Source: a virus. Taken from it: 64,000 bases of DNA. A program made the position numbers and the translations under genes. The notes under the pieces were generated by a model that saw only the letters and a program-made list of their open reading frames with translations, had not been told where the DNA came from and made no database searches. Numbering within the stretch: the stretch's first letter is position 1; each line of letters starts with the position of its first letter. Shown here one piece after another: positions 1 to 64,000 of this stretch. Location: positions 1 through 64,000 of IMG/VR virus record IMGVR_UViG_3300022925_002539. The stretch is one strand, 5' to 3'.

Positions 1-119
1 AGACTAGGGCTGGCGCAGACAGCCTTATCAAGCGAATGACGGTAATCAAAGATTACTGACGGCGGAAAAGACCGCGGTATTGCTTCCCTCAAGCATATAA
101 CATTAATAGGAGACCAAAA
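1..119 (+). other. structured leader or RNA, unidentified
   Basis: No long reading frame fits here. Three stem-loops follow one another: GGCTG (8-12) with CAGCC (20-24); GGTAATC (41-47) with GATTACT (51-57, one G-T pair); GCGG (62-65) with CCGC (72-75). A good ribosome binding site (TAATAGGAGACC) then precedes the ATG at 120. The block is more GC-rich than the genes after it. It may be a 5' untranslated leader of the small-gene operon or the 3' part of an RNA that begins outside the window. I cannot match it to a known family. Confidence 0.35.
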
Positions 120-278
120 ATGGCTAAGAAGCTATCCAATACTCTTGTGACAATGTTTCGTAACATGTTTGAAACGAAAAGTGCTCAAGAGAAATACTTA
201 TCACAAAGCACAGATATTTGTGACTTAGAAAATAGAATGAAAAAATTACACACAACATACGGAAGGTTTGGTATATAA
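120..278 (+). CDS. DUF3563-like small protein
   Basis: A 52-residue protein. Residues 25-43, with the pattern KYLSQSTDICDLENRMKKL, resemble the core of the DUF3563 family of short proteobacterial proteins, in which a YLxxxxDLxDLExRM pattern is typical. No function is established for that family. The start has a strong Shine-Dalgarno (AGGAG about 9 nt upstream). It is first in a run of tiny genes ending at the terminator at 866. The family call rests on one motif and is moderate. Confidence 0.6.
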   Translation: MAKKLSNTLVTMFRNMFETKSAQEKYLSQSTDICDLENRMKKLHTTYGRFGI

Positions 279-279
279 A

Positions 280-456
280 ATGACTGCATTAGTATTAGGA
301 ACAAGAACTTTTTTACAAGATTTTTTAGTAGGCTGGAGTTTAGCCACAGGAAAAATTAATAAAACTTGCGAAAGAATAGGTAGAGTAAGAGCAGCTCAAA
401 CATTAGAGTGCTATGGTCACTATGATATAGCAAAGACATTAAGAGAAGGAAAATAA
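280..456 (+). CDS. small helical protein, unknown
   Basis: 58 residues, one nucleotide after the preceding stop, so probably translationally coupled to it. I chose the ATG at 280 over the in-frame TTG at 268 because TTG would overlap the upstream gene and has no better ribosome site. The C-terminal half (RIGRVRAAQTLECYGHYDIA) looks like a short basic amphipathic helix pair. No membrane segment or metal-binding pattern. Function unknown; probably one of the small early host-interaction proteins common in T4-like phages (inference). Confidence 0.6.
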   Translation: MTALVLGTRTFLQDFLVGWSLATGKINKTCERIGRVRAAQTLECYGHYDIAKTLREGK

Positions 457-458
457 AA

Positions 459-554
459 ATGAAAGATTTTTTACAAGCAACTACAGGCGTATTAGCACTG
501 CTCGTAGTAGTAGGCGCAGTTGGTATTGTAAGTACTTTTCCGATTATAGCATAA
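459..554 (+). CDS. 31-residue single-pass membrane peptide
   Basis: ATG at 459 to TAA at 552-554. The peptide has a short charged N-terminus (MKDF) followed by one hydrophobic segment of about 18 residues (VLALLVVVGAVGIVSTF). It starts 2 nt after the previous stop, which supports coupled translation. Such one-helix peptides are often membrane modulators or small toxins in phages, but nothing in the sequence shows which. Confidence 0.5.
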   Translation: MKDFLQATTGVLALLVVVGAVGIVSTFPIIA

Positions 555-564
555 GGTAAATATT

Positions 565-606
565 ATGTGGCCTTATACGGAAGAGGAAAGAGAATTTTAT
601 AATTGA
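565..606 (+). CDS. 13-codon minicistron MWPYTEEEREFYN
   Basis: A tiny open frame (ATG 565, TGA 604-606) with a weak AGG site upstream. Its stop codon overlaps the TTG start of the next gene (TTGA), the classic arrangement for translational coupling. It could be a leader peptide controlling the exported protein that follows, or a genuine micro-protein. Length alone gives little statistical support. Confidence 0.35.
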   Translation: MWPYTEEEREFYN

Positions 607-863
607 AGACATTTTTTATAGTAGTCGTTATGTTAATGAGTCAACAATACCCTACAGAAGATTTATATATTTACGAAGAGCCAACTTTTGGTAGTGCAAG
701 TGCTTGTATAGCATTTGTTCAAGCAGAGGCCAATGGATTAGTACTAGGTGCTTCAGAGGCATATCAAGGCAGACCTGTAGATAATATATACTGTGCAGAG
801 GAAAAAGCACTGAAACGATTGCTAGAAGAAATGCGAAATGCAACGGGTGACGTAGCAATTTAA
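603..863 (+). CDS. small exported protein, unknown
   Basis: 86 residues from a TTG start overlapping the preceding minicistron stop. The N-terminus MKTFFIVVVMLMSQQ looks like a short signal sequence or membrane anchor. Two cysteines lie in the mature part (in SACIAFVQ and NIYCAEEK) and could form a disulfide in the periplasm. The C-terminus is a charged helix. A strong terminator follows directly, closing the first operon. No family recognised. Confidence 0.6.
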   Translation: MKTFFIVVVMLMSQQYPTEDLYIYEEPTFGSASACIAFVQAEANGLVLGASEAYQGRPVDNIYCAEEKALKRLLEEMRNATGDVAI

Positions 864-865
864 TT

Positions 866-892
866 AAAGAGGGCTTAGGCCCTCTTTTTTAT
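866..892 (+). terminator. intrinsic terminator
   Basis: AAAGAGGG (866-873) pairs perfectly with CCCTCTTT (880-887) around a six-base loop, followed by a run of T. It begins 2 nt after the stop of the exported protein. Confidence 0.85.
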
Positions 893-895
893 TTC

Positions 896-903
896 AATAA
901 ATA
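896..903 (+). promoter_or_regulatory. late-type promoter element AATAAATA
   Basis: Matches the T4 late consensus TATAAATA at seven of eight positions. It lies just upstream of the sigma70-type promoter at 906, so the 941 gene may be served by tandem early and late promoters. A chance match is possible in AT-rich DNA. Confidence 0.35.
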
Positions 904-905
904 AC

Positions 906-934
906 TTGACAGATAATTCAACACATAGTATTAT
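906..934 (+). promoter_or_regulatory. sigma70-type promoter
   Basis: TTGACA (906-911), a 17-nt spacer and TATTAT (929-934). The expected +1 is about 941, which is the A of the next ATG, so the transcript may be leaderless. Confidence 0.75.
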
Positions 935-940
935 TAGTTT

Positions 941-1285
941 ATGAAAATTGTTTTAGCAACGGAACAGGATATCAAGCCTGTTAAGGATAGATACTTAGTT
1001 TTAGAATTAGATACTTTTCGTATCGAAGATCAAATAGTACCCAGTTGGTGTATAATAGATGCTGGTGATATTCCATTAGCAGAAATGACACAACTTGATC
1101 ACTTTAAAACTCAACATGAAAACTTAATTAAAAACTATAAAATAGGCAATCTTGATTTTGTAGAGCAAATGATTGAACATTTACAAGGTAAGTTTGGTGG
1201 AAATGTTGACAGTTTCTATACTGAACTATTTGCAAGGATGAAACAACCTAAAAGTGATCCCTGGGATTATATTATTACAAAATGA
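941..1285 (+). CDS. conserved phage protein, unknown
   Basis: 114 residues beginning MKIVLATEQDIKPVKDRY. The first half reads as alternating strand and helix and resembles small conserved proteins I associate with T4-like marine phages, but I know no function. No Shine-Dalgarno is visible, and the promoter -10 ends at 934, placing +1 on the ATG; this looks like a leaderless gene. Its stop overlaps the next start by 4 nt. Confidence 0.65.
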   Translation: MKIVLATEQDIKPVKDRYLVLELDTFRIEDQIVPSWCIIDAGDIPLAEMTQLDHFKTQHENLIKNYKIGNLDFVEQMIEHLQGKFGGNVDSFYTELFARMKQPKSDPWDYIITK

Positions 1286-2247
1286 TTAACAACCTATACA
1301 TTAGTCATGAAGATTATAATTGGAATAATGGCAGTAATCTGTTAAACTACAAAAATTTAGATAAAGCAATATCCGGTAAAGAATACAAAGATTATTTTAC
1401 AAGCATAGTAGATGTTAAAGAAAAAAATATTAAAAAAGTTTGTAATGCTGCTGAAAAAATTATAATAAAAGATTTAAACTTATATGAAATGTGTAACCAT
1501 GATTATACAGATTCAAATTTTAATTACAATTTAAGTACTCTTATAAATTGTTTATATAAAGTAAAACACAAAGTAAGTGGATTAGATGATTGTGTACAAG
1601 ATGTAAATCTACAAAAATTTAATAGTTTACAGAATATAAGAAATACTACAGAAAAAGTTTTATGGACAGTTGGTTGTAGTTTTACTGCAGGTGAAGGTAT
1701 AGAAAACAATCAAAGGTATGGACACCTATTATCGGAATATCTTAACATTCATGAGATAAATTTATCTAGAAGTGCTTCTTGTAATAGTTGGGCAGCAAGT
1801 CAAATATTAAGATCTGATATAAAAAAAGGTGACATAGTTGTTTGGGGACTTACTAGTATGTACAGAGGCGAGTATTCAAAAGATTGGGAATTAAAGCCGT
1901 ATATGGCAATCAATTTAGTGAAAGAGTACAACTGGAATCCAGACTATTTTGATTCAACAACAAACAAAATACTTTACTACAGAGATATTTTGAATGTTAT
2001 AAACTTCTGCAGTAAGTTAGGTGCTAAGTTGTACCTTATAAATTTTTTAGAAGATGGCCTTACCCCTATTATATTTAAGGACTATAATAATTTTTTAGAT
2101 ATCTCATATAGTTATAATAATTATCAAAACAATTGGGACTTTGTAGATTATGGTACTGACAACTGTCATCCTGGTCCTAAACAACACATTATTTTTGCAG
2201 ATCATATATATAAATTTATAACAAAAAAAGAAAAGGAAATAATATAA
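1282..2247 (+). CDS. SGNH/GDSL-like hydrolase
   Basis: 321 residues. A lysine- and asparagine-rich N-terminal part (1-125) precedes an SGNH-type hydrolase core. Block I is GCSFT at 131-135, with Ser133 the candidate nucleophile. Asn in the SRSASCNSWAA stretch fits the later Gly/Asn blocks. The C-terminal DNCHPGPKQH supplies a DxxH pair in the position of the catalytic Asp and His. The family hydrolyses esters or acyl groups, often on polysaccharides or lipids; the substrate cannot be read here. It is one of three such proteins in the window (also 18529 and 45664). Confidence 0.6.
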   Translation: MINNLYISHEDYNWNNGSNLLNYKNLDKAISGKEYKDYFTSIVDVKEKNIKKVCNAAEKIIIKDLNLYEMCNHDYTDSNFNYNLSTLINCLYKVKHKVSGLDDCVQDVNLQKFNSLQNIRNTTEKVLWTVGCSFTAGEGIENNQRYGHLLSEYLNIHEINLSRSASCNSWAASQILRSDIKKGDIVVWGLTSMYRGEYSKDWELKPYMAINLVKEYNWNPDYFDSTTNKILYYRDILNVINFCSKLGAKLYLINFLEDGLTPIIFKDYNNFLDISYSYNNYQNNWDFVDYGTDNCHPGPKQHIIFADHIYKFITKKEKEII

Positions 2248-2451
2248 ATGTATCAAGGTAAAGGACATATTTGGAATAACCAATTTAACAAGGTATCAGA
2301 CTTTATGGAAAGATACTATAGAGCTCCAACAGATAGTGGTCCACGTCCTACTGCTCATTACAGACCAGAACTAAGACGTGCCGCTAGAATAGCATACAGA
2401 GTCGCTAAGAAAACCATTAAAGAATTACGTGCAAAACAAGCAATTAAGTAA
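2248..2451 (+). CDS. small basic protein, unknown
   Basis: 67 residues, strongly basic (RRAARIAYRVAKKTIKELRAKQ at the C-terminus, helical). It begins directly after the SGNH-like gene stop, with AAGGAAAT as ribosome site. Charge and size would suit nucleic-acid or ribosome binding, but no domain is recognised. Confidence 0.55.
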   Translation: MYQGKGHIWNNQFNKVSDFMERYYRAPTDSGPRPTAHYRPELRRAARIAYRVAKKTIKELRAKQAIK

Positions 2452-2688
2452 ATGGTTGTACTTTTACCATATCCAAACGGAATGACGTATCCTGAAATGG
2501 GTGATGAACATAATATATTTCAGTATGCAAATGAAATACGTGATTATGTAAATAGAGTATGTAAAGGTCCTTGGACTAGCGGACATGAGGATGTATTACA
2601 AGCAGGTTTGAGAGTTAGACTAGGAAATGAAAAAGATTTATTCATGCTTAAAATGAAATATGGATTGGATATAGTACAAAATGTATGA
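2452..2688 (+). CDS. small protein, unknown
   Basis: 78 residues, starting at the base after the previous stop and overlapping the glyA start by 8 nt (ATGTATGA). The middle (FQYANEIRDYVNRVCKGPW) appears helical. No family recognised. Its tight position between the basic protein and glyA implies a single transcript. Confidence 0.6.
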   Translation: MVVLLPYPNGMTYPEMGDEHNIFQYANEIRDYVNRVCKGPWTSGHEDVLQAGLRVRLGNEKDLFMLKMKYGLDIVQNV

Positions 2689-3820
2689 AGACATAAAGTT
2701 AATACTAGACAAAGAACAACTAAGACAAGATACAACTATAGAATTAATTGCTAGTGAGAACTATGCAAGTCAAGCAGTAATGGACTTGTGTGGTAGTATT
2801 TTTACTAACAAGTATGCAGAAGGTTATCCACGTAAACGTTACTATAATGGTTGCGAGTATATGGATGAGGTTGAGCAACTTGCAATAGATTTAGTTTGCG
2901 AACTTTATGGTTGTGAGTATGCAAACGTGCAACCACATTCAGGTGTAAATGCAAACACTGCAGTTTATCAAGCATTTATGAAACCTGGTGATGTACTTAT
3001 GGGTATGGATCTAGCAAGTGGCGGACACTTATCACACGGTGCACCTCCTACTCTAAGTGGTAAGTTTTACAATGCAGTCACTTATGGTGTTGATGATAAT
3101 GGTTTACTTGACTACGATAAAATAGAAGGTATTGCAAAACTTAATATGCCTAAGTTAATTGTTGCAGGAGCAAGTGCATATCCAAGACAGATAGATTGGA
3201 GTGCATTTAGACAAATTGCTGACAGTGTAGGTGCAATATTATTAGTTGATATGGCACACTATAGTGGACTAGTCGCTGGTCAAGTATATGATAGTCCATT
3301 TGGTTATGCAGATGTAGTGACAAGCACTACACATAAAACACTTCGTGGACCTAGAGGTGGCATGATCTTATGGGATGATCCTAAATGGTGCAAACGTATT
3401 AATAGTGCAATATTTCCAGGCACACAAGGTGGACCACTTATGAACATAATTGCTGCAAAAGCACAATGTTACAGTGAAGCATTACTTCCTAGTTTTGAAC
3501 AGTATGCACACCAAGTGATCAAAAATGCAAAAGTAATGTGCGAGGTATTTGAAGCACGTGGTTTTCCTGTACAAACAGGTGGCACAGATAGTCATATTAT
3601 ATTAATGGATTTAAGCAAAAGTAAGCATAGTGGTAGACAAGCTGCAGACTTACTGGAAGAAAATGGTATTACTGTTAATAAAAATGGTGTACCAAATGAT
3701 CCACGTAGTTTTGTAGAAACAAGTGGTATAAGAATAGGCACTGCCGCTGAAACTACAAAAGGTCATAAAGAAGATTTCTTTATTAACTTAGCAGGAAAAA
3801 TTTGTACAATACTAGGATAA
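2681..3820 (+). CDS. glyA: serine hydroxymethyltransferase
   Basis: Interconverts serine and glycine with transfer of a one-carbon unit to tetrahydrofolate (PLP enzyme, cytosolic). Family signatures are all present: ELIASENYAS near the N-terminus, NKYAEGYPRKRYYNG, HSGVNAN, DMAHYSGLVAG, and the PLP-lysine motif STTHKTLRGPRGG with Lys219. At 379 residues it is about 40 shorter than usual bacterial enzymes (about 415-430), the loss being at the C-terminus. It is followed by a flavin amino-acid oxidase-like gene, suggesting a glycine/serine module. For a phage it would feed one-carbon units to nucleotide synthesis (inference). Confidence 0.95.
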   Translation: MYEDIKLILDKEQLRQDTTIELIASENYASQAVMDLCGSIFTNKYAEGYPRKRYYNGCEYMDEVEQLAIDLVCELYGCEYANVQPHSGVNANTAVYQAFMKPGDVLMGMDLASGGHLSHGAPPTLSGKFYNAVTYGVDDNGLLDYDKIEGIAKLNMPKLIVAGASAYPRQIDWSAFRQIADSVGAILLVDMAHYSGLVAGQVYDSPFGYADVVTSTTHKTLRGPRGGMILWDDPKWCKRINSAIFPGTQGGPLMNIIAAKAQCYSEALLPSFEQYAHQVIKNAKVMCEVFEARGFPVQTGGTDSHIILMDLSKSKHSGRQAADLLEENGITVNKNGVPNDPRSFVETSGIRIGTAAETTKGHKEDFFINLAGKICTILG

Positions 3821-3824
3821 AACA

Positions 3825-4049
3825 ATGACAGTAACATATATGAAAGAAGGTTCACCTAAAAGTTGGGATAAAAGTTTACGTGTTTATGAGGTTACCTGGC
3901 CTAGTGGCAAAAAGGAAATCTGGAAAGATATCAATGCACGTGATTGTTTAACACGTTACGAAAACATGGATCCAATAGGCAACGGATTACAACTGCGTGA
4001 AATAGTTGGCAAAGAACTACAAATGCAAAAAATAATGGATAGCAAATGA
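3825..4049 (+). CDS. small protein between glyA and dadA-like
   Basis: 74 residues with a Trp-rich N-terminal half (SWDKSLRVYEVTWPSGKKEIW) that reads as a beta hairpin, then a helix. It starts 4 nt after glyA and overlaps the flavoenzyme start by 4 nt (ATGA), so it is co-translated with both. No family recognised. Confidence 0.6.
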   Translation: MTVTYMKEGSPKSWDKSLRVYEVTWPSGKKEIWKDINARDCLTRYENMDPIGNGLQLREIVGKELQMQKIMDSK

Positions 4050-5215
4050 AAGCATTAGTCATTGGTGCAGGTATAACCGGAGTTACTACCGCTTACTATC
4101 TAGCACGAGCAGACTATGATGTCACTATATGTGATGAAAGAAAATATCCAGCTATGGCTACCAGTTATGCTAATGGTGGACAACTAAGTGCAAGCAATGC
4201 TGAAACATGGAATAGCTGGCGTAATATTAAAAAAGGCATAAAGTGGTTAACACAACCTGATGCTCCTTTAAAAATAAACTTAACTCCTGAGTTAGACAAA
4301 TATAGTTGGTTTGTAAAGTTTATGCTTGAAATAAAAAATCGAGAAGTTAACTCTATTGAAACTTGTCGGATGGCTTTAGAAGCACACAAACTTTATAAGG
4401 ATATTGCAGACGAAGAAGGTATTAAATTTGATAAAGTAGAAAAAGGTATACTTCATGTATATACTAAAGATGAAGAATTTAACCTTGCTAAAAAAACAAA
4501 TGACTTATACAGACGTGCAGGGTTAGACAGATGGGAAGTAAGTCCACAAGAAATCAACAAGATAGAACCTGCACTAAGTAATCCTGATATAATTGGTGGA
4601 TATTATAACACTAGTGATTTTACAGGTGATATACACAAGTTCTGTGTTGAACTGACAAAAGTTTTAAAAAACAAATACAGTGTAGTATTTACAAGTAAAC
4701 CTGTTAATAGATTAGATTATAATGGGCCAGTAGTTGTATGTGCAGGCGTTGGTAGTAGGAAACTTGCAAACACTATAGAAGAGGATTTACCAATTTATCC
4801 TGTAAAAGGTTATTCAATTACAATAAACAATCCAGGTAATGCTCCGTGGGTAAGTTTATTAGACGATGAAGCCAAAATAGTTACTGCGAGACTGGGCAAG
4901 AATAGATTACGAGTAGCAGGTACTGCAGAATTTAATGGGTATAATACAGATATAGTACAAGCAAGAATAAGACCATTAATACGTTGGTCAGAACGTATGT
5001 TTCAAGATATAAACACAGAAGATATAAAACCCTGGGCAGGGCTAAGACCTATGACACCTAGTATGATGCCTATAGTCAAACAAAGTAAAACAAGATCAAA
5101 TGTATGGTATAATACAGGACATGGTCATTTGGGTTGGACTTTGAGTGCTTATACTGCACAAACAATTGTAGAAAAAATTAGAGGCTACAATGGACCTTTT
5201 TACTCATATAGATAG
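4046..5215 (+). CDS. DadA-like FAD amino-acid oxidoreductase
   Basis: 389 residues of the DAO superfamily. The FAD-binding Rossmann motif GAGITGVTTAYYLA is at residues 7-20. SYANGGQLS follows, matching the S-x-A-N-x-G-Q signature of D-amino-acid dehydrogenases. WAGLRPMTP and NTGHGHLGWT near the end are the C-terminal FAD contacts typical of DadA/glycine-oxidase proteins. The reaction would be oxidative deamination of a small amino acid to a 2-oxo acid. E. coli DadA is 432 residues, so this is slightly short. Next to glyA, glycine, serine or sarcosine are plausible substrates (inference). Confidence 0.8.
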   Translation: MKALVIGAGITGVTTAYYLARADYDVTICDERKYPAMATSYANGGQLSASNAETWNSWRNIKKGIKWLTQPDAPLKINLTPELDKYSWFVKFMLEIKNREVNSIETCRMALEAHKLYKDIADEEGIKFDKVEKGILHVYTKDEEFNLAKKTNDLYRRAGLDRWEVSPQEINKIEPALSNPDIIGGYYNTSDFTGDIHKFCVELTKVLKNKYSVVFTSKPVNRLDYNGPVVVCAGVGSRKLANTIEEDLPIYPVKGYSITINNPGNAPWVSLLDDEAKIVTARLGKNRLRVAGTAEFNGYNTDIVQARIRPLIRWSERMFQDINTEDIKPWAGLRPMTPSMMPIVKQSKTRSNVWYNTGHGHLGWTLSAYTAQTIVEKIRGYNGPFYSYR

Positions 5216-5243
5216 TTGACAAATCTATAAATTAGTATATACT
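5216..5243 (+). promoter_or_regulatory. sigma70-type promoter
   Basis: TTGACA (5216-5221), 16-nt spacer, TATACT (5238-5243). It begins next to the stop codon of the flavoenzyme and gives a leader of about 17 nt carrying an AAGGAG ribosome site for the gene at 5267. Confidence 0.7.
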
Positions 5244-5266
5244 CTTTATATAGTTAAGGAGTTGAC

Positions 5267-5638
5267 ATGAGTATGCATTTACTTGGTCCTTGGATGACCA
5301 CTACAAAATATAATCGTAAAAAGAATAAACGTACACCCGGTGAACGAGAATTACAATCTCGTTCAGAGCATGACAAGTGGCTTAAAAAGATGGGTGCCCA
5401 TCCTAGCCAGAGAACAAAAGCAAATACTAATGCTGGCAATAAAATTCCCAACTATAGAGAACATCAAGGTACTGCACAATGTAGTAATAACGTTGTGGGC
5501 AGTACTGCTAAGAAACCTGAACAACAGTATACTGGTGATCAACTTGCAGGTATTGGCATGCTACATAAGAGCAATATGGTTCCTGTACGTAAAGACAGTA
5601 ATGATGCAAAAGAAATTGCGAGGATGCGTCGAGGTTGA
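5267..5638 (+). CDS. conserved basic phage protein
   Basis: 123 residues, rich in Lys, Arg, Asn and Gln and predicted largely unstructured, beginning MSMHLLGPWMTTTKYNRKK. I recall this N-terminal pattern as conserved in marine T4-like phages, always without a known function. It has its own early promoter and a strong Shine-Dalgarno, and overlaps the methyltransferase start by 4 nt. The composition is compatible with nucleic-acid binding. Confidence 0.65.
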   Translation: MSMHLLGPWMTTTKYNRKKNKRTPGERELQSRSEHDKWLKKMGAHPSQRTKANTNAGNKIPNYREHQGTAQCSNNVVGSTAKKPEQQYTGDQLAGIGMLHKSNMVPVRKDSNDAKEIARMRRG

Positions 5639-6762
5639 TAGATCACTTATATAAAATTTGGAATATAAAAGATCAATACGTTGTAGCAGATCAGTTTACT
5701 GGATATGAAAGTATCTATAATAAACTTGACAGTTACACAAAAGAGCAGTACGATAAAGATCCACAAGCAGTAATAGATGAAGTTTTCGAACTGTATAGAA
5801 GTATAGGTTTAGTACCTATTGTATATTATACTCAAGCAGGGCTAGTACAAGCAGTAAAAACATTTTCACAACAGTCTTACAATGGTGTGAACAATAGTGT
5901 AATAGGATTAGGAAATAATCGAGGACAAACTATAAACAGGTTCTTATTTCCTAATATGATGACTGCAGAGCCTAAAGGTAGAGGTAGTAACAGTTTACGT
6001 GATAGGTTTTGGAACGATGCTAAACTAAAACGTGCAATTCGTATTTGTTTTGAATTTAGAACTGGTGATAAGTTATTAAGACCTACACAATTAAGAACTG
6101 CACTTGAACTAGTGACTGGTGAAAATGTTACCAATTTTAAAGCACAGAATGCTAAAGCAATAGCGGAACACTTGTGTCCTGTGCTTTGGGGCAGAGTGTA
6201 TGATTACAGTTGTGGCTATGGTGGAAGATTGTTAGGTATAGGTTCAAGTAATTTCAAATATGATTATATAGGCGTAGAACCTAATACTGAAACTGTAAAA
6301 TATCTTAATTATTTAAATGATATCGTCGATGAAGCAACAGGTGTAAGAGGTACTATCGTACAAAGTGTAAGCGAAGAATATCAACCTGAGGACATAGATT
6401 TAGCATTTAGTAGTCCTCCTTATTTTAACTTGGAGAAATATTCAGATGAAGAGACACAGTGTATGGTACAATTTAAAACAGAAGATGAATGGTTTGACGG
6501 ATACGTTGTACCGACCATGGAACACATACATAGAGGACTCAATAGAGAAGGACTTTTCGCAACTAACATCGCTGACTACAAAAGTTACGACAGAAAAGAA
6601 CCCTACGAGGTTACACAAAGATGGATCAACACTGCAGAAAAACTAGGATTCAAACACATACAAACAATTAAGATGATGCTTACTACAAGACCTGGTGTGG
6701 GCAATGATCGTAAAGAAGGAAGAGAAAAATGGGAGGGTGTATATGTCTTCAGTAAATTATAA
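5635..6762 (+). CDS. DNA methyltransferase (SPPY type)
   Basis: 375 residues. The SAM-binding motif I is DYSCGYGGRLLG starting at residue 190. Catalytic motif IV is SPPY at 260-263, within LAFSSPPYFNLEKYS, which marks the amino-methyltransferases (N6-adenine or N4-cytosine). The N-terminal 180 residues are probably a target-recognition or accessory region. The likely role is protection of phage DNA from host nucleases; no restriction partner is adjacent. The segment around 6480-6640 uses more C- and G-ending codons than the rest of the gene. Confidence 0.8.
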   Translation: MIDHLYKIWNIKDQYVVADQFTGYESIYNKLDSYTKEQYDKDPQAVIDEVFELYRSIGLVPIVYYTQAGLVQAVKTFSQQSYNGVNNSVIGLGNNRGQTINRFLFPNMMTAEPKGRGSNSLRDRFWNDAKLKRAIRICFEFRTGDKLLRPTQLRTALELVTGENVTNFKAQNAKAIAEHLCPVLWGRVYDYSCGYGGRLLGIGSSNFKYDYIGVEPNTETVKYLNYLNDIVDEATGVRGTIVQSVSEEYQPEDIDLAFSSPPYFNLEKYSDEETQCMVQFKTEDEWFDGYVVPTMEHIHRGLNREGLFATNIADYKSYDRKEPYEVTQRWINTAEKLGFKHIQTIKMMLTTRPGVGNDRKEGREKWEGVYVFSKL

Positions 6763-7078
6763 AGTTACTACAAAAGTTCATTTTGATGGTAATAGATATG
6801 TCCACTTTGATAGCAAATATAAAGATCCAAAAGGTAGACGTTGTTATGCGGTAGTGTTCAACGATTTAAGTTTAAACGATATAATGTGTTTAACACCTAA
6901 GCAAGTAATGATGTTAAAAATTGCAAAAGGTGACCAAATCGATATAAAGGATTGGACAGAGTTTTATGGTATTACTCCTGATATGGTTGAGAATATGGAA
7001 CCTACAAAATATGGTGTTTCTATGCAATGTAAATATACATTTGAGGAAGTACTAGCACACAAAAGTAATATAAATTAA
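6743..7078 (+). CDS. small protein, unknown
   Basis: 111 residues. I start it at ATG 6743 because GGGAGG lies 7 nt upstream; an earlier in-frame ATG (6695) lies deeper in the methyltransferase. It overlaps the methyltransferase end by 20 nt. The N-terminus (NYKVTTKVHFDGNRYVHFDSKY) looks like beta strands. No recognised family. Confidence 0.6.
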   Translation: MSSVNYKVTTKVHFDGNRYVHFDSKYKDPKGRRCYAVVFNDLSLNDIMCLTPKQVMMLKIAKGDQIDIKDWTEFYGITPDMVENMEPTKYGVSMQCKYTFEEVLAHKSNIN

Positions 7079-7092
7079 TTTTTATAAAAGGG

Positions 7093-7121
7093 TTGACAGA
7101 ACATACAACATATAGTATTAT
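7093..7121 (+). promoter_or_regulatory. sigma70-type promoter
   Basis: TTGACA (7093-7098), 17-nt spacer, TATTAT (7116-7121). The spacer shares ACAACATATAG-like sequence with the promoter at 906, so the two are near copies. Confidence 0.7.
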
Positions 7122-7137
7122 ATAAACATAATAAAAA

Positions 7138-7145
7138 AATAAATA
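7138..7145 (+). promoter_or_regulatory. late-type promoter element AATAAATA
   Basis: Seven of eight matches to TATAAATA, downstream of the early promoter at 7093 and 28 nt before the next ATG. Confidence 0.35.
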
Positions 7146-7172
7146 ACAACATATAGTATAAGGACCAAAAAT

Positions 7173-7421
7173 ATGAAAAATATAGCAGTTTTAAAGAAAT
7201 TTTCAAGTTACATGTTAGGCGCATTAATAGGTGGTGCATTGTTTTTAGGTGTTATAAAACTAACATCTATGTACTTTGGAGATCCATATTATGGACTAAT
7301 AGGAATGCTTGGTTTAGTTTTTATTTGGTTTACCTGGTCAATGAGTGTTAGTCAAGTTGAAAGTGAACAAAGAGAAGCACAATATGCTAAAGAAAGAGAA
7401 AAACTTAACTTAAAAGCCTAA
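7173..7421 (+). CDS. small two-helix membrane protein
   Basis: 82 residues with two hydrophobic segments (about residues 12-32 and 40-57) and a charged, probably cytoplasmic, C-terminal helix (QVESEQREAQYAKEREKL). It has an AAGGACC ribosome site. The 3' end overlaps the convergent glycosyltransferase-like gene by 17 nt. No family recognised; the topology would suit a membrane modulator. Confidence 0.6.
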   Translation: MKNIAVLKKFSSYMLGALIGGALFLGVIKLTSMYFGDPYYGLIGMLGLVFIWFTWSMSVSQVESEQREAQYAKEREKLNLKA

Positions 7422-8532
7422 TATTATTTTCTAATTCCCCTAGGACAATGGCGGGTATGTTTTCGTAAAAATGATGAAAGTTATGTTCGAGAACTCCCGC
7501 CATTTCCATACGTAATTTTTCTAACTCACTTATATCTTTACCGCCAATATCATTTATAATTTTTGCAATAGCCTGTAAACGTTGTGTAGGGTCTTCTATA
7601 CCATCATAACTTTCGTCCCACCAATCACCAAATGTTTTAAAACCATAACTTTGTAAATATTTCAAACTGCCTGGTGCTTGAACTACTACAAATGGTTGAT
7701 GCATTACTACAGGTTTAAATATTTTTTCTGTAAAATGTATTTTATCTTGCCATACTGTTTCATTTACAACATGTAAAAAACTTGTATTCCAAGGATTTAA
7801 ATCGTCAATACTTATCTCGGCACTTTGATTTTCATGAGTATCAAAACTATGTGCTTGTACAGGACCAGTATATATCAATCCATTAGGATCTGGATTTGCT
7901 AAACTATAACATCCTCGTTTCAAATCTAACAACTCTAACAAATCTGTTCTATGTTGACGTAAAAGTCTGTTTGCACTTAACCATCTATATTTTATAGGTC
8001 TTGATTTGTAGTGTGTAAACATTTTTAATTTTTTATAATGTTTAAAATAAAATTCACTACAGATGTATGCATGTGCAAACCAGTGTACGTTTTTGATGTT
8101 TCTTCCTGCTAGTTTAGCTATGTCCTTACTATTAAGTTCACTATGTAAAACAATTGTGTGTCTATTATCATTGAATGCTTGTAAAAAATCCCAAAAAAAC
8201 TTATCGAGATTAACATCTATTGGTTCCCAACTGTGTTGGTAAAAGTTATAGTTTGTGTATTTTCGTAATTTATCTGGATTATGTAATCCATATATCCATT
8301 TTTCGTTATGGAAAAAATATTTTTTTGAACCTTTCTCAAATATATCTGGAGTTTTATGCCATCTTGGAAGAGGTAACGCTTCTAGATGCTTGTCATGCAA
8401 AAACTTCCAATGCTCTTGTAAATTATGATTGTATCTTATATTGTCAGGAAAATACATTAAGCAATAATCATCTTTAAACTGATTGCTAATTATATCTTCT
8501 GTAATGTGATTGATTAGTGTATAAGGTTCCAT
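7405..8532 (-). CDS. glycosyltransferase-like protein (paralogue of 55239)
   Basis: 375 residues. The C-terminal core carries FTEKIFKPVVMHQPFVVVQ, then APGSLKYLQSYGFKTFGDWWDESYD. The same arrangement occurs in the gene at 55239 (LSEKTFKPILNLQPFVIIG, then NPGSLDLLKVLGYKTF). The S/T-EK-x-F pattern recalls the nucleotide-sugar site of fucosyltransferase/exostosin-type enzymes, so a glycan- or virion-modifying transferase is likely. The N-terminal half is divergent. It reads convergent to the membrane protein before it and divergent from 8603. Confidence 0.5.
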   Translation of the reverse strand: MEPYTLINHITEDIISNQFKDDYCLMYFPDNIRYNHNLQEHWKFLHDKHLEALPLPRWHKTPDIFEKGSKKYFFHNEKWIYGLHNPDKLRKYTNYNFYQHSWEPIDVNLDKFFWDFLQAFNDNRHTIVLHSELNSKDIAKLAGRNIKNVHWFAHAYICSEFYFKHYKKLKMFTHYKSRPIKYRWLSANRLLRQHRTDLLELLDLKRGCYSLANPDPNGLIYTGPVQAHSFDTHENQSAEISIDDLNPWNTSFLHVVNETVWQDKIHFTEKIFKPVVMHQPFVVVQAPGSLKYLQSYGFKTFGDWWDESYDGIEDPTQRLQAIAKIINDIGGKDISELEKLRMEMAGVLEHNFHHFYENIPAIVLGELENNIRLLS

Positions 8533-8542
8533 TATATGCGTA

Positions 8543-8550
8543 TATTTATA
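8543..8550 (-). promoter_or_regulatory. T4-like late promoter TATAAATA
   Basis: A perfect TATAAATA on the minus strand. The expected +1 is only a few bases before the ATG at 8532, and no Shine-Dalgarno is visible. Confidence 0.55.
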
Positions 8551-8574
8551 CTAGTATAATTCTCGTTTTGAGAA

Positions 8575-8582
8575 AATAAATA
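8575..8582 (+). promoter_or_regulatory. late-type promoter element AATAAATA
   Basis: Seven of eight matches to TATAAATA, in the divergent intergenic region, giving a leader with AGAGGAGAG for the gene at 8603. A small inverted repeat, TTCTC with GAGAA, lies just upstream. Confidence 0.5.
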
Positions 8583-8602
8583 CAGTACCCCAGAGGAGAG
8601 AC

Positions 8603-9334
8603 ATGTCAAAGAAAATTAAGTCCTGTAATTCTTATCTTGCTAGTATAACAGAAATAGGTAAGAACTTCAATAATATTGCAGAAATAAAAACAAAAAGTAT
8701 GTTATCTAATTTTCCAGAAATAGATGTTTCTCAAAATAGATTTCTCGTAATTGGTCCTAATATAATTCCTTGGGGATTATACAAAATGGGTGGTGACGTC
8801 ACTGTGATAGATGGTATAAAAAACTATGGTGATGTTGAGTGTGAATGCAAACACTATGACGGAGAAATAGCAGACTTTGTTGCACAAGGAATAAAGTTTG
8901 ATTATGTAATAGCACCTGATGAATTACTTACATATGCTCACACCGAGACTGAACAAAAACAAATGTTAAGTATAATAAGTAAAATTTCAGATAAAGCGTT
9001 TGTTACTACAATCAAAGATTACAAAAATATGTACGCCAATCAACGTTACTTTGAGGAACCCTTTACACTAAGGACCAGTCAAGGAAGTGCAATAGTTATA
9101 AGAAAACGTGAATGGGATCAAGTTGATAGACAAGCATGGATACAAGAAAACTATATTATACATAATGACGAGTTGATAATTTGTGAGCCTAGAAATAGAC
9201 GTACAATGTATTTTAAACAACTTGCAAAATTTAGCAGTGATCTAGGCAGTAAAAGTTATACTGTAGACAAAAAGATTATGTATAAACCTGCATTTAGTAA
9301 AACATTCGAATACATAGTTACCATAAAATTCTAA
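8603..9334 (+). CDS. conserved phage protein, methyltransferase-like fold
   Basis: 243 residues. The stretch NRFLVIGPNIIPWGLYKMGGDVTVIDG resembles the first beta-alpha-beta of a class I methyltransferase Rossmann fold (LVIGP then an acidic residue after the second strand). The usual GxGxG and later motifs are degenerate, so it may be a non-catalytic relative. Strong AGGAG ribosome site and late promoter. It precedes a fibre-like virion gene, so a late function is likely. Function unknown. Confidence 0.5.
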   Translation: MSKKIKSCNSYLASITEIGKNFNNIAEIKTKSMLSNFPEIDVSQNRFLVIGPNIIPWGLYKMGGDVTVIDGIKNYGDVECECKHYDGEIADFVAQGIKFDYVIAPDELLTYAHTETEQKQMLSIISKISDKAFVTTIKDYKNMYANQRYFEEPFTLRTSQGSAIVIRKREWDQVDRQAWIQENYIIHNDELIICEPRNRRTMYFKQLAKFSSDLGSKSYTVDKKIMYKPAFSKTFEYIVTIKF

Positions 9335-9342
9335 AATAAATA
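9335..9342 (+). promoter_or_regulatory. late-type promoter element AATAAATA
   Basis: Directly after the previous stop, with a leader carrying CAAGGAG for the virion gene at 9370. Confidence 0.5.
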
Positions 9343-9369
9343 TAGTAGTATATAATTCAAGGAGCAACA

Positions 9370-10485
9370 ATGGACAAGTTGCAACAGGTGTTTGAGCAGG
9401 AGTTCAATACACAAGTCAAACGTCTTATTGACGAAGCATTAGAAAACATTGATATAAGTGCCGAAGTAAACCATACAGTACAGGAACGGTTAGATAGCGG
9501 CTCTTTTCAAGATTACATTAATAGCACACTAAGACAACATGTAAACCAGATTAATATTACAGGCCCTGCACTAAAAAAGTTAGAAGAAAATGGCAATGTA
9601 TTAATACAACAAAACATGCCTAGAGTTATTCAAGTAATAACTGATAGAATTGATGCAGTTATGAGTGATGTTGTTAATCAAAAACTAAGAGACATACAAT
9701 TTCCAGAACGTAGCATAGATCCAAAGTTAATTGATACACGGAAGTTAAAAATTAAAAGAGAAAACATTGAGGATTTTGGTAATACTGCAGGTATAGAAGA
9801 CATTGCAGACAATGTACAACTTACCATTATGAATGATGCAGTTGTTATTGAGAACAAAATTATTACAAACCAAATCAATACAAATTCTATCGTTACAGAC
9901 AATTTAGTTACTAAAGACATAGACAAAACTCAACCCTGGGTTTCAGCTCTTAAAAAAGATTTCATAGAAAGTATCCCTAAACCTGTTGCTCCTAAAGACT
10001 GGAGTTTTAAAGTTGCAGAAATGGAAGCACGTATCAAAGTAAATGAAGAGCGTGGCGGGCATTTAAAACAACTAGAAGTTAGTGGCGAAGCATTGCTTAG
10101 TGATGTACTATATACAACTCCGGGTAATAATCGTGTGGGTATTAATACACTAGAGCCTAGTGATGCACTTACTGTATGGGATCAAGAAGCAGAAGTAGTA
10201 ATAGGAAAACACAAAAAACAAGAAGGATATATAGGAACACGCCGCAGACAGAGTATAAACATAGGTGCTAATAATAAAGTTGGTATTACTGTTAATAGTG
10301 AAGGAACAGTAATTATAGATAAACTACAACTACAGGGTAAAATTATATCTAGTAGCCGTGATTTTCCTAATCATGCAAGTAAACAGGGTGATATAGTTTT
10401 CAATACTAATCCTCAAGTAGGCAAATACATTGGATGGGTTTGTTTGGATGGAATACGTTGGGCTGGATTTGGTAAAATAGAATAA
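9370..10485 (+). CDS. fibre-like virion structural protein
   Basis: 371 residues. The first 130 are helical and heptad-like (LQQVFEQEFNTQVKRLIDEALE), a probable trimeric coiled coil. A beta-rich middle follows with fibre-like repeats (VIENKIITNQINTNSIVTDNLVT), then GNNRVGINTLEPSDALTVW, a motif frequent in phage tail-fibre shafts. The C-terminus has KQGDIVFNTNPQVGKYIGW. The gene has a late-type promoter. I infer a tail or whisker fibre; it is not assignable to a specific T4 gene product by eye. Confidence 0.65.
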   Translation: MDKLQQVFEQEFNTQVKRLIDEALENIDISAEVNHTVQERLDSGSFQDYINSTLRQHVNQINITGPALKKLEENGNVLIQQNMPRVIQVITDRIDAVMSDVVNQKLRDIQFPERSIDPKLIDTRKLKIKRENIEDFGNTAGIEDIADNVQLTIMNDAVVIENKIITNQINTNSIVTDNLVTKDIDKTQPWVSALKKDFIESIPKPVAPKDWSFKVAEMEARIKVNEERGGHLKQLEVSGEALLSDVLYTTPGNNRVGINTLEPSDALTVWDQEAEVVIGKHKKQEGYIGTRRRQSINIGANNKVGITVNSEGTVIIDKLQLQGKIISSSRDFPNHASKQGDIVFNTNPQVGKYIGWVCLDGIRWAGFGKIE

Positions 10486-11108
10486 TGAAAATTGTTTTCT
10501 GTATAGGTAATGGTGAAAGTCGTGCAGGTTTTAATTTAGCAAAGTTAAAACAATATGGAGAGCTATACGGAGCCAATGCAGTTTTTAGAGATACAGAAGT
10601 AGATCATTTAATATGTTGTGATAGACGTATGGCTATGGAAACAGTAAGCAAAGGTTATAAAGGTTTAGTCTATACACGCAAAGATTGGTACAGTTTCTTT
10701 CCTTATGATAACTTTAGACAACTACCAGAACTGCCCTGGGAAGAAAAAGAAAAGCATACACAAAGTTTCCATATGGGCAGTGGATTACATGCAGTAAATG
10801 TTGCACTACAACACAAACCTAATATTATTATTGTCATAGGACATGACTTTTGGAGTAGTGGATCTAAACATAATAATCTATATAAAGGCACAGAAAACTA
10901 TGCAGATGTAATTGCTCCTGCAGTAGATCCTAGTTTTTGGATAAAACAGTTTGTAATGTTTTTTCAAAAATATACTACTACACAGTTTGTATTTTGCCAG
11001 CCAAATATAGGTAATTGGCAAAAACCTATGGGTTGGAGTAATGAGGTATTCCCAAATTTACAATTTCAAGAATTAGGAGAATTGATAGATGTACTTAATC
11101 AGTCATAG
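10485..11108 (+). CDS. GNGxS-motif protein, sialyltransferase/DUF115-like
   Basis: 207 residues beginning MKIVFCIGNGESRAGF. The GNGxS loop after the first strand resembles that of GT42/GT29 sialyltransferases and DUF115 proteins, where it contacts CMP-sugar. ICCDRRM then follows on a second strand. A glycan-modifying activity is possible, supported by neighbouring GDPD-like and nucleotidyltransferase genes. It overlaps both neighbours (ATGA at 10485). The specific reaction is not readable. Confidence 0.45.
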   Translation: MKIVFCIGNGESRAGFNLAKLKQYGELYGANAVFRDTEVDHLICCDRRMAMETVSKGYKGLVYTRKDWYSFFPYDNFRQLPELPWEEKEKHTQSFHMGSGLHAVNVALQHKPNIIIVIGHDFWSSGSKHNNLYKGTENYADVIAPAVDPSFWIKQFVMFFQKYTTTQFVFCQPNIGNWQKPMGWSNEVFPNLQFQELGELIDVLNQS

Positions 11109-11517
11109 AGGGAACATTGAGGGAAGAGATCCTGAAAGGGAAAATAATCAAGGGTACATAATTGAAGCAATTAAATCTGGCTATTATTGTGAAGTAGATA
11201 TATGGGGAAAAGTAAACGGAGAACTTTGGTTAGGGCATGATGCTCCACAATATAAAACAGATAGTCGTTTTTTAAATCATCCTAAAATAGTTGTGCATTG
11301 TAAAAATAAGTTAGCAATTGATAATTTAAATGGTTGGGGTATACATTGGTTTTGGCATCAGGATGATGATTACACAATTACAAGTCAAGGCTGGACCTGG
11401 GCTTATCCTGGTAAACCTAACGCAGGTCATAATTGTATTGCAGTCATGCCAGCAACACATTTAGATGTAAGTGAATATGCAGGTGTATGTAGTGATTATA
11501 TCGGACAATATAAATGA
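11089..11517 (+). CDS. GDPD-like phosphodiesterase
   Basis: 142 residues. The pattern HRGN (6-9), EN (residues 18-19), E-x-D in CEVDIW and LGHD matches the catalytic core of glycerophosphodiester phosphodiesterases: the HRG histidine, the metal-binding E-x-D, and the second histidine. It is shorter than cellular enzymes (about 240), so only the first half of the barrel is obvious. It may act on glycerophosphoryl groups in surface glycans or lipids. Overlaps both neighbours by 4-20 nt. Confidence 0.6.
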   Translation: MYLISHRGNIEGRDPERENNQGYIIEAIKSGYYCEVDIWGKVNGELWLGHDAPQYKTDSRFLNHPKIVVHCKNKLAIDNLNGWGIHWFWHQDDDYTITSQGWTWAYPGKPNAGHNCIAVMPATHLDVSEYAGVCSDYIGQYK

Positions 11518-12887
11518 TTAAATTAGTCATATTTGACTTAGATGGTGTCCTTATAGATAGCAAGCAGATTCATTACGAAGCTCTTAACCGTGCTTTGGGT
11601 GATGAGTATGCCATTAGTATAGAAGAACATTTAGCAAACTATGATGGTTTGCCTACCAGGTCCAAATTAAATATGCTATCAGAACGTAAAGGCTTGCCCA
11701 CGGATCGTCATGCGTCAATCGCCAGGGCCAAACAAAAGGCAACAGTTGATATACTAAAAGAGACTGTTGAACCTCGAGACGATTTTACGGACATGTGTCG
11801 CGAGTTGAAAGACAGAGGTTATACACTAGCCTGTGCAAGCAATGCAGTTCGCGACACAGTAAAAATGAGTTTGCTTAAATTAAACCTTATAGAATATTTT
11901 GATTTTTGGTATAGTAATGAAGATGTTGAAAAACCTAAACCACACTTTGAAATGTATTTTAAATGTATGCTTACTGCAAACTGTAAGCCTAGCGAAACAC
12001 TTATAATAGAAGACAGTCATATAGGTAGACAAGCAGTATTAGATAGTGGTGCAAATTTACTAGCAGTAGAGGATACTAAAGATATTTACTTGAGCAAAGT
12101 GCTAGATGCTATAGAAGAATATGAAGAACCTAAACGTAATATACCATGGAAGAGTAAAAAAATGAATGTACTAATACCAATGGCAGGTGCAGGAAGTAGA
12201 TTTGCTGAACAAGGATACACATTTCCTAAACCTCTTATAGAAGTAGGTAATAAGCCTATGATACAAGTTGTAGTAGACAATTTAAATATTGAAGCAAACT
12301 ACATTTTTATAGTGCAAAAAGAACATTACGAAAAGTATAATTTAGAAACAGTTTTAAATCTAGTAAAACCTGATTGTACCATTGTACAAGTTGAAGGTGT
12401 AACTGAAGGCGCTGCCTGTACAACGCTTTTAGCAAAGGAGTATATAGACAATGAAGACCCGCTCATCATCGCGAACTCGGACCAATTCGTCGAATGGAAC
12501 TCAAACGAAGTCCTTTATGCATTTTCAACAGAGGGCGTGGGAGGTGGCATCCTCACGTTTGAAAGCACACATCCAAAATGGAGTTATGCACGTACAGACC
12601 AAAATGGATGGGTTACCCAAGTTGCTGAAAAACAACCTATTTCGATTAACGCCACTGTTGGTATCTATTATTGGGCACGTGGTTGTGATTACGTTAGTTC
12701 TGCACTTCAGATGATTGATAAGAACATTAGAACTAATAACGAATTTTATGTATGTCCTGTGTTTAATGAATTTATACAAGGTGGAGGTAAAGTAAGGATT
12801 AAGCATATTAATCCAGAAGGAATGTGGGGATTAGGTACACCTGAAGATCTTACACATTTTTTAGCCAATTATAGTGGAACTTATTAA
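11514..12887 (+). CDS. HAD phosphatase - sugar nucleotidyltransferase fusion
   Basis: 457 residues in two enzymes. Residues 1-205 are a HAD phosphatase: DLDGV (8-12), ASN as motif II, KPKPH with the motif III lysine, and IIEDSHIG as motif IV. Residues 220-457 are a nucleotidyltransferase with MAGAGSRF at 223-230 and FPKPLIEVGNKPMI, the signature of NDP-sugar pyrophosphorylases. Fusing a sugar-phosphate phosphatase with a pyrophosphorylase suggests synthesis of an activated sugar or polyol for glycan decoration. Codon use is patchy; 12440-12560 is notably G+C-richer. No good ribosome site supports an internal start. Confidence 0.8.
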   Translation: MIKLVIFDLDGVLIDSKQIHYEALNRALGDEYAISIEEHLANYDGLPTRSKLNMLSERKGLPTDRHASIARAKQKATVDILKETVEPRDDFTDMCRELKDRGYTLACASNAVRDTVKMSLLKLNLIEYFDFWYSNEDVEKPKPHFEMYFKCMLTANCKPSETLIIEDSHIGRQAVLDSGANLLAVEDTKDIYLSKVLDAIEEYEEPKRNIPWKSKKMNVLIPMAGAGSRFAEQGYTFPKPLIEVGNKPMIQVVVDNLNIEANYIFIVQKEHYEKYNLETVLNLVKPDCTIVQVEGVTEGAACTTLLAKEYIDNEDPLIIANSDQFVEWNSNEVLYAFSTEGVGGGILTFESTHPKWSYARTDQNGWVTQVAEKQPISINATVGIYYWARGCDYVSSALQMIDKNIRTNNEFYVCPVFNEFIQGGGKVRIKHINPEGMWGLGTPEDLTHFLANYSGTY

Positions 12888-13417
12888 TTTGCTAACGGAT
12901 TGTCTAATGCCCGTTGTATTTTACGCATAAGTCTATCTTCTAGTTCTTTAGTATCACGATTCACTGTTTCTCTCAAACTATCTCTTTTAGTTTCAAATCT
13001 ACTTTCGGCATCAGTTATCATGTTACGGACATCGTCCACACTTTTACGAACCATGTCTTCTGTTCTGTCTGCTTGTTGTTCAATACGTAGTATATCATCA
13101 CGCAACCCGCCTTTGATGTCACGTGTATATTCTACAGTGTCTTCCATTTTGGATTCCATGATTTGCATACGTTTGTCATATGCATTGATTTTTGCTTCGT
13201 ATTCTTCTTGTTGTTCTACAAATTCTATAGCCTGTTCTACTTTTTGATACATTAAAAAGCCACCATACAATGCACCAAGTACACTACCAATAACTGCAAT
13301 AAGAGCAGATATTGACATAAAACTAACTTTGAAGCCAAGGATACGGAACTGTTTATTCTTTAAGTTCTCTATACCTTCTTCCATGTTTTCAATTTCTTCA
13401 CCTAAATCTTTTGCCAT
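12884..13417 (-). CDS. membrane-anchored coiled-coil protein
   Basis: 177 residues. A short acidic N-terminal helix (EEIENMEEGIENL) is followed by one membrane segment (about 31-57, SALIAVIGSVLGALYGGFLM). A long charged coiled coil then runs to the end (EQQEEYEAKINAYDKRMQIM onward). It has a GGAGAAATAAC ribosome site and is last of the minus-strand exported-protein cluster. The architecture resembles spanin-like or membrane-tether proteins, but no family is recognised. Confidence 0.6.
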   Translation of the reverse strand: MAKDLGEEIENMEEGIENLKNKQFRILGFKVSFMSISALIAVIGSVLGALYGGFLMYQKVEQAIEFVEQQEEYEAKINAYDKRMQIMESKMEDTVEYTRDIKGGLRDDILRIEQQADRTEDMVRKSVDDVRNMITDAESRFETKRDSLRETVNRDTKELEDRLMRKIQRALDNPLAN

Positions 13418-13418
13418 G

Positions 13419-13850
13419 TTATTTCTCCAAACCTTGTTTAGATTGGCTTTGTAATTCTCTTAACTTTTTAAGTTCTTGCTCTAATTTTAAAACTTCCAAT
13501 CTTTTCTTCTTTAATTCTAATTGATAGAGTGTGTTACAGTTAATACGTTCTTTAGGACCGTCAAGCGGTATTGTGATTCTTGCATATACTCCAACATCCT
13601 TAGTACTGTTGCCTATAGTTGTATTGTCGTCAAAAGGACTTTGATAGTTGTCTATTATACCAGTCACACCAAATTCCAAATTGGTACTACCACCAATAGC
13701 ATTTTGGCAATCTAAATCGCCTGCTTTAAATTTATCGCTAGAATAATTACCCGATGCGTTTGGTAATTGAAGATTTAATGAACTGCTATTGGCGAATGCT
13801 GTGCTAGATAAAACTGTAAGTGTTAGTGTTGTAAATACAAATTTTTTCAT
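13419..13850 (-). CDS. exported protein with C-terminal coiled coil
   Basis: 143 residues. Residues 1-20 form a signal peptide ending AFA before NSSS. The mature region is beta-like and contains two cysteines (DLDCQNAIGG and RINCNTLYQ), with a repeated glycine/asparagine-rich pattern. The last 35 residues are a Lys/Glu/Leu coiled coil. It lies 2 nt from its neighbours and belongs to a five-gene exported cluster. It does not match a family I can name. Confidence 0.65.
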   Translation of the reverse strand: MKKFVFTTLTLTVLSSTAFANSSSLNLQLPNASGNYSSDKFKAGDLDCQNAIGGSTNLEFGVTGIIDNYQSPFDDNTTIGNSTKDVGVYARITIPLDGPKERINCNTLYQLELKKKRLEVLKLEQELKKLRELQSQSKQGLEK

Positions 13851-13852
13851 AC

Positions 13853-14236
13853 CTATTCATGCTTGAATCTAGAACATATTTTAGATGATATACTTGAAGA
13901 TTTTAAATCCTCATTCCTCATCTTTGACCTACTACATACGTATTCAGCATTGTATTTGTCAACTTCTCTAATATAAACATCTACTTCTGCACGTTCCAAA
14001 TATTTTATATTCAATATTGTATATTGAGATACAAATGGAATAGGTCTCCAGTCTTTATCGAACACTCCTATCTCATAATATTCAACATCATTCCTTTTAT
14101 TGAAAATTTGCATACGGGTGACAATTAAATCATCCATATATGCATAACTCCATTTAGGATAAGTTGGAGTCATCTCATGACTAAAAGCACCATGAGAAAA
14201 CAGAATCAACCATAATGTTATAAAATATTTATACAT
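13853..14236 (-). CDS. exported Ig-like protein, possibly chaperone-like
   Basis: 127 residues with a signal peptide ending near GAFS-HE. The mature part (RMQIFNKRNDVEYYEIGVFD, then DWRPIPF, then AEVDVYIREVD) has the strand spacing of the first domain of a PapD-type pilus chaperone, with a late cysteine pair (YVCSRSK and SKICSRF). This resemblance is by pattern only. It starts at the base after the pilin-like gene stop, which makes a chaperone and subunit pairing attractive but unproved. Confidence 0.5.
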   Translation of the reverse strand: MYKYFITLWLILFSHGAFSHEMTPTYPKWSYAYMDDLIVTRMQIFNKRNDVEYYEIGVFDKDWRPIPFVSQYTILNIKYLERAEVDVYIREVDKYNAEYVCSRSKMRNEDLKSSSISSKICSRFKHE

Positions 14237-14740
14237 TTACTTTGCTACACACACCGCTTCAATTGTTGCTGAATAGTTACCACCTGGAAATGCTTTGTTT
14301 CCACCATTTGTAGCAACCGAAGTAGACTTAAACCATGTAGAACCAGTTGCGGTTAGATCAAACTGTGTAGTTTGTCCAGATACTGTCTTTGCACTTTCAT
14401 AACCTGCCATGCCTGTTGCATCACTTACGCTACTAACTTCTGTAGAGCCTGTCCATGATACTGTATCATTAAGTGACGGGCTAGTACTAAATGAAGTTGG
14501 TGTAGTAATTTGTGCATAATAAGCATCAGCCAATGTTACATCATATCTTACAATAGGCTGTACACCACCGTCGGCGGCAGCTGTTGTTAGTGTATAAGCA
14601 TTTGGGTTTCCATATGTACCTGGTGTATCAGTTGTTATTACACAACGTGATTGCACAGTTCCACTTATTGGTACATCAACAGCTTGTGCTGATAATGTGA
14701 ATAAACTCATAGCAACTATTATACTTGCCTTTTTGAGCAT
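14237..14740 (-). CDS. exported pilin-like or SCPU-like protein
   Basis: 167 residues. A clear signal peptide ends SAQA before VDVPISG. One cysteine lies near the mature N-terminus (VQSRCVITT) and one at the very end (IEAVCVAK), preceded by GGNYSATIEA. Cys near both ends with a terminal G-x-Y-x-x-T-x strand is the pattern of fimbrial/spore-coat-U type beta proteins. Low-complexity Thr/Ser/Ala sequence fills the middle. An AGGAGAG ribosome site precedes it. The pilin reading is inference. Confidence 0.5.
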   Translation of the reverse strand: MLKKASIIVAMSLFTLSAQAVDVPISGTVQSRCVITTDTPGTYGNPNAYTLTTAAADGGVQPIVRYDVTLADAYYAQITTPTSFSTSPSLNDTVSWTGSTEVSSVSDATGMAGYESAKTVSGQTTQFDLTATGSTWFKSTSVATNGGNKAFPGGNYSATIEAVCVAK

Positions 14741-14749
14741 TTTTCTCTC

Positions 14750-15643
14750 CTATTTGTATTGCTGAGAAATCATTTTCTCATGCAATATCTGTTGTGCTAA
14801 GCCGTTTCTCAACCCGGCTTTGCTATCTGGTAGTTTAGCATCTACCAATCTAATTGTTTCTTTGTACTGACCACCTGGTATAGTTGCGGCAAGATACGTA
14901 TTATTAATCTGATTTTGCATAATATTATTCATTTGTTCTATTCTTTGATTTTCTGCAAAAAGTGCTGCAGTATCAGATGCTGACATTAATTTTTCTAATC
15001 TATACTTTCTCTTCTTTTCTTCAGCTTCTTCTTTTTCTTTTTCTTCTTCCTCAGCTAGTCTTTCTTCATTTTCTTCTATAGATAATTTTTCCTCATCGTT
15101 TAAATTAACAAACTCATCTTTTGTAGCATCATATAAATCATCTAGATTAACTGTAGGTACAACAGGCACTGGTGTCTTATACCCTGGACAACTTGGACTA
15201 AATTGTGGGTCATAACAAGGATCAACTTTGTAACTGTAGATAACACTCGCATCATCTACAGTACCTGTACCCTCTACTTCTATAGAACCATCTCCCCATG
15301 CTTCTCTAGGGATATCACCTATTCCAATAACCTTTCTAACTTCTATTCCTCCTGGTGCACCTGACCAGTCTTCTGTATCTCTAAAAACATATCCAGTACC
15401 GTTTGCATTTTTATTTTGTACATGAACTTTCATATCATCTTCAGGATTTTTATTTGCAGTGTATCTATAAAATACTCCATTAATATCTAAGCCAGGTGGT
15501 GCAGGTAGTACATCTTTCATACTCCAACTGTGTCCGCTTTGAGCAGCATTACCAGTCGTACCATAATATGGTGCAATGTTATCAGAGTAACAATAGTAGG
15601 GATAAAATCCCACCAATACTCCAAGTAGCAGCTTTTTTAACAT
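14750..15643 (-). CDS. exported protein with acidic-basic helix
   Basis: 297 residues. The signal peptide is MLKKLLLGVLVGFYPYYCYS. The mature N-terminal 150 residues look beta-rich with two Pro/Cys turns (DPCYDP, PSCPGYK). Residues about 185-225 form a highly charged helix of Glu/Lys repeats, followed by a helical C-terminus. Its start overlaps the upstream gene by 62 nt in another frame, so that stretch encodes both the signal peptide here and the membrane tail there. Function unknown; probably periplasmic. Confidence 0.65.
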   Translation of the reverse strand: MLKKLLLGVLVGFYPYYCYSDNIAPYYGTTGNAAQSGHSWSMKDVLPAPPGLDINGVFYRYTANKNPEDDMKVHVQNKNANGTGYVFRDTEDWSGAPGGIEVRKVIGIGDIPREAWGDGSIEVEGTGTVDDASVIYSYKVDPCYDPQFSPSCPGYKTPVPVVPTVNLDDLYDATKDEFVNLNDEEKLSIEENEERLAEEEEKEKEEAEEKKRKYRLEKLMSASDTAALFAENQRIEQMNNIMQNQINNTYLAATIPGGQYKETIRLVDAKLPDSKAGLRNGLAQQILHEKMISQQYK

Positions 15644-16127
15644 CTACTTGTTCTTCCTTACCGTTCTTTTCATGTTTCTTTTTATCTTCGTGTGATTCCC
15701 AACCAATCTTGGCTGCCTCTCCAATTTTACCTTCATAAGGACATGGTGTACCTGCCATCATCATAGCATCAAATACTTTCTTATCCTGACACATTACACT
15801 AACTGCAGCAACTTTCATGCCCATGTCATATAGTGTCTTTGCATTTTTTAATCTTATACAGTTGTCTTCTGTAAATGTAGTACCTGCACTTATACCTAAT
15901 ATCTGTGTTTGTACTGCACCGGCAACACCAATTGTACATAAATCACTATTACTGCCACTACTAAACTGCGGACTAATAGCACTCGGTGGTGGTGATTTTA
16001 CAGTTGTTTCCATATTTCCTTCAGTAATAATTTTACTGTTCGTTGTGCTTTCTGTTACTATTGTTTCTGCATTAGCCATGCCAATGAAGAATACAGCTAG
16101 GCTGTAAATAAATATTTTTCTAATCAT
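15582..16127 (-). CDS. exported, membrane-tailed conserved phage protein
   Basis: 181 residues. The signal peptide is MIRKIFIYSLAVFFIGMANA. The mature region holds five cysteines (DLCTIG, NCIRL, MCQDK and PCPYEG among them) and a helical NAKTLYDMGMKVAAVSVMCQ stretch. A final hydrophobic run (WSIGGILSLLLLL) could insert in a membrane. I recall this cysteine pattern in several marine phages, always without function. First gene of the exported cluster, behind a late-type element at 16168. Confidence 0.65.
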   Translation of the reverse strand: MIRKIFIYSLAVFFIGMANAETIVTESTTNSKIITEGNMETTVKSPPPSAISPQFSSGSNSDLCTIGVAGAVQTQILGISAGTTFTEDNCIRLKNAKTLYDMGMKVAAVSVMCQDKKVFDAMMMAGTPCPYEGKIGEAAKIGWESHEDKKKHEKNGKEEQVDVKKAATWSIGGILSLLLLL

Positions 16128-16167
16128 AGATTCTCTCTTTGTAAGACAATATTGTCATATGTAATAA

Positions 16168-16175
16168 TATTTATG
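16168..16175 (-). promoter_or_regulatory. late-type promoter element CATAAATA
   Basis: Minus-strand match (7 of 8) to TATAAATA, about 40 nt before the first gene of the exported-protein cluster, followed by an AGAGAGA ribosome site. It is the only promoter-like element I find for the five genes. Confidence 0.5.
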
Positions 16176-16238
16176 TAAGCCTCTCTTTTAATAAATTTAT
16201 ACAAATATTTATAGGTTGTTTGTCGTATTTTCCAGCGA

Positions 16239-16295
16239 TACAAAAAATTGACGGAACAATAATTTGTACCGATTTTTGGTACAAAAAATTGACGG
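16239..16295 (+). repeat. direct repeats and inverted repeat upstream of uvdE
   Basis: The 16-mer TACAAAAAATTGACGG occurs at 16239-16254 and again at 16280-16295, 41 nt apart. Between and into the second copy lies an inverted repeat, TTTGTACC (16263-16270) with GGTACAAA (16278-16285). The block sits just upstream of the uvdE promoter, so an operator or a second promoter region is likely. Confidence 0.6.
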
Positions 16296-16304
16296 TTTGA
16301 TAGG

Positions 16305-16332
16305 TTGACATACCTAGTTTATATGCTATATT
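16305..16332 (+). promoter_or_regulatory. extended -10 promoter for uvdE
   Basis: TTGACA (16305-16310), 16-nt spacer ending TGC, TATATT (16327-16332). The expected +1 is 16339, the A of the uvdE ATG. Confidence 0.75.
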
Positions 16333-16338
16333 AAGTAT

Positions 16339-17394
16339 ATGTTTGATAACAGTATACATCGTATTGGGTTTGCATGTAAGTATTTTCATCCAGACCGTAC
16401 ACTAAAGAAAAAACAGTTAGAAGAAATAGAACGTCCACTTAATGAACGTACTACAACTATTACATGGCTTAACAGACAGACTAAAGAAGTTGCAGAACAA
16501 CGTTTGTGGGATATTATGCAACACAATATTAAAAGTGTTGAAAGACTAATTACTTACGTAGGGAGTTTACCTAATGAGTTACGAATGGTTCGATTGGGCA
16601 GTAGCATATTGCCTGCTTACACTGAGTCTAGTTGGAGTTACTATTGGCAGTTACCTGATGTACGCCAGTATCTCGAAACACATCTTGCACCTGTCGGGGA
16701 TAAAGCTCGTGCTCTTGATGTACGGATTAGTATGCACCCTGGTCAGTTTACTGTGCTTGCAAGCGATAATCCAGATATTGTTGATAGGAGCATAGAAGAA
16801 TATGAATATCACACCGATGTCCTCAGGTACATGGGATATGGCAAGTCCTTCCAGGACGCCAAATGCAACGTACATATCGCAGGTAGAAAAGGTCCACAAG
16901 GCATCATTTCAATCCTCCCAAGACTTTCTCCGGAATCGAGAAATGTCCTTACAATCGAGAATGATGAGAATTCATGGGGACTGGATGCGAGTCTCGAACT
17001 TACGGAACACTGTGCCCTCGTTCTCGATATACACCACCACTGGGTTAAAACGGGTGAATACATCTCGCCCCTGGACGAAAGAGTATCTCGCATAAAAGAC
17101 AGTTGGCGAGGTGTAAGGCCTGTCATACATTACAGTGTCAGCAGAGAAGATTACCTAGTTGATCATTGTTCAATAACAAAACCTAATTACAATACTCTAC
17201 TTGAAGACAATTACAAAAAAGCTAAACTAAGAGCCCACAGTGACATGTACTGGAATTCTGCAGTTAATGAATGGGCAATACAATTTAACAAAGAATTTGA
17301 CATTATGTGTGAAAGCAAGTTCAAACAAGTAGCATCAATTGACTTTTACAATCAAATGTACCAACAGAATATAAGTGCTAATTTATTTAAATAG
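16339..17394 (+). CDS. uvdE: UV-damage endonuclease
   Basis: Nicks DNA 5' of UV photoproducts and other lesions. The 351-residue protein has the family landmarks: RIGFACKYF at the start, ISMHPGQFTVL in the middle, VLTIENDENSWG, and LDIHHHWV with metal-binding histidines. The length is normal (about 300-400). There is no Shine-Dalgarno, and +1 coincides with the ATG, so it is probably leaderless. The stretch 16796-17110 uses many C/G-ending codons (GTC, CTC, TCC, GAC), unlike the flanking AT-rich codons, suggesting recombination with a foreign uvdE allele. Confidence 0.9.
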   Translation: MFDNSIHRIGFACKYFHPDRTLKKKQLEEIERPLNERTTTITWLNRQTKEVAEQRLWDIMQHNIKSVERLITYVGSLPNELRMVRLGSSILPAYTESSWSYYWQLPDVRQYLETHLAPVGDKARALDVRISMHPGQFTVLASDNPDIVDRSIEEYEYHTDVLRYMGYGKSFQDAKCNVHIAGRKGPQGIISILPRLSPESRNVLTIENDENSWGLDASLELTEHCALVLDIHHHWVKTGEYISPLDERVSRIKDSWRGVRPVIHYSVSREDYLVDHCSITKPNYNTLLEDNYKKAKLRAHSDMYWNSAVNEWAIQFNKEFDIMCESKFKQVASIDFYNQMYQQNISANLFK

Positions 17395-17450
17395 TGTTGA
17401 GCGGCAAATCCGCCAAGACAAAACCGCTCAACAACTATAAGCGGTTTTCT
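17395..17450. terminator. bidirectional terminator with alternative stems
   Basis: TGTTGAGCGG (17395-17404) pairs with CCGCTCAACA (17424-17433). AAAACCGCT (17420-17428) also pairs with AGCGGTTTT (17440-17448). The two stems share 17424-17428 and exclude each other. Each strand ends one stem in a T run, and the block lies between convergent genes, so it probably stops transcription both ways. Confidence 0.75.
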
Positions 17451-17458
17451 ATACTATT

Positions 17459-17692
17459 TTACTTTTTATTGTATATATGATATAGAATCCAAACTGCCAC
17501 TAGACCAATTAATCCCTGAGCTGAAAGTGCAGTGATTATACCTGTGATATTGTCTATGATAGTAATGTTTGGCCAAAACGGAATGTTTTGTCCACTAAAC
17601 AATACTTCTAGTACAATGCCTAGTGCTATAAGGCTAACACCAATTTCAGTTAGTGCTCCTGCCCATGTTTTTATGCTTTTTACGATATCCAT
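17459..17692 (-). CDS. small two-helix membrane protein
   Basis: 77 residues from the ATG at 17692, chosen because GGAAGGAG lies 7 nt upstream; a start 7 codons earlier would include that site. Two hydrophobic segments (IGVSLIALGIVLEVLF and GLIGLVAVWILYHIY) flank a polar loop with NITIIDNITG. The size and topology are those of a phage holin or other small inner-membrane protein, but the lysis cassette is 30 kb away. It converges on uvdE. Confidence 0.6.
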   Translation of the reverse strand: MDIVKSIKTWAGALTEIGVSLIALGIVLEVLFSGQNIPFWPNITIIDNITGIITALSAQGLIGLVAVWILYHIYNKK

Positions 17693-17810
17693 AATAGATC
17701 TCCTTCCTAGCAATTAAACGATTTTTAAAATCGTGTTTTATTTAGACTACAACTTTTCTTTATAAACATATGCTATATGGTTCTAGATACAAAAAATACA
17801 CATTTTCTGG

Positions 17811-17838
17811 TTGACACAATCCTATTATATGCTATTAT
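17811..17838 (+). promoter_or_regulatory. extended -10 promoter of candidate small RNA
   Basis: TTGACA (17811-17816), 16-nt spacer ending TGC, TATTAT (17833-17838). It is followed by no open frame but by a structured stretch and a terminator. Confidence 0.7.
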
Positions 17839-17844
17839 AACTGT

Positions 17845-17965
17845 ATAAATTGATTCCGCAGGTAACGAAAGTTCGTGGATCGCCCATAGAGGTCTAGGTT
17901 CAAAAACATACACATAATAAAAAAGATTGCCTTACACACTTAAATGATAGAAGGTAATCTTTTTA
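17845..17965 (+). ncRNA. candidate small structured RNA, unidentified
   Basis: About 120 nt between a consensus promoter and an intrinsic terminator, with no reading frame of note. One stem joins GATTCC (17852-17857) and GGATC (17877-17881), enclosing ACGA (17865-17868) with TCGT (17873-17876). A second joins TAGA and TCTA around 17887-17896. This is the bulk of the only gene-free stretch over 300 nt (17693-18028). I cannot match it to tRNA, 6S, tmRNA or a known riboswitch; a trans-acting phage RNA is the simplest reading. Confidence 0.55.
17919..17965 (+). terminator. intrinsic terminator of the small RNA
   Basis: AAAAGATTGCCTT (17921-17933) pairs with AAGGTAATCTTTT (17951-17963), one G-T pair, 17-nt loop, ending in T residues. 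Confidence 0.8.
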
Positions 17966-17994
17966 TTGACATGGGTACAAAATTATTATATAAT
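17966..17994 (+). promoter_or_regulatory. consensus sigma70 promoter
   Basis: TTGACA (17966-17971), 17-nt spacer, TATAAT (17989-17994): perfect in both boxes. It starts immediately after the small-RNA terminator and drives the HTH gene at 18029. Confidence 0.85.
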
Positions 17995-18028
17995 GTGCCT
18001 ATACATTTAAAAGACAGAAAGGAATATT

Positions 18029-18307
18029 ATGTCTAATACAAAAACTAAAATGACTAAACAAGCAAGAGTATTAAATGCTCTTAAAGATGGAAACCGATTA
18101 ACAAGTGCAGATATCCGTAATAAATTTAAAGCAGGAAATCCGCAGGCAGTTATCCAAGCATTACGTTTTGCTGGTAACCCAATTTACTTAAATGAAGTAA
18201 AGTCTACTACAGGTAGAAAGAGTATGAGATATACTTTAGGTACACCAAGCAGAAAAGTTATTGCTGCTGGTTACAAAGCTCTAGCTTCCAAGCAAGTTTC
18301 TTTATAA
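18029..18307 (+). CDS. winged-helix/HTH DNA-binding protein
   Basis: 92 residues. KQARVLNALKDGNRLTSADI and RNKFKAGNPQAVIQALRF form a helix-turn-helix of winged type, in which NPQAVIQALR is the recognition helix. YTLG near residue 80 would be the wing strand, and the tail is basic. It is insulated by a consensus promoter upstream and a strong terminator downstream, so it is a single-gene, strongly expressed early unit, probably a transcriptional regulator of host or phage genes (inference). Confidence 0.7.
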   Translation: MSNTKTKMTKQARVLNALKDGNRLTSADIRNKFKAGNPQAVIQALRFAGNPIYLNEVKSTTGRKSMRYTLGTPSRKVIAAGYKALASKQVSL

Positions 18308-18313
18308 AACTAT

Positions 18314-18342
18314 AAGAGAGGACAGAAATGTCCTCTCTTTTC
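18314..18342 (+). terminator. intrinsic terminator
   Basis: AAGAGAGGACA (18314-18324) pairs perfectly with TGTCCTCTCTT (18329-18339) around a GAAA tetraloop, with a T run. It begins 7 nt after the HTH gene stop. Confidence 0.9.
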
Positions 18343-18355
18343 ATTTGAGGATTTG

Positions 18356-18529
18356 ATGACTAAAACTCCTGATGGCATTGAGCTTGCATTATTACATGCA
18401 CTAAAATACGAACTAGCGACTTTTAAAGTAGCAGATAAAAAAGCTCGTTGGGATATAAATGAATCGGAATCCAAAGCCATAGAGAAATGGATGGTAAATA
18501 GGATTAAAGACATTTCCAAAAGATTATAA
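18356..18529 (+). CDS. small helical protein, unknown
   Basis: 57 residues starting MTKTPDGIELALLHALKYEL, two amphipathic helices with many Lys/Glu. A GAGG site lies 6 nt upstream, and its stop overlaps the next start (TAATG). No family recognised. Confidence 0.55.
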   Translation: MTKTPDGIELALLHALKYELATFKVADKKARWDINESESKAIEKWMVNRIKDISKRL

Positions 18530-19386
18530 TGATGTACGATTGCATAATTCCAATAGGATGTAGCCATATGTATGGCGCTGAACATGAAAGCACAAATAAT
18601 CTGACAAATCCAAGTAAACACACATGGGTAGATCTTATTGGTGAACATATGGATTTGCCTGTTTATAATTGTAGTGTTCCAGGTGCAAGTAATCAAACAA
18701 TTTTAAGGAAATTACAAATTGCAATAGACTATTGTAAAAGAAGAAATCTAAATCCACTGTTTATTTTACAGTGGTCACAATATCATCGTTATGAAACTAT
18801 TGCTGAATGTGCTTACAATGTATGTGAAGATTTTCCTTACATTCGTACATACGTAGAAATCTTTAATGCAAGTGATAATACAGAAGTTACTAATTGGGCT
18901 CATAGTTTTTATAAATTATTTGATGATTCAAGTTTGTTTTATGAAACAACTCGTGTTGTAGAACATGCAAATTTGTCAGCACAAAACTATAATGTTATAA
19001 ATTGTTTAGCTCATAGTTGGAAAGACAAACCAGTATTTAAAAGTCAATTTGTAGAAGGACATCGTAAAGATCAAGTAATTTTTGAAGCACTAGATGATAT
19101 ATACAAAGATTTAAATTGTAATGAAAGTACAAAACTTAAAAAATATGGTGTTAGGGGATATGATTGTCCTACAACAACTGCAAACTTACATTTGATGTGG
19201 GAAAACATAGAAAAATATAATTGGTGGCATTGGGAGGAAGAACCATATACAACTGGTTTAAAACATTGGTGTCAAGAAAATAATTTAGAACTTGGTCCTA
19301 ACAAACACCCTTTAGAAAGTGCAAATAAAGTTGCATTTGAATTTGCAATTAATAACAAATCTTTTACAGATATGATTGGAATATAA
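18529..19386 (+). CDS. SGNH/GDSL-like hydrolase
   Basis: 285 residues. Block I is IGCSHMYGAE, with Ser12 as candidate nucleophile. CSVPGASNQTILR supplies the glycine and asparagine blocks. Near the C-terminus, LGPNKHPLESANKVA carries the NKHP-type histidine. Related in layout to the genes at 1282 and 45664 but divergent. Predicted intracellular ester or acyl hydrolase; substrate unknown. It overlaps a UDP-glucose dehydrogenase-like gene by 1 nt, so sugar-acyl metabolism is a fair guess. Confidence 0.6.
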   Translation: MMYDCIIPIGCSHMYGAEHESTNNLTNPSKHTWVDLIGEHMDLPVYNCSVPGASNQTILRKLQIAIDYCKRRNLNPLFILQWSQYHRYETIAECAYNVCEDFPYIRTYVEIFNASDNTEVTNWAHSFYKLFDDSSLFYETTRVVEHANLSAQNYNVINCLAHSWKDKPVFKSQFVEGHRKDQVIFEALDDIYKDLNCNESTKLKKYGVRGYDCPTTTANLHLMWENIEKYNWWHWEEEPYTTGLKHWCQENNLELGPNKHPLESANKVAFEFAINNKSFTDMIGI

Positions 19387-20537
19387 TGAACATTGGTATA
19401 ATAGGCGTAGGCAAACTAGGTTTATCTTATGCATTAGTGTTTGAAGAATCAGGATTTAATGTATTTGCAAGTAGTTATAAACAGGAATATGTTGAATTGC
19501 TACAGAATAAAATTGTAGATACAGTTGAGCCTGGCATTAAAGACAGACTACAAAATAGCAAAAATATTATTTTTACAACAGATAACTATAGAGTAATTAC
19601 TCAATGTGAATACATTTATGTTATGGTGCCAACACCTAGTCTACCTGCAGGAAACTATGATATTAGTGCAGTAGAAACAGTAGCAAAAGACTTTCTAAAT
19701 TATGAAGGTGATGTACGTAACAGAAAATTAATAATAGGTTGCACAATGAATCCAGGAGATACAAAACGTATACAAAATATGTTAACTCCTCTTGGTGTCA
19801 AGGTTGTATACAGTCCTACTTTCGTTGCACAAGGAAATGTAATAGACAGAATATATAATCCGCCTGGTGTATTATTTGGTACAGAGCATATAGATATTGG
19901 TAAAGAGTGCCAAAAGATTTGGAGTAAGATTCAAAAGAACAATGCTCCTTTAAGTATAGTAAATCAAACCACTGCAGAAATACTAAAATTAACTTTTAAT
20001 TGCTTGATGACTTTACGTATTAGTTTTTATAACCAAATAGGTGAACTGGCAATACAATCTGGAGTTGCTGAAGATCTACAAGAGATAGACAGTGCTATTA
20101 ATAGGTTCAATGATATGGATCTAGGTTTTGGTTTTGGATTTGGCGGACCGTGTCTACCTAGAGATAATAGAGCAATGGTTGCTTATGCACGTAGTATAGA
20201 TAGTGATTATGTGTTTGGTGATATTGTAGATAAATTCAACAATGATCATAGCAAATTTCTAGCAGATTATCTTATTGGTGAAAATGTAGATGAAAACCCT
20301 TACTATTTTGATTACGTTACATACAAGCCAGGAGTAACTATTACTGATGAAAGTCAGCAGTTTGAATGTTGTTGTAAACTTTTAGAACTAGGCAATACAG
20401 TATATGTAAATCCAAGTAAATACTTGCCTACAGAATTTAAAAAAATACTTACAGAAAAGTACCAAAATAAAGTAATCTTTAAATCAAAAGATGAATTAAT
20501 TGAAGAAAGTATTGACTTCTATGAAGTTAATATGTAA
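19386..20537 (+). CDS. UDP-glucose/GDP-mannose dehydrogenase family
   Basis: 383 residues. NAD-binding Rossmann motif GVGKLGLSYA near the N-terminus. VPTPS follows at the expected place. The catalytic segment FGFGGPCLPRD has the nucleophilic Cys256 (family form FGGxCxPxD). The C-terminal UDP-binding domain is present, but the whole is shorter than typical bacterial enzymes by a few tens of residues. The family oxidises a nucleotide sugar to its uronic acid with two NAD. It could provide uronic acids for glycan modification during infection. Confidence 0.85.
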   Translation: MNIGIIGVGKLGLSYALVFEESGFNVFASSYKQEYVELLQNKIVDTVEPGIKDRLQNSKNIIFTTDNYRVITQCEYIYVMVPTPSLPAGNYDISAVETVAKDFLNYEGDVRNRKLIIGCTMNPGDTKRIQNMLTPLGVKVVYSPTFVAQGNVIDRIYNPPGVLFGTEHIDIGKECQKIWSKIQKNNAPLSIVNQTTAEILKLTFNCLMTLRISFYNQIGELAIQSGVAEDLQEIDSAINRFNDMDLGFGFGFGGPCLPRDNRAMVAYARSIDSDYVFGDIVDKFNNDHSKFLADYLIGENVDENPYYFDYVTYKPGVTITDESQQFECCCKLLELGNTVYVNPSKYLPTEFKKILTEKYQNKVIFKSKDELIEESIDFYEVNM

Positions 20538-20544
20538 TAACAAA

Positions 20545-20620
<76 letters not shown>

Positions 20621-20639
20621 TTAAACTTGGGAGATAAAA

Positions 20640-20858
20640 ATGAAAGTAGGCGATCAAATAATACTTGCAGCTAAGAAACAAGCAGAAGGCGAAATTGCAG
20701 TTCATTTAGCAAACATTGAAGTTTATAAAACAATGCCAGCAGGTATTGGTGAACATTCAGATGTTACTGAAGCAGTCATTGCAGAACTTGATAAATTGGC
20801 TTCAGCACAAGATCGTATTGATATGATTGAAAAATATTTTTCCAAAGAGATTCTCTAA
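20640..20858 (+). CDS. conserved small phage protein
   Basis: 72 residues, helical and mildly acidic. The segment AVHLANIEVYKTMPAGIGEH resembles small conserved proteins of marine T4-like phages; no function is known. GGGAG lies 8 nt before the ATG. It sits between tRNA-Thr and a large unknown gene. Confidence 0.65.
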   Translation: MKVGDQIILAAKKQAEGEIAVHLANIEVYKTMPAGIGEHSDVTEAVIAELDKLASAQDRIDMIEKYFSKEIL

Positions 20859-20861
20859 CAT

Positions 20862-21923
20862 ATGGATCAAATTACAGTTACACTCAGAAACAGAAGCAAT
20901 GAACTATTAGATGTTTTCATAGATGTAATTGAAAGTAGTTTATCTACAAAATGGTTAACATCACTTAATACACTATTAAGACAAGAATACCATTTGGAAA
21001 AAAATTACCATTGGATGGGATTTTCTGAAAGAGATTTGCATGTACTATGTGATAAAATTAACTTTAGTTGTAATACAATAAAAATGTTTAATTGGGAAAA
21101 TGTAGGACTTGCCCAATATGACATTCCAGAACATTTTACTGCAGAAAATACAATAGTAAAAGGTGACATAGGACCTGGACTACCAGGTGGACATGTGAAT
21201 CACGACATGTTCAATAATTTACATAGGCATTTCGAAGAGCTACAAGGACAAGCAGGAAGAATATCTCCTTACTATCAACGTGCACCTAAAGAAATACGTT
21301 GGCACATAAGACAACTTAATTTATTATGTCATGAATTTGAATCTCGTGCATTAAGTTTAAGGAAATCCAAATATGCACCTGAGTGGCAACAGTATAACCA
21401 ACTGTTTTGTTTTCTAAACACTCCAACTTTTAATTTAGATCCAAATACAGACTTTGATGCATTTGGTGTCCATACTCTTATACGAAAACAAGGTGATGTT
21501 ACAATGGGTATCGATAAGAGTGTAGGCAAAAGTCATTGGGAAGTTTTCAATGATGAAGGAGATGTTGATCTAGATAATACAACTACTATTGCATTAACAT
21601 CACAATGGCAAGGCAGTGGAGATTTTGATGTCCGCTGGAGTCAAACAGATCTTAGTATGTCTCCTACTGTAAAACGATTTATTGAATGGTTGAAAAGAAA
21701 TAACTTGGATCCAGAAGATCCTAGTTTAACACTGGGACATCCTGTTGTAGCAAAGGTTGATTTAGAAAAAAGTTTTGGCTCAAACAATTACAAAGACGTA
21801 CAGGACAAGTTAATAAAAAATCTTGATGTATATAAAATTAAAACAAGTGATGCTGAGTGTGTATTTGATTATAGATGGGACGATGAAAATTATAGTAACA
21901 CACAAATTTGTTTATTACATTGA
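20862..21923 (+). CDS. conserved phage protein, unknown
   Basis: 353 residues. Soluble, mixed alpha-beta, no signal peptide or membrane segment. Visible features are a His-rich stretch GGHVNHDMFNNLHRHFEEL and a segment SQWQGSGDFDVRWSQTD. The histidine spacing could bind metal, but it does not fit a family I know. It starts 3 nt after the preceding gene and is probably co-transcribed with it. Confidence 0.55.
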   Translation: MDQITVTLRNRSNELLDVFIDVIESSLSTKWLTSLNTLLRQEYHLEKNYHWMGFSERDLHVLCDKINFSCNTIKMFNWENVGLAQYDIPEHFTAENTIVKGDIGPGLPGGHVNHDMFNNLHRHFEELQGQAGRISPYYQRAPKEIRWHIRQLNLLCHEFESRALSLRKSKYAPEWQQYNQLFCFLNTPTFNLDPNTDFDAFGVHTLIRKQGDVTMGIDKSVGKSHWEVFNDEGDVDLDNTTTIALTSQWQGSGDFDVRWSQTDLSMSPTVKRFIEWLKRNNLDPEDPSLTLGHPVVAKVDLEKSFGSNNYKDVQDKLIKNLDVYKIKTSDAECVFDYRWDDENYSNTQICLLH

Positions 21924-21951
21924 TAAGTAAGTAGTCAGCAGGAGAAAAGTT

Positions 21952-22119
21952 ATGTCAAATCAGGACACATCAACAAAATCTTCAACTACAAGTACACAAG
22001 TTATAAATCCTAAAAATTTAGATCAATATGGAATTAAAAGAGAGATAGATCCTATGGAATGGGCAGAAATCTATGGACATGAAAATTTCCGTGAAAACAA
22101 AAATTCTAGTATAAAGTAG
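21952..22119 (+). CDS. small Ser/Thr-rich protein
   Basis: 55 residues: a Ser/Thr/Gln-rich disordered N-terminus, then EIDPMEWAEIYGHENF. AGGAGAA lies 6 nt upstream of the ATG. The stop is adjacent to the next promoter. Unknown function. Confidence 0.55.
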   Translation: MSNQDTSTKSSTTSTQVINPKNLDQYGIKREIDPMEWAEIYGHENFRENKNSSIK

Positions 22120-22148
22120 TTGACACTCCTATTAATTAGTAGTATACT
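22120..22148 (+). promoter_or_regulatory. sigma70-type promoter with operator
   Basis: TTGACA (22120-22125), 17-nt spacer, TATACT (22143-22148); +1 about 22155. The -10 region lies inside the inverted repeat at 22128-22165. Confidence 0.75.
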
Positions 22149-22165
22149 GATTAGTAATTAATAGG
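22128..22165 (+). promoter_or_regulatory. 11-bp palindromic operator
   Basis: CCTATTAATTA (22128-22138) and TAATTAATAGG (22155-22165) are perfect inverted repeats separated by 16 bp holding the -10. The left arm lies upstream of +1, so this works as a DNA site rather than an RNA hairpin. A dimeric repressor bound here would block the promoter. Confidence 0.65.
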
Positions 22166-22173
22166 AGGATTTT

Positions 22174-22323
22174 ATGCAACAGGAAATAGAATTTGCAGTA
22201 CAAGAAGCTCGTACAATGCAATTGACACAAGAACAAACAATTAAATTTATTATGAAGATGGCAGGTTGTGATTATGCAACTGCAAAAAATGCTATTACAA
22301 AAAGATACGAATACTCTTATTAA
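22174..22323 (+). CDS. 49-residue putative DNA-binding protein
   Basis: A strong AGGAGG site lies 6 nt before the ATG at 22174. The protein is helical, and its C-terminal half, FIMKMAGCDYATAKNAITKRY, could form a helix-turn-helix (helix, turn at GCD, recognition helix YATAKNAITKR). The palindromic operator over its own promoter suggests an autoregulated repressor. No family is assigned. Confidence 0.55.
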   Translation: MQQEIEFAVQEARTMQLTQEQTIKFIMKMAGCDYATAKNAITKRYEYSY

Positions 22324-22330
22324 CTAATAC

Positions 22331-22419
22331 GGACAGTTGGCTGAGTGGCTTAAAGCGGCGGATTACTAATCCGTTGTACCCAAAAGGTACCGTGGGTTCG
22401 AATCCTACACTGTCCGCCA
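22331..22419 (+). tRNA. tRNA-Ser with anticodon ACU
   Basis: Acceptor GGACAGT with ACTGTCC, D-arm GGCTGAGTGG, a long variable arm (GTACC with GGTAC), T-arm with GTTCGAATC, G73 and encoded CCA: a type II tRNA-Ser. The anticodon stem GCGGA with TCCGT encloses TTACTAA, giving anticodon ACU instead of the usual GCU. It would read AGU, the dominant Ser codon here. Confidence 0.9.
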
Positions 22420-22428
22420 ATTTTTACA

Positions 22429-22436
22429 GATAAATA
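22429..22436 (+). promoter_or_regulatory. late-type promoter element GATAAATA
   Basis: Seven of eight matches to TATAAATA. The ATG at 22442 lies 5 nt after it, near the expected +1, with no Shine-Dalgarno: a probable leaderless late gene. Confidence 0.5.
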
Positions 22437-22441
22437 TTTTT

Positions 22442-22750
22442 ATGTTAAAACTTACAGAAAAAGCAACAGAATATTTAAAGTCAGTTACTCCTGATGGTGA
22501 CTATGTTACACTTGGTGTTAAAGGTGGAGGATGTTCAGGCTTTACATATGTTTGGGATCATAAATCAAAATGGCCAGATGTAAAGTGGAGCGAGCCTATC
22601 AACGACATATTGGTTGTTGATCCTATAGCAGAAATGTTTGTGCTAGGATGCACAGTTGATTGGGTCAACGAACTAGGAGGTAACTATCTAAAAGTTATCA
22701 ATCCAAATGCCGTTGCCAGTTGTGGTTGTGGAGAAAGCTTCGCAGTTTAA
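22442..22750 (+). CDS. A-type iron-sulfur carrier (IscA/ErpA-like)
   Basis: 102 residues. The three cysteines of the HesB/IscA family are present: Cys31 in GGGCSGFTY, and Cys94 and Cys96 in SCGCGESF. A fourth cysteine (LGCTVDW) is extra. The family carries or transfers Fe-S clusters to apoproteins. In a phage it may mature Fe-S enzymes during infection or be packaged. The length is normal. It lies directly after tRNA-Ser behind a late-type element and converges on a zinc-ribbon gene with a 4-nt overlap. Confidence 0.85.
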   Translation: MLKLTEKATEYLKSVTPDGDYVTLGVKGGGCSGFTYVWDHKSKWPDVKWSEPINDILVVDPIAEMFVLGCTVDWVNELGGNYLKVINPNAVASCGCGESFAV

Positions 22751-23010
22751 ATTTTTCTACTGCTACTAGCATCATATCTGTTATATTGTCTTAGTATACT
22801 ACTTTGCTTTTGAGCAAATTTTTTTTGATTGCAATTACTGCATACATGAGCAGAACTTCTTTTATCAAACGTTTTACTGGTCCTTGTAAAGTCATGTCCA
22901 CAATTATCGCAACGTAAAATGTACACCGTATAACCTATTGTACATTCTTCTTTTTTACCACGACGTGTTCTATTGTAAGTTCTGTATTCTTTTACAGTTT
23001 CCAGTATCAT
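22747..23010 (-). CDS. zinc-ribbon protein
   Basis: 87 residues from ATG 23010. Two CxxC pairs, LRCDNCGHDF and HVCSNCNQ, separated by 19 residues, make a zinc ribbon. The N-terminal half is charged (KEYRTYNRTRRGKKEE). DNA or RNA binding is likely. A GTG five codons upstream is also possible. The sequence CTAAATATTTTTATG before the start mirrors the leaderless late arrangement at 22442. Confidence 0.65.
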   Translation of the reverse strand: MILETVKEYRTYNRTRRGKKEECTIGYTVYILRCDNCGHDFTRTSKTFDKRSSAHVCSNCNQKKFAQKQSSILRQYNRYDASSSRKI

Positions 23011-23045
23011 AAAAATATTTAGCACACGGCTAGATTAAAACAGGT

Positions 23046-23053
23046 TATAAATA
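23046..23053 (+). promoter_or_regulatory. T4-like late promoter TATAAATA
   Basis: Perfect consensus, 26 nt before the first fibre gene, with TTAGGAG in the leader. Confidence 0.7.
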
Positions 23054-23079
23054 CACTATAAATTAGGAGTCTAAACAAG

Positions 23080-23664
23080 ATGGCAAAACAAACCGTAAAC
23101 TTAGGTAGTAGTGCAAACGACGGTACAGGTGATCCGTTACGTACTGCCTTTGATAAAATCAACGATAATTTTGATGAACTTTATCTATACAGTACTGCTG
23201 CAAGTGGCAACAATATTACAATAACTGGCAACACTATTGCTAGTGATAATACAAATGGTAATGTTATTATTGATCCAAATGGTACAGGTAGACTAGTAAT
23301 AGCAACAGGTGCAGAAATTAGATTAACAGACCATACCGACAATGGAGTTGCATACGTTGATGCTGATGGCGATATACAAACAAGTGGTGCATTTACTTTC
23401 GATGGAACAAATGTAGCAACTACAGGAAATATAAGTGTTAATACAAGATTATTACTAGAAGATAACAGAATTACAACACAAACAACTAACGATGATATTG
23501 ATATTGATCCAAATGGTACAGGTAAAATAAATTATATTACAACTGCTCAAACAACAGTAGGAGCTGCAGGTGGTGCTGATGCCTTACCGGCTACACCATC
23601 AACATATTTTCAAATCAAAATCAACGGTGTAAATTACGTAGTACCAGCATACGCAGTTAGTTAA
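23080..23664 (+). CDS. tail fibre protein, short paralogue
   Basis: 194 residues. Residues 1-36 (KQTVNLGSSANDGTGDPLRT, then AFDKINDNFDELY) are a conserved fibre-attachment module shared with the next gene. Two copies of a beta repeat ending DPNGTG follow at about 50-70 and 128-148. The protein is low in charged residues and rich in Thr, Asn, Gly and Asp, as usual for trimeric beta-helical fibres. It is probably a virion surface protein. Late promoter TATAAATA upstream. Confidence 0.75.
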   Translation: MAKQTVNLGSSANDGTGDPLRTAFDKINDNFDELYLYSTAASGNNITITGNTIASDNTNGNVIIDPNGTGRLVIATGAEIRLTDHTDNGVAYVDADGDIQTSGAFTFDGTNVATTGNISVNTRLLLEDNRITTQTTNDDIDIDPNGTGKINYITTAQTTVGAAGGADALPATPSTYFQIKINGVNYVVPAYAVS

Positions 23665-23674
23665 GGAGTAGTAC

Positions 23675-26590
23675 ATGAGCAAGCAAACTATTAATGTAGG
23701 TACTGCTAGTGACGACGGCACAGGTGATAGTCTACGTGCTGCTTTTGTAAAGGTAAATGAAAACTTTACAGAAGTTTACAACGAAATAGGCGGCGATAGT
23801 CTAAGTGAACTTAAATTAACTTCTAATAAGATAACAACTGACAATACCAATACAAATATTATTTTAGACCCTAATGGCACTGGTAAAGTAGAAGTTGAAG
23901 GAGATAGTTTATTTCGTGGAGACACAGTAGCAACAGGACAAATTAGAGGTGCTACCCTACAAGTAGATGGCAATGCAAACATAGATGGCGATATAATCGT
24001 TGATGGTTCAATGACTGCAGGTGCATTTACTCCTAGTAGTATTACAGTATCAGGTGCGTTTGTCGCAAATGGTACAGTAGACTTAGGTGATAGTAGTGCA
24101 GATACAGTTACAATTACAGGACGCATTGACAGCAGTATTGTTCCAGATGCAACTGCAACTTATAATTTAGGATCTAGTTCACTAAGATTTGCAACTGCAT
24201 ATGTAACAGACTTAGATGCAAGTGGTGATGTTACTATTGGTGGAAACATTACAATAGGTGATGCTACCACTGACAGTATTAGCATTAATGCAGATTTAAA
24301 CAGTAACTTAATACCCAATACACATAACACATTTGATATAGGAAGTACTACAAAATATTATAGAGATGTTTTTGCAACTACATACACAGGCACAAGTTCA
24401 GAGATTGGTGGTTTACAAACAATTAGTAATACTATTCAAAGTATATCAACTAATAGTGACATAACTATAAATCCACAAGGAACAGGAACTTTTATAGTTG
24501 CTGGTGATACTACATTAAATGGTGGGTTAACTGTTTCTGGGTCAAGTGACTTTGATACCATTACTACAGATGGATTAACTATTGTAGATAATAACATACA
24601 AGGTTCTCGTAGTAATGATAATATTAATTTAATACCAAACGGTACAGGAAACGTAGCATTAGGAAATTTAGTTTTTGATGCAGATCAAGTAGTAGGATCT
24701 AGTCAGGACAACTATGTTTTAACGTATGATGATGCATCAGGTACTATAAGATTAGAAGCCAATGCAGGCGGTGGTGGAGCAATAACAAGTATTGTTGAAG
24801 ACACAACCCCACAACTAGGCGGTAATTTAGATTTAAATGGTAACGATATCACAGGCACAGGTGATATTAATATAACTGGAACTGTAACTGCAACAAATTT
24901 AGTTGGAACATTTACAGGTTCCACTGACTTTGATACTATAACTACAGACGGCTTAACACTTGTAGACAATAATATTAGTGCAAATAGAACTAATGATGAT
25001 CTAATACTTTCATCAAGTGGTACAGGAAGTATCAATATAAACGGAACAGTAACAGGCACAGGCGTACTAGATGAAGATAATATGGCAAGTGACAGTGCTG
25101 TTCATCTTGCTACTCAGCAGAGTATCAAAGCATATGTGGATTCACAAATAACTGCTAGTGGAGATATAACTTCGGTTACTGCAGGTGATGGTTTAACTGG
25201 TGGTGGAGTATCTGGTGCAGTAACATTAAATGTGGTTGGCGGTACAGGTATTGATGCAAACGCAGATGACATTTCTATTGATTCAACTGTAGCAACATTA
25301 ACAGATACACAAACACTAACAAACAAAACCTTGACATCACCTATTGTCGGTGGCACTACAACAAGTGCTTCAGGTAACATTATTTTAGAACCAGCAACCA
25401 ATATTGTTGAAGTTAGAGGTGATGGTTCATCAGTAGTTGGTCAATTACAATTAAATTGTCATGTTAATTCACATGGCCAAGTAATTGCTTCTCAACCTCA
25501 TTCAGCAGGTGCTACAAATACATTAACATTACCAGGTGGTACTACAATTGGAAATGGTGACGCAACTTTAGTGTCAGATTCTGGTACACAAACATTAACA
25601 AACAAAACATTAACAAGTCCAGTTATTAATACTGGTGTAAGTGGTACTGCAATCCTTGATGAAGATAATTTTGCAAGTGATAGTGATACACAACTTGCAA
25701 CACAACAAAGTATTAAAGCATATGTTGATACGGAAACAGGAAATGTTGCTTCTGATTCGATGACATTTACTAATAAAACATTTGATGTTGAAGGTACAGG
25801 AAATAGTATTAGTAATATTGATGTTGCAGATTTTAAAGCGGCGGCAATAGTTATTGAAAGTGAAGGTATTGGAAGTAACGACAATGATACAACTTTACCT
25901 ACATCGGCAGCAGTAAAAGATTATGTTGATACTAATTCACAAGGTGCAATAGCAACTGCTGGTAACACAGGCTCAGGAAGCATTGGTGTAGGAGATACAC
26001 TACAGGCACTAGGTACAACAAATGAAATTGATGTCAATGCCGCCGGTAGTGCATTATCATTTAGTTTAGCAGATGATATCTCAGGTGTAACAAGTATTAC
26101 TGTTAGTGGCAGTTTAAACACAGATGGTATACAGATTGTAGACAACAATATAAGTTCAGATAGAAGTAATGATGACCTTACACTTGATGCTAATGGTACC
26201 GGACAAATTGTTTTCAGAGCACCAATACAGATTAATGAAGGCATTGAAGAAAAGTTTGAAACAACAACAGGTGCAACAGGTGTTACTGCTTTAGATTGTA
26301 GTACTGGACATATACATTATCTTACAGGTGCAAGTGGTGATATAACTGCAAACTTTACAAATTTAACACTTACTCAAGAATATGCCACAAACCTAACAGT
26401 AATAATTAATCAAGGTGGCACACCTTACGAAATTACTGCTGTTCAAATAGGTGGTGCGGCACAAACACTAAACTGGCAAGGTGGTTCAGCACCTACAGGA
26501 AATGCTAACGGTATTGATAGTTTTTCATTTACAATACTAAATGATGGCGGTTCTTATGTTGTTCTTGGACAGATGGTAGACTTTACATAA
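23675..26590 (+). CDS. long tail fibre protein
   Basis: 971 residues. The N-terminal module KQTINVGTASDDGTGDSLRA matches the preceding gene. At least five copies of a repeat of form NNI-x5-ND-x4-PNGTG occur across the shaft, plus two copies each of TQTLTNKTLTSP and LATQQSIKAYVD, motifs common in tail fibres. The C-terminal 100 residues (GATGVTALDCSTGHIHYL onward) are a distinct beta domain, probably the tip or the joint to the next protein. It overlaps the LamG-like gene by 1 nt. Host-receptor recognition is the expected role. Confidence 0.85.
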   Translation: MSKQTINVGTASDDGTGDSLRAAFVKVNENFTEVYNEIGGDSLSELKLTSNKITTDNTNTNIILDPNGTGKVEVEGDSLFRGDTVATGQIRGATLQVDGNANIDGDIIVDGSMTAGAFTPSSITVSGAFVANGTVDLGDSSADTVTITGRIDSSIVPDATATYNLGSSSLRFATAYVTDLDASGDVTIGGNITIGDATTDSISINADLNSNLIPNTHNTFDIGSTTKYYRDVFATTYTGTSSEIGGLQTISNTIQSISTNSDITINPQGTGTFIVAGDTTLNGGLTVSGSSDFDTITTDGLTIVDNNIQGSRSNDNINLIPNGTGNVALGNLVFDADQVVGSSQDNYVLTYDDASGTIRLEANAGGGGAITSIVEDTTPQLGGNLDLNGNDITGTGDINITGTVTATNLVGTFTGSTDFDTITTDGLTLVDNNISANRTNDDLILSSSGTGSININGTVTGTGVLDEDNMASDSAVHLATQQSIKAYVDSQITASGDITSVTAGDGLTGGGVSGAVTLNVVGGTGIDANADDISIDSTVATLTDTQTLTNKTLTSPIVGGTTTSASGNIILEPATNIVEVRGDGSSVVGQLQLNCHVNSHGQVIASQPHSAGATNTLTLPGGTTIGNGDATLVSDSGTQTLTNKTLTSPVINTGVSGTAILDEDNFASDSDTQLATQQSIKAYVDTETGNVASDSMTFTNKTFDVEGTGNSISNIDVADFKAAAIVIESEGIGSNDNDTTLPTSAAVKDYVDTNSQGAIATAGNTGSGSIGVGDTLQALGTTNEIDVNAAGSALSFSLADDISGVTSITVSGSLNTDGIQIVDNNISSDRSNDDLTLDANGTGQIVFRAPIQINEGIEEKFETTTGATGVTALDCSTGHIHYLTGASGDITANFTNLTLTQEYATNLTVIINQGGTPYEITAVQIGGAAQTLNWQGGSAPTGNANGIDSFSFTILNDGGSYVVLGQMVDFT

Positions 26591-27450
26591 TGCCAATAAT
26601 TGGAACAGTAAACGGTAGTTTTTTTGCAGGACGTAGATCAACTGCTTACAGTGGTGCGGCGTGGGATCCTTCAACAGATATAACTACTGCATTTTGGATA
26701 GATGCCTCAGACACAGGCAGTTATACATTGAGTGGTAGCACAGTTACAGCAGTCACCGACAAGGCAAGTAATTTCTCAATCACAGTCAACGGTACACCAA
26801 CCAGAGTTACCAGTGGATTAAACAGTCTTAACGTATGGGACTTTAGCGGATCTGGTGAGGACTTTACTACATCAGACGAACAGGCAGTAGCATCCAGTGG
26901 TAATCACTGGGCCATAGGCGTGTTTCTGGCGGACACCGTAAATGACACGCAGGACAGTTTCTACAGTTTTACAAACAACACAGTAGCAGCAGGTAGCAAA
27001 AGAGGCTATGCTGTCAGTTCCGGTAACGCCAGTGCATTCAACGGTGAGTTAGACCTAGATGGATTAAGTTCAAACAGAATTTCATCAACCATAGGTAACC
27101 TCGAAGCCTTTGACTCAGCAGTCAGCCTTGACGCATTTCATCTGGTAGGCACTATATTTAACAAAACTGGTAACCAAATCGCCGCCAGGGTAGATGGTTC
27201 AAACGCATTTACTCCTGTGAACGACTACGACAACTCAATCAACACTGACCAAGACGTGAGAATCATGCGTAACAGGGCTAACGAGAGACTGGATGGCAGA
27301 GTAGCAGAATTTTTTTGTGTTGCTGCCATTCCGGGTACAGGCGGCACAGACATAACAGATTTTGAAAAAGCAGAAGGTTATCTTGCTCACAAATGGGGCT
27401 TAACCGCCAACTTACCAGTTGATCACCCATATAAATCGTCAGCACCGTAA
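26590..27450 (+). CDS. LamG/concanavalin-like adhesin
   Basis: 286 residues. WIDASDTGSYTLSGSTVTAV near the start, GRVAEFFCVAAIPG and a final EGYLAHKWGLTANLPVDHPYK form the pattern of concanavalin-like (LamG-type) lectin domains on phage and bacterial surface proteins. It directly follows the long fibre, so it may be the receptor-binding tip. Codon usage is distinctly more GC-ending (GCC, GAC, CTG, AAC) than the flanking fibre genes, suggesting recent acquisition or domain swapping. Confidence 0.75.
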   Translation: MPIIGTVNGSFFAGRRSTAYSGAAWDPSTDITTAFWIDASDTGSYTLSGSTVTAVTDKASNFSITVNGTPTRVTSGLNSLNVWDFSGSGEDFTTSDEQAVASSGNHWAIGVFLADTVNDTQDSFYSFTNNTVAAGSKRGYAVSSGNASAFNGELDLDGLSSNRISSTIGNLEAFDSAVSLDAFHLVGTIFNKTGNQIAARVDGSNAFTPVNDYDNSINTDQDVRIMRNRANERLDGRVAEFFCVAAIPGTGGTDITDFEKAEGYLAHKWGLTANLPVDHPYKSSAP

Positions 27451-27458
27451 GATAAATA
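27451..27458 (+). promoter_or_regulatory. late-type promoter element GATAAATA
   Basis: Immediately after the stop of the adhesin gene, with an ACGAGGAG ribosome site before 27482. Confidence 0.55.
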
Positions 27459-27481
27459 CTGTATAACGAGGAGTATATAGT

Positions 27482-30022
27482 ATGGCGGCTCCAGTATGGA
27501 TCACACCACCAGGCGATTTGGGCACAGTAGTAGAAGGCGAATTCTATCAAATTCAACTTAATGCAGACAATGCAAATAGTTACAAATACCTTAGTGGCGT
27601 TCTTCCTGTAGGTATAAGAGTTACTACAAATGGTGTTATTGAAGGCAATCCTAAAAACTATGATTATATACAGGGTGTGCCAGCAGAAGTAGCAAAAGAC
27701 GTCACTAGTAAATTTGTTGTTAGAGCAGTAAGTTTAGATGGCACAGTTGCAGATCGTGTTTTTGAGATGACTGTCACTGGACAGGATGCTCCCACAATTG
27801 ATTCGACACCTGCAAGTAATTTAGGCGCATACTTAGATGGTGAGTTAGTAGATGTACAACTAACTGCTACAGATCCAGATCCTCTAGATACACTAACTTG
27901 GTCATTACAAAGTGGTCAAATACCTAGTGGTGTTACAGTTTCTAGCACAGGCAGAATTTACGGATATATAGATCCTTTTGCTGATATAGATGGTACACCA
28001 GGTTTTGATGATACAAACTTTGATATGAGTGAGTGGGATTTTAGAACGAAAGCAATAAACAAAAATTATGAATTTACTGTACAAGTTACTGATGGCAAAG
28101 ATGTAGATTTCAAAACATATACGTTATATGCAGTAAGTAGAAACGCCGTTACTGCAGATATGGACTTAGTAACTGCAGATAATATTAATGATTCAAATAC
28201 AAACATTGACATAAGTCAATTATTAGATGCAAGTGAAACAAATTTAAGAGTTCCTGCATTACTAACACAAAGTACAGGACTAGGACGCATCAAAGATAAT
28301 AATGTCTTTAATTTCCAATTTTTAGGCAAAGACTTTGATGGCGATACTATTGATTATATACTTTCAAGCGGATCATTACCAACAGGACTATCTCTTAACA
28401 GTCAAAGTGGCTGGTTAACAGGTACAATTCCAAGTTTTAGTGCTATTGAAACAAATTTTACCTTTGGTATAAAAGTACAAAAACGAGATTTAACAGAATA
28501 TATTAGTACCGAGACAAGTTTTACAATTACTGTTGTAGGATCAGAAGTAAGTAATATTACATGGCCTAGTAACAACTTAACTATAAAGACAGGAGAGCAA
28601 AGTCAACTAGACGTAATTGCTACAATAAGTGATGGGACACCTGTACAATATGAATTAAAAAGTGGTGTTACAACTATACCTGCAGGAAATTTTGTAGTAG
28701 GTGAAGAATATACAATAGTAACTGCCGGTACTACAGATTTTATTGCAATAGGAAGTTTTGATAACAAAGTAGGAACAAAATTTACTGCAACAGGAATAGG
28801 ATCAGGCACAGGTACTGCAAGTTTAGGAACAAACAAACTTCCACAGGGTTTAAAATTAAACAGTGATGGATTTATAGTAGGTAGAGTAAGTTTCGAAACA
28901 TTAATGTTCGATACAGGTACAACTACTTTTGATTTAGAAGATCTATACACAAACGAAACAACATTTGAATCTGTTTATAGTTTTGTAGCAAGAGTATTCA
29001 GTACTGATGGTAGTGTAGATACATATAAAAAGTTTACAATTACACTTACTGCAGATACAGATAGGCCTTATGATAGTGTATATGCACTAGCATTGCCTAG
29101 CCAATCACAAAGAGAAATTTATGAGAGTATAATACAAAATAGTGATGATATCCCTACACAAGATATTTACAGAATAAGTGATTATGCTTTTGGTGTACAA
29201 ACAGATATAAGATCATTAATAATTACAGGACTTACTCCTAGTAATGAAACAGATTATATAAGTGCAATGAATAGAAACTTTTACAATAATACATTACGTT
29301 TTGGAGGGTTTAAAACTGCAAGAGCACTTAATTCAGATGATACTGTAAAATATGAAATAGTATATATAGAATTAGTAGATAATATGCAAGGGGTAAATCC
29401 AACTACAGGACTTAGTGATAGTCCTGCGTTAAGACAGGATCTACGTAGTGCAACTACCTGGACAAATCCATTTCATGTAAGTGAAACAATGCCTGATGTC
29501 AGTCATAGTCAATATCTTGCATCTCAGGACAATATGTACTTTGCTTATCCTAATAGTATAGAAAATATGAGAAGCAGATTAGGAACAGGAATAGGTCATC
29601 AAATATTAGAACGTAAAGTTCTTCCAAATTGGATGCAGGATAAACAGACTGACGATACAGTTTTAGGTTGGACATTGGCAGCACCTGTTGTATATTGTAA
29701 ACCAGGGACTGCAGATAAAATAAAATACAGGTTAGAAGAACGAATTAAAAATGATAATTTAGACATTAAAAAGATAAGTTTTGAAATAGATAGATTTATA
29801 TTAGATAATAACTTATCCAAAAATTTTGATAAAACTTCTAATATGTTTACTTCTACTTCTGAAACTAGTTTTGATGTAACTACAACAGTAACTTCATTTG
29901 ATGGTGATGGTACAAGATTTTTTGCAACAATAGATACGTATACAGACAAAGATGAAGGCGATTTATATATCAAGTTTCCACAAGTTGGAGTTTTTGATAG
30001 GTTGCCTTATACTGAAAGATAA
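27482..30022 (+). CDS. large virion protein with Ig-like (He_PIG) domains
   Basis: 846 residues. Four putative Ig-type He_PIG domains are readable from the recurring LPxG(I/L)xxxxxGxIxGx pattern (GVLPVGIRVTTNGVIEG, SGQIPSGVTVSSTGRIYGY, SGSLPTGLSLNSQSGWLTG, NKLPQGLKLNSDGFIVG). An extra module of about 45 residues (402-448, GEEYTIVTAGTTDFIAIG and ATGIGSGTGTA) is inserted in the fourth. The C-terminal 300 residues are alpha-beta and probably attach to the virion. Extended baseplate or fibre component is the likely role. Confidence 0.7.
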   Translation: MAAPVWITPPGDLGTVVEGEFYQIQLNADNANSYKYLSGVLPVGIRVTTNGVIEGNPKNYDYIQGVPAEVAKDVTSKFVVRAVSLDGTVADRVFEMTVTGQDAPTIDSTPASNLGAYLDGELVDVQLTATDPDPLDTLTWSLQSGQIPSGVTVSSTGRIYGYIDPFADIDGTPGFDDTNFDMSEWDFRTKAINKNYEFTVQVTDGKDVDFKTYTLYAVSRNAVTADMDLVTADNINDSNTNIDISQLLDASETNLRVPALLTQSTGLGRIKDNNVFNFQFLGKDFDGDTIDYILSSGSLPTGLSLNSQSGWLTGTIPSFSAIETNFTFGIKVQKRDLTEYISTETSFTITVVGSEVSNITWPSNNLTIKTGEQSQLDVIATISDGTPVQYELKSGVTTIPAGNFVVGEEYTIVTAGTTDFIAIGSFDNKVGTKFTATGIGSGTGTASLGTNKLPQGLKLNSDGFIVGRVSFETLMFDTGTTTFDLEDLYTNETTFESVYSFVARVFSTDGSVDTYKKFTITLTADTDRPYDSVYALALPSQSQREIYESIIQNSDDIPTQDIYRISDYAFGVQTDIRSLIITGLTPSNETDYISAMNRNFYNNTLRFGGFKTARALNSDDTVKYEIVYIELVDNMQGVNPTTGLSDSPALRQDLRSATTWTNPFHVSETMPDVSHSQYLASQDNMYFAYPNSIENMRSRLGTGIGHQILERKVLPNWMQDKQTDDTVLGWTLAAPVVYCKPGTADKIKYRLEERIKNDNLDIKKISFEIDRFILDNNLSKNFDKTSNMFTSTSETSFDVTTTVTSFDGDGTRFFATIDTYTDKDEGDLYIKFPQVGVFDRLPYTER

Positions 30023-30025
30023 ATA
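30018..30025 (+). promoter_or_regulatory. late-type promoter element GATAAATA
   Basis: Overlaps the stop codon of the preceding virion gene; GACGGAG ribosome site before 30059. Confidence 0.55.
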
Positions 30026-30058
30026 TATACATAATTTCCAAGACGGAGAAAAAAGATA

Positions 30059-30787
30059 ATGGCAAGTTCAATTGTAACAACAGGTATTGATACAGCATAT
30101 CCAGTAGCAGGACAGGACAACGATAGTCAAGGCTTTCGTGATAATTTTACAAATTTAAAAACTGCACTTGATACTGCTAAATCAGAGATAACAGACTTAG
30201 AAGCAAAAGCAGTACTAAAGAGTGCGTTAAGTGGAGACTCACTAAGCAACGACGGTGCAGGTGCAGTGCTTGAAGATTTTGAACTTAAAGACATAAGCGA
30301 AACACGTATTGCTAAAGGCACAGTTTCAGGTACTCAAACATTTGATTTTAGTGCAGGCCCGTACCAAACACTTACAACTAGTGGTAGTGTCACTCTAGCA
30401 TTTAGTAACTTTCCTGCTTCAGGAAAAGTTGGTACACTTAGAGTTGAAATAAACGTGGCAAGTGTAGCTCATACTATTACATTACCAAGTGCAGTAGATA
30501 TAGGACAAGATCAATTAATTGGTTCAAATGGTGCTCGTGTAATTACTCCGGATAGAACAGGTGTTCATATATTTGAATTTGTAACTGATGATGCAGGTAC
30601 AAGTATTGCAGTAATAGATTGCCTCAGAAACAATAGAGCCATAGAAGTTAGAACTGCAACTGCTGCAGGCCAAGCTGGTGATGCTGCAGGTGATATTGCC
30701 GCAGATGCTACAAACTTGTATGTTTGTACAGGTACATATGATGGTTCTACAGTTATTTGGAAAAAATTAGTTCTACAAGCAATTTAA
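30059..30787 (+). CDS. fibre-like virion protein
   Basis: 242 residues. The N-terminus (AGQDNDSQGFRDNFTNLKTAL) is a variant of the fibre-attachment module seen at 23080 and 23675. A short helix is followed by beta structure with TLTTSGSVTLAFSNFPASGK and ITLPSAVDIG, typical of fibre head domains. It ends the late structural block; an early promoter follows. Tail fibre or fibre-tip accessory is likely. Confidence 0.7.
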   Translation: MASSIVTTGIDTAYPVAGQDNDSQGFRDNFTNLKTALDTAKSEITDLEAKAVLKSALSGDSLSNDGAGAVLEDFELKDISETRIAKGTVSGTQTFDFSAGPYQTLTTSGSVTLAFSNFPASGKVGTLRVEINVASVAHTITLPSAVDIGQDQLIGSNGARVITPDRTGVHIFEFVTDDAGTSIAVIDCLRNNRAIEVRTATAAGQAGDAAGDIAADATNLYVCTGTYDGSTVIWKKLVLQAI

Positions 30788-30790
30788 CAG

Positions 30791-30818
30791 TTGACTATTA
30801 AATTATATCTGCTATAAT
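30791..30818 (+). promoter_or_regulatory. extended -10 promoter
   Basis: TTGACT (30791-30796), 16-nt spacer ending TGC, TATAAT (30813-30818). Drives mazG and the BI-1-like gene. Confidence 0.75.
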
Positions 30819-30842
30819 ATAAACTTATTATTAGAGGTATAA

Positions 30843-31250
30843 ATGAAACAAATCGATTTAAACAAATACAAAGAATTCGTACAAGCAGTTACAAGTGCTG
30901 AATCCAACAATGTGGGTGACATGAAAACTGCGGTAGACAATCTTGAAGACAGTGGTGTAAATGTAAGTTTACTACTGACTGGTGCAGTAGGTATCAGTGC
31001 AGAAGGTGGTGAGTTTATGGAAATTGTAAAGAAGTGTATATTTCAAGGCAAACCACTTAACGAAGAAACACAGTATCATGCTAAAAGAGAACTAGGTGAT
31101 ATTATGTGGTATTGGATAAATTCATGCCGTGCATTGAATCTTGATCCAAACGAAGTAATAGCAGAAAATGTTAAAAAGTTAGAAGCACGTTACCCAGGTG
31201 GTAGTTTTGATGCTTTCTATAGTGAGAATAGAAAAGACGGAGATTTATAA
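30843..31250 (+). CDS. mazG: MazG-like nucleotide pyrophosphohydrolase
   Basis: 135 residues. The four-helix MazG core shows GISAEGGEFMEIVKK followed by KRELGDIMWYW, giving the ExxE and ExxD metal-binding residues of the family. The C-terminal NLDPNEVIAENVKKLEARYP is also typical. Members hydrolyse (d)NTPs or alarmones; phage copies are thought to alter nucleotide pools or ppGpp. The gene is early by promoter and overlaps the membrane protein after it by 1 nt. Confidence 0.85.
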   Translation: MKQIDLNKYKEFVQAVTSAESNNVGDMKTAVDNLEDSGVNVSLLLTGAVGISAEGGEFMEIVKKCIFQGKPLNEETQYHAKRELGDIMWYWINSCRALNLDPNEVIAENVKKLEARYPGGSFDAFYSENRKDGDL

Positions 31251-31933
31251 TGAATAGATCAGCATATGCGACAACTAGTTATCAGTATGATGAAGGTTTA
31301 CGTAAATTTATGTTGAATATGTTTAACCACACTGCTATGGGATTAGCAGTAAGTGGTGTTGTTGCTTATTTTGTTTATGCAACAGGATTAGTATACTCAT
31401 TAATGAGTGGTCCACTAGCATGGGTAGTAATGTTAGCACCATTGGGTATGATTTTTTGGTATAGTTTTGCAGGACGTAATTGGGAACTATCTACTACAAA
31501 GAACTTTTACTATGCATTTACTGCCGTAATGGGTATAGGATTAAGTGCATTATTTGCAGTTTATACTGCCTATAGTTTAGTTCAAGTTTTCTTCATTACA
31601 AGTGCAACTTTTGCTGGTGCAAGTATATATGGATATAGTACTAAAAAAGATCTAACTTCAATGGGTAGTTTTTTAATAATAGGACTAATTGGAATAATAA
31701 TTGCTAGTATTGTAAATATCTTCTTAGCAAGCAGTGGATTACATTTTGCAATTAGTATTATTGGTGTACTTATATTTACAGGTTTGACTGCCTGGGACAC
31801 ACAAAGAGCTAAACAAATTTATAACGAATGTGGTGGCGATGAAAGATACGGAGTACAGTTTGCATTAAGTTTATATCTTAATTTTATCAACTTATTCCAA
31901 ATGTTATTAGCACTACTAGGAAATAGAGAATAG
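31250..31933 (+). CDS. Bax inhibitor-1 family membrane protein
   Basis: 227 residues with seven hydrophobic segments. The N-terminal LRKFMLNMFNHTAMGLAVSGVVAYF and the C-terminal TAWDTQRAKQIY are signatures of the BI-1/YbhL/YccA (TMBIM) family. Bacterial relatives interact with membrane proteases such as FtsH or conduct Ca2+/H+. A phage copy could modulate host membrane proteolysis or ion balance (inference). Early promoter, co-transcribed with mazG. Confidence 0.85.
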   Translation: MNRSAYATTSYQYDEGLRKFMLNMFNHTAMGLAVSGVVAYFVYATGLVYSLMSGPLAWVVMLAPLGMIFWYSFAGRNWELSTTKNFYYAFTAVMGIGLSALFAVYTAYSLVQVFFITSATFAGASIYGYSTKKDLTSMGSFLIIGLIGIIIASIVNIFLASSGLHFAISIIGVLIFTGLTAWDTQRAKQIYNECGGDERYGVQFALSLYLNFINLFQMLLALLGNRE

Positions 31934-31936
31934 TAT

Positions 31937-32110
31937 TTGCTTACAACAAAAGATCATTGGGTTTGTGGAATATTTGCATTATTAATGTATATAAGTCTTA
32001 AGATTACACTAAGTCCTACAGTATTAAGTTTATTTGGTGCATTTTTATTATATTGGAATTGGAGATCTTTTTTAATGTATTGTGAAAAAAGAAGGGTAGG
32101 TGAAATGTGA
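31937..32110 (+). CDS. small membrane protein, TTG start
   Basis: 57 residues from TTG 31937, three nt after the BI-1-like gene, ending in an overlap with the next GTG start (GTGA). Two hydrophobic stretches (WVCGIFALLMYIS and TVLSLFGAFLLYW) and a basic tail (CEKRRVGEM). Coupling to both neighbours supports it; there is no ATG near the start. It may associate with the BI-1-like protein. Confidence 0.5.
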   Translation: MLTTKDHWVCGIFALLMYISLKITLSPTVLSLFGAFLLYWNWRSFLMYCEKRRVGEM

Positions 32111-32352
32111 ACCATCCACTAACTCCTAATGTTTTTGAATTATCAGACAGTGATTTAACAAAGAAGATAAATGAACTAAACAAACGTTTAGTATGGGCAC
32201 ATACTAGTGGCCATGGACATGTTGTAAATCAAATACATATGATGTTAGATGATTACAAAGCAGAACAACAACGTAGAGAACACGAAAGATACGAAAAATT
32301 AAACAATAAAGATAACAAAGGCAAAGACTGGGACTCGTTAATCGATGTATAA
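32107..32352 (+). CDS. small helical phage protein
   Basis: 81 residues from a GTG with GGGTAGG upstream. LTKKINELNKRLVWAHTSGH and a Lys/Glu-rich C-terminus form a coiled coil. I recall similar short proteins in marine T4-like phages without known function. Confidence 0.6.
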   Translation: MNHPLTPNVFELSDSDLTKKINELNKRLVWAHTSGHGHVVNQIHMMLDDYKAEQQRREHERYEKLNNKDNKGKDWDSLIDV

Positions 32353-32355
32353 TCA

Positions 32356-32994
32356 ATGATAATAATAAAAGAAACTTTCAACAGTACTTGTGTACTAGAG
32401 GATTATTTACTTCCTAATACATGGAATATAGAAATTAAAGCTCATCCTAATGGACAAAAAGACAAAGATTTTTTTACAAAAGCAGTAGAACGTATACAAT
32501 ACTATATTTTTGATGTTTTAGAGAACAGTATTTTTGTTTCATATAAAAATTTACAACTACTTAACAACATTCCACTTAGAGCACAGGTTCATGTTTTTCC
32601 AGACGAACCCTGGGACCATATGGTAGCAATGTGTTTGTATACTAAACTTACTGCAATTTGTGAAGAAGTACTTTTTATAGAGAGTATTACAGTCAATAGT
32701 CTACAAAGTAGAACAGTAAGCCATAATTTTGGTGATCAGGATGGAGGAGGACAAGTGCTTCATGAGTTATTTAAAGATAATGAAGAAGCTCTTGACATTA
32801 TCACACATTGGTACAAACCCCATCCTCAGGTATTACTATTACAAGAAGGACTTAAACTAGTTGAACAAAGTTGGGAAGATTCAGATATTGACATTAAGTA
32901 TGAAAAGAGTGTAGACTTAGTTGAAGGTAAAGTAATAGATTTAAAACAATACAAAAAGAAGCCACCTGATAAAGACAATGACAATAATGCTTGA
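32356..32994 (+). CDS. conserved phage protein, unknown
   Basis: 212 residues, soluble, acidic in the middle, with a basic C-terminus (DLKQYKKKPPDKDNDN). No recognised motif. It overlaps the DnaE-like gene by 17 nt, so the two are translated together, which hints at a replication-related role only by position. Confidence 0.55.
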   Translation: MIIIKETFNSTCVLEDYLLPNTWNIEIKAHPNGQKDKDFFTKAVERIQYYIFDVLENSIFVSYKNLQLLNNIPLRAQVHVFPDEPWDHMVAMCLYTKLTAICEEVLFIESITVNSLQSRTVSHNFGDQDGGGQVLHELFKDNEEALDIITHWYKPHPQVLLLQEGLKLVEQSWEDSDIDIKYEKSVDLVEGKVIDLKQYKKKPPDKDNDNNA

Positions 32995-33493
32995 TAACTA
33001 TTCAAGACAAATATTAGATGAAGATCAAGCAGTTGAGATGCTATATGCAAATCCTCAACTAGATATTAGTAATCTATGTTTACAAGACGTATCTAAGTTT
33101 AATAACGCCTGTAATAAACTACACTATAATACTATGCTTAAACAATTGGGCGAGTTAGATATAGATGTACAACGGTTCCATAAACAAAATCAAGACGATT
33201 GGAACATGCCTGACAAATACAAAAATTTAGATATTGCAAAATATCTATTGGATTTGTGTAAAACTGACGTAGAGCTACAACGTGTAGGCAAAGAGCTATT
33301 ACTTTATCAACAAAGAGATATGTTTAAATTATTATGCTTTTTGGTATATCTAGTGGACACAATGAGAGATAATGACGTTGTCTGGGGTGTAGGCAGAGGA
33401 TCAAGTGTAGCAAGTTACGTGCTTTATCTAATAGGTGTTCATAAAATAGATAGCATTTATTATGATTTAGATGTTGACGAATTTTTAAGATAA
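32978..33493 (+). CDS. DNA polymerase III alpha (DnaE) fragment-like protein
   Basis: 171 residues. The C-terminal third, WGVGRGSSVASYVLYLIGV then HKIDSIYYDLDVDEFLR, closely follows the palm-domain segment of bacterial C-family polymerases (GRGSxxxSLVAYxLxIT, then ID-P-x-x-YDLxFERFLN). The catalytic PDxDxDF motif that comes next in real polymerases is absent because the protein ends here. It is a stand-alone partial domain, not a frameshifted remnant that I can see: no downstream continuation is readable. Possible roles are clamp or primer-template binding, or interference with host replication. Confidence 0.6.
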   Translation: MTIMLDNYSRQILDEDQAVEMLYANPQLDISNLCLQDVSKFNNACNKLHYNTMLKQLGELDIDVQRFHKQNQDDWNMPDKYKNLDIAKYLLDLCKTDVELQRVGKELLLYQQRDMFKLLCFLVYLVDTMRDNDVVWGVGRGSSVASYVLYLIGVHKIDSIYYDLDVDEFLR

Positions 33494-33500
33494 GTATATA

Positions 33501-33515
33501 ATATACGTATATAAT
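33501..33515 (+). promoter_or_regulatory. ATATACGTATATAAT motif
   Basis: A 15-mer with a palindromic core (ATATACGTATAT) just before the 33528 gene, repeated exactly at 40532-40546. The right part supplies a TATAAT -10 box. AATTAGGAG follows as ribosome site. Confidence 0.45.
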
Positions 33516-33527
33516 TAGGAGACTAAA

Positions 33528-34103
33528 ATGGCAAGAAAGCCGGGTAGAACATATAGAACATCAAGTGGCAAGAGTGTAGACTTTGGTGCATTATTACTTG
33601 CAAACGAAACTGCTCCTGCAATAGGAAATATGAATGTAAATGCACGTGGTGACGAAATAGATCCTGCAGGCAACATTGTAAAGAGTCGTGAACAAATTAT
33701 GCGAGAATACAATGAATTAAATACTATGGTGCCAAGTGATAGTGCCATTCCAGAAGGAACAGGTATTACTGCTGACGATGATTGGCAAGATTGGACTCCG
33801 CCACAAACTGTAAAAACAGAACCTGCTCCTATACAACCAACAGTTCCTACTCCTCCACCACCACCTCCTCCAGTACAACCTACTCCAACACCAGTTGAAG
33901 AACCTACTCCAACAGTTCAAGGAACAAACGTAGGACAAATGGTAGAAAACAATCCTGATAGAGTAATAGATAATACTTCAAAAACTAAAGTACCCTCAGG
34001 CGGACTAGCTGCAGCAGTGGCGGCGGCTAAAGAGGTAGATAATAAAGTACAAGAATCACAAACTACAAAAACACTTAACACCCCAGGTGTAAAGAGGATA
34101 TAA
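33528..34103 (+). CDS. proline-rich protein, probably structural
   Basis: 191 residues. The N-terminal 75 residues (RTYRTSSGKSVDFGALLLAN onward) look ordered. Residues about 95-130 form a Pro/Thr/Gln-rich linker with a run of eight or so prolines. A helical Ala-rich C-terminal segment (GGLAAAVAAAKEVDNK) follows. I recall the N-terminal pattern in marine T4-like phages without a confirmed role. Proline-rich linker plus ordered ends is typical of adaptor or scaffold proteins. Confidence 0.55.
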   Translation: MARKPGRTYRTSSGKSVDFGALLLANETAPAIGNMNVNARGDEIDPAGNIVKSREQIMREYNELNTMVPSDSAIPEGTGITADDDWQDWTPPQTVKTEPAPIQPTVPTPPPPPPPVQPTPTPVEEPTPTVQGTNVGQMVENNPDRVIDNTSKTKVPSGGLAAAVAAAKEVDNKVQESQTTKTLNTPGVKRI

Positions 34104-34309
34104 TGGCAGTAAAAAAGAATAAAGACAGTAAAGCATGGATGGTTCCAGAAGGTGAGACTAGAGACAATGCAACTCATCATTTTATTCATCGTAAAAGTAT
34201 TAGTATGATACGTGAAGGTAAAAAACTAAGAATGAAAAAGTATCATCCTGGATTACGTAAGCATGTTTGGTTTATAGAAACAAAAATGCCACCACACAAT
34301 AAGAACTAG
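34103..34309 (+). CDS. small basic protein, unknown
   Basis: 68 residues, very basic (KKLRMKKYHPGLRKHVWF), with HHFIHRK. Overlaps the previous stop by 1 nt. Composition suggests RNA or DNA binding; it looks ribosomal-protein-like in charge, but I cannot assign a family. Confidence 0.55.
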   Translation: MAVKKNKDSKAWMVPEGETRDNATHHFIHRKSISMIREGKKLRMKKYHPGLRKHVWFIETKMPPHNKN

Positions 34310-34318
34310 GAGTAATTA

Positions 34319-34702
34319 ATGATAACAAAAACTACAGGTACATTTAAGCCTCTTAGAGATGGAATACTTGTAAACAACATGGAATTTGGTGAACAACGTA
34401 CTGAAGGCGGAATCATTATATTAAGTGATGACGGGAAGTCAGGCGGTATTCATCCTCGTTGGGGTAAAGTAATTGCAATTGGACCTGAACAACAAGATGT
34501 TAGTGTAGGACAATACGTATTAGTTGCTCATGGACGTTGGAGTCGTGGGTTTGAACTAAATGGTGAAACTGTTAGAACAGTGGATCCAAATGATGTGTTA
34601 GGTATACAAGACGAAGAACCACAAAGCATCTATAAAGCAAGTGCTGGTCACCAAACACAAGAGTATCAAGGTAAAGTTAGTGTAGGAAAACTGGAGGTAT
34701 AA
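34319..34702 (+). CDS. GroES-like co-chaperonin
   Basis: 127 residues. FKPLRDGILVNNMEF, then a mobile loop (GEQRTEGGIIIL), then WGKVIAIGPEQQDVSVGQYV follow the Cpn10 fold in order. The C-terminal 30 residues are an extension. T4 replaces GroES with gp31 so that GroEL can fold the capsid protein; this gene probably has the same job with the host chaperonin. AGGAG precedes the ATG. Together with DnaJ and ClpA at 50.7-53.7 kb it makes a phage proteostasis set. Confidence 0.9.
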   Translation: MITKTTGTFKPLRDGILVNNMEFGEQRTEGGIIILSDDGKSGGIHPRWGKVIAIGPEQQDVSVGQYVLVAHGRWSRGFELNGETVRTVDPNDVLGIQDEEPQSIYKASAGHQTQEYQGKVSVGKLEV

Positions 34703-34882
34703 ATGAACCACTTGATGACAAAAGCAGAAGAATGGCGTAAACATTCTTTAGCAATGCAAGAAGAAAATCGATTATTAAGACATGACGTAAAGGAACTGCA
34801 AGATCAAGTTTATAGTTTATATAGGCGTATTGCAGAATTAACAAATGGTAATATGGAACGGAACACATCTGATAGGGACTAG
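34703..34882 (+). CDS. small coiled-coil protein
   Basis: 59 residues, starting at the base after the GroES-like stop, with CTGGAGG as ribosome site. It is almost entirely one heptad-like helix (EEWRKHSLAMQEENRLLRHD, then VKELQDQVYSLYRRIAEL). The 3' end overlaps the next gene by 38 nt. No function is readable. Confidence 0.55.
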   Translation: MNHLMTKAEEWRKHSLAMQEENRLLRHDVKELQDQVYSLYRRIAELTNGNMERNTSDRD

Positions 34883-35384
34883 TCCTAAATGTGCTAGAAG
34901 AAGTATCATTAATTGGGGTGAAGCAAATGGCTTTGTACAATTAGGTGATGCAGATGTTAAAAAAATTGAAAATGCAGATGCAATTTATCTTGTACGAAAT
35001 CCTAATGGTAGATTACCTAAACAGATACAAACAGTAACAAAAAGATTTGCAACTGCACATGGTAAAGAACTATTATCTGAATGGAATGATACTGAAGAAC
35101 TAATGACTGAAACACTGGAAGATGAACCTAAAGATTGGTATAATATAAATCCAGTGCATCTACAAACACAAACTAGTGCAAGTGAACGTTATAAGAATAT
35201 CAATTGGAAGTTTATAAAATTAGATGACTTTAGCAATTGGGCAGTAAAAAATGGATATGAAAAATTTGAACTATATCCAGAAAATGCTGATCCAGAACTA
35301 ATTGCACTGATAACACTATTCATTGAAGAGTCTGGTGTTGAATCTTTATACAAAGAAGATTTTGACCTTTACGAAAAAATATAA
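34845..35384 (+). CDS. sulfotransferase-like P-loop protein
   Basis: 179 residues. HLIGTSPKCARRSI resembles the 5'-PAPS loop of sulfotransferases (PKxxxxS/T), and YLVRNPNGRLPKQIQTVTKRF resembles the 3'-phosphate motif RNPxxRxxS. It is shorter than cellular enzymes. The assignment is by motif only, and a non-catalytic relative is possible. It lies just upstream of the clamp-loader gene but does not look like gp62. Confidence 0.4.
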   Translation: MVIWNGTHLIGTSPKCARRSIINWGEANGFVQLGDADVKKIENADAIYLVRNPNGRLPKQIQTVTKRFATAHGKELLSEWNDTEELMTETLEDEPKDWYNINPVHLQTQTSASERYKNINWKFIKLDDFSNWAVKNGYEKFELYPENADPELIALITLFIEESGVESLYKEDFDLYEKI

Positions 35385-35396
35385 TATAATAGGTAT

Positions 35397-36320
35397 ATGA
35401 TGAAAGAACTATGGACTGAAAAGTATCGCCCTAAAACTATTGCTGACTATGTGTTCAGAGATGATGCACAACGTAAACAAGTACAAGGTTGGGTAGATAG
35501 TAAGGCAATACCTCATTTATTGTTTAGTGGTGCACCTGGTACAGGTAAAACTACACTAGCAAAAGTTTTAATAAACATGCTAGATATAGATGAATATGAT
35601 GTACTGGAAATAAATGCTAGTCGTGAAAATAGTGTTGAAAATGTAAGAGATAAAATTACAAACTTTGTACAAACAATGCCTTTTGGTGAATTTAAAGTTG
35701 TACTATTAGATGAAGCAGATTATATATCACCTAATGGTCAGGCGGCATTACGTGGTGTTATGGAGACATATGCAAGTAGCAGTAGATTTATACTAACTTG
35801 TAATTACCCTAATAAAATAATACCTGCACTCCATAGCAGGTGTCAAGGCTTTCATATTGAAAAGATTGATCACACAGAGTTTACTGCGAGAATTGCAACA
35901 GTATGTGTTGAAGAAGGTGTTGAGATAGATATTGATACACTGGACAGTTATGTAAAAGCAACGTATCCTGACTTACGTAAATGCTTGAACTTATGTCAAA
36001 TGAATACTGTTGATGGTAAACTTATAAAGCCAAACGAGGGAGACAGTGCGACTGCTGATTATAAACTTGCAGTAGTTGATTTGTTCAAGCAAGGCAAAAT
36101 ATTAGAAGCTCGTAAAATGTTATGTAGTCAGGTGCGTCCAGAAGAAATGGATGAACTGTTTAGATGGATGTATGACAATTTGCAACTGTGGGGAGAGACA
36201 CAAGAACAACAGGATGCTGCAATACTAATTATTGCAAAAGGTCTAAGAAACATTCCAATGGTTGCAGATCAGGAAATAAACTTATCTGCAACATTAGTAG
36301 AATTAAGTCAGATTAATTAG
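35397..36320 (+). CDS. 44: sliding-clamp loader large subunit (gp44)
   Basis: 307 residues. AAA+ ATPase of the RFC/gp44 class: LWTEKYRPKTIADYVF at the start, Walker A GAPGTGKT (45-52), Walker B LLDEAD (103-108), sensor FILTCNYP and the clamp-loader SRC motif (HSRCQGF, 147-149). It loads the phage sliding clamp (gp45) on primed DNA with gp62; neither partner is visible here. This is the clearest T4-like replication gene in the window. Confidence 0.93.
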   Translation: MMKELWTEKYRPKTIADYVFRDDAQRKQVQGWVDSKAIPHLLFSGAPGTGKTTLAKVLINMLDIDEYDVLEINASRENSVENVRDKITNFVQTMPFGEFKVVLLDEADYISPNGQAALRGVMETYASSSRFILTCNYPNKIIPALHSRCQGFHIEKIDHTEFTARIATVCVEEGVEIDIDTLDSYVKATYPDLRKCLNLCQMNTVDGKLIKPNEGDSATADYKLAVVDLFKQGKILEARKMLCSQVRPEEMDELFRWMYDNLQLWGETQEQQDAAILIIAKGLRNIPMVADQEINLSATLVELSQIN

Positions 36321-36943
36321 CCTCTATCCTTACACATAAAACGTACCATTATACTTCTACGTAAGTCACATTCTATTTCATCACAACTGTGCCAACTAGT
36401 TGCATCAACTCTCATTAACCAGGATAAATTAGGTCTAAAAGGAAACCTTTTTATTTCGTTTCCGTGTTCATCATTTATGCTAGTTCCCCAGCGTTCTCCG
36501 CCATCACAATAAACATATGATTGCCAAGCAACACTTATAGTATAACCATCATAATGGTTCTTTACACCATATCCTCTATAATCTTCCCATAGGCTACTTG
36601 TTGTTCCAGAGCAATTATTTTCTAAACTTTCCAAACTATATACTGCATCTATTATATCAGGATGATCAATTATGTTTTTATAATAGTCCTGCCAAAAAGG
36701 CAAATCACGTCTAGTTTCTAAAGGTGTGTATTTTCTGTTTTGATTGAAACCGTCTGGATTTTTATTGTAATCTATACTCTTAAAATCTGGCCATTGTTGT
36801 TCTACAAGAGCAAAAAGTTCAGGATGTAGTGTATTTTCAATTACAACATGCCAATAAGGTTCCCAATCAACAGTACTATTACGTATACGGTCTACAGTAT
36901 ATTCTCTAAATCTTTTCCAATTATAGGTTGACAAGTTGTTCAT
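36317..36943 (-). CDS. 2OG-Fe(II) oxygenase
   Basis: 208 residues. The iron triad is readable: H130-x-D132 in NHYDGY and H185 in SWHSC, with the 2-oxoglutarate arginine in the following RRSIMVRF (R195 or R196). The double-stranded beta-helix spacing between them is normal. These dioxygenases hydroxylate or demethylate proteins, nucleic acids or small molecules; substrate unknown. It reads against the flow of its neighbours, overlapping gp44 by 4 nt, and the next promoter lies inside its first codons. Confidence 0.7.
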   Translation of the reverse strand: MNNLSTYNWKRFREYTVDRIRNSTVDWEPYWHVVIENTLHPELFALVEQQWPDFKSIDYNKNPDGFNQNRKYTPLETRRDLPFWQDYYKNIIDHPDIIDAVYSLESLENNCSGTTSSLWEDYRGYGVKNHYDGYTISVAWQSYVYCDGGERWGTSINDEHGNEIKRFPFRPNLSWLMRVDATSWHSCDEIECDLRRSIMVRFMCKDRG

Positions 36944-36955
36944 CTATGTTATTAT
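36928..36955 (+). promoter_or_regulatory. extended -10 promoter
   Basis: TTGACA (36928-36933), 16-nt spacer ending TGT, TATTAT (36950-36955). It overlaps the 5' end of the opposite-strand oxygenase gene; AGGAGG precedes the ATG at 36992. Confidence 0.7.
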
Positions 36956-36991
36956 GTAAGTATAAAGTATTTAACTAGGAGGACCAAGCAG

Positions 36992-37657
36992 ATGAAGAAA
37001 TTCGATACTATTTTTGATATTAAAACTGTAATGACTTATGCAGTGGCTGCATTTAAGCAAAATAACGAAAAATATGTTACAGATGGACCTGCTAGTAATA
37101 AAATTATAATACAGAGTCATTTAGGACTATTAGATGATTTTAGAATGGCATTTGTGGATTTTGTTGCTGAAGACTGTGCAGAACTTGCAGATAAAGTTAT
37201 TACATATTACAAAGGATTAACTTTTAAAGCACTGGGTGGTAAAATAAATGAGTTTGAGCAACGTGTTCTCAATGTAATTAACACTGGTGAAGTTACAATG
37301 CGAGATATAGGTGTTGTAGCAAGTTTACCTAAAGCCTATTTTAGAAGTATTAAGAGAGATGCTACAGATCAAACTATAAGAAGTTTAAGTGTTAACAGTA
37401 CATTTGTAGGTGTAGTAAATCAAGATTTCACAGGTACACTAAATGTGCTTAATTGTAGTTTTATACAGAGTTTACAATGTCATGTTGTCAATGGAGAGAT
37501 AGATGGTAACTTAGTTTGCTTCTTTACAAAACATCCTGCTGAACATTGGGGTACCAGTTGTAAAATAAAAGGCAAAGTAAAAAGACATCAGAAGAGTAAG
37601 TTTCATAGAGGCAATGAAACTGTATTAAATTATGTTAAAACAGTTGACAAAGCATAA
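36992..37657 (+). CDS. conserved early phage protein, unknown
   Basis: 221 residues with an early promoter and a strong Shine-Dalgarno. The first 100 residues are helical. The middle (SVNSTFVGVVNQDFTGTLNV) is a run of short beta strands. The C-terminus is basic (KIKGKVKRHQKSKFHRGNET), a likely nucleic-acid contact. It is in the T4 position of small replication-control genes downstream of the clamp loader, but is not recognisably RegA. Confidence 0.6.
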   Translation: MKKFDTIFDIKTVMTYAVAAFKQNNEKYVTDGPASNKIIIQSHLGLLDDFRMAFVDFVAEDCAELADKVITYYKGLTFKALGGKINEFEQRVLNVINTGEVTMRDIGVVASLPKAYFRSIKRDATDQTIRSLSVNSTFVGVVNQDFTGTLNVLNCSFIQSLQCHVVNGEIDGNLVCFFTKHPAEHWGTSCKIKGKVKRHQKSKFHRGNETVLNYVKTVDKA

Positions 37658-37701
37658 TAAGACACTACTATTAAACTTTAACAAACCTAAAGGAAAATAA
37701 A

Positions 37702-37998
37702 ATGGGACAAATTCTAGATCTTTTTGAAAACGACAACAACTCTACAGGTGTTAAACAAATTAGTATGCCAGCTTACCAAACAAGTGACGGGAAAATCTTT
37801 TATACAAAAGGAGAAGCAGAAGATTATGAAGCTAGTGAACAACTAATCAAAGATCTTGTTAACAACTATCAAACATGGAATAATCCAAATCAAGTTGGCG
37901 GATGGACTCTACGAGGTATGGGAGACGAATTTGTAAGAGCAGATTGTAATACTTTAGAAATATACACTCGTTATATTGTTTCGCAAATAAAAGGTTGA
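37702..37998 (+). CDS. small early protein, unknown
   Basis: 98 residues; the start has AAAGGAAAA upstream. PAYQTSDGKIFYTKGEAEDY is a beta-turn-helix pattern seen in many small phage proteins. Its last codons overlap the next promoter -35. No function assigned. Confidence 0.6.
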   Translation: MGQILDLFENDNNSTGVKQISMPAYQTSDGKIFYTKGEAEDYEASEQLIKDLVNNYQTWNNPNQVGGWTLRGMGDEFVRADCNTLEIYTRYIVSQIKG

Positions 37999-38022
37999 CA
38001 AAACATAAAAAGGTGCTATAGT
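37995..38022 (+). promoter_or_regulatory. extended -10 promoter
   Basis: TTGACA (37995-38000), 16-nt spacer ending TGC, TATAGT (38017-38022). Overlaps the end of the previous gene. Confidence 0.7.
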
Positions 38023-38050
38023 AATAATATAGTTAGAAAACGGAGAGAAG

Positions 38051-38632
38051 ATGAAAAAGACGATAGTTGTAGATTGTGATGGAGTAATATGTAATTGGGA
38101 ATATGCCTTTGATATTTTTATGGCAGAACTTGGATTTAAGAGAGTAAAAGATAGTAATTTAATTTACAACATTGGTGAAAGATACGGTGTAGATAAAACA
38201 CAAGGTAAGAAACTTATTAAACAGTTTAATGAAAGTGCAGCAATTGGTTACCTTCCTCCACTTAGAGATGCAGTACAATATGTTACAAAGATGGCTGAAG
38301 AAGGTTGGGACTTTCATTGTGTTACAAGTTTGTCAACAAACAAATATGCACAGAAACTAAGGAAGATGAACTTAGCAAAACTTTTTGGAAAAGATACATT
38401 CAGTGTTGTAACTTGTATAGGCACTGGTGCAGATAAAGATGATGCACTTTCAGTTTACAAAGACAGTGGTTACTTTTGGGTAGAAGATAAGCCTGAGAAT
38501 TGTTTAGCAGGATTAAAGCAAGGAATGAAACCGTTGCTAATGGAGCATGGTTTTAATATGCATGATAAAGACTTTCCATTAATGAAAAATTGGAAAGATA
38601 TATACAACTATGTAAATAAGAACTTAGTATAA
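38051..38632 (+). CDS. 5'-nucleotidase-like HAD phosphatase
   Basis: 193 residues. VVDCDGVICNWE is HAD motif I (nucleophile and acid Asp). CVTSLSTNK is motif II, and FWVEDKPENC gives the motif IV acidic residue. The size and layout match the NT5C family of 5'(3')-deoxyribonucleotidases found in T4-like phages. Likely role: trimming of (d)NMP pools or recycling host nucleotides. Early promoter and CGGAGAG ribosome site. Confidence 0.75.
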   Translation: MKKTIVVDCDGVICNWEYAFDIFMAELGFKRVKDSNLIYNIGERYGVDKTQGKKLIKQFNESAAIGYLPPLRDAVQYVTKMAEEGWDFHCVTSLSTNKYAQKLRKMNLAKLFGKDTFSVVTCIGTGADKDDALSVYKDSGYFWVEDKPENCLAGLKQGMKPLLMEHGFNMHDKDFPLMKNWKDIYNYVNKNLV

Positions 38633-38642
38633 GGAATACATT

Positions 38643-39002
38643 ATGAACAAATTTATTGCAGACTGTTGGAATGCAGTGATGAATGATAAACGTAATCCAC
38701 TGGCTAATATTCCTGATCTAAACACTAGACACATGGTAATGCAGGTATTAGCATGGATGTGGTGTATTATTTTTTCAATGAGTATAGGTAGTATTACAGT
38801 GTTTGCATACAGTGCAGTTGCTCATAGTCTACTGCTTGCAGGAATAGTAATCACAGTGGGCACGTTTGAATTAGCCAAAAGACGTCCTACATTCTTTTTA
38901 GATAAAAGGTACCATACACCTAGCAGAAGCAGAGGCTATATGTGGGTAAACGGTAAAAAAGTCATACTGGATAAAAATGATCCAGGTGGCGAACACGAAT
39001 AA
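38643..39002 (+). CDS. two-helix membrane protein
   Basis: 119 residues. Two adjacent hydrophobic segments (MQVLAWMWCIIFSMSIGSI and VFAYSAVAHSLLLAGIVIT) between polar ends. The C-terminus is basic then acidic (RRPTFFLDKRYHTPSRSRGY). It precedes the tRNA-Arg gene. Unknown function. Confidence 0.6.
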   Translation: MNKFIADCWNAVMNDKRNPLANIPDLNTRHMVMQVLAWMWCIIFSMSIGSITVFAYSAVAHSLLLAGIVITVGTFELAKRRPTFFLDKRYHTPSRSRGYMWVNGKKVILDKNDPGGEHE

Positions 39003-39008
39003 AATTTA

Positions 39009-39085
39009 GCACCAGTAGCTCAGCTGGATAGAGCATCGGTCTACGAAACCGAGGGTCGGAGGTTCGAATCCTTCCTGGTGCACCA
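39009..39085 (+). tRNA. tRNA-Arg(ACG)
   Basis: Acceptor GCACCAG with CTGGTGC, D-arm AGCTCAGCTGGATAGAGC, anticodon loop CTACGAA giving ACG (A34 normally deaminated to inosine by host TadA), T-arm GTTCGAATC, A73, encoded CCA. Reads CGT, frequent in these genes. Confidence 0.95.
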
Positions 39086-39092
39086 ATTTTTC

Positions 39093-39623
39093 TTATTCTA
39101 AAAACCCATTAGGTGCACGGAATAATGCTATTAAAGGACATGTAATAACAACACCATCATCGCCACCCCAAACGATAATATCATAAAAATCCCCAGAACT
39201 TTCGTTCCAGTCTGCAGGAATTTGATCTCCTGTAACATTAGTTGGTATAGTTCTTCCCTGAAAATTATCATAATTTGTAAAATCAGTAACTGTAACATCA
39301 GTTGTCCCATTATATGCTTTAAAAATTCCATCTGTGTCTTTAGTAATATATCTTATACCATTTATATGTACATTTCTATCAGTATCTGAATCTACATAAT
39401 AATCATTTACTAAAACTACTTTAATAGTACATGTCACACTTCCATCACTATTAGGATCAGGTAGTCCTGTAGCATCAAAAGAAACAATACTTGGTGTATC
39501 ACGTGATTCAGCAGAAACTTCTGCTTCTGTTAATATTTGAGTATCATTTACGAAGACATTTATTTTAGCATTTTCGCTGCCTTCTTTATCTTGCCAACAC
39601 CTTAGTGCAAATTTATAATCCAT
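39093..39623 (-). CDS. beta-rich protein, possible carbohydrate-binding domain
   Basis: 176 residues. The N-terminal half (FALRCWQDKEGSENAKINVF then VNDTQILTEAEVS) is a beta-sandwich pattern like the CBM36/60 xylan-binding fold. The second half is Asp/Thr/Asn-rich. The gene has a minus-strand late-type element and CCGGAG, so it is probably a virion or cell-surface-binding protein. The same fold may underlie the proteins at 57096 and 63390. Assignment is tentative. Confidence 0.5.
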   Translation of the reverse strand: MDYKFALRCWQDKEGSENAKINVFVNDTQILTEAEVSAESRDTPSIVSFDATGLPDPNSDGSVTCTIKVVLVNDYYVDSDTDRNVHINGIRYITKDTDGIFKAYNGTTDVTVTDFTNYDNFQGRTIPTNVTGDQIPADWNESSGDFYDIIVWGGDDGVVITCPLIALFRAPNGFLE

Positions 39624-39660
39624 GAATTAAGTCTCCGGTTTTAAAAATGTTATAACACCA

Positions 39661-40404
39661 TTATTTATCGCCGTAGATGTCTAAAACTTCTGCAACTGCA
39701 GGATGTCTTTCGATATCTTCGTGATCAAATTTACTTACAGATATATATTCACTGTCTAAATAAGCATCGTATAACTTTTGAAAATCTAATAAGCCATTTT
39801 CATACTCTTTACGATCTGTTTGTGCTATATCACCTGTAACAACCATTCTACTGTCATCACCTATACGAGTGAGTAACATCTTCATTTGACTAGGTGTAGC
39901 ATTTTGCATCTCGTCTGCGATAACAAATGCATTTTTAAATGTACGTCCTCTCATAAAAGCAAGTGGACTAACTTCTATTATACCCTCTGTAATCATAGTT
40001 TGTATTTGTTTTGCAGTATAATATTCTCTTACTACATCAAATATAGGCTTTGTCCAGGGTTCCATTTTTGCATTTAAATCGCCAGGTAAAAATCCGTGTT
40101 TTTCATCATCTACACCAACTGCAGGTCTCGTAATAATTAACCTATCTATAGTCTGCTCTTTTAGTGCTTTCACTGCCGCCAACACTGCTAACATTGTCTT
40201 ACCTGTACCAGCAGGTCCTGTAGCAAATATAATTGTTTGCGTCGGATCTAATAGTTTTTGTATGTAATCTTTTTGATTTGGGTTGCGACCATGTATATGG
40301 ACTTGTTTTTGTTTTTGTGCTTGTGGTAGGTAGTGAACGTTATTATTGATGTATTCAGCATGAGTTTCGTGTCTATGTCTCTGCTTACGGTTTTTTCTAG
40401 CCAT
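39661..40404 (-). CDS. phoH: PhoH-family ATPase
   Basis: 247 residues. A basic His-rich N-terminus (KNRKQRHRHETHAEY) precedes the PhoH core: Walker A GPAGTGKT (63-70), ITRPAVG, DEMQNATPSQMKMLLTRIG with the Walker B acids, and VVTGDIAQ. PhoH is common in marine phages and is sometimes linked to phosphate stress or RNA metabolism, with the role unresolved. Aggagat serves as ribosome site. It is divergent from the P-loop gene at 40561. Confidence 0.92.
   Translation of the reverse strand: MARKNRKQRHRHETHAEYINNNVHYLPQAQKQKQVHIHGRNPNQKDYIQKLLDPTQTIIFATGPAGTGKTMLAVLAAVKALKEQTIDRLIITRPAVGVDDEKHGFLPGDLNAKMEPWTKPIFDVVREYYTAKQIQTMITEGIIEVSPLAFMRGRTFKNAFVIADEMQNATPSQMKMLLTRIGDDSRMVVTGDIAQTDRKEYENGLLDFQKLYDAYLDSEYISVSKFDHEDIERHPAVAEVLDIYGDK
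39662..39669 (-). promoter_or_regulatory. late-type promoter element GATAAATA
   Basis: On the minus strand, overlapping the phoH stop and 38 nt before the start of the 39093-39623 gene. Confidence 0.45.
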
Positions 40405-40531
40405 TTATTTGCTATCTCCTGTTAATGTTATAGAGAAGCAAATTTTTTAATTGATTCATGAAGACTCTTGCCTCCCTTTCCTAACTGTATTTAAATCACA
40501 CTATTAGTAGATATAATACCATATATTAGTT

Positions 40532-40555
40532 ATATACGTATATAATGGATAAATA
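40532..40555 (+). promoter_or_regulatory. ATATACGTATATAAT motif plus late element
   Basis: The 15-mer found at 33501 recurs at 40532-40546, followed by GATAAATA (40548-40555). The ATG at 40561 is at the expected late +1 with no Shine-Dalgarno, so the gene may be leaderless. Confidence 0.5.
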
Positions 40556-40560
40556 ATTTT

Positions 40561-41094
40561 ATGCTTCCAGAATTAATATTTTTTACAGGTGTGCCAGGCA
40601 GTCGTTGGAGTGGTATTGCACAGGAGATCAAACAAGACCCAGCTTACGATACAACAGACAGAGCGCCACATAGAGTTTATACACACAATAAATTCTCAGG
40701 ACATCGAGATGCTTATTTTGGCACAGGCATGGAGTTTGATTGTAGTTTATTTGCAAGCAACCTATATGCACCTTTTTCAGGTACAGGTACTAAATTACTA
40801 ATGAGTCATGAGTGGCCATATTATTTTTCAGAAATACAATATCAATATCCAGATGCTTGGATACAACTAATATATAGAGCAGACCAACCTAGTATGGATT
40901 GGTGGTTACAAGCCGGAGGTTTTACAATTACATATCCTAACTATGAATGGTATGAAAATATAGATACTATGTGGGAAAGAATATGTGAACAAAATCAACT
41001 TATACTTGACTTTGCTCAGAAACATAAGTTACAATGGAAACAACATCATAAACACAGTGATATTTTCATTACTACATATAAAGGTAAACCATGA
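40561..41094 (+). CDS. P-loop sulfotransferase-like phage protein
   Basis: 177 residues. FFTGVPGSRWSGIA is a P-loop-like motif with a Trp in place of the usual Lys-Ser/Thr pair, resembling PAPS loops of sulfotransferases. SGHRDAYFGTGMEF follows. I recall this pattern in marine T4-like phages. It overlaps a methyltransferase by 4 nt. Sulfation or another transfer on surface glycans is possible but unproved. Confidence 0.45.
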   Translation: MLPELIFFTGVPGSRWSGIAQEIKQDPAYDTTDRAPHRVYTHNKFSGHRDAYFGTGMEFDCSLFASNLYAPFSGTGTKLLMSHEWPYYFSEIQYQYPDAWIQLIYRADQPSMDWWLQAGGFTITYPNYEWYENIDTMWERICEQNQLILDFAQKHKLQWKQHHKHSDIFITTYKGKP

Positions 41095-41774
41095 ATCATA
41101 AAATCCTTAACAAACTAGAACAGATGATACACGTATCACCTCAACTTCTACGAAATCCAAATACCATGCGTCAAGCAATACAGGCCACATTTAATGTAAC
41201 TGTAGAAGATGTTGAGTACGAAAACATTGGACAACTAGTAGATAGAATTGATGATAAAGTGTTGGGACATTATTTTGCCAATGTTTGGCAAGGAGAAATG
41301 TCAAAATACAAATACAGTGGTCCAGCACTAATAGATGAAATAAACAAACTGAAACCAAGACATGTTCTAGATATTGGATGTGGATACCATGAGTTCAAAG
41401 GCAAGATAGACAATATTATAGGGATTGATCCATATAATGATCGTGCTGATTTACAAATCAAACTATTAGATTACTATCCAGAAGAACGTTTTGATGCAAT
41501 ACTAGCACTAGGAAGTATAAATTTTGGTAGTACAGATAAAATATTTGCTGAGCTAGAACATGCAGTGAGTTTGTGCAATCCAGGTGCAGTACTATTCTTT
41601 AGAGCAAATCCAGGACTGCCACATGATAAAACAGAATCAAACTGGATTAGTTTTTATCCCTGGGACGCCAACTTTGTAGTAAATTGTGCTAATCAACTAG
41701 GTGTAGACATATTGGATCTACGTACAGACAGTCATAAAAATCGACTGTACTTCGTTTGGAGGACAAAACAGTAA
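41091..41774 (+). CDS. class I SAM-dependent methyltransferase
   Basis: 227 residues. Motif I is HVLDIGCGYHEF, followed by IIGIDPY as the ribose-binding acidic strand. FDAILALGSINFG and CNPGAVLFFRANPG are later Rossmann strands. The first 80 residues are a helical cap. The substrate is unknown; small-molecule or glycan methylation is typical for such type 11 enzymes. Overlaps both neighbours. Confidence 0.75.
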   Translation: MNHKILNKLEQMIHVSPQLLRNPNTMRQAIQATFNVTVEDVEYENIGQLVDRIDDKVLGHYFANVWQGEMSKYKYSGPALIDEINKLKPRHVLDIGCGYHEFKGKIDNIIGIDPYNDRADLQIKLLDYYPEERFDAILALGSINFGSTDKIFAELEHAVSLCNPGAVLFFRANPGLPHDKTESNWISFYPWDANFVVNCANQLGVDILDLRTDSHKNRLYFVWRTKQ

Positions 41775-42124
41775 TGAAGTGGGAAATATTCCAAAAGAAA
41801 TATACAAACGTAGGCTTATCCCCAGATGATAGACTATGGGAATATGATGCAGATGGATCACAAATTTATCAACTAAAATGTGGATTTGGGTTAAAAACAC
41901 TATGGGACGGTGGTCGTGCTTATTGGGAAAAAGATTTTGCACAAAAATGGAAAGATGCAAATGAACTATACTTTGCAGTAAAAGGACAACTTATACCTGA
42001 TAGTTGGAGCCAAAAAGACGTAGATAGAATGGTTGATAATTATACCGCAAGACTTTGGGGAAACTGTGAACGTTTACCTCGTACTTCAGAAAAGTTTGAA
42101 TCTGTCTGGAAAGAACATAAATAA
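41774..42124 (+). CDS. small protein, unknown
   Basis: 116 residues from ATG 41774 (TAATG overlap with the previous stop); an upstream in-frame ATG at 41756 is inside the methyltransferase. Trp- and Tyr-rich, acidic. The end overlaps the late-type element that precedes the transporter operon. No family recognised. Confidence 0.55.
   Translation: MKWEIFQKKYTNVGLSPDDRLWEYDADGSQIYQLKCGFGLKTLWDGGRAYWEKDFAQKWKDANELYFAVKGQLIPDSWSQKDVDRMVDNYTARLWGNCERLPRTSEKFESVWKEHK
42116..42123 (+). promoter_or_regulatory. late-type promoter element CATAAATA
   Basis: Seven of eight matches to TATAAATA; expected +1 about 42129, just before the first stem of the tctA leader. Confidence 0.5.
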
Positions 42125-42129
42125 AAACA

Positions 42130-42222
42130 TACTACAACTAACGCTCGAATGTAAAGAAGTTCAGTTGTAGACTCCCGGAAATTTTTAAGGCACATTCGCA
42201 TGTATGCGACTGTGGATTCTCT
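42130..42222 (+). promoter_or_regulatory. structured leader of the tctA operon
   Basis: CTACAACT (42132-42139) pairs with AGTTGTAG (42163-42170). CACA (42191-42194) and CGCAT (42197-42201) pair with ATGCG (42204-42208) and TGTG (42211-42214). No Shine-Dalgarno precedes the ATG at 42223. A riboswitch or RNA-level control is plausible; I recognise no known class. Confidence 0.5.
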
Positions 42223-43653
42223 ATGATTGAAATGATTACAGCTTTAATGGCTGGCGTACTATATGGATTACTAATAGGCATAATACCTAGTGCAGGTGCT
42301 ACTACAGGTTTGGTTGCACTGTTTGGTTTTATCAGTTACTTTGTTCATGAACCATATTTAGGTGTAGTATTCTTAATGGCAGTGGTTGCTGCTAGTACCA
42401 CAGGCGATAGTTTTACTTCAATATTGTTAGGAATACCAGGAGCAAACAGTGCCGCTGCTACTATGGTAGATGGCTTTCCACTTGCACAACAAGGCAGAGC
42501 AAGTTATGCAATCAGTGCCGCCGTTACCACTTCAACAGTAAATGGTTTAATTTGGGGTTGTTTAGTGTTCTTATTATTACCTTGGTATACAAACTTATTG
42601 ATGATTATTGGTGTACCTGAACTTTGGGCATTTACTGTACTTGCACTAGCAACAGTTGGATTTATAAGTACAAAATTTTGGTTCCGTAGTTTGTGTGCAA
42701 TTTGTATTGGTATATTTTTAGGCATGGTAGGAGTTAACCCAGAAACAAATGAGCCACGTTTTACTGGTAGTTGGTTTTATTTAGAAGATGGTATACAACT
42801 TATGCCAGTAGTTGCAGGACTATTTGCTATTCCAGAATTAATTAAAGGACTGTTCAATAGAACTAAGACTGCCACTATTGTAAAAAGCGAATTAACAGAA
42901 GGTGTCAAAGAATTTTGGCGTAATCGTTGGTTAGGACTACGAGGCGGTTTTATTGGTGCTTTTATAGGTTTACTGCCTGGACTAGGAGGTGCTATGGCAG
43001 ATTGGATGGCATACGGAAGTGCAGTCGCTAGTAATCCAAATGAACGTTTTGGTAACGGCAATATTAAAGGTGTTATAGGACCAGAAGGTGCTAATAATGC
43101 ACAGAAAGCAACAAGTATGATTCCAACAGTTTTATTTGGTATACCAGGTGCACCGTTTGCGGCAGTTTTAATGAGTTTGTTTATGTATCTAAATTTTGAA
43201 TTAGGCACACCAGATTTAGCCTACGACACAGAATTTTTTACAAGTATGACATTTGGCTTTTTAAGTGCAACAGTTATAGTTGCAATATTGTGTATATTTT
43301 TAATAAAGCCAATTAGTTATATTACCAGTGTCCCTTACAAATATTATTTTCCTATTTTACTAGCAGTAATTGTATGGAGTAGTATGCAGTATACAGGAGG
43401 CTGGGAAGATTTTGTAATGTTAGCTGTATTTTCCTGCATAGGATTTGTTTGCAGACATTACAAATTTAGTAGACCTGCTCTACTAATAGGATTTATATTA
43501 TCCGAAAAAATAGAAAAACTTTCCATACAGATGTTTGCTTTGTATGACATTGAAAGTTTAATTACAAGACCGATATTTATGGTATTAGTTATTTTTATTA
43601 TAGGTATCTTTGCATATAGTTTTATAAAGAAAGGAAAAATCGATTATGCGTAA
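42223..43653 (+). CDS. tctA: tripartite tricarboxylate transporter TctA subunit
   Basis: 476 residues, about twelve hydrophobic segments. The two inverted-repeat signatures of TctA are readable: IPSAGATTGLVALFGF with GDSFTSILLGIPGANSAAATMVDGFPLA, and LLPGLGGAMADWMAYG with MIPTVLFGIPGAPFAAVL. The length is only slightly short of cellular TctA (about 500). It forms the membrane channel for carboxylates delivered by TctC. The overlap with tctC (8 nt) and the shared leader make it an operon. An auxiliary uptake system in a phage is uncommon. Confidence 0.92.
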   Translation: MIEMITALMAGVLYGLLIGIIPSAGATTGLVALFGFISYFVHEPYLGVVFLMAVVAASTTGDSFTSILLGIPGANSAAATMVDGFPLAQQGRASYAISAAVTTSTVNGLIWGCLVFLLLPWYTNLLMIIGVPELWAFTVLALATVGFISTKFWFRSLCAICIGIFLGMVGVNPETNEPRFTGSWFYLEDGIQLMPVVAGLFAIPELIKGLFNRTKTATIVKSELTEGVKEFWRNRWLGLRGGFIGAFIGLLPGLGGAMADWMAYGSAVASNPNERFGNGNIKGVIGPEGANNAQKATSMIPTVLFGIPGAPFAAVLMSLFMYLNFELGTPDLAYDTEFFTSMTFGFLSATVIVAILCIFLIKPISYITSVPYKYYFPILLAVIVWSSMQYTGGWEDFVMLAVFSCIGFVCRHYKFSRPALLIGFILSEKIEKLSIQMFALYDIESLITRPIFMVLVIFIIGIFAYSFIKKGKIDYA

Positions 43654-44707
43654 ATTTTTAATTGCATTATTTTTAATGCTTAGTACACCAGCACTTGCTG
43701 ATTATACAATGATAGTACCACAAAAGCCAGGAGGAGGTACAAGTGTGTGGGCACAGATCGTGGCTACAGAAATGGAAAAATATTTAGATGAAAAGATTGT
43801 TATCAAACACATTAGAGGTGCTAGAGACATTCCTGGATTCAACAAGTTTCACAATGAACTCCAAAATGATCCAAAAACAATAATGGTATCTCATGGTGGT
43901 AATGGTGTAAGTTTCTTAAACGAAAAGGTAGATTACAACTATGCCGACTATGAAAGTGTAGGATTAATGAATCTAAATATTATTGTTGCATCACGTAAGG
44001 ATCATAATCCATACGGTGGAAAGAAAACTGCTTTTGCTGCTGGTAGTGGAATGATTCCAGAAGGCATTGCAATGACATTACTAAAGTGTGGAGCAGGACT
44101 TACTACAGAACAATACATTGACTGTTTCAAACGTAAAGTAAACTGGGTAAAAGGTATGTCAGGTGGCGAAAGACGTTTAGCATTTAAACGTGGCGAACTA
44201 GACGGTACTAGAGAAAATCCAGCTGCTTTTAAAAAACATGTTCAACCTACTATTGAACAAGGCGTTGCAGGATTATGGTTTCACCATGGGATACTACAAG
44301 CAGATGGTTCACATGCTGATGATCCAAATTATCCAGGATATCAAATGGAGCAATTATTCTATGCAGCAAATAGAACAAAACCAGAAGGTGATTTATATGC
44401 CGCCTATAAACTTGTAAAAAGTTTCCGTGATGGTATGCAAAAAGCACTATGGGTTGGAAAAGGAAATCCAAATAAAGCGAAACTAATCGCAGCATTAAAA
44501 CAAGTTGCTACAAATCCTGAAAGTGTCAGTGCAGTAGAAAAGAAAGTTGGCAAGTATCAATGGCTAATTGGCAATGCCGGTGATGCTCATAGAGATACAC
44601 TGATGAAACTTATTACACCTGAAGCATTAAGTACACTTGTGAAGTTTAATAACGAAGCATTTGGAATTAAAGCTGTGTATAAGGATACATTACTTGCCCA
44701 AAAATAA
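43646..44707 (+). CDS. tctC: TctC-like periplasmic binding protein
   Basis: 353 residues with a signal peptide (MRKFLIALFLMLSTPALA). IVPQKPGGGTSVWAQIVATEMEKY is the TctC/Bug-family entry motif (the P-x-x-GGG-x-D/T loop). YADYESVGLM follows as the usual second domain crossing. The family binds tricarboxylates, dicarboxylates or other acids for TctAB. It sits immediately after tctA. Ligand not readable. Confidence 0.85.
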   Translation: MRKFLIALFLMLSTPALADYTMIVPQKPGGGTSVWAQIVATEMEKYLDEKIVIKHIRGARDIPGFNKFHNELQNDPKTIMVSHGGNGVSFLNEKVDYNYADYESVGLMNLNIIVASRKDHNPYGGKKTAFAAGSGMIPEGIAMTLLKCGAGLTTEQYIDCFKRKVNWVKGMSGGERRLAFKRGELDGTRENPAAFKKHVQPTIEQGVAGLWFHHGILQADGSHADDPNYPGYQMEQLFYAANRTKPEGDLYAAYKLVKSFRDGMQKALWVGKGNPNKAKLIAALKQVATNPESVSAVEKKVGKYQWLIGNAGDAHRDTLMKLITPEALSTLVKFNNEAFGIKAVYKDTLLAQK

Positions 44708-44933
44708 TAGTGGCATCGTAGTTTACGTTAAATATGCGAGTGCAGTGGTCATACTTATTGCTATGATACTGCATGTCGCAGGCGTAACTCCATGGAATAG
44801 CATACTGCAAATGATAGGTGCTAGTGGGTGGATTTATGTTGGTTTTAAATGGAATGAACGTGCAATTATTCTTAACTTTTTACCACAGTTTGCGATAATA
44901 GTTCCTATGTTAATTTGGATGTACTTATTATGA
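44694..44933 (+). CDS. small membrane protein, possible TctB analogue
   Basis: 79 residues from TTG 44694, chosen because AAGGA lies 8 nt upstream. Three hydrophobic segments (KYASAVVILIAMILHVAG, NSILQMIGASGWIYVGF, ILNFLPQFAIIVPMLIWMY). It resembles DUF6552-type phage proteins in the FKWNERAIIL segment. The canonical TctB subunit (about 150 residues, four helices) is missing from this operon, so this may replace it (inference). It overlaps the next gene by 4 nt. Confidence 0.5.
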   Translation: MPKNNSGIVVYVKYASAVVILIAMILHVAGVTPWNSILQMIGASGWIYVGFKWNERAIILNFLPQFAIIVPMLIWMYLL

Positions 44934-45667
44934 GAAAATTTGTAAACAAAAAACTTGATGATCCTAACGACTATGCCAGTAGTTGGGATTGGACTGTTGC
45001 ACATAGTGATTACCATTTTGATGACACTATACAAGACCAACCAGGTGATTGGTTTGAAGTGATTGGTAGATTCGAAGGAGATTGGAAAGCGGAACGTGAT
45101 AGACTTGTCAAAGCAACACATCCTGTAAACTGGTCAACACGTAAACATTTTGCACAAAAGAAAAAAGATCCTGAAATGCTTACTCAGGAAGAATATGATA
45201 TTGCTCAAGCAGGCGGGGATCCAAAAGGATTAATTCTTACTAACAAAAATAGTTTTTCAGATTGGTCAGATTATCCAACATTATATAAAATGATGGATTA
45301 CTTTAAACTTACAAGTGATGGTGTTAGTTTAGTAAAGTGGCAAGCACATATACAAATGACTGGACAAATGTTTAACAAGCACATTGATAAATTATGGGAC
45401 AGATGTCCAGACGATCCAGAACGTGTAGTACGAATAACTATTATGTTAGATGACTGGCAACCTGGACATTTTTATATGTACGGAAACTGTATGTACGATC
45501 GATGGCGTGCCGGAGAGGTACATGTATTTGATTGGAGTAATGTTCCACATTGTACTGCTAATGCTAGTAGTCATCCACGAGCAGTATTACAAATGACTGG
45601 ACTAAAGACAGATCGTACAAGAGAAATTCTAGATAATGCAAACAAGGATAATATCTTTAAAATATGA
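44930..45667 (+). CDS. 2OG-Fe(II) oxygenase, Asp/Asn hydroxylase-like
   Basis: 245 residues from ATG 44930 (ATGA overlap). H151-I-D153 in KHIDKLW, H207 in NVPHCTAN and R217 in HPRAVLQ form the iron and 2-oxoglutarate site with normal spacing. WQAHIQMTGQMFNKH and EVHVFDWSNVPH recall aspartyl/asparaginyl hydroxylases. Substrate unknown. Second of three such enzymes in the window. Confidence 0.7.
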   Translation: MRKFVNKKLDDPNDYASSWDWTVAHSDYHFDDTIQDQPGDWFEVIGRFEGDWKAERDRLVKATHPVNWSTRKHFAQKKKDPEMLTQEEYDIAQAGGDPKGLILTNKNSFSDWSDYPTLYKMMDYFKLTSDGVSLVKWQAHIQMTGQMFNKHIDKLWDRCPDDPERVVRITIMLDDWQPGHFYMYGNCMYDRWRAGEVHVFDWSNVPHCTANASSHPRAVLQMTGLKTDRTREILDNANKDNIFKI

Positions 45668-46350
45668 CAGTATTAATAGCAGGCGGAGATAGTTTTACAT
45701 ATGGTAGTGAACTACCAAGCCAAGAACATACCTGGGCAAATTTACTAGCAAAACGAAAAGGTTGGAATATTTGTAATACTGCAAAACCTGGTTACTCTAA
45801 TAGTGCTATTAGACGTAATGTCATGAATGCAGTAAATCAATATAAAGACTTAGATATTTATGTAGCAGTTATGTGGAGTTTTCCTAATCGTTATGAGTTT
45901 AGATTTGCATACGATACAGGACAACGTGAAAGTCCTTGGTATAGTATTAATCCTTTTACACCTCCAACATTTACAAATCAAACACATACAGATAATGCAG
46001 ACTCTAAAGGTATTACAGAATTTGTAGGCAATTATGTCAAAAATATAGCAATTGACCCATATTGGGAAATATATAATAGCTGGTGTGAAATTGTTATGTT
46101 ACAAAATTATCTTATCAAACATAACATCAGATATGTTTTTATGACAGTAGATCATACAATTTTTAAGTCGCAATTAGTATTAGACACAACACTTAAAACA
46201 CTTATTGCTGATATAGATATGTCAAAATTTATTGACCAGGAAGGAATGTTTACCTGGGCAAAACGTACAAAACAGGAGTTTTATACAACTCATCCTAAAG
46301 AGTCTGCACATATAGAATGGATAAATATGTTATATGATAGGATTGTGTAA
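45664..46350 (+). CDS. SGNH/GDSL-like hydrolase
   Basis: 228 residues. Block I is IAGGDSFTYGSELP with Ser10 as nucleophile. NTAKPGYSNSAIRRN gives the Gly/Asn blocks. The C-terminal THPKESAHIEW holds a histidine like the family HxxH/P end. Clearest of the three SGNH-like genes here. Overlaps both neighbours by 1-4 nt. Target ester unknown. Confidence 0.65.
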   Translation: MTVLIAGGDSFTYGSELPSQEHTWANLLAKRKGWNICNTAKPGYSNSAIRRNVMNAVNQYKDLDIYVAVMWSFPNRYEFRFAYDTGQRESPWYSINPFTPPTFTNQTHTDNADSKGITEFVGNYVKNIAIDPYWEIYNSWCEIVMLQNYLIKHNIRYVFMTVDHTIFKSQLVLDTTLKTLIADIDMSKFIDQEGMFTWAKRTKQEFYTTHPKESAHIEWINMLYDRIV

Positions 46351-46877
46351 TGGATATAGTTGATATTATCAAAAATACTAAAAGTATTTACATGAGTGAG
46401 AGCAGTCTAGAAACTATGATGGACATTGAACGTGTTGTAGATAGTTTAGACATATATGCTTTTAAAAATTGGAAAAAAGGTGAACTAGTAGAAGGCCCTA
46501 TACGTAAGAAGCATTGGGTTGAAGCAACCTTTATGTGGCCTAAGAAACTTATGCCAGATCCTGACGGGGCAAAACGTTTGCTTGGGTACAATGCAAAAGT
46601 TACATACAGAGAAAGTACAGTTGCTACACCAGTTAAAGTAGAAGATTACAGTGACTTTAGACCTGGAACTAAGAAGCCTAAGTTACGTGAAGATCCAGTT
46701 TGGCTAGTAAATATTAAATTACCTATTGAACTTATAAAAGAATTTCGTGATGGATATATGGACATTGAAGGTAAAGAAATAGACGTTTCTGAAATTGATG
46801 ATGCATATGAAGAAGGCTTAGATCAAGCAGAACTAACAAACTTGAATAAAGACAAGGATGAATTTGATGCCACTTGA
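46350..46877 (+). CDS. conserved T4-like marine phage protein
   Basis: 175 residues. FKNWKKGELVEGPIRKKHWV and FMWPKKLMPDPDGAKRLLGY are patterns I associate with a conserved hypothetical of marine T4-like phages. A long acidic C-terminus follows (EIDDAYEEGLDQAEL). Function unknown; position before another such gene and the lysozyme suggests a late role. Confidence 0.65.
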   Translation: MDIVDIIKNTKSIYMSESSLETMMDIERVVDSLDIYAFKNWKKGELVEGPIRKKHWVEATFMWPKKLMPDPDGAKRLLGYNAKVTYRESTVATPVKVEDYSDFRPGTKKPKLREDPVWLVNIKLPIELIKEFRDGYMDIEGKEIDVSEIDDAYEEGLDQAELTNLNKDKDEFDAT

Positions 46878-47397
46878 TGAACAGGATTTAGAAGGTCGTA
46901 TTGAGGAAACTGTACACTTTGATGAATACAAGCCTAAGATGGGAACTGATGATGCAATTATAGTTGCAACATTCAAAGTGTTTGGTAAACAACCTGCAAT
47001 GGATCTTGAAAGTTTTATTGAAAAAGGATATGACTGGGTAATAGATGCAGAAACTAGTGCTGGTGAAATAAGCGAAGGCAAGTATATTGTATTCGTTGAA
47101 GCAGAACGTAGAACACATTATCCTGCAAAGTTTATGGGTCTAATTGAAGATCTTAAAAATATTACAGATGTAGAAAACTGGCAGTTTATGTATTTTGATA
47201 GACCTGAAAGTAGAAAAAATGCAACACTTCCTCTAACACAAACACAGTTGGCATCATCTATTCCACTTAGTCCTAAAAAATATAGAGATGCTAAACGTGC
47301 AGTAGCAACAATGGAAAGTATTCTAAACAGTGCAAGAGTGCCAAGAAGCAAAGGCGATATAGAACAATTCAAACCTTACCAACCAAAAGAGAGATAG
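46867..47397 (+). CDS. conserved T4-like marine phage protein
   Basis: 176 residues from ATG 46867, chosen since AAGG lies about 9 nt upstream; an ATG three codons earlier is possible. LDEQDLEGRIEETVHFDEYK and FIEKGYDWVIDAETSAGE are characteristic of a conserved, uncharacterised marine myophage protein. Its last part (RDAKRAVATMESILN) is helical. It pairs with the preceding gene (11-nt overlap). Confidence 0.65.
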   Translation: MPLDEQDLEGRIEETVHFDEYKPKMGTDDAIIVATFKVFGKQPAMDLESFIEKGYDWVIDAETSAGEISEGKYIVFVEAERRTHYPAKFMGLIEDLKNITDVENWQFMYFDRPESRKNATLPLTQTQLASSIPLSPKKYRDAKRAVATMESILNSARVPRSKGDIEQFKPYQPKER

Positions 47398-47400
47398 TCA

Positions 47401-47925
47401 ATGCAAGAAAATTACGATAAATGTATAGAAACAATACTACATCATGAAGGTGGATATGTAAATCATCCAAGCGATCCAGGTGGTGAAACTAACTTAGGTG
47501 TTACACTAAAAGTTTATGAAGCATGGTGTGCTGAACAAGATATAGAACAAAAAGATATGCGTGATCTTATTGTTGAAGATGTTGCACCAATTTACAAAAA
47601 GAACTATTGGGATAGAGTGAAAGGTGATCAATTACCAGCAGGATTAGATTTATGTGTTTTTGATTTTGGTGTTAATGCAGGTACAGGACGTAGTGCAAAA
47701 TACTTACAAACAATGATTGGTACAGTTGCAGACGGAGGCATTGGTCCAAACACACTTAAAAAATTAGATGAATATATAGAAGAAAACGGATTAACAGATA
47801 CCATAACAAATTTTCAACAAGCAAGACAGGAATACTATGAAAGTCTTAGCACATTTGAAACATTTGGCAGAGGATGGACTCGACGAGTAGATGAAACTAC
47901 AGAACTAGCACTTAACATGATTTAG
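47401..47925 (+). CDS. endolysin, GH108 muramidase
   Basis: 174 residues. TILHHEGGYVNHPSDPGGETNLG starts with the EGGY motif whose Glu16 is the catalytic acid of glycosyl hydrolase family 108, N-acetylmuramidases. FDFGVNAGTGRSAKYLQ and a peptidoglycan-binding region (GGIGPNTLKKLDEY) follow. There is no signal peptide, so it needs a holin. It opens the lysis cassette that continues to 49266. Confidence 0.9.
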   Translation: MQENYDKCIETILHHEGGYVNHPSDPGGETNLGVTLKVYEAWCAEQDIEQKDMRDLIVEDVAPIYKKNYWDRVKGDQLPAGLDLCVFDFGVNAGTGRSAKYLQTMIGTVADGGIGPNTLKKLDEYIEENGLTDTITNFQQARQEYYESLSTFETFGRGWTRRVDETTELALNMI

Positions 47926-47935
47926 GAGAAAAAAG

Positions 47936-48184
47936 TTGGGATTCGCATTCGATACACCAGTAGACCCATACAGTGAAGCAATGTCAGAAAGTGATATTGA
48001 TACATGGTGGGCAAGTAAAGATAGAACAATGGCACATGGGTGGGATGACGCACACGGATATATTATGCGTGATGTTAGCAGTCGTATTCCTAAAGGCCAC
48101 ACTATTAAACACGGCATTAATGATGCAGGTAACAAATATTACTTAACAATAAGTGGTCCTAATATAAACAAAAGTTGGACATAA
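47936..48184 (+). CDS. small protein in lysis cassette
   Basis: 82 residues from TTG 47936, supported by AGGAGA 7 nt upstream. Trp-rich (WWASKDRTMAHGWDDAHGY), no membrane segment. No family recognised. Confidence 0.6.
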   Translation: MGFAFDTPVDPYSEAMSESDIDTWWASKDRTMAHGWDDAHGYIMRDVSSRIPKGHTIKHGINDAGNKYYLTISGPNINKSWT

Positions 48185-48185
48185 T

Positions 48186-48359
48186 TTGACAGTAGAAAAT
48201 TACAAATCAACAAGTTGTGTAGTTTGTGGACATTATAGTCATTGCGGACAACCGCTATGGCTAGAAAATAAAGGCTATCCACAAGATGGCAATAACTTCT
48301 ACAAGGCTTGCGAAAGTTGTAGTTGTGAAAAATGTAATAAAGGAGATTCAGATGATTAA
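48186..48359 (+). CDS. Cys-rich putative zinc-binding protein
   Basis: 57 residues from TTG 48186. Seven cysteines in CVVCGHYSHC and ACESCSCEKC give two metal-binding knuckles. It overlaps the next ATG by 8 nt. There is little ribosome-site support, so the start is uncertain. Confidence 0.5.
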   Translation: MTVENYKSTSCVVCGHYSHCGQPLWLENKGYPQDGNNFYKACESCSCEKCNKGDSDD

Positions 48360-48516
48360 GAAATTTATTACAAGTAGATTAGAAGAAAGAACAACCTGGG
48401 ACGGTGCTATGCTAATAGGCTTAGGTCTAATAGTTTTAATTGCAGGTCCGTTTGCAAAACTTGCAGCTTACATCGCAATAGGTTATGGTGCTTGGACAAT
48501 TTACAAGAGTGAATAA
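48352..48516 (+). CDS. small membrane protein, candidate holin
   Basis: 54 residues from ATG 48352, chosen for AAGGAG 7 nt upstream. The N-terminal half is polar and basic; the C-terminal half is hydrophobic (MLIGLGLIVLIAGPFAKLAA, YIAIGYGAWTIY), one or two membrane helices. Between endolysin and spanins, a holin or antiholin role is likely but not shown. Confidence 0.6.
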   Translation: MIKKFITSRLEERTTWDGAMLIGLGLIVLIAGPFAKLAAYIAIGYGAWTIYKSE

Positions 48517-49016
48517 TGGCTAGACTGTATCTTGTTTTATTACTTTTAGGTGTACTAGGAGGCGTTGGTTACGGCGCCTACGGGTACTATACAAGTACAC
48601 AACAAAGAATACAAACTCTATCTGAAAATAATGCTAAACTAGAAGTAGCAATTGAACAAAGTGAAAAAAGTGTAAATTTATTAAAAAGTGAAGCAGCAAA
48701 GAATGCAGAGCTTAGTAAAAATTTACAAGTACAATTACAAAAAGCAGAAGCATATGGAGACGATCTAAGAAATAGATTAAGGAAACTTGATCTACTAGCA
48801 GATGCTATTTCAAATGCTAAAAATTTAGAAGGACGTATGAATGGTGCAACAGCTAAACTGTGGCGTGAAATCATGGGCGAAACTGGCAACAATACTGGCA
48901 GTACTAGCGATCTTCCTTTCTGGTTGCAGCGGTCTAAAACCGGAACCGGAAGTGAAGGTAGTGACACAAGTACAAAAAGTGACAGTACCGATAGTAGCCA
49001 GACCAAAGCCGATTAA
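48516..49016 (+). CDS. i-spanin (Rz-like)
   Basis: 166 residues. An N-terminal membrane anchor (LYLVLLLLGVLGGVGYGAYGYY) is followed by a periplasmic coiled coil (SENNAKLEVAIEQSEKSVNL onward) and a Ser/Thr-rich tail. This is the inner-membrane spanin layout. The o-spanin gene starts inside it in another reading frame, as in lambda Rz/Rz1. Spanins disrupt the outer membrane after the endolysin acts. Confidence 0.75.
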   Translation: MARLYLVLLLLGVLGGVGYGAYGYYTSTQQRIQTLSENNAKLEVAIEQSEKSVNLLKSEAAKNAELSKNLQVQLQKAEAYGDDLRNRLRKLDLLADAISNAKNLEGRMNGATAKLWREIMGETGNNTGSTSDLPFWLQRSKTGTGSEGSDTSTKSDSTDSSQTKAD

Positions 49017-49266
49017 CCTTACAGATACACAAGTATATGTTGTAAACAAAGGTAATCTGGAAGCGTTTATTGCTGAGTTCACAGAGCAAAATGGTGAACT
49101 AGCCTTTGTTGCACTAAGCATTGACACATACGAAAACCTAGCACTTAATATAAGTGAACTAAGACGTTTCATAAATCAACAAAATGAGATTATAGTCTAT
49201 TATGAAAAAGCAATGACACCGGATGAAACAAACGAAAAAGATAAATCTACAATCAAAACTGACTGA
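48841..49266 (+). CDS. o-spanin lipoprotein (Rz1-like)
   Basis: 141 residues. A hydrophobic signal with lipobox LSGC (in LAIFLSGCSG) predicts an outer-membrane lipoprotein. The first 176 nt lie in another frame inside the i-spanin gene. A proline-containing extended region (LKPEPEVKVV, IVARPKPINL) follows, then a helical part unusual in length for Rz1. The pair with the preceding gene is convincing. Confidence 0.75.
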   Translation: MVQQLNCGVKSWAKLATILAVLAIFLSGCSGLKPEPEVKVVTQVQKVTVPIVARPKPINLTDTQVYVVNKGNLEAFIAEFTEQNGELAFVALSIDTYENLALNISELRRFINQQNEIIVYYEKAMTPDETNEKDKSTIKTD

Positions 49267-50044
49267 CACAATAAGTGGTAAAATGTTAATCTATATAGAC
49301 GATCCTACAATAGGACGTAGTTTAGATTTATACGGCGAGTACTGTCAAGCAGAAATAGAATTACTTAAAAGCCTATCTAAAAAAAATACATGGTTCGTTG
49401 ATATAGGTGCAAATATAGGTACACATACAATCCCACTTAGTTACAATGTAGAACGAGTACTAGCATTTGAACCTGACGATGCTAATTTTGATTTGTTATC
49501 AAAAAATGTAGCAGGCATGTGTGCATTAAGAAAAAATGTTACTGCCACTAAAATGGCAATAGGTGATACTTTAGTAGAAGTTGATACAGAATTCGATTAC
49601 GGAAAAACAAAAGTAGTACAAGGCACAGGTATAAAATCTGCACCACTTGATATACTAGGATTACCCAAAGTTGATCTGGTTAAAATTGATGTAGAAGGTC
49701 AAGAATTAAAAGTGTTAGTAGGAATGCGTAATATTTTACATACACATAAACCAGACATGCTAATAGAAATGCAAGACGAAACAACATATGCTGAAACTTA
49801 TGACTTTTTAAAAAGTTGCAATTACAGTATGTATTGGTTTCCTGTAAGCACATATAATAAAAACAATCAAAAAAATAATACAGATGATATATTTGGGCCA
49901 AAACACGGAGTTATAAACTGGGTTTGTACTGCATATAAGTTAAATACAAAGTTAGAACCAGTAGTCGATAGAGATGATACTGTAGAACGAATGGTATATA
50001 GGAGTAGAGAGAATGTGGGAAATGATAGAAAGGATGGCAGATGA
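49223..50044 (+). CDS. FkbM-family methyltransferase
   Basis: 273 residues. WFVDIGANIGTHTIPLS (motif I, D60-G67) followed by LAFEPD and VDLVKIDVEGQELKVL are the FkbM signatures (DIGANIG, EP, DVEG). These enzymes O-methylate sugars or related hydroxyls. It overlaps the o-spanin by 44 nt and a small membrane gene by 32 nt. Ends in a charged tail. Glycan methylation during infection is a plausible role. Confidence 0.85.
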   Translation: MKQTKKINLQSKLTDTISGKMLIYIDDPTIGRSLDLYGEYCQAEIELLKSLSKKNTWFVDIGANIGTHTIPLSYNVERVLAFEPDDANFDLLSKNVAGMCALRKNVTATKMAIGDTLVEVDTEFDYGKTKVVQGTGIKSAPLDILGLPKVDLVKIDVEGQELKVLVGMRNILHTHKPDMLIEMQDETTYAETYDFLKSCNYSMYWFPVSTYNKNNQKNNTDDIFGPKHGVINWVCTAYKLNTKLEPVVDRDDTVERMVYRSRENVGNDRKDGR

Positions 50045-50300
50045 CCGTCTATGGATCTATACTGCAATAGTTGGATCATTATTTGGAGCTGCATTTTTAT
50101 TTTGGTTTAAAGACACACGTATGGCTACATGGGGTGTACAAAAGTTTGATGCTACACTAGAATATCTTGCAATACGTTGGGGCTGGACTTGGCTACAGAA
50201 TGATCCAAATGCTTGGCGTATAAAATATCCTAAGATAACAAATAAAATTGACGAACTTGAAGCCAGAATTCAAGAATTAGAGGAGAGAAATAATGGCTGA
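50013..50300 (+). CDS. small membrane protein with coiled-coil tail
   Basis: 95 residues. One hydrophobic segment near the start (LWIYTAIVGSLFGAAFLFWF), a Trp-rich middle (IRWGWTWLQNDPNAW) and a C-terminal coiled coil (ITNKIDELEARIQELEE). It overlaps both neighbours. No family recognised. Confidence 0.6.
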   Translation: MWEMIERMADDRLWIYTAIVGSLFGAAFLFWFKDTRMATWGVQKFDATLEYLAIRWGWTWLQNDPNAWRIKYPKITNKIDELEARIQELEERNNG

Positions 50301-50625
50301 AGAAATTAAACAAGCAGGTTTTCATCCTGCAGATACAAACGGTGACGGAAAAGTAACCGAAGAAGAACAGGCAATGTACTTAGAGTTCAAACGCAAAGAA
50401 CTAGAAGATGCAGATGCTATGCGTGATGCACAACGTAGCATGGCATGGTTTGCACTGTTTGGTATGTTGTTGTATCCTGCAATAGTACTAATAGCAAATA
50501 TAATTGGCATGGATCAAGCTGCTAAGATATTAGGTGACATGGCTGCAGTATATTTTGTTTCTGTTGCTGCTATTGTAGCTGCATTTTTTGGTGCACAAGC
50601 AGTAGGCAATACTAAGAAAAAGTAA
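50293..50625 (+). CDS. EF-hand membrane protein
   Basis: 110 residues. DTNGDGKVTEEEQ near residues 14-26 is a canonical EF-hand Ca2+ loop (D-x-N-x-D-x-K-x-x-x-E-E). A charged helix and two membrane segments follow (AWFALFGMLLYPAIVLIANI and AAVYFVSVAAIVAAFFGAQA). The topology resembles a holin with a calcium-sensing N-terminus; the role is inference. AGGAGAG before the ATG. Confidence 0.65.
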   Translation: MAEEIKQAGFHPADTNGDGKVTEEEQAMYLEFKRKELEDADAMRDAQRSMAWFALFGMLLYPAIVLIANIIGMDQAAKILGDMAAVYFVSVAAIVAAFFGAQAVGNTKKK

Positions 50626-50663
50626 AAATTTATCTATAGTCCTAATATGACGTAAATAGACAT

Positions 50664-51473
50664 ATGAACTATTATGATGTATTAGGACTAAAAACTGATT
50701 GCAGTCCGCAAGATATTACAAAAGCATATCGTACACTAGCGAAAGAATTTCATCCTGATACAGGTGGTGATGAACAAAAGTTTCACGAAATAAGTGAAGC
50801 ATATGACGTCCTTAAAGATCCACATAAACGTGCAAGATTTGATATGCATAATGCTAGACAACATACACTAAAAACAAATGATATTTTCGATGATATGTTT
50901 ACTGTGTTTGGAAGTGCAGGATTTCATCCTAGTAAGAGAGAATATACAAGAACAAAAACAAATAAAAATTTGGGCATTGTTATAGATTGCACACTAGAAG
51001 AAAGTTTTAGCGAACAAGAAAAAACTGTTAGTATTAAACATACAAATGGTACAAGACATTTAGTAAATTTAAAAATACCTCGTAGTGTTAATGATGGTAC
51101 AAAAATAAAATATAAAGGCCTAGGAGATTTAAGATATCCTGATCTTCCACAGGGTGATTTAACTGTTACTGTAAAAATTATTCCAGACGATGTGTTCATT
51201 AGAGAAGGCGATAATCTCAAAATACACTTGACAATAAACGCATGGAATGCTATAATAGGTACTGTTGTGCAAGTTACAACAATTGATAAAAAGTTATTAA
51301 ATTTAAATATTCCTGCAGGTACACAATTTGGTACAATACTGAAACTACCTAATTATGGAATGTATAATAAAAAAGACAGTAGAGGTGATTTACTTGTACA
51401 AGTACTTGTAAAAATACCAGAAAATTTATCAGAACAACAATTAAATATATGCAAGAAACTAAGAGACGAATAA
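50664..51473 (+). CDS. DnaJ-type co-chaperone
   Basis: 269 residues. The J-domain occupies residues 1-62 with HPD at 30-32 (FHPDTGG). A G/F-like linker (FDDMFTVFGSAGFHP) and two C-terminal substrate domains follow without a zinc finger, which makes it CbpA/class II. It would recruit the host DnaK. It lies directly before clpA (same promoter by spacing), so they form a protein-quality-control pair. Confidence 0.9.
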   Translation: MNYYDVLGLKTDCSPQDITKAYRTLAKEFHPDTGGDEQKFHEISEAYDVLKDPHKRARFDMHNARQHTLKTNDIFDDMFTVFGSAGFHPSKREYTRTKTNKNLGIVIDCTLEESFSEQEKTVSIKHTNGTRHLVNLKIPRSVNDGTKIKYKGLGDLRYPDLPQGDLTVTVKIIPDDVFIREGDNLKIHLTINAWNAIIGTVVQVTTIDKKLLNLNIPAGTQFGTILKLPNYGMYNKKDSRGDLLVQVLVKIPENLSEQQLNICKKLRDE

Positions 51474-53747
51474 ATGAAAACATCAAAAGAAGTTGATAAA
51501 GTTTTAAAAATTGCAACAGATATTGCATCTAAGTATGGTCATTCTTATATAAGCACTGAGCATATGTTGCTGGCTATTCTTAAAAATAATCAATTTTCAA
51601 AGTTACTATTAAAATTTGGTGTACAATTAGAAGAGATGAGTCTTGATTTAGAAAGTCACATTGTAAACCAATATGGCAAATATACAAATAGCAATCCTGT
51701 AAAAACACAAAGTTTAGAACGTGTTTTCAACAGATCATTAACAAGTGTTCTTTTTAGTGGCAGAGATCAAGTACAAATTGTTGATATATTCGTAAGTCTA
51801 ATGCAAGAGAACAGTAGTTACAGTAGTTATTTTTTAATGAAGTATAACATCGAAAGAGATGAATTTTTAGACTTTGTAAAAAAGAATGATAGAAACAGTG
51901 CAATTAGTAGACAACAGCAGCAATATTTAAATGGTATTGTAAATGAATTTTGTGAAGATTTAAACAAGGCTGCTGAAGAAAATAAACTTGATCCTGTTGT
52001 TGGCAGAGACGATGTAATAGATGATATTACACAAACATTTGCAAGACGAAATAAAAGCAATGTACTAATGGTTGGTGATCCTGGAGTTGGTAAAACTGCA
52101 GTCGCAGAAGGACTTGCAGTAAAAATTGTAAACAAACAAGTTCCAGAATATTTGTATGACCATACTGTTTACAACCTTGATGTAGCAAATATGTTGGCAG
52201 GTACACAGTACAGAGGACAGTTTGAAGAACGTGTAAAAGAAGTGCTTGAGGCTCTAATACAAAAAACAAAATGTATATTGTTTATAGACGAAGCACATAC
52301 ACTTAAAGGTGCAGGCTCTGGCGGTAATGGTGGTACAGATTTTGCAAATATGTTAAAGCCATATCTAGGAAGAGGCAAACTTAAAGTAATTGCAAGTACT
52401 ACCTGGGAAGAATATAATCAGAGTTTTGAAAAAGATCGTGCATTAATGAGACGTTTTTATCACATAACTGTTGATGAGCCTACACCTAAACTTGCAAAAG
52501 AAATACTTAAAAATAGTGCAAAGTATTATGAAGAATTTCACGGTTGCACAATTACTGCAGAAGCAATTGAATATGCAGTAGATTTAAGTGTACGTTATCT
52601 CACTGATAAAAGATTACCTGATAAAGCATTTGATATGATTGATAGTGCTAGTGCAAAACAACGTAGACTTGGTGTAAAAAATGCAATAATTGCTAAACAT
52701 AATATACTTGAAGAAATTAGTAAGTATGCAAAAATACCTATTGAAAACTTAGATCAAAAAGAAATAACTGTATCTCCTGATGCTGTTGAAAATAAAATTA
52801 AGAGCAAAGTATTTGGACAGGATACTGCAGTAGACGCAGTACTAGATAAAGTATGGATAGCAAAGGCTGGTCTAAACAAAAAAGATAAAACACTAGGTGT
52901 ATTTGTGTTTACAGGTCCTACAGGAACAGGTAAGACAGAACTAGCAAAACAACTAGCAGAATCAAATGGAATGAAACTATTACGTTATGATATGAGTGAG
53001 TATCAGGAACGACATACAGTTGCTAGATTTGTTGGTGCACCTCCTGGCTATGTTGGTTATGAAGATAGCAATTTAAGTGGTGGATTATTAATACGTGATA
53101 TAGAACGTAATCCTAATAGTGTTATTCTGTTTGATGAAATCGAAAAGGCACATCCAGATGTTAGTAATGTATTACTACAACTTATGGATGAAGGATTTGT
53201 TACAGGAAGTAATGGTAAACGTGCAGACGCAAGGAACTGTTTTATAATTTTAACTACAAATTTGGGTAGTGCAGATGCAGAAAAAAATACAATTGGATTT
53301 GGTGACTTAGAACAAACTGGTATAGAAGCGGAAGCATACAAGAACTTTTTTGCTCCTGAGTTTAGAAATAGAATAGACCAAGTTTGTACTTTTGGACCAT
53401 TAAATGATTTGGCAAAACGTAAAGTAGCACTTAAATTTATACAAGAATTAGAAGCACAATTAAACGAAAAAGGATTAATACTAAGTGTAGATGAAGCAAG
53501 CATAGACTACATTTTAGAAAGAGGTTATGACAAACGTATGGGTGCAAGGCCTATGGCGAGAGCAGTGGATAACCTTTTAAGAAAGCCTATTGCTAAACAA
53601 TTATTGGTTGACAAAAACACAAATGGCTGTAAAATTAAAATTAGAAATGTAAATAATAACTTACTAGTAAAGTTTAGGTATACAGATGGATCATCAAAAG
53701 AAGTTGGAGGATCTGAGCAATCAGAATCGACTTCCGTTAACAACTAA
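51474..53747 (+). CDS. clpA: ClpA-like AAA+ unfoldase
   Basis: 757 residues, close to E. coli ClpA (758). Clp N-domain (1-150), AAA1 with Walker A GDPGVGKT (201-208), AAA2 with Walker A GPTGTGKT (481-488). The tripeptide IGF at 607-609 is the ClpP-docking loop, so it probably unfolds substrates for ClpP, presumably the host's, as no clpP is seen here. No ClpB middle domain is present. The start overlaps nothing and follows dnaJ by 0 nt. Confidence 0.92.
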   Translation: MKTSKEVDKVLKIATDIASKYGHSYISTEHMLLAILKNNQFSKLLLKFGVQLEEMSLDLESHIVNQYGKYTNSNPVKTQSLERVFNRSLTSVLFSGRDQVQIVDIFVSLMQENSSYSSYFLMKYNIERDEFLDFVKKNDRNSAISRQQQQYLNGIVNEFCEDLNKAAEENKLDPVVGRDDVIDDITQTFARRNKSNVLMVGDPGVGKTAVAEGLAVKIVNKQVPEYLYDHTVYNLDVANMLAGTQYRGQFEERVKEVLEALIQKTKCILFIDEAHTLKGAGSGGNGGTDFANMLKPYLGRGKLKVIASTTWEEYNQSFEKDRALMRRFYHITVDEPTPKLAKEILKNSAKYYEEFHGCTITAEAIEYAVDLSVRYLTDKRLPDKAFDMIDSASAKQRRLGVKNAIIAKHNILEEISKYAKIPIENLDQKEITVSPDAVENKIKSKVFGQDTAVDAVLDKVWIAKAGLNKKDKTLGVFVFTGPTGTGKTELAKQLAESNGMKLLRYDMSEYQERHTVARFVGAPPGYVGYEDSNLSGGLLIRDIERNPNSVILFDEIEKAHPDVSNVLLQLMDEGFVTGSNGKRADARNCFIILTTNLGSADAEKNTIGFGDLEQTGIEAEAYKNFFAPEFRNRIDQVCTFGPLNDLAKRKVALKFIQELEAQLNEKGLILSVDEASIDYILERGYDKRMGARPMARAVDNLLRKPIAKQLLVDKNTNGCKIKIRNVNNNLLVKFRYTDGSSKEVGGSEQSESTSVNN

Positions 53748-54372
53748 CGACAGACTATTCTTTTCAAAATATTTGTATAGATTAACTATAGAGTTATATT
53801 CTTACAGATATCCAGACTTGATGTATGTACAAACTGTTGATCACAATGCATTTACAGTTGATACGACTGCAGAAATAAATTTTTTAAATGCTATTAGAAA
53901 ATATGCAGGTAAAAATTCTGAACGAGTAAGATTAGAATATAAACACGTAATGTATTATACTAGCGATATTACGAGACTAGAAACTGTAATTGATTATGTC
54001 AAAAAACTAAAAGAAAAGGAAACTGGAACTGTTGATGAAAGGTTACTAGAACTTATAGACATAAAATATTTTCCAGGCGGTGAAACAGATTACAACATAC
54101 GTTTTAGAAAAAGTCGTTTGCCTTATGGTAAATTTAAGTATCAAATACTAGGCGAAAGAATGGAATTTGATGAATTACAAGAATGGGAAAAATGGGCAAT
54201 ACAGTATCCTAATGATATTAAACTTAAAAAAAGCAAATATGGTAATATGATGTGGGGTACTTGGGCAGGCCAATCATTAGGATACGTCTCTAATGAAAAA
54301 ATGTTACAGTTAATAAATTTTAAACTTGGGTCAAAAATTAACAAAATAATTGAATTTCAAATCAGAGGATAA
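53686..54372 (+). CDS. conserved phage protein, unknown
   Basis: 228 residues overlapping clpA by 62 nt. Tyr- and Lys-rich, alpha-beta, no membrane segment. Segments such as LYRLTIELYSYRYPDLMYVQ and FPGGETDYNIRFRK show no family I recognise. Position suggests co-expression with clpA; it may be a Clp adaptor (speculative). Confidence 0.55.
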   Translation: MDHQKKLEDLSNQNRLPLTTNDRLFFSKYLYRLTIELYSYRYPDLMYVQTVDHNAFTVDTTAEINFLNAIRKYAGKNSERVRLEYKHVMYYTSDITRLETVIDYVKKLKEKETGTVDERLLELIDIKYFPGGETDYNIRFRKSRLPYGKFKYQILGERMEFDELQEWEKWAIQYPNDIKLKKSKYGNMMWGTWAGQSLGYVSNEKMLQLINFKLGSKINKIIEFQIRG

Positions 54373-54373
54373 T

Positions 54374-54640
54374 ATGAAACAAGAACTACTAGATACACTT
54401 GTAGAACGAGAATTAGTAAACCATAATACAATAGTTTATGCACAAGTAAAAGCAGAAGGGCTAGGTGGTAAACCTGTGTTAGTTAAAAAAGATGTATATT
54501 ATAATAGAGATATTCCTGCAGGTGCTATATATGATATAGAAGGTATGGTACCTGAAAGATTTGCAAAAGCGTATGACATTAAACCTGACGGATCTTATAA
54601 AGAATATAAAAAACGAGGTCGTAAATCTAAATACATTTGA
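54374..54640 (+). CDS. small protein with basic tail
   Basis: 88 residues from ATG 54374 (AGAGGA upstream). AQVKAEGLGGKPVLVKKDVY reads as beta strands; the end KKRGRKSK is AT-hook-like. A late-type element follows. Unknown function. Confidence 0.55.
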   Translation: MKQELLDTLVERELVNHNTIVYAQVKAEGLGGKPVLVKKDVYYNRDIPAGAIYDIEGMVPERFAKAYDIKPDGSYKEYKKRGRKSKYI

Positions 54641-54641
54641 G

Positions 54642-54649
54642 CATAAATA
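54642..54649 (+). promoter_or_regulatory. late-type promoter element CATAAATA
   Basis: Seven of eight matches to TATAAATA; leader carries TAAGGAG before 54668. Confidence 0.55.
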
Positions 54650-54667
54650 CACTGTAAGGAGTATATT

Positions 54668-54853
54668 ATGGCAAAACTCAATGAACAAATGCTAGTAATC
54701 AAAGTAAGTGAATTACTAAAAGATAATCAACAAGCAAACGAAATCCTTAGTACAGATATTTTAGTACAGTTAGAAGCTGTTATTGCTGAACTTGCAGGTC
54801 CAGGTAAAGTAGTAGAAATTATACAGGAAGAGAACATTGCCAGCAACAACTAG
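54668..54853 (+). CDS. conserved small phage protein
   Basis: 61 residues, mostly helical (MAKLNEQMLVIKVSELLKDN onward), acidic end. Late-type promoter and strong AAGGAG site. I associate it with small conserved marine phage proteins. Overlaps the next gene by 17 nt. Confidence 0.6.
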   Translation: MAKLNEQMLVIKVSELLKDNQQANEILSTDILVQLEAVIAELAGPGKVVEIIQEENIASNN

Positions 54854-55211
54854 TGTAACATTATTACCAACAACTGCATTTGGTACTTCAGCAGGAAACT
54901 ATGACGGGTCAAGTGCCGCTTTTAACGGAGACAAAGTTAAAGGTGATGGTTACTATGGATTTAGTGACGGCGTACATACTGTACAGACTCGTGTTACTGC
55001 ACTTATAGGAACAGTCAAAATACAAGGCACACTAGTAAAAGACCCAGCAAGTACAGACTGGGTTGATATTGCAAGTATTGTTACTAGTGATGGAAGTACG
55101 GCAATTACTAACAGTTACTTTAATAATTTTACAGGAAATTTTGTTTGGATTCGTATTGCAGTAAGTGAATTTACTGCTGGATCTATTAACAATATTTTTA
55201 TGGCACACTAA
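54837..55211 (+). CDS. virion-like beta protein, TTG start
   Basis: 124 residues from TTG 54837 with AGGAAG upstream. Ser/Thr/Gly/Asn-rich, beta, no charge clusters; SGVHTVQ-like and TGNFVWIRIAVSEFTAG segments are as in phage decoration or baseplate-accessory proteins. A structural role is likely but unassigned. Confidence 0.6.
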   Translation: MPATTSVTLLPTTAFGTSAGNYDGSSAAFNGDKVKGDGYYGFSDGVHTVQTRVTALIGTVKIQGTLVKDPASTDWVDIASIVTSDGSTAITNSYFNNFTGNFVWIRIAVSEFTAGSINNIFMAH

Positions 55212-55238
55212 AACACAACCAATCAATTAGGCGTATAT

Positions 55239-56444
55239 ATGATACAATGGTTGTTCGATAAAAGGAATCAGTATGGATTTCTTCCGAACTTAATTAAAGA
55301 CGAGACACTACAACCAAACACAAAAAAATGGTGGGACCTTGCTATAACTCCACCGTTTAGTTTAGATTTTACTTTTTTAAAGTATTGTAGTTTGGACAAA
55401 ATACCTCAGAATTGTTCATTAGTAAGTGATTACATTTCAGGTACACAGAGTGCTTACTATCCAATTAATATAAACTTCTTTGATGAGAATATTGATTACA
55501 TCAGTTTAATGGATAATTACAGTAAGAATAGGTTTATAAATGGTGATTTCCGTATCTTATTTTATTATACAGAAGGTGACAATCCAGATCCTGAAATAAA
55601 CAATGGATTAAAAAAACTATATGACAAATACAATGTTAGTGAGAATAACATTAGATTTGTTACAGGTAATTACAAACTAAACAAAAAAACACCATTTGTG
55701 TTCTTTCCAGACATGGAACTTTATTATAGATACCTGCAAATATTAGAAAACAATTATGTAAAAGAGCATGTGGCAGACAAACGTGATAAAAAATTTACGT
55801 GTTTAATACGTGCAGATAAATTATGGCGTAAAATTTATGCCACTTATTTGTATCAACTAAATGTAATTGATAAAGGATACTTTAGTTATACAGGGTACAA
55901 TTACGAGACAAGTAGTAAAGGCCTAAATAATTTTGATGAATGGAAAACGTATGATGACACATTAATGCAAGATGTGTTAAGTTTTGGTTTGAAAGTGCCT
56001 TTTAGATGTGATGACTTAGACGATTATCAACATAATAATCATAAACTTGTTAATAAGGATTTTTTTACAAATGCATATTGGAATTTTGTAGTAGAAACGT
56101 TATTTTCTAACGATACTGTAGTCTTAAGTGAGAAAACATTCAAACCCATACTTAACCTACAACCTTTTGTTATAATAGGAAACCCTGGAAGTTTAGATTT
56201 ACTAAAGGTACTAGGGTATAAAACTTTTCATGAAGTGATCAAAGAAGATTATGATAAAATAATAGATCATAAAGATAGAATGAGCCAGTTAATTAAAAGT
56301 AGTTTTGACTTGATAAATTTAAGTGACAGGCATCATATTAGAATACAAGAAATTATTAAAGACACTCTTTTACACAATCAAACTAACTTTCTATCACCTA
56401 AGACTACTCGTATAAAAAACTTATTACAAGAATTGGAATACTAA
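55239..56444 (+). CDS. glycosyltransferase-like protein (paralogue of 7405)
   Basis: 401 residues. VVETLFSNDTVVLSEKTFKP followed by LNLQPFVIIGNPGSLDLLKV and LGYKTFHEVIKEDYD aligns by eye with the C-terminal core of the minus-strand gene at 7405. The same EK-x-F motif as fucosyltransferases. Function inferred: transfer of a sugar to a phage or host surface. It overlaps a GT2-like gene by 1 nt, strengthening the glycan link. Confidence 0.5.
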   Translation: MIQWLFDKRNQYGFLPNLIKDETLQPNTKKWWDLAITPPFSLDFTFLKYCSLDKIPQNCSLVSDYISGTQSAYYPININFFDENIDYISLMDNYSKNRFINGDFRILFYYTEGDNPDPEINNGLKKLYDKYNVSENNIRFVTGNYKLNKKTPFVFFPDMELYYRYLQILENNYVKEHVADKRDKKFTCLIRADKLWRKIYATYLYQLNVIDKGYFSYTGYNYETSSKGLNNFDEWKTYDDTLMQDVLSFGLKVPFRCDDLDDYQHNNHKLVNKDFFTNAYWNFVVETLFSNDTVVLSEKTFKPILNLQPFVIIGNPGSLDLLKVLGYKTFHEVIKEDYDKIIDHKDRMSQLIKSSFDLINLSDRHHIRIQEIIKDTLLHNQTNFLSPKTTRIKNLLQELEY

Positions 56445-57109
56445 TGACTAAGATACATTTTTTAACTCCTTGTTATGGTGGAAACATAACCGAAGTATGT
56501 TTTAGTAGTTACTTGGGTTTTACAATAATGGCTATGCAAAATGGTATAAACTTTCAAGTAGATACACTCAGTAACGAAAGTAATGTAAACAGAGCTAGAA
56601 ATAGTTGTGCTGCAAAGTTTTTAAGTGGAGATTGTACACACCTAATGTTTGTAGATGCAGATATACAATTTAATCCACAAGATATTGTAAAGTTAGTAAG
56701 CCATGATAAAGATATAGTAGGTGGTATATATCCACAAAAAACATTACCTCCTAAAATGGTAGTTAACACATTAAACAACGGCGAACAACAAGGTAACTTA
56801 ATCGAAGTTGGTACACTAGGTACAGGTTTTATGATGATAAAACGCACTGTGTTTGAAAAGATGATTGAAGCTGGCGCTATTCCTTATGTTGATGCTATAG
56901 GATTAAGCCCAGAAGAGAATGCAAATCAATATGATTTCTTCCAATGTACAATAGACAGTCAAGGAAGATACTTAACAGAAGACTGGAGTTTTTGTAGGCG
57001 TTGGAGACAGTTAGGTGGTAAAATATGGGCGGACAAAACTATAGGTTTGACACATGTAGGTTATTTTAGATTTCCACCAGACATGGAGCAATTAAATGGA
57101 ACAAATTAA
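56444..57109 (+). CDS. GT2-like glycosyltransferase
   Basis: 221 residues. NVNRARNSCAAKFL and LMFVDADIQFNP give the nucleotide-sugar and metal-binding D71-A-D73 (DxD) of GT-A family 2 enzymes. DIVGGIYPQK follows, and TEDWSFCRRWRQLGGKIW near the end supplies the later ED catalytic motif. Likely transfers a sugar to a surface or virion acceptor. Overlaps its neighbours. Confidence 0.8.
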   Translation: MTKIHFLTPCYGGNITEVCFSSYLGFTIMAMQNGINFQVDTLSNESNVNRARNSCAAKFLSGDCTHLMFVDADIQFNPQDIVKLVSHDKDIVGGIYPQKTLPPKMVVNTLNNGEQQGNLIEVGTLGTGFMMIKRTVFEKMIEAGAIPYVDAIGLSPEENANQYDFFQCTIDSQGRYLTEDWSFCRRWRQLGGKIWADKTIGLTHVGYFRFPPDMEQLNGTN

Positions 57110-57542
57110 ATTTAAAATCGATTTAGGTATTATCACTCATGATGATGTAGTGGAGCACCCTTTTGTAAACATAAGTGTAAATGGGTATCCAAAATTTGGA
57201 GAAATACTTGAAAAAGATAAAACTATAGAATTTAATTTAGAGGTTGAAGAAAATACAAAAAACAGTTTAACAGTTGAATATTCAAATAAAGATCCAAAAA
57301 CAGATGTGGTATTTGATGGCGACAATATAATCAAAGATAAACGTATAGAAATAAAAAGTTTAACAATAAATGATATAGAATTAGATTTTTTTACCTTTAA
57401 TACAGAAGATACACTATCATATGAAAGTTTTGATGGTAAAGAAAAGCATACAGGGTTTCAAGCGAGTAAGCTAAGTTGGAATGGACGCACTACACTAAAA
57501 TTTACAACACCTGTCTACATCTGGTTATTAGAAAACTTATAA
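57096..57542 (+). CDS. beta-sandwich-like protein, unknown
   Basis: 148 residues. Alternating strands (FKIDLGIITHDDVVEHPFVN, ISVNGYPKF) with a central INDIEL-type hairpin. It resembles small carbohydrate-binding folds, as at 39093 and 63390. It overlaps the glycosyltransferase by 14 nt, so it may bind the same glycan. Tentative. Confidence 0.5.
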   Translation: MEQIKFKIDLGIITHDDVVEHPFVNISVNGYPKFGEILEKDKTIEFNLEVEENTKNSLTVEYSNKDPKTDVVFDGDNIIKDKRIEIKSLTINDIELDFFTFNTEDTLSYESFDGKEKHTGFQASKLSWNGRTTLKFTTPVYIWLLENL

Positions 57543-57543
57543 G

Positions 57544-57551
57544 CATAAATA
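57544..57551 (+). promoter_or_regulatory. late-type promoter element CATAAATA
   Basis: Directly after the 57542 stop; AGGGA before the ATG at 57573. Confidence 0.55.
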
Positions 57552-57572
57552 CACTGTGTTTAGGGATATATA

Positions 57573-58814
57573 ATGGATACAGTTGTAATTTATCCGGGTA
57601 GATTTCACCCGTTTCATAAAGGACATAAGAGTGTATATGATACACTTGTAAAACGTTTCGGAAAGAATCGTGTGTTTATTGCTACAAGTAATAAAGTTGA
57701 TCCACCTAAATCCCCATTCACTTTTGAAGAAAAACGAGCAATGATTGCCCTAACAGGCATAGATCCAAGCCGTGTTATCCAAGTAAAAAATCCATACCAG
57801 GCAACTGAAATAACAGACAACTACGATCCCCAAAACACAATAGTGTTGTTTGCAGTCAGTGATAAAGATATGGCTGAAGATCCTCGTTTTTCCTTCAAAC
57901 CTCGCAAAGACGGAAACCCAAGTTATTATCAACCAGCACAAAAAGATATGCAGGGTTTTGATAAGCATGGTTACATAATTACAGTACCTACATTACAATT
58001 TAATGTACTAGGAAAGCCAATGCGTAGTGCAAGTGAGTTTCGTGCAAACTTTGCTCGTGCAGATGCAGATACACAAAAGCAAATGGTAACAGATTTATTT
58101 GGCAAATATGATAGCAAAGTTCATAATATTATGACACAAAAAATTAATGAAACACTTGTACGTGCAGATGAAATATTAGATAAACTTATTGAAATGGGTG
58201 CAGACGATCACTATATATTAGAAGCATGTCGTAGAGTAGATGCACTTGTTGAAAGTATGCAAGTTAATGAACTTAAAGGCAATGCAAGACTTGTTAGAAG
58301 TCCTGAAGAGATAGATAAAAGATTGACTTTTATAAAACCAGTAAAAGGATTGTCAAACTTAATAACACCTAAAAAGCCAACAAGATTAATGAAACGTAGA
58401 GCATATAGTCAAATGCCTGAGGAAATTACAAAGTTTGATGATGCAGATCCTATGAGCAGTATAATTGCAATTAGAGGTATTGGTACAATGACAATTCCTC
58501 AAGCATTAGATAAAGTTGCAGAAATGTCTAGTATGATTGCAGAAATAGCAAAATCATATGATGCAAAAGATGTACAGGATAATGTTCCTTACTATATGAA
58601 TTTACTAAAAACTTATAATGAAAGTATACAGGAAGCATACAGTGAATTAGCACAACAACGTAAACGTGGTGGCACAAAAAGTCGTGGCATAGATCCTGAC
58701 ATCACTGAGGATGAATTGACTGAAAAGTGCTGGCCAGGTTATGAAAAAAAAGGTATGAAGACACATTATGGAAAACGTGTACCTAACTGTGTAAAGAAAG
58801 AAAGTATAAATTAG
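57573..58814 (+). CDS. nucleotidyltransferase with Cys-tail module
   Basis: 413 residues. GRFHPFHKGHKSVY (9-22) contains the HxGH motif (15-18) of NMN/nicotinate adenylyltransferases and related HIGH-family enzymes. The middle is helical; residues 230-380 have no recognised domain. The C-terminus, CWPGYEKKGMKTHYGKRVPN then CVKKE, is a short Cys/basic module I associate with marine-phage virion-linked proteins. Late-type promoter. It may be packaged or attached to the head. Confidence 0.7.
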   Translation: MDTVVIYPGRFHPFHKGHKSVYDTLVKRFGKNRVFIATSNKVDPPKSPFTFEEKRAMIALTGIDPSRVIQVKNPYQATEITDNYDPQNTIVLFAVSDKDMAEDPRFSFKPRKDGNPSYYQPAQKDMQGFDKHGYIITVPTLQFNVLGKPMRSASEFRANFARADADTQKQMVTDLFGKYDSKVHNIMTQKINETLVRADEILDKLIEMGADDHYILEACRRVDALVESMQVNELKGNARLVRSPEEIDKRLTFIKPVKGLSNLITPKKPTRLMKRRAYSQMPEEITKFDDADPMSSIIAIRGIGTMTIPQALDKVAEMSSMIAEIAKSYDAKDVQDNVPYYMNLLKTYNESIQEAYSELAQQRKRGGTKSRGIDPDITEDELTEKCWPGYEKKGMKTHYGKRVPNCVKKESIN

Positions 58815-59425
58815 TGTTATTAGATAGTATACATAAACAAAATGTGTTCACTGAACAAGAAATACAAAGTCTAGAATCTAGTATTGCAGATATTTGTACA
58901 ATATCTGAGCATGTTACAGATGGCAAAATGTATGCAAGAGTTTATGAATGGGATTTTTACAGTGAAAATGCACAGAAAATAAAAAATATACTAGAACCCA
59001 AGTTGCCTGTAACAACTGTAACTCAAAGTCATATACTAGACAGTTTTTATCCTTATGAGATACACACAGACGTAAAACATAACAACGATAAAGTTGATAG
59101 TGAATATACTGTTATTATACCTTTAGAAAACTATAATAGTGAAACAGTTGTATTTAATGAACATAATGAACACACTAATGAGTTTGAAGATTTTAAACAA
59201 TCTTATTCAGGATCACGTGAATTAAAAATTCCTATTGATATGTGTTTAAAACTTACTCATTTACATCCAAAAGATCTTAAATATCTGAGTATAAAAGAAA
59301 CATTTCAATGGTCAAAAGGCAGTCTGTTTGCTTTCGATAGAAAATATTATCACTGTAGCGATAACCATTTAAAATCTTTAGACACTAGCAAACGTGCTAT
59401 ACTATTATGGACAAGTAAGCAATGA
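58814..59425 (+). CDS. 2OG-Fe(II) oxygenase
   Basis: 203 residues from GTG 58814. H84-T-D86 in YEIHTDVKH, H180 in YYHCSDN and R194 in SKRAIL give the dioxygenase triad and 2-oxoglutarate arginine. Third oxygenase here. It overlaps the polyprotein gene by 4 nt, which links it to that late block. Substrate unknown. Confidence 0.65.
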   Translation: MLLDSIHKQNVFTEQEIQSLESSIADICTISEHVTDGKMYARVYEWDFYSENAQKIKNILEPKLPVTTVTQSHILDSFYPYEIHTDVKHNNDKVDSEYTVIIPLENYNSETVVFNEHNEHTNEFEDFKQSYSGSRELKIPIDMCLKLTHLHPKDLKYLSIKETFQWSKGSLFAFDRKYYHCSDNHLKSLDTSKRAILLWTSKQ

Positions 59426-61767
59426 AATTAGATGAATTTGGTGTAGGAAAAATTACTGCACAAAATACAACTAAAGATGTTAAACCAGGCGAAACAGAAC
59501 GTCAGGCAAAAAAACTTGGCTTAATGAATGGCAAAGCAAAGTTACTACATAAAACTGCTGCAAAGAATAGTGATCCAAACACACTTTTTAATTTAGGAAT
59601 TGCAGAAGATTATTCAAAAGATATGGATGAGAAATGGTTTAAAAATAATATTTCAAAAATTGCAAAAAAGTATAACATAGACCCAGACGTAGCACTTAAA
59701 GTATGGCGTAGTGAAGGCGGTATGAAATGGCAGAGCCAATTGAAACCTAAGACAACAAAAGTCAAAACTGCAGGTGGCAAAGAAGCAAGTTATGGTCCAT
59801 TCCAATTGTATACAGGTAAAGGTGGACTTGGTAATGCTTGGGAAGAAAAATATGGCAAAAAACTTTCTACTGCAAATAGTCCGGAAGATGTATTAAGTCA
59901 AATAGATTTTGCATTGAGTACAGTTCCAAAACGTGGTTGGCAAGATTTTAAAGGTGCTGAAAGAGTAGGTATCAAACAGAATCAAGGCGTAAACATGTAC
60001 AAAGATTTACCTAAACCTAAACCTACAGATTTAAAAAACAAAAGTATGTATAAAAAATTGGATAAGGTACAAACACAACCTAGTGTTTTAGATCCTCGTC
60101 CACTAATAAAGAAAATACCAGATTTAGTTAATCCACTACCACTTGCTAGAACACTTAAAAAGCAAGGTCAAGACTTTTACAAACAAAGTAAAAAAGAGTT
60201 AGACAACATTAGTGTAGACAAAGATAGTTTTACATACAAAAATATTGTTAAACCAGCTGGTAAAGCATATGATTACATAAGTAAAGGCTTTACAGGTTTT
60301 ATGAAAGATTTAAAGAATAGTCCTGAGTATAAAGCTGCAGGTGAAAAAAATAAAAAACTATATGGACCTAAAAAAGAAAACACAGTAAAAGAACTAAAAA
60401 TACAAAAGCCAGATCCTAAAACTACACTAGGTATAAAACGTAAAGATATGCCACAGATTAAGAAAAAGGATTATGAAGAGTTTATAGAATACTTACAGAA
60501 TAACGGTGCAAAGTTCCGTAAAGAAACAGTTCCTGCTAGTGAACTAAAAGCAATGCAAAGTGAATTTAGCGACAAAGGTATTATTAAACAAATTGAAAAA
60601 AATTTAGATCAGGGTATTAATACAAAAGCAATTATTGTAAGTGAAGATGATTATGTTCTAGATGGACACCATAGATGGCTTGTTGCAAGTAATACAGGCA
60701 ATGACTTAGACATTTACCGTATCAATATGCCTGCATATGAATTATATGATCTAGTAAAAGGTTTTGAAAAGACATATTACAAAGATATGTATGACGAAAC
60801 ACGTGGCAGTATTGGCGTACCATTGTCCAGTGGATTAGTTGTAAGTATATTTCCACATCGTCCATTAAAAATAAAAAAACCTACTAAAGGCAAATTGAAT
60901 TACAATGAAGATTTAAACACACAACGTGGTAGACTAGAATACTTTTTAAAGCAACCTAGTATAAGTCAAGGTAGAGCAATACATTTAGGCAAGTTACCAA
61001 AATACCACGATGGTGATGATGAACTTGCAAAATTAGTTCCAGAACGCAATGGTGTGTACGCATTGCATCCTGATGCGTGGGAAAGTACATTTTATAGTTT
61101 AACAAATAAAGACCTTAAAAAGATTACTCGTTACCAACCAGCAATTGTAAAAATACCTGAAGGTAGTATTGTTGCTGATATGGCAATTGCTAATCAGTTT
61201 TATAGAACAAACGATCCAGAAGAAAAAGAAAAGTTTGCAAAAGCATACAAAGACAGTATAGTGCCTTATGGTAGTGATACTAGTCATATAAAGATGCCTG
61301 AAATTATTATGCCACGGCTAATAGAAAGCAAAATGAAAGGTGGTTCAGATTTTTATAAATTTATGGGATATAAACTTAAAGATTTAGATCCTGATAACAT
61401 TAGACAACTTCCTAAAGTATTAAAAATAGATCCAGCCGTAGCAAAACCTAAACTTAAACCAAAAGTTGACCCTGAGGATTTTGAAGAACAAATAGATGAA
61501 GATTTAAGAGATTGGTTCAAACAAAAATGGGTAAACATTGGTAAGAAGAAAAAAGGCGGTGGACATCCTGAGTGTGGCACTAGTGGCGATAAACGTGGAT
61601 ATGCAAAATGCGTACCTGCTGCAAAAGCCGCCAAGATGACTAAGAAAGAAAAAGAAAGTGCAGTAAGACGTAAGCGAGCTGCACAGAATAAAAAAGGCAG
61701 AGGCGGTAAAAAGAAATCAGGTTCAGGTAAAAAGCCAATTCGTGTAAGTACAAAGGCTAAAAAATGA
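59422..61767 (+). CDS. multidomain late protein (transglycosylase-, ParB-like, DUF5872-like)
   Basis: 781 residues. About 75-190: a lysozyme/transglycosylase-like segment (VWRSEGGMKW, SYGPFQLYTGKGGLGN, GWQDFKGAE). About 360-435: ParB/sulfiredoxin-like VLDGHHRWLVAS at 412. About 450-690: an unassigned alpha-beta part. The last 80 residues (LRDWFKQKWVNIG, then GGHPECGTSGDKRGYAKCVP and a Lys/Ala-rich tail) match the DUF5872-type Cys/basic module of marine phages. Such a chain suggests an internal virion protein delivered with DNA, but this is inference. Confidence 0.65.
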   Translation: MKLDEFGVGKITAQNTTKDVKPGETERQAKKLGLMNGKAKLLHKTAAKNSDPNTLFNLGIAEDYSKDMDEKWFKNNISKIAKKYNIDPDVALKVWRSEGGMKWQSQLKPKTTKVKTAGGKEASYGPFQLYTGKGGLGNAWEEKYGKKLSTANSPEDVLSQIDFALSTVPKRGWQDFKGAERVGIKQNQGVNMYKDLPKPKPTDLKNKSMYKKLDKVQTQPSVLDPRPLIKKIPDLVNPLPLARTLKKQGQDFYKQSKKELDNISVDKDSFTYKNIVKPAGKAYDYISKGFTGFMKDLKNSPEYKAAGEKNKKLYGPKKENTVKELKIQKPDPKTTLGIKRKDMPQIKKKDYEEFIEYLQNNGAKFRKETVPASELKAMQSEFSDKGIIKQIEKNLDQGINTKAIIVSEDDYVLDGHHRWLVASNTGNDLDIYRINMPAYELYDLVKGFEKTYYKDMYDETRGSIGVPLSSGLVVSIFPHRPLKIKKPTKGKLNYNEDLNTQRGRLEYFLKQPSISQGRAIHLGKLPKYHDGDDELAKLVPERNGVYALHPDAWESTFYSLTNKDLKKITRYQPAIVKIPEGSIVADMAIANQFYRTNDPEEKEKFAKAYKDSIVPYGSDTSHIKMPEIIMPRLIESKMKGGSDFYKFMGYKLKDLDPDNIRQLPKVLKIDPAVAKPKLKPKVDPEDFEEQIDEDLRDWFKQKWVNIGKKKKGGGHPECGTSGDKRGYAKCVPAAKAAKMTKKEKESAVRRKRAAQNKKGRGGKKKSGSGKKPIRVSTKAKK

Positions 61768-63161
61768 GAATAGACCAGATCACTGAAAAGTGGAGCCAAA
61801 AATATAAGCGAAGTATAGACTGTAGTAACCCAAAAGGTTTCTCACAGAAAGCTCACTGTGCTGGTCGTAAAAAGAAAAAGAATGAAAGTATCCGCGAATC
61901 ATATGAAATAGAGTTTGTTTGTGTAAACCCTAAGTTCTGTGATGCCACTGAGCAAAAGAATCAAGATAGACTATTCCAAGCACTAAGAGCAGTACCAGGT
62001 ATTATTGTATACAAGCAAGACTTTGATGAGCATAACAGTATGGCTGCTATTATTAAAGATGAAGCAGACACAGACGCACCTAAACTAATACAAAAAATAG
62101 CACAACAACACAAAGTTGCTATTGATTTAGAAAATGATGTTAGCCAAAGTATGATGGATGATATTATCACTGGCAGACTTGAAGGACTCACAGACTATTA
62201 TGATACAGATAGTTTGTCAGAAGCAAAAGCAAACGAATCTATACCAAGTCCCGATAAAATGGGTAAACCTACTTTACCAAGTTTACAAAATACAATTCAA
62301 GATCTAAACGACTTAATAAAAGACTTAGACAAAGGTAAACCACAACCTAAAGAAATAATACTTGATCCTGAAGATTACAGAGAGAAACGTAAGAAGTTTA
62401 AACAACAAGGTAAGCCTTATATGATTACTAAGGTTCAGGAAGTACAGGTTGACGAAGGTGTAAATGATCCGCACATTTTTAAAGCAGTGTTTATGGCAGG
62501 TGGTCCAGGCAGTGGCAAAAGTTTTGTAGCACAAAACATATTAGGTGGCACAGGATTACGTGCAGTAAACAGTGATGAAGTATATGAATTTTTATTGAAG
62601 CGTCAAGGTCTTTCTCTGGATCCAGACACAATTGCTTCTACCCAGGGCCAAGAAATCAGAGGTACTGCAAAAGACTTAACTGCTAAAAGACAACAAAATT
62701 ATATCGATGGCAGAATAGGATTGTTAATTGATGGTACCGGTAAAAATGTTAGTGTAATACAAGACCTAGCACAAAAATTAAAGAGCATAGGTTACAGTGT
62801 TAGCATGATATTTGTTAATACTAGTTTAGAAGTTGCACAACAAAGAAACAGACAAAGAGACAGAGTTTTGCCTGCTAATTTAGTAGCAGACTCTTGGAAT
62901 GAAGTTCAACAAAACCTTATGAAATATCAGCAAATCTTTGGTGCTGATAGATTTCATATCGTTGATAACAGTGGAGGATTAGAAGATCTTGATAGACAAA
63001 AAAACTTTGATAAAGTATACAATGAAGTACAACGTTTTTTAAACACTCCACCTAAACATAAAAAAGCATTAGAGTGGATTAAAAATCAAAAGGCACAGAA
63101 CAATGCAAAACCAACAACCAACAGTGGAAAGTCTGATGGAGGAGTTACAAGCACTAACTGA
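61764..63161 (+). CDS. zeta-toxin-like P-loop kinase with targeting-like N-terminus
   Basis: 465 residues. N-terminus MRIDQITEKW, then CSNPKGFSQKAHCAGRKKKK (Cys/basic module, residues 20-40). Residues 45-150 are a separate alpha-beta part. From 240 a P-loop kinase, GGPGSGKS (246-253), with DGTGKN and RQRDR as later motifs, resembling zeta toxin or polynucleotide kinase. MRIxxITE fits a T4 capsid-targeting peptide with an I-x-E prohead-protease site. Packaging is inference. Confidence 0.65.
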   Translation: MRIDQITEKWSQKYKRSIDCSNPKGFSQKAHCAGRKKKKNESIRESYEIEFVCVNPKFCDATEQKNQDRLFQALRAVPGIIVYKQDFDEHNSMAAIIKDEADTDAPKLIQKIAQQHKVAIDLENDVSQSMMDDIITGRLEGLTDYYDTDSLSEAKANESIPSPDKMGKPTLPSLQNTIQDLNDLIKDLDKGKPQPKEIILDPEDYREKRKKFKQQGKPYMITKVQEVQVDEGVNDPHIFKAVFMAGGPGSGKSFVAQNILGGTGLRAVNSDEVYEFLLKRQGLSLDPDTIASTQGQEIRGTAKDLTAKRQQNYIDGRIGLLIDGTGKNVSVIQDLAQKLKSIGYSVSMIFVNTSLEVAQQRNRQRDRVLPANLVADSWNEVQQNLMKYQQIFGADRFHIVDNSGGLEDLDRQKNFDKVYNEVQRFLNTPPKHKKALEWIKNQKAQNNAKPTTNSGKSDGGVTSTN

Positions 63162-63387
63162 AGATTTACACGAAAGAAAGTCAAAACCCGGTAGTAGACC
63201 AGGTAGTTTAAAACGCAAAGCAGCACAATACTTAGGCAAGGGTGCAGGAGAAAAACTAAGTAAAACAGATTTAAAAAGACTTAGAGCTAAAGCAAATAAA
63301 ATGAAAAATAGCACTAAGAAATCTGAAAGAGATAGAGGCATACAATTAGCAAGACAAGTAAGTTTTGCATTTAATATGCGAGATTAA
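63103..63387 (+). CDS. small basic protein, possible head internal protein
   Basis: 94 residues overlapping the kinase gene by 59 nt. Residues 9-25 (ESLMEELQALTEDLHE) hold L-x-E sites of the prohead-protease type, followed by an extremely basic region (KRKAAQYLGKGAGEK, TDLKRLRAKANKMKN) that could bind packaged DNA. No known homologue by eye. Confidence 0.6.
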   Translation: MQNQQPTVESLMEELQALTEDLHERKSKPGSRPGSLKRKAAQYLGKGAGEKLSKTDLKRLRAKANKMKNSTKKSERDRGIQLARQVSFAFNMRD

Positions 63388-63389
63388 AA

Positions 63390-63614
63390 ATGTTATTAGA
63401 AGCAAAACTAAAATGCGATAAAGATCATATTCCATATAGAATATATGTGAACGATGAACTAGTCACAGAACGCTTTTATACAATTGCTTCTAAAAATACT
63501 GTTAGTAATGATTTACAAATAGAACTAGTTGATGCTAATGACTATGATGTAAAAATAGAGAGTTTATCAGACACACCAGTGCATTTAGTTGATTATACAG
63601 TAAGGAAAATATAA
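63390..63614 (+). CDS. small beta protein, unknown
   Basis: 74 residues, strands without helices (YRIYVNDELVTERFYTIA), resembling the first half of the protein at 39093. Lies in the late block between two small internal-protein-like genes. No function known. Confidence 0.55.
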   Translation: MLLEAKLKCDKDHIPYRIYVNDELVTERFYTIASKNTVSNDLQIELVDANDYDVKIESLSDTPVHLVDYTVRKI

Positions 63615-63615
63615 A

Positions 63616-63828
63616 ATGAGAATACGTGAAATAACTGAAGCTGCAAGCAGTGGTGCAACTAGTAGTGGAAATATGGCTGCAGTTGCAAATCCTATACAAG
63701 CACATCAAAAATTAAAACGTGATAAAAATGGTATACCGGTTGCACCACAAAAAAAGAATCCAGATGGTACTGCTAAGAATGCACTTGACGTAAAAGATAA
63801 TGTTATGGGTACACCTATAAAACGATAA
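63616..63828 (+). CDS. small protein with targeting-like N-terminus
   Basis: 70 residues. MRIREITEA repeats the MRIxxITE start of the 61764 protein; cleavage after ITE would resemble T4 gp21 processing of head internal proteins. The rest is Ser/Gly/Lys-rich and probably disordered (SSGATSSGNMAAVANPIQAH). Likely a small head internal protein (inference). Confidence 0.55.
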   Translation: MRIREITEAASSGATSSGNMAAVANPIQAHQKLKRDKNGIPVAPQKKNPDGTAKNALDVKDNVMGTPIKR

Positions 63829-63831
63829 ATA
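63824..63831 (+). promoter_or_regulatory. late-type promoter element GATAAATA
   Basis: Overlaps the end of the preceding gene; CAGGAAC lies before the ATG at 63862. Confidence 0.5.
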
Positions 63832-63861
63832 ACACTAACACATATTAATCAGGAACTAACT

Positions 63862-64000
63862 ATGCGTGATATTATTAGTAAATTAGAAGAATTAAATACT
63901 GACCAGCAACCAGTACAAGAAGTATTAAGTAGCAAAGGTAAGGATAATCTTATTAGAGCAGTACAAAACTTTGAAAGTATGGCAGAAGATTTAAATTTAA
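63862..64000 (+). CDS. partial gene running off the window
   Basis: At least 46 residues (MRDIISKLEELNTDQQPVQE onward), acidic and helical, open to the window end. The L-E-E and M-A-E-D elements near its start resemble prohead-protease-type sites. It has its own late-type promoter. Too short to classify. Confidence 0.5.
   Translation, partial: MRDIISKLEELNTDQQPVQEVLSSKGKDNLIRAVQNFESMAEDLNL

Follow-up and report, generated by a model that had tools for sequence, protein, structure and literature searches.

The window analyzed here is a stretch of 64,000 nucleotides, the first 64 kb of an IMG/VR virus record of 101,579 bases, and it carries on its minus strand (12884-16127) a compact block of six genes, which follow one another as A-B-S-P-D-C (Table 1). 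The best explanation of this cassette, to which we give about an even chance, is that of a late-expressed, Sec-exported envelope module of six proteins, arranged around an usher-less chaperone-pilin pair, which would act on the host envelope around lysis. This reading draws on the gene order, the purifying selection, the signal peptides, the late promoter, the folds of P and S, a cysteine pair, the recurrence of the S-P-D trio in other phages, and the lysis-type genes in the flanks, and it is weakened by the one-domain structure of P, the failure to find an usher, the moderate fold matches of S, and the distance of about 31 kb between the cassette and the lysis genes of the window phage.

Within the phage collection, the DNA polymerases nearest to that of the record belong to Sinorhizobium Phosso and Agrobacterium Atu_ph07, both of them jumbo phages (48-51% identity), and the cassette has a close counterpart, with 86% identity in S, on a contig of 328 kb. 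Given this kinship and this contig, the source record probably represents one piece of the genome of a large T4-like phage. Viral contigs were searched three times, which yielded 152 related loci, many of them overlapping, of which 99 were distinct, and no match was found among phages either by megablast with 12 kb of sequence or by tblastn with B, S, and P.

Table 1. Features of the six-gene cassette and its upstream element in the 64 kb window.
Feature	Description	Coordinates	Strand	Basis
Late promoter	T4-type late promoter element TATAAATA	16206..16213	-	Exact match, 78 nt upstream of A
A	Exported, 181 aa, four conserved Cys, hydrophobic C-terminal tail	15582..16127	-	phrog_20531 (unknown function), E 8e-15
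A/B overlap	62 nt; A hydrophobic tail and B signal peptide in different frames	15582..15643	-	
B	Exported, 297 aa; beta-rich N-terminal part (by eye), acidic linker, conserved C-terminus	14750..15643	-	
S	Exported, 167 aa, pilin-like subunit	14237..14740	-	AF2 and PDB fold search; phrog_25895, E 1e-5
P	Exported, 127 aa including signal peptide, single PapD-type chaperone domain, Cys101 and Cys121	13853..14236	-	AF2, PDB fold search
D	Exported, 143 aa, C-terminal helix	13419..13850	-	phrog_37374, E 1e-7
C	177 aa, one membrane helix and coiled coil, conserved NPL ending	12884..13417	-	Gene order

Organization and conservation of the cassette

The open reading frames of A, B, S, P, and D coincide exactly with five adjacent genes that a first-pass annotation of the same DNA had singled out, with C as the sixth. 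The intergenic gaps are of a few bases in most cases, and the packing is even tighter than had been remarked at that stage, with A and B overlapping. This overlap measures 41-80 nt and maintains a constant relative frame in all 43 of the homologous pairs compared, so that the same bases encode the hydrophobic tail of A and the signal peptide of B.

All six genes were present in 81 of the 99 distinct loci, and in 80 of these 81 they follow the order A-B-S-P-D-C on a single strand, the exception being locus L058, which stops after D and in which the gene taken for C is spanin-like and lies on the opposite side of the cassette. Each of the six genes is under purifying selection, with dN of 0.07-0.34 against dS ranging from 0.6 to saturation.

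The searches of sequence families contributed little to the identification of these proteins, as A, B, S, P, and D had no significant match among the Pfam, NCBIfam, and PADLOC families, B had none in the PHROG searches either, and the PDB sequence-profile searches with S, P, D, and A returned nothing. The defence-system library gave nothing other than coiled-coil matches of C, a protein in which N-P-L is invariant across 51 homologues. Strong matches to baseplate or tail proteins, which the first-pass annotation had named as evidence against its proposal of an exported island, are absent, and among the structural (tail/baseplate) PHROGs it was C alone that gave weak coiled-coil matches, to the tape-measure families (best E 0.012).

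Export signals

Signal peptides were assessed by a simple rule, which is not SignalP, based on charge, a hydrophobic core, and an AxA-like cleavage site. Sec-type signal peptides were found by this rule on all five of A, B, S, P, and D, and on 301 of 307 distinct homologues (A 54/58, B 62/64, S 61/61, P 62/62, D 62/62). As for its specificity, the rule flagged 12 of the 70 open reading frames of the window, several of those outside the cassette being false positives by eye.

The run of five neighbouring minus-strand genes with signal peptides proposed initially is thus borne out, by the simple rule, in the window and in the homologues, where the loss of signal peptides that had been named as a contrary result did not appear. 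The same applies to the membrane anchoring of the sixth gene product, C, and to the protein with a hydrophobic tail, which is A. None of the six proteins of the window has an obvious lipobox, and lipoboxes were absent from the homologues of A, P, and C and few on those of the others.

A chaperone-like protein beside a pilin-like protein

Structure predictions by AF2 cover two of the six proteins, P (pLDDT 85) and S (pLDDT 90). When the model of P was compared with the PDB, all six matches at E < 1e-3 were pilus chaperones, as were most of the top 50, and the matches corresponded to the N-terminal domains of DraB (the best, E 2.3e-4), FaeE, FimC, SafB, Caf1M, and PapD. The identification of the predicted fold of P as the N domain of a PapD-type pilus chaperone is well supported, and the earlier guess that this gene is PapD-like holds strongly at this level.

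Known pilus chaperones have two domains. P, on the other hand, forms one Ig domain, which is half of the two-domain arrangement of the PapD-superfamily chaperones. At the level of sequence, the match to phrog_25455 is weak for the window protein, 30 of 62 homologues match this family at E < 0.01 (best E 2e-6), and neither the window P nor the P of the Vibrio phages matches a chaperone-family profile in Pfam or NCBIfam. The Vibrio-phage P proteins present, by eye, a K-(V/L)-R-L-Y-W-P motif near the end, which we take to resemble the end of domain 1 in the classical chaperones.

Two cysteines were found in every group of P proteins compared, and the pair in the window P is invariant, with one residue in each of the last two predicted strands. 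In the FGL-type chaperones, a disulfide joins strands F1 and G1, a bond that is absent from the other chaperone families (PMC4133393). The cysteine pair of the P model is placed like this disulfide, and may form such a bond.

The best PDB fold match of S was CfaB, the pilin of CFA/I (E 4.9e-3, prob 1.00, TM about 0.45), followed with modest scores by the pilin domain of PapG, FimG, CS17, and CsuA/B, which appeared among unrelated beta proteins. By its modelled fold, S is probably nearest to the pilins, more weakly than P is to the chaperones. The first-pass annotation had called this gene product pilin- or SCPU-like, and the fold of S gives this some backing, weaker than for P, while the sequence profiles do not, given that none of 61 S members matched a pilin/SCPU profile.

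This arrangement recalls the chaperone-usher pathway (PapD, FimC, Caf1M, DraB, FaeE; CfaB, PapG, FimG, CsuA/B), with which it shares exported chaperone-fold and pilin-fold proteins encoded side by side and the cysteines in the last two strands of the chaperone, as in its FGL branch. It differs in the single domain of P, in the absence of any sequence-family match, in being a phage-encoded module accompanied by D and A-B-C, and in the usher, given that PF00577, which was detected in the E. coli positive control, was absent from the source record and from six related records of up to 328 kb, all of which may be fragments. No description of a phage-encoded pair of pilus chaperone and pilin was found in the open-access literature, most subscription journals being outside the search; the chaperone-pilin chemistry is known, and it is the usher-less viral setting that is unfamiliar.

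Distribution of the S-P-D trio in phages and bacteria

Of the three S-P-D genes, D is the best conserved and serves as the marker of the trio. With the window protein as the query, its relatives were found in 42 Vibrio phage records, and with a query from an Erwinia phage in 204 phage records, mostly of Vibrio, and also of Klebsiella, Serratia, Erwinia, Stenotrophomonas, and Raoultella phages. In all 12 of the loci inspected, D is flanked by P- and S-like genes, some of the D and P genes having been read from the DNA, where they are not annotated as such. The order is S-P-D in pVp-1, VhaS-tm, Ceto, 1.205.O, D71, and 51E28.4, and P-D-S in the other six (Erwinia pEp_SNUABM_01, Klebsiella FBKp24, Eowyn and Miami, Vibrio 1.081.O and 2.275.O).

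The three families phrog_25895, phrog_25455, and phrog_37374 correspond to exactly three adjacent genes, S, P, and D, of Vibrio phage pVp-1. Profile comparisons of the marine and Vibrio proteins aligned S (96.5%, E 7e-10) and P (86.9%, E 4e-6) over their full lengths, these E-values being for single pairs and not for a database, and D was related across all of the groups at 97-98%, while control pairs gave weak matches, mostly in the signal peptide. The S-P-D trio of the Vibrio phages consists of homologues of the window genes, which lie next to one another in matching order, and differs in that no A, B, or C was seen alongside and that its function was never assigned.

The S and P of the enteric jumbo phages have no detectable sequence homology to the marine ones beyond the signal peptide, and were assigned by position, the cysteine pattern, and one fold match. 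A fold search with the model of the window P retrieved a 116-aa Eowyn protein, which has the same length as the Eowyn gene product assigned as P by its position and may be the same protein. The trio recurs in unrelated phages, both of Vibrio and of enteric bacteria.

In bacteria, D was found in one of 369 genomes of one class, namely the MAG on which the search was centred. On the chromosome of Photobacterium chitinilyticum, P and D lie in a row of genes, flanked on one side by an exported gene of the size of S and another like it, and on the other by an EAL-domain gene. P (91.7%) and D (99.0%) are related by profile comparison, and the two flanking genes on the first side are pilin-like by layout alone.

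The A-B-C set in Pelagibacter and Roseobacter phages

Clear homologues of A are present in the Pelagibacter phages HTVC115P, HTVC023P, HTVC202P, HTVC033P, Baldr, and Mosig, as well as in Roseobacter phages, where a further long protein comes after A and a membrane coiled-coil protein ending in NPL lies nearby, with no S-P-D. The C proteins of the Roseobacter phages and HTVC115P are related to that of the window by comparison, and those of the remaining pelagiphages share the NPL ending and are otherwise weakly similar (38%).

The sets of HTVC115P, HTVC023P, HTVC033P, Mosig, and CRP-207 thus resemble the window cassette in their homologous A, their C with an NPL ending, and an exported or long protein in the position of B. 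They differ in lacking S-P-D and in their B-position proteins, which are not detectably related to the window B, except for HTVC115P gp53, to which the C-terminal part of B is related (hhalign 83%, E 9e-6). As A and C are also found in phages that lack S-P-D, the cassette of the window looks like two modules in one operon, with A-B and C enclosing S-P-D.

Late promoter and genomic neighbourhood

The late-type element shared by the genes, as proposed at first, is the TATAAATA motif upstream of A. This motif is rarer than expected by chance in the window (4 observed, 13 expected), and across the related loci it is enriched at this position: 25 of the 56 distinct loci have an exact copy no more than 200 nt ahead of A, where shuffled sequence would give 1.6. 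These patterns in the DNA indicate that the operon is probably expressed late. A second copy, at 14226-14233, falls within the start of P and was rejected as a promoter, being taken as chance.

A lysis-type gene (cell-wall hydrolase, two-TM holin-like, spanin-like, or lysozyme-like) was present in the fetched flank of 62 of 79 distinct loci, a raw count without a background rate in which some labels were given by eye. In HTVC023P, HTVC033P, and pVp-1, the cassette genes are near real lysis-type genes, while the lysis genes of the window phage, with a GH108 endolysin at 47401-47925 and a spanin-like pair, by eye, at 48516-49266, are about 31 kb away. The combination of the late promoter and these neighbours leads us to lean towards a role nearer the end of infection than that of classical early superinfection exclusion.

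Possible functions

In the mechanism that we favour, the late promoter would cause the six proteins to be made late in infection, and S would enter the periplasm as a pilin-like subunit, to be folded and held by P, most likely through the loan of its last (G1) strand, as in the classical pilus chaperones. D would then join this pair, and A and B may form a trans-envelope scaffold with C, the coiled-coil protein of the inner membrane, in a complex that would alter the periplasm or the outer membrane of the host around the time of lysis. The first interpretation of this region as a periplasmic or surface structure thus stands in part, in that the chaperone and pilin folds and the export signals agree with it, while a surface appendage would call for an usher, and none was detected.

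An unlikely alternative, receptor masking or superinfection exclusion, is that the module acts on an outer-membrane receptor, blocking or covering it from the periplasm or from the outside, which would protect the infected cell and prevent new virions from adhering to debris. The S-P-D trio of six Vibrio phages comes directly after a gene of ~770-970 aa at the apparent end of the tail region, which possibly encodes a receptor-binding protein, although this neighbour belongs to phrog_10818, which has no assigned function. A precedent is provided by Llp of T5, a periplasmic superinfection-exclusion lipoprotein (PMC9586334), which is likewise phage-encoded and sent out to the periplasm or outer membrane. 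However, Llp is a single early lipoprotein, and exclusion proteins are usually early, whereas the present operon has a late promoter, encodes six proteins, a large number for blocking a receptor, and shows no obvious lipobox in the window.

It is quite improbable that S polymerises into an adhesive surface fibre that clumps or decorates the infected cells, along the lines of the "sibling capture" proposed for phage curli. This possibility arises from the position of the pilin-like S beside the chaperone-like P, and from the Photobacterium locus, where P and D are accompanied by two genes that are pilin-like by layout and by the EAL-domain gene, although P is a one-domain chaperone and no usher was found in the records searched, fragments as these may be, and an usher of the host could serve. 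The curli (T8SS) operon of the pelagiphages is also a phage-borne multigene module for the outer envelope of the host, spread across unrelated marine phages, and its function is debated (PMC9599517, PMC7029224, PMC9004378). Its proteins are different, however, and the cassette was rejected as a curli module, with no Pfam match to CsgG, CsgF, or curli repeats among the six proteins.

Still more doubtful is a dedicated lysis machine, in which A-B-C, with or without S-P-D, would make up an additional spanin-like or outer-membrane-breaking complex. The frequency of lysis-type genes near the cassette, the real ones near its counterparts in HTVC023P, HTVC033P, and pVp-1, and the coiled-coil layout of C on its membrane helix, which has very weak matches to Rz-like PHROGs (E about 0.1), would accord with such a function. 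The window phage, however, already has the spanin-like pair noted above, the homologues are poor in lipoboxes, and the neighbours annotated as "lysozyme" in the roseophages, CRP-810 gp51 and CRP-207 gp73, were rejected as lysis evidence, as they proved to be C-type coiled-coil proteins with the NPL ending.

Finally, that the six proteins belong to the tail or to a capsid decoration is highly improbable, for while the late promoter, the position after tail-region genes in the Vibrio phages, and the fact that Ig-like domains are common on virions may be counted in its favour, the signal peptides are kept in nearly all of the homologues of five separate genes, the fold of P is specific to periplasmic chaperones, and no structural PHROG match was convincing.

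Implications for a possible phage alteration of the envelope

The late envelope module around the P/S pair may be part of a wider picture, which we put forward tentatively, at rather less than even confidence. In this picture, S-P-D would be an undescribed usher-less chaperone-pilin system common to several unrelated phage groups, joined in the large marine phages to the exported A-B-C in one late operon, and building, by strand complementation, a structure in the host's periplasm or outer membrane, as a newly recognised stage of virus exit or envelope takeover.

Three PHROG families without a function are brought together in a common module, and two of these can be identified by fold, as pilin-like and PapD-domain proteins, across some 200 records of cultured phages as well as numerous marine contigs. 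If the P/S pair works by strand donation, it would represent a minimal chaperone-subunit system, of one domain and with no usher. The cassette points to an unstudied late step, the alteration of the Gram-negative envelope by phages, which is testable in cultured Vibrio phages.

Late promoter motif and neighbouring gene

The T4-type late promoter element TATAAATA is depleted in the window: counting both strands there are 4 copies, where 13 would be expected. All but one of them (8543, 16206 and 23046) sit just upstream of genes, as if selection acts against stray late promoters. The UvdE-family UV endonuclease gene points away from the six-gene cassette, across the same promoter region.

Features in the window phage and in other genomes (window positions unless a locus is named)
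Feature	Position	Strand	Pfam (E-value)
UvdE-family UV endonuclease	16339-17394	+	PF03851 (1.5e-38)
Bax1-I family membrane protein	31250-31933	+	PF01027 (9e-55)
TctA-family tricarboxylate transporter	42223-43653	+	PF01970 (1e-96)
Signal-peptide protein	43646-44707	+	no match
GH108 endolysin	47401-47925	+	
Membrane coiled-coil protein	48516-49016	+	
Lipoprotein	48841-49266	+	
Two-TM EF-hand-like protein	50293-50625	+	
PnrA-like exported substrate-binding protein	L172:1716-2783 (record 84716-85783)	+	PF02608 (1e-54)
1525-aa exported protein	L172:10047-14624 (record 93047-97624)	+	PF00082, subtilase (2e-26)
CRP-810 gp51 (Roseobacter phage)	L160:6219-6641		
CRP-207 gp73 (Roseobacter phage)	L161:3292-3873		
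Very small putative lipoprotein (Vibrio phages)	L159:5287-5445; L177:5088-5264; L175:4275-4460		
Pilin-like (two, exported), P, D and EAL-domain genes, consecutive (Photobacterium chitinilyticum chromosome)	L183:3145-6178	+	

Lysis-type, transport and membrane genes

Besides the endolysin, the window phage carries a membrane coiled-coil gene overlapped by a lipoprotein gene, a pair that is spanin-like by eye, and an EF-hand-like gene which, in related phages, often immediately follows gene C, the membrane-anchored coiled-coil gene of the cassette. Both Roseobacter phage proteins are annotated as lysozymes and are C-type membrane coiled coils with the NPL ending, and the lysozyme label is probably a mis-annotation.

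The signal-peptide protein directly after the TctA-family gene resembles its substrate-binding partner, and the two may form an uptake system carried by the phage. Given its subtilase domain, lipobox-like N-terminus and a C-terminus resembling an outer-membrane barrel, the 1525-aa protein looks like a phage-encoded, autotransporter-like protease.

The trio in other genomes

In the Vibrio phages, the gene next after S-P-D (pilin-like subunit, PapD-type chaperone-domain protein and exported marker protein) encodes the putative small lipoprotein, which is conserved, its sequences beginning SGCTFNFTIDTDYA and SSCTINLQIDTDYA. As P and D also lie beside pilin-like genes, called by layout, on the Photobacterium chitinilyticum chromosome, the trio is present outside obvious phages too.

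Follow-up and report, generated by a model that had tools for sequence, protein, structure and literature searches.

The serine tRNA with anticodon ACU encoded by a marine phage is a real and recurrent tRNA variant, in which A takes the place of the G found at position 34 in the bacterial isoacceptor for AGY codons (anticodon GCU). Its gene lies in the stretch of 64,000 nucleotides analysed here (the window), which forms part of a virus record in IMG/VR, 101,579 bases long, that contains T4-like clamp-loader and baseplate genes. ARAGORN calls a complete tRNA-Ser(act) spanning exactly positions 22331-22419 on the plus strand, and the same segment scores 56.7 bits with the Rfam model RF00005 (gathering score 29). 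The discriminator G73 and an encoded CCA come after the acceptor stem (GGACAGT/ACTGTCC), and the anticodon stem (GCGGA/TCCGT) closes the loop TTACTAA, with the anticodon ACT (A34, C35, U36) at 22365-22367 on the plus strand and A34 itself at position 22365. The molecule folds as a class II cloverleaf with a long variable arm, as indicated by ARAGORN, Rfam and the preservation of all 25 stem pairs in five distinct sequences (see below). The class II body, G73 and a loop of the form TTxCTAA are common to this tRNA and to the tRNA-Ser(GCU) of bacteria and phages, which differ from it in having G at position 34. The preliminary description had read the loop as TTACTAA with A at position 34, and the anticodon as ACU in place of GCU, and on both points it agrees with the sequence and with the ARAGORN and Rfam results. 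A gene for an IscA/HesB-like Fe-S protein adjoins the tRNA gene (22442-22750, plus strand; Pfam Fe-S_biosyn, 33.2 bits), and a tRNA-Thr(UGU) gene is located upstream (20545-20620, plus strand; ARAGORN, and 71 bits with Rfam).

The neighbouring IscA-like protein was used to locate relatives of this region, and 573 related stretches were retrieved. All seven tRNA-Ser(AGY) genes present in these loci have the anticodon ACU. When they are aligned with the tRNA of the window (eight sequences, five of them distinct), the 25 stem pairs are all kept; in eight of them, two of which belong to the anticodon stem, both sides have changed. The loop does not vary among these sequences. A sequencing or assembly error at the anticodon, which had been named as a possible objection, is ruled out because ACU appears in seven of seven relatives while the surrounding stems change in a compensatory manner; the same A34 also recurs in scores of diverse and unrelated phage sequences.

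A search with the loop TTACTAA plus a T-arm pattern gave at least 120 viral loci and, among the matches listed, 107 of 120 were confirmed as tRNA-Ser(ACU), all of them further phage loci with the window's own copy left out. The frequency of the variant was estimated by two scans, each with one fixed anticodon stem and either purine allowed at position 34. The A to G ratios among phage tRNA-Ser(AGY) genes were 25:95 and 17:103, i.e., an A34 share of 14-21% in these two stem-defined samples, figures that are estimates since the loci are non-independent and some pattern matches have no ARAGORN call. In the newly fetched loci of both scans, the other tRNAs for NNY codons (Asn, Asp, His, Tyr, Cys, Phe and Ile) amounted to 570 with G34 versus 3 with A34 (Fisher p about 2e-20 for serine versus the others, calculated on non-independent loci); the G34 to A34 counts were 89:0 for tRNA-Cys and 63:1 for tRNA-Phe. 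Among the NNY tRNAs of the sampled phage loci, A34 is confined to serine. In a tree built from 241 distinct phage tRNA-Ser sequences after masking position 34, we counted 11 changes of the A/G label; shuffling the labels gives 49.6. A34 is a stable trait of several phage tRNA lineages and not a scattered mutation. No ACU anticodon was detected in cultured phages, where the ten records around similar tRNA-Ser matches (a small sample) all had GCU or UGA. We found no published work on phage tRNA-Ser(ACU) in the part of the literature covered, in which bracketed forms such as Ser(ACT) are unsearchable.

A host tRNA-Ser(ACU) of the same sequence had been named as the other possible objection. None was found in 142 alphaproteobacterial genomes, where the ACU pattern gave two matches with an unpaired stem, which we read as chance; the actual host of the phage may lie elsewhere. 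In the alphaproteobacterial comparison the GCU pattern matched 29 of 58, and the tRNA of the window has at most 79% identity to alphaproteobacterial tRNAs, 11 of the best 12 matches being GCU. Real tRNA-Ser(ACU) genes are present in the Patescibacteria, in about 5 of the 145 sampled genomes of the phylum. These natural bacterial genes have the same anticodon and loop as the window tRNA, but they are chromosomal, often located near a tRNA-Ser(GCU) gene, and have a distinct tRNA body. Many patescibacterial contigs (L129, L133, L138, L139, L146 and others) have tRNA-Ser(ACU) and tRNA-Ser(GCU) within the same 8 kb. The few further bacterial matches to ACU look like phage sequence in metagenome-assembled genomes. 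In a Nitrosopumilus MAG contig (L175) the tRNA-Ser(ACU) differs at two positions from the tRNA-Ser(GCU) of the same locus, the only pair this close that we observed, possibly a recent duplicate or an assembly effect.

Other components of the virus record deserve mention. Beyond the window, at 67110-67207 of the record (locus L701, 1501-1601), there is a class II tRNA-like gene with the loop CCGTTTA that ends in G73, and similar genes with the loop TTGTTTC appear in other loci (L404, 124-208; L416, 971-1056; and L109). These class II tRNA-like genes combine a GUU anticodon and a pyrimidine at position 37 with a long-variable-arm body and a G73 end. Within the window, a gene for a TctA-family transporter stands before another gene whose product begins like a signal peptide and has no Pfam match (42223-44707), a pair that, judging from the sequence, may represent nutrient uptake genes in a phage. 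A Bax1-I family membrane protein (31250-31933; PF01027, 186 bits) and a protein with a Zeta-toxin/AAA_33-like kinase domain at residues 240-409 (61764-63161) were also identified.

AGU is the dominant serine codon of the phage, as the preliminary description had maintained. Over the 77 predicted ORFs of the window, AGT makes up 692 of 1149 serine codons (60%), followed by TCA (188), TCT (120), AGC (111), TCC (22) and TCG (16), and our recount of the glyA/SHMT ORF (2681-3820; Pfam SHMT) gave exactly the 18 AGT in 22 serine codons first counted by hand. The further claim, that the tRNA has been re-tuned to phage codon usage, stands only in part. Compared with GC-matched tRNA-Ser(GCU) loci, the ACU loci have a higher AGT share of serine codons (+0.060 +- 0.014), and at equal GC the share of AGY is also higher in A34 loci (+0.102 +- 0.017), both values being uncorrected for shared ancestry. 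However, AGT/(AGT+AGC) is slightly lower in A34 loci after GC adjustment (-0.038 +- 0.014). In the clade of the window, AGT/Ser is 0.49 in loci with the ACU tRNA versus 0.24 in those without it (again uncorrected for shared ancestry, and short loci may lack a tRNA encoded elsewhere in the same genome), but AGC use also doubles and AGT/(AGT+AGC) is about equal (0.78 versus 0.76). Testing by pairs across the tRNA tree goes in the same direction, with higher AGU use in the presence of A34, although with five supported pairs the test is underpowered. The simple tuning reading is weakened because heavy use of AGY accompanies the tRNA without a turn from AGC to AGU beyond that expected from GC. The codon usage of A34 phages does not single out AGU.

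The reading that we favor, and consider fairly probable, is that an unedited A34 serine tRNA adds decoding of AGU while AGC is left to the tRNA-Ser(GCU) of the host, a supplementary role restricted to a single codon. The product of the gene would be a serine tRNA, charged by SerRS through its class II body (long variable arm and G73), whose wobble A, left unedited, would form a Watson-Crick pair with the most used serine codon of the phage. Expression, charging, the lack of inosine and AGU-only decoding are what we infer for this tRNA. Decoding of AGU by an ACU anticodon is well supported by analogy with published work in E. coli, where an orthogonal tRNA bearing ACU read AGU at 9.4% and AGC below detection, and its cDNA had no inosine at A34 (PMC11066159). 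This tRNA has the same anticodon, unedited, although it is an engineered molecule with a Methanocaldococcus jannaschii body and not a serine tRNA, unlike the natural one of the window.

If TadA of the host edited A34 to inosine, the tRNA would read AGU, AGC and possibly the arginine codon AGA. The rise of AGC use alongside AGU would fit with this, as would the presence in many A34 tRNAs of C32, the base found in the TadA substrate loop. The unedited ACU tRNA of E. coli and the requirement of TadA for the arginine anticodon loop, with its high specificity for the anticodon and loop of tRNA-Arg2 (PMC11066159), point the other way. The window itself provides an internal contrast, a tRNA-Arg(ACG) gene (39009-39085, plus strand; ARAGORN and sequence) with the usual anticodon and loop of a TadA substrate (CTACGAA). 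Both phage tRNAs have A34, but the loop UUACUAA of tRNA-Ser(ACU) departs from CUACGAA at U32 and U36. Inosine at position 34 could also lead to misreading of arginine codons as serine, AGA being the main arginine codon of the phage (370 of 729 in the 77 predicted ORFs). No deaminase-family protein (PF00383) was found in the phage record, which may be a fragment. Editing of A34 to inosine thus appears unlikely from these comparisons, and we regard decoding through inosine as very improbable. A coupling of U32 with A34 as a way of avoiding TadA was ruled out, C32 being common among A34 tRNAs.

Since G34 also reads AGU by wobble, decoding rules by themselves do not account for any advantage of A34. 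These rules also fail to explain the restriction of A34 to serine, as tRNA-Cys and tRNA-Phe keep G34. Tolerated drift, in which a G34 to A change persists in AT-rich phages because the tRNA-Ser(GCU) of the host covers both codons, would need a single transition, and the A34 loci are indeed more AT-rich on average (GC 0.372 versus 0.415). We nevertheless consider drift unlikely: tRNA-Cys and tRNA-Phe, which are not known to carry queuosine, stay G34 under the same decoding rule (see the counts above), label changes on the tree are far fewer than with shuffled labels, and the stems and loop are maintained through compensatory change. The restriction to one tRNA identity is what would be predicted from a specific enemy, such as an anticodon nuclease or tRNA-targeting toxin of the host or of a rival that recognizes tRNA-Ser(GCU) through G34, the effect on codons being a by-product of the escape. 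Changes in the anticodon loop of phage tRNAs have been proposed to evade host nucleases, but the same work names tRNA-Ser(gct) as a tRNA that nucleases do not target (PMC10264068). The remainder of the anticodon loop is constant, and our analysis brought to light no nuclease that specifically targets tRNA-Ser(GCU), so we give little credit to this explanation as well.

A 2024 study (PMC11066159) took up the question of why living organisms have essentially no unmodified A34 tRNAs and how such tRNAs work. We see about an even chance that, in phages and in some Patescibacteria, a natural A34 tRNA that stays unedited has become fixed repeatedly within a split codon box, as a one-codon class avoided by cellular genomes and kept for a reason specific to serine. 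If the unedited, single-codon reading is true, phages would be a source of many natural A34 tRNAs in a split codon box, where inosine editing would be harmful, and the question of A34 function would become testable with natural tRNAs. The A34/G34 case, a difference of a single base, would provide a sharp means to tell apart two reasons for phages to carry tRNAs, codon tuning and the evasion of nucleases.
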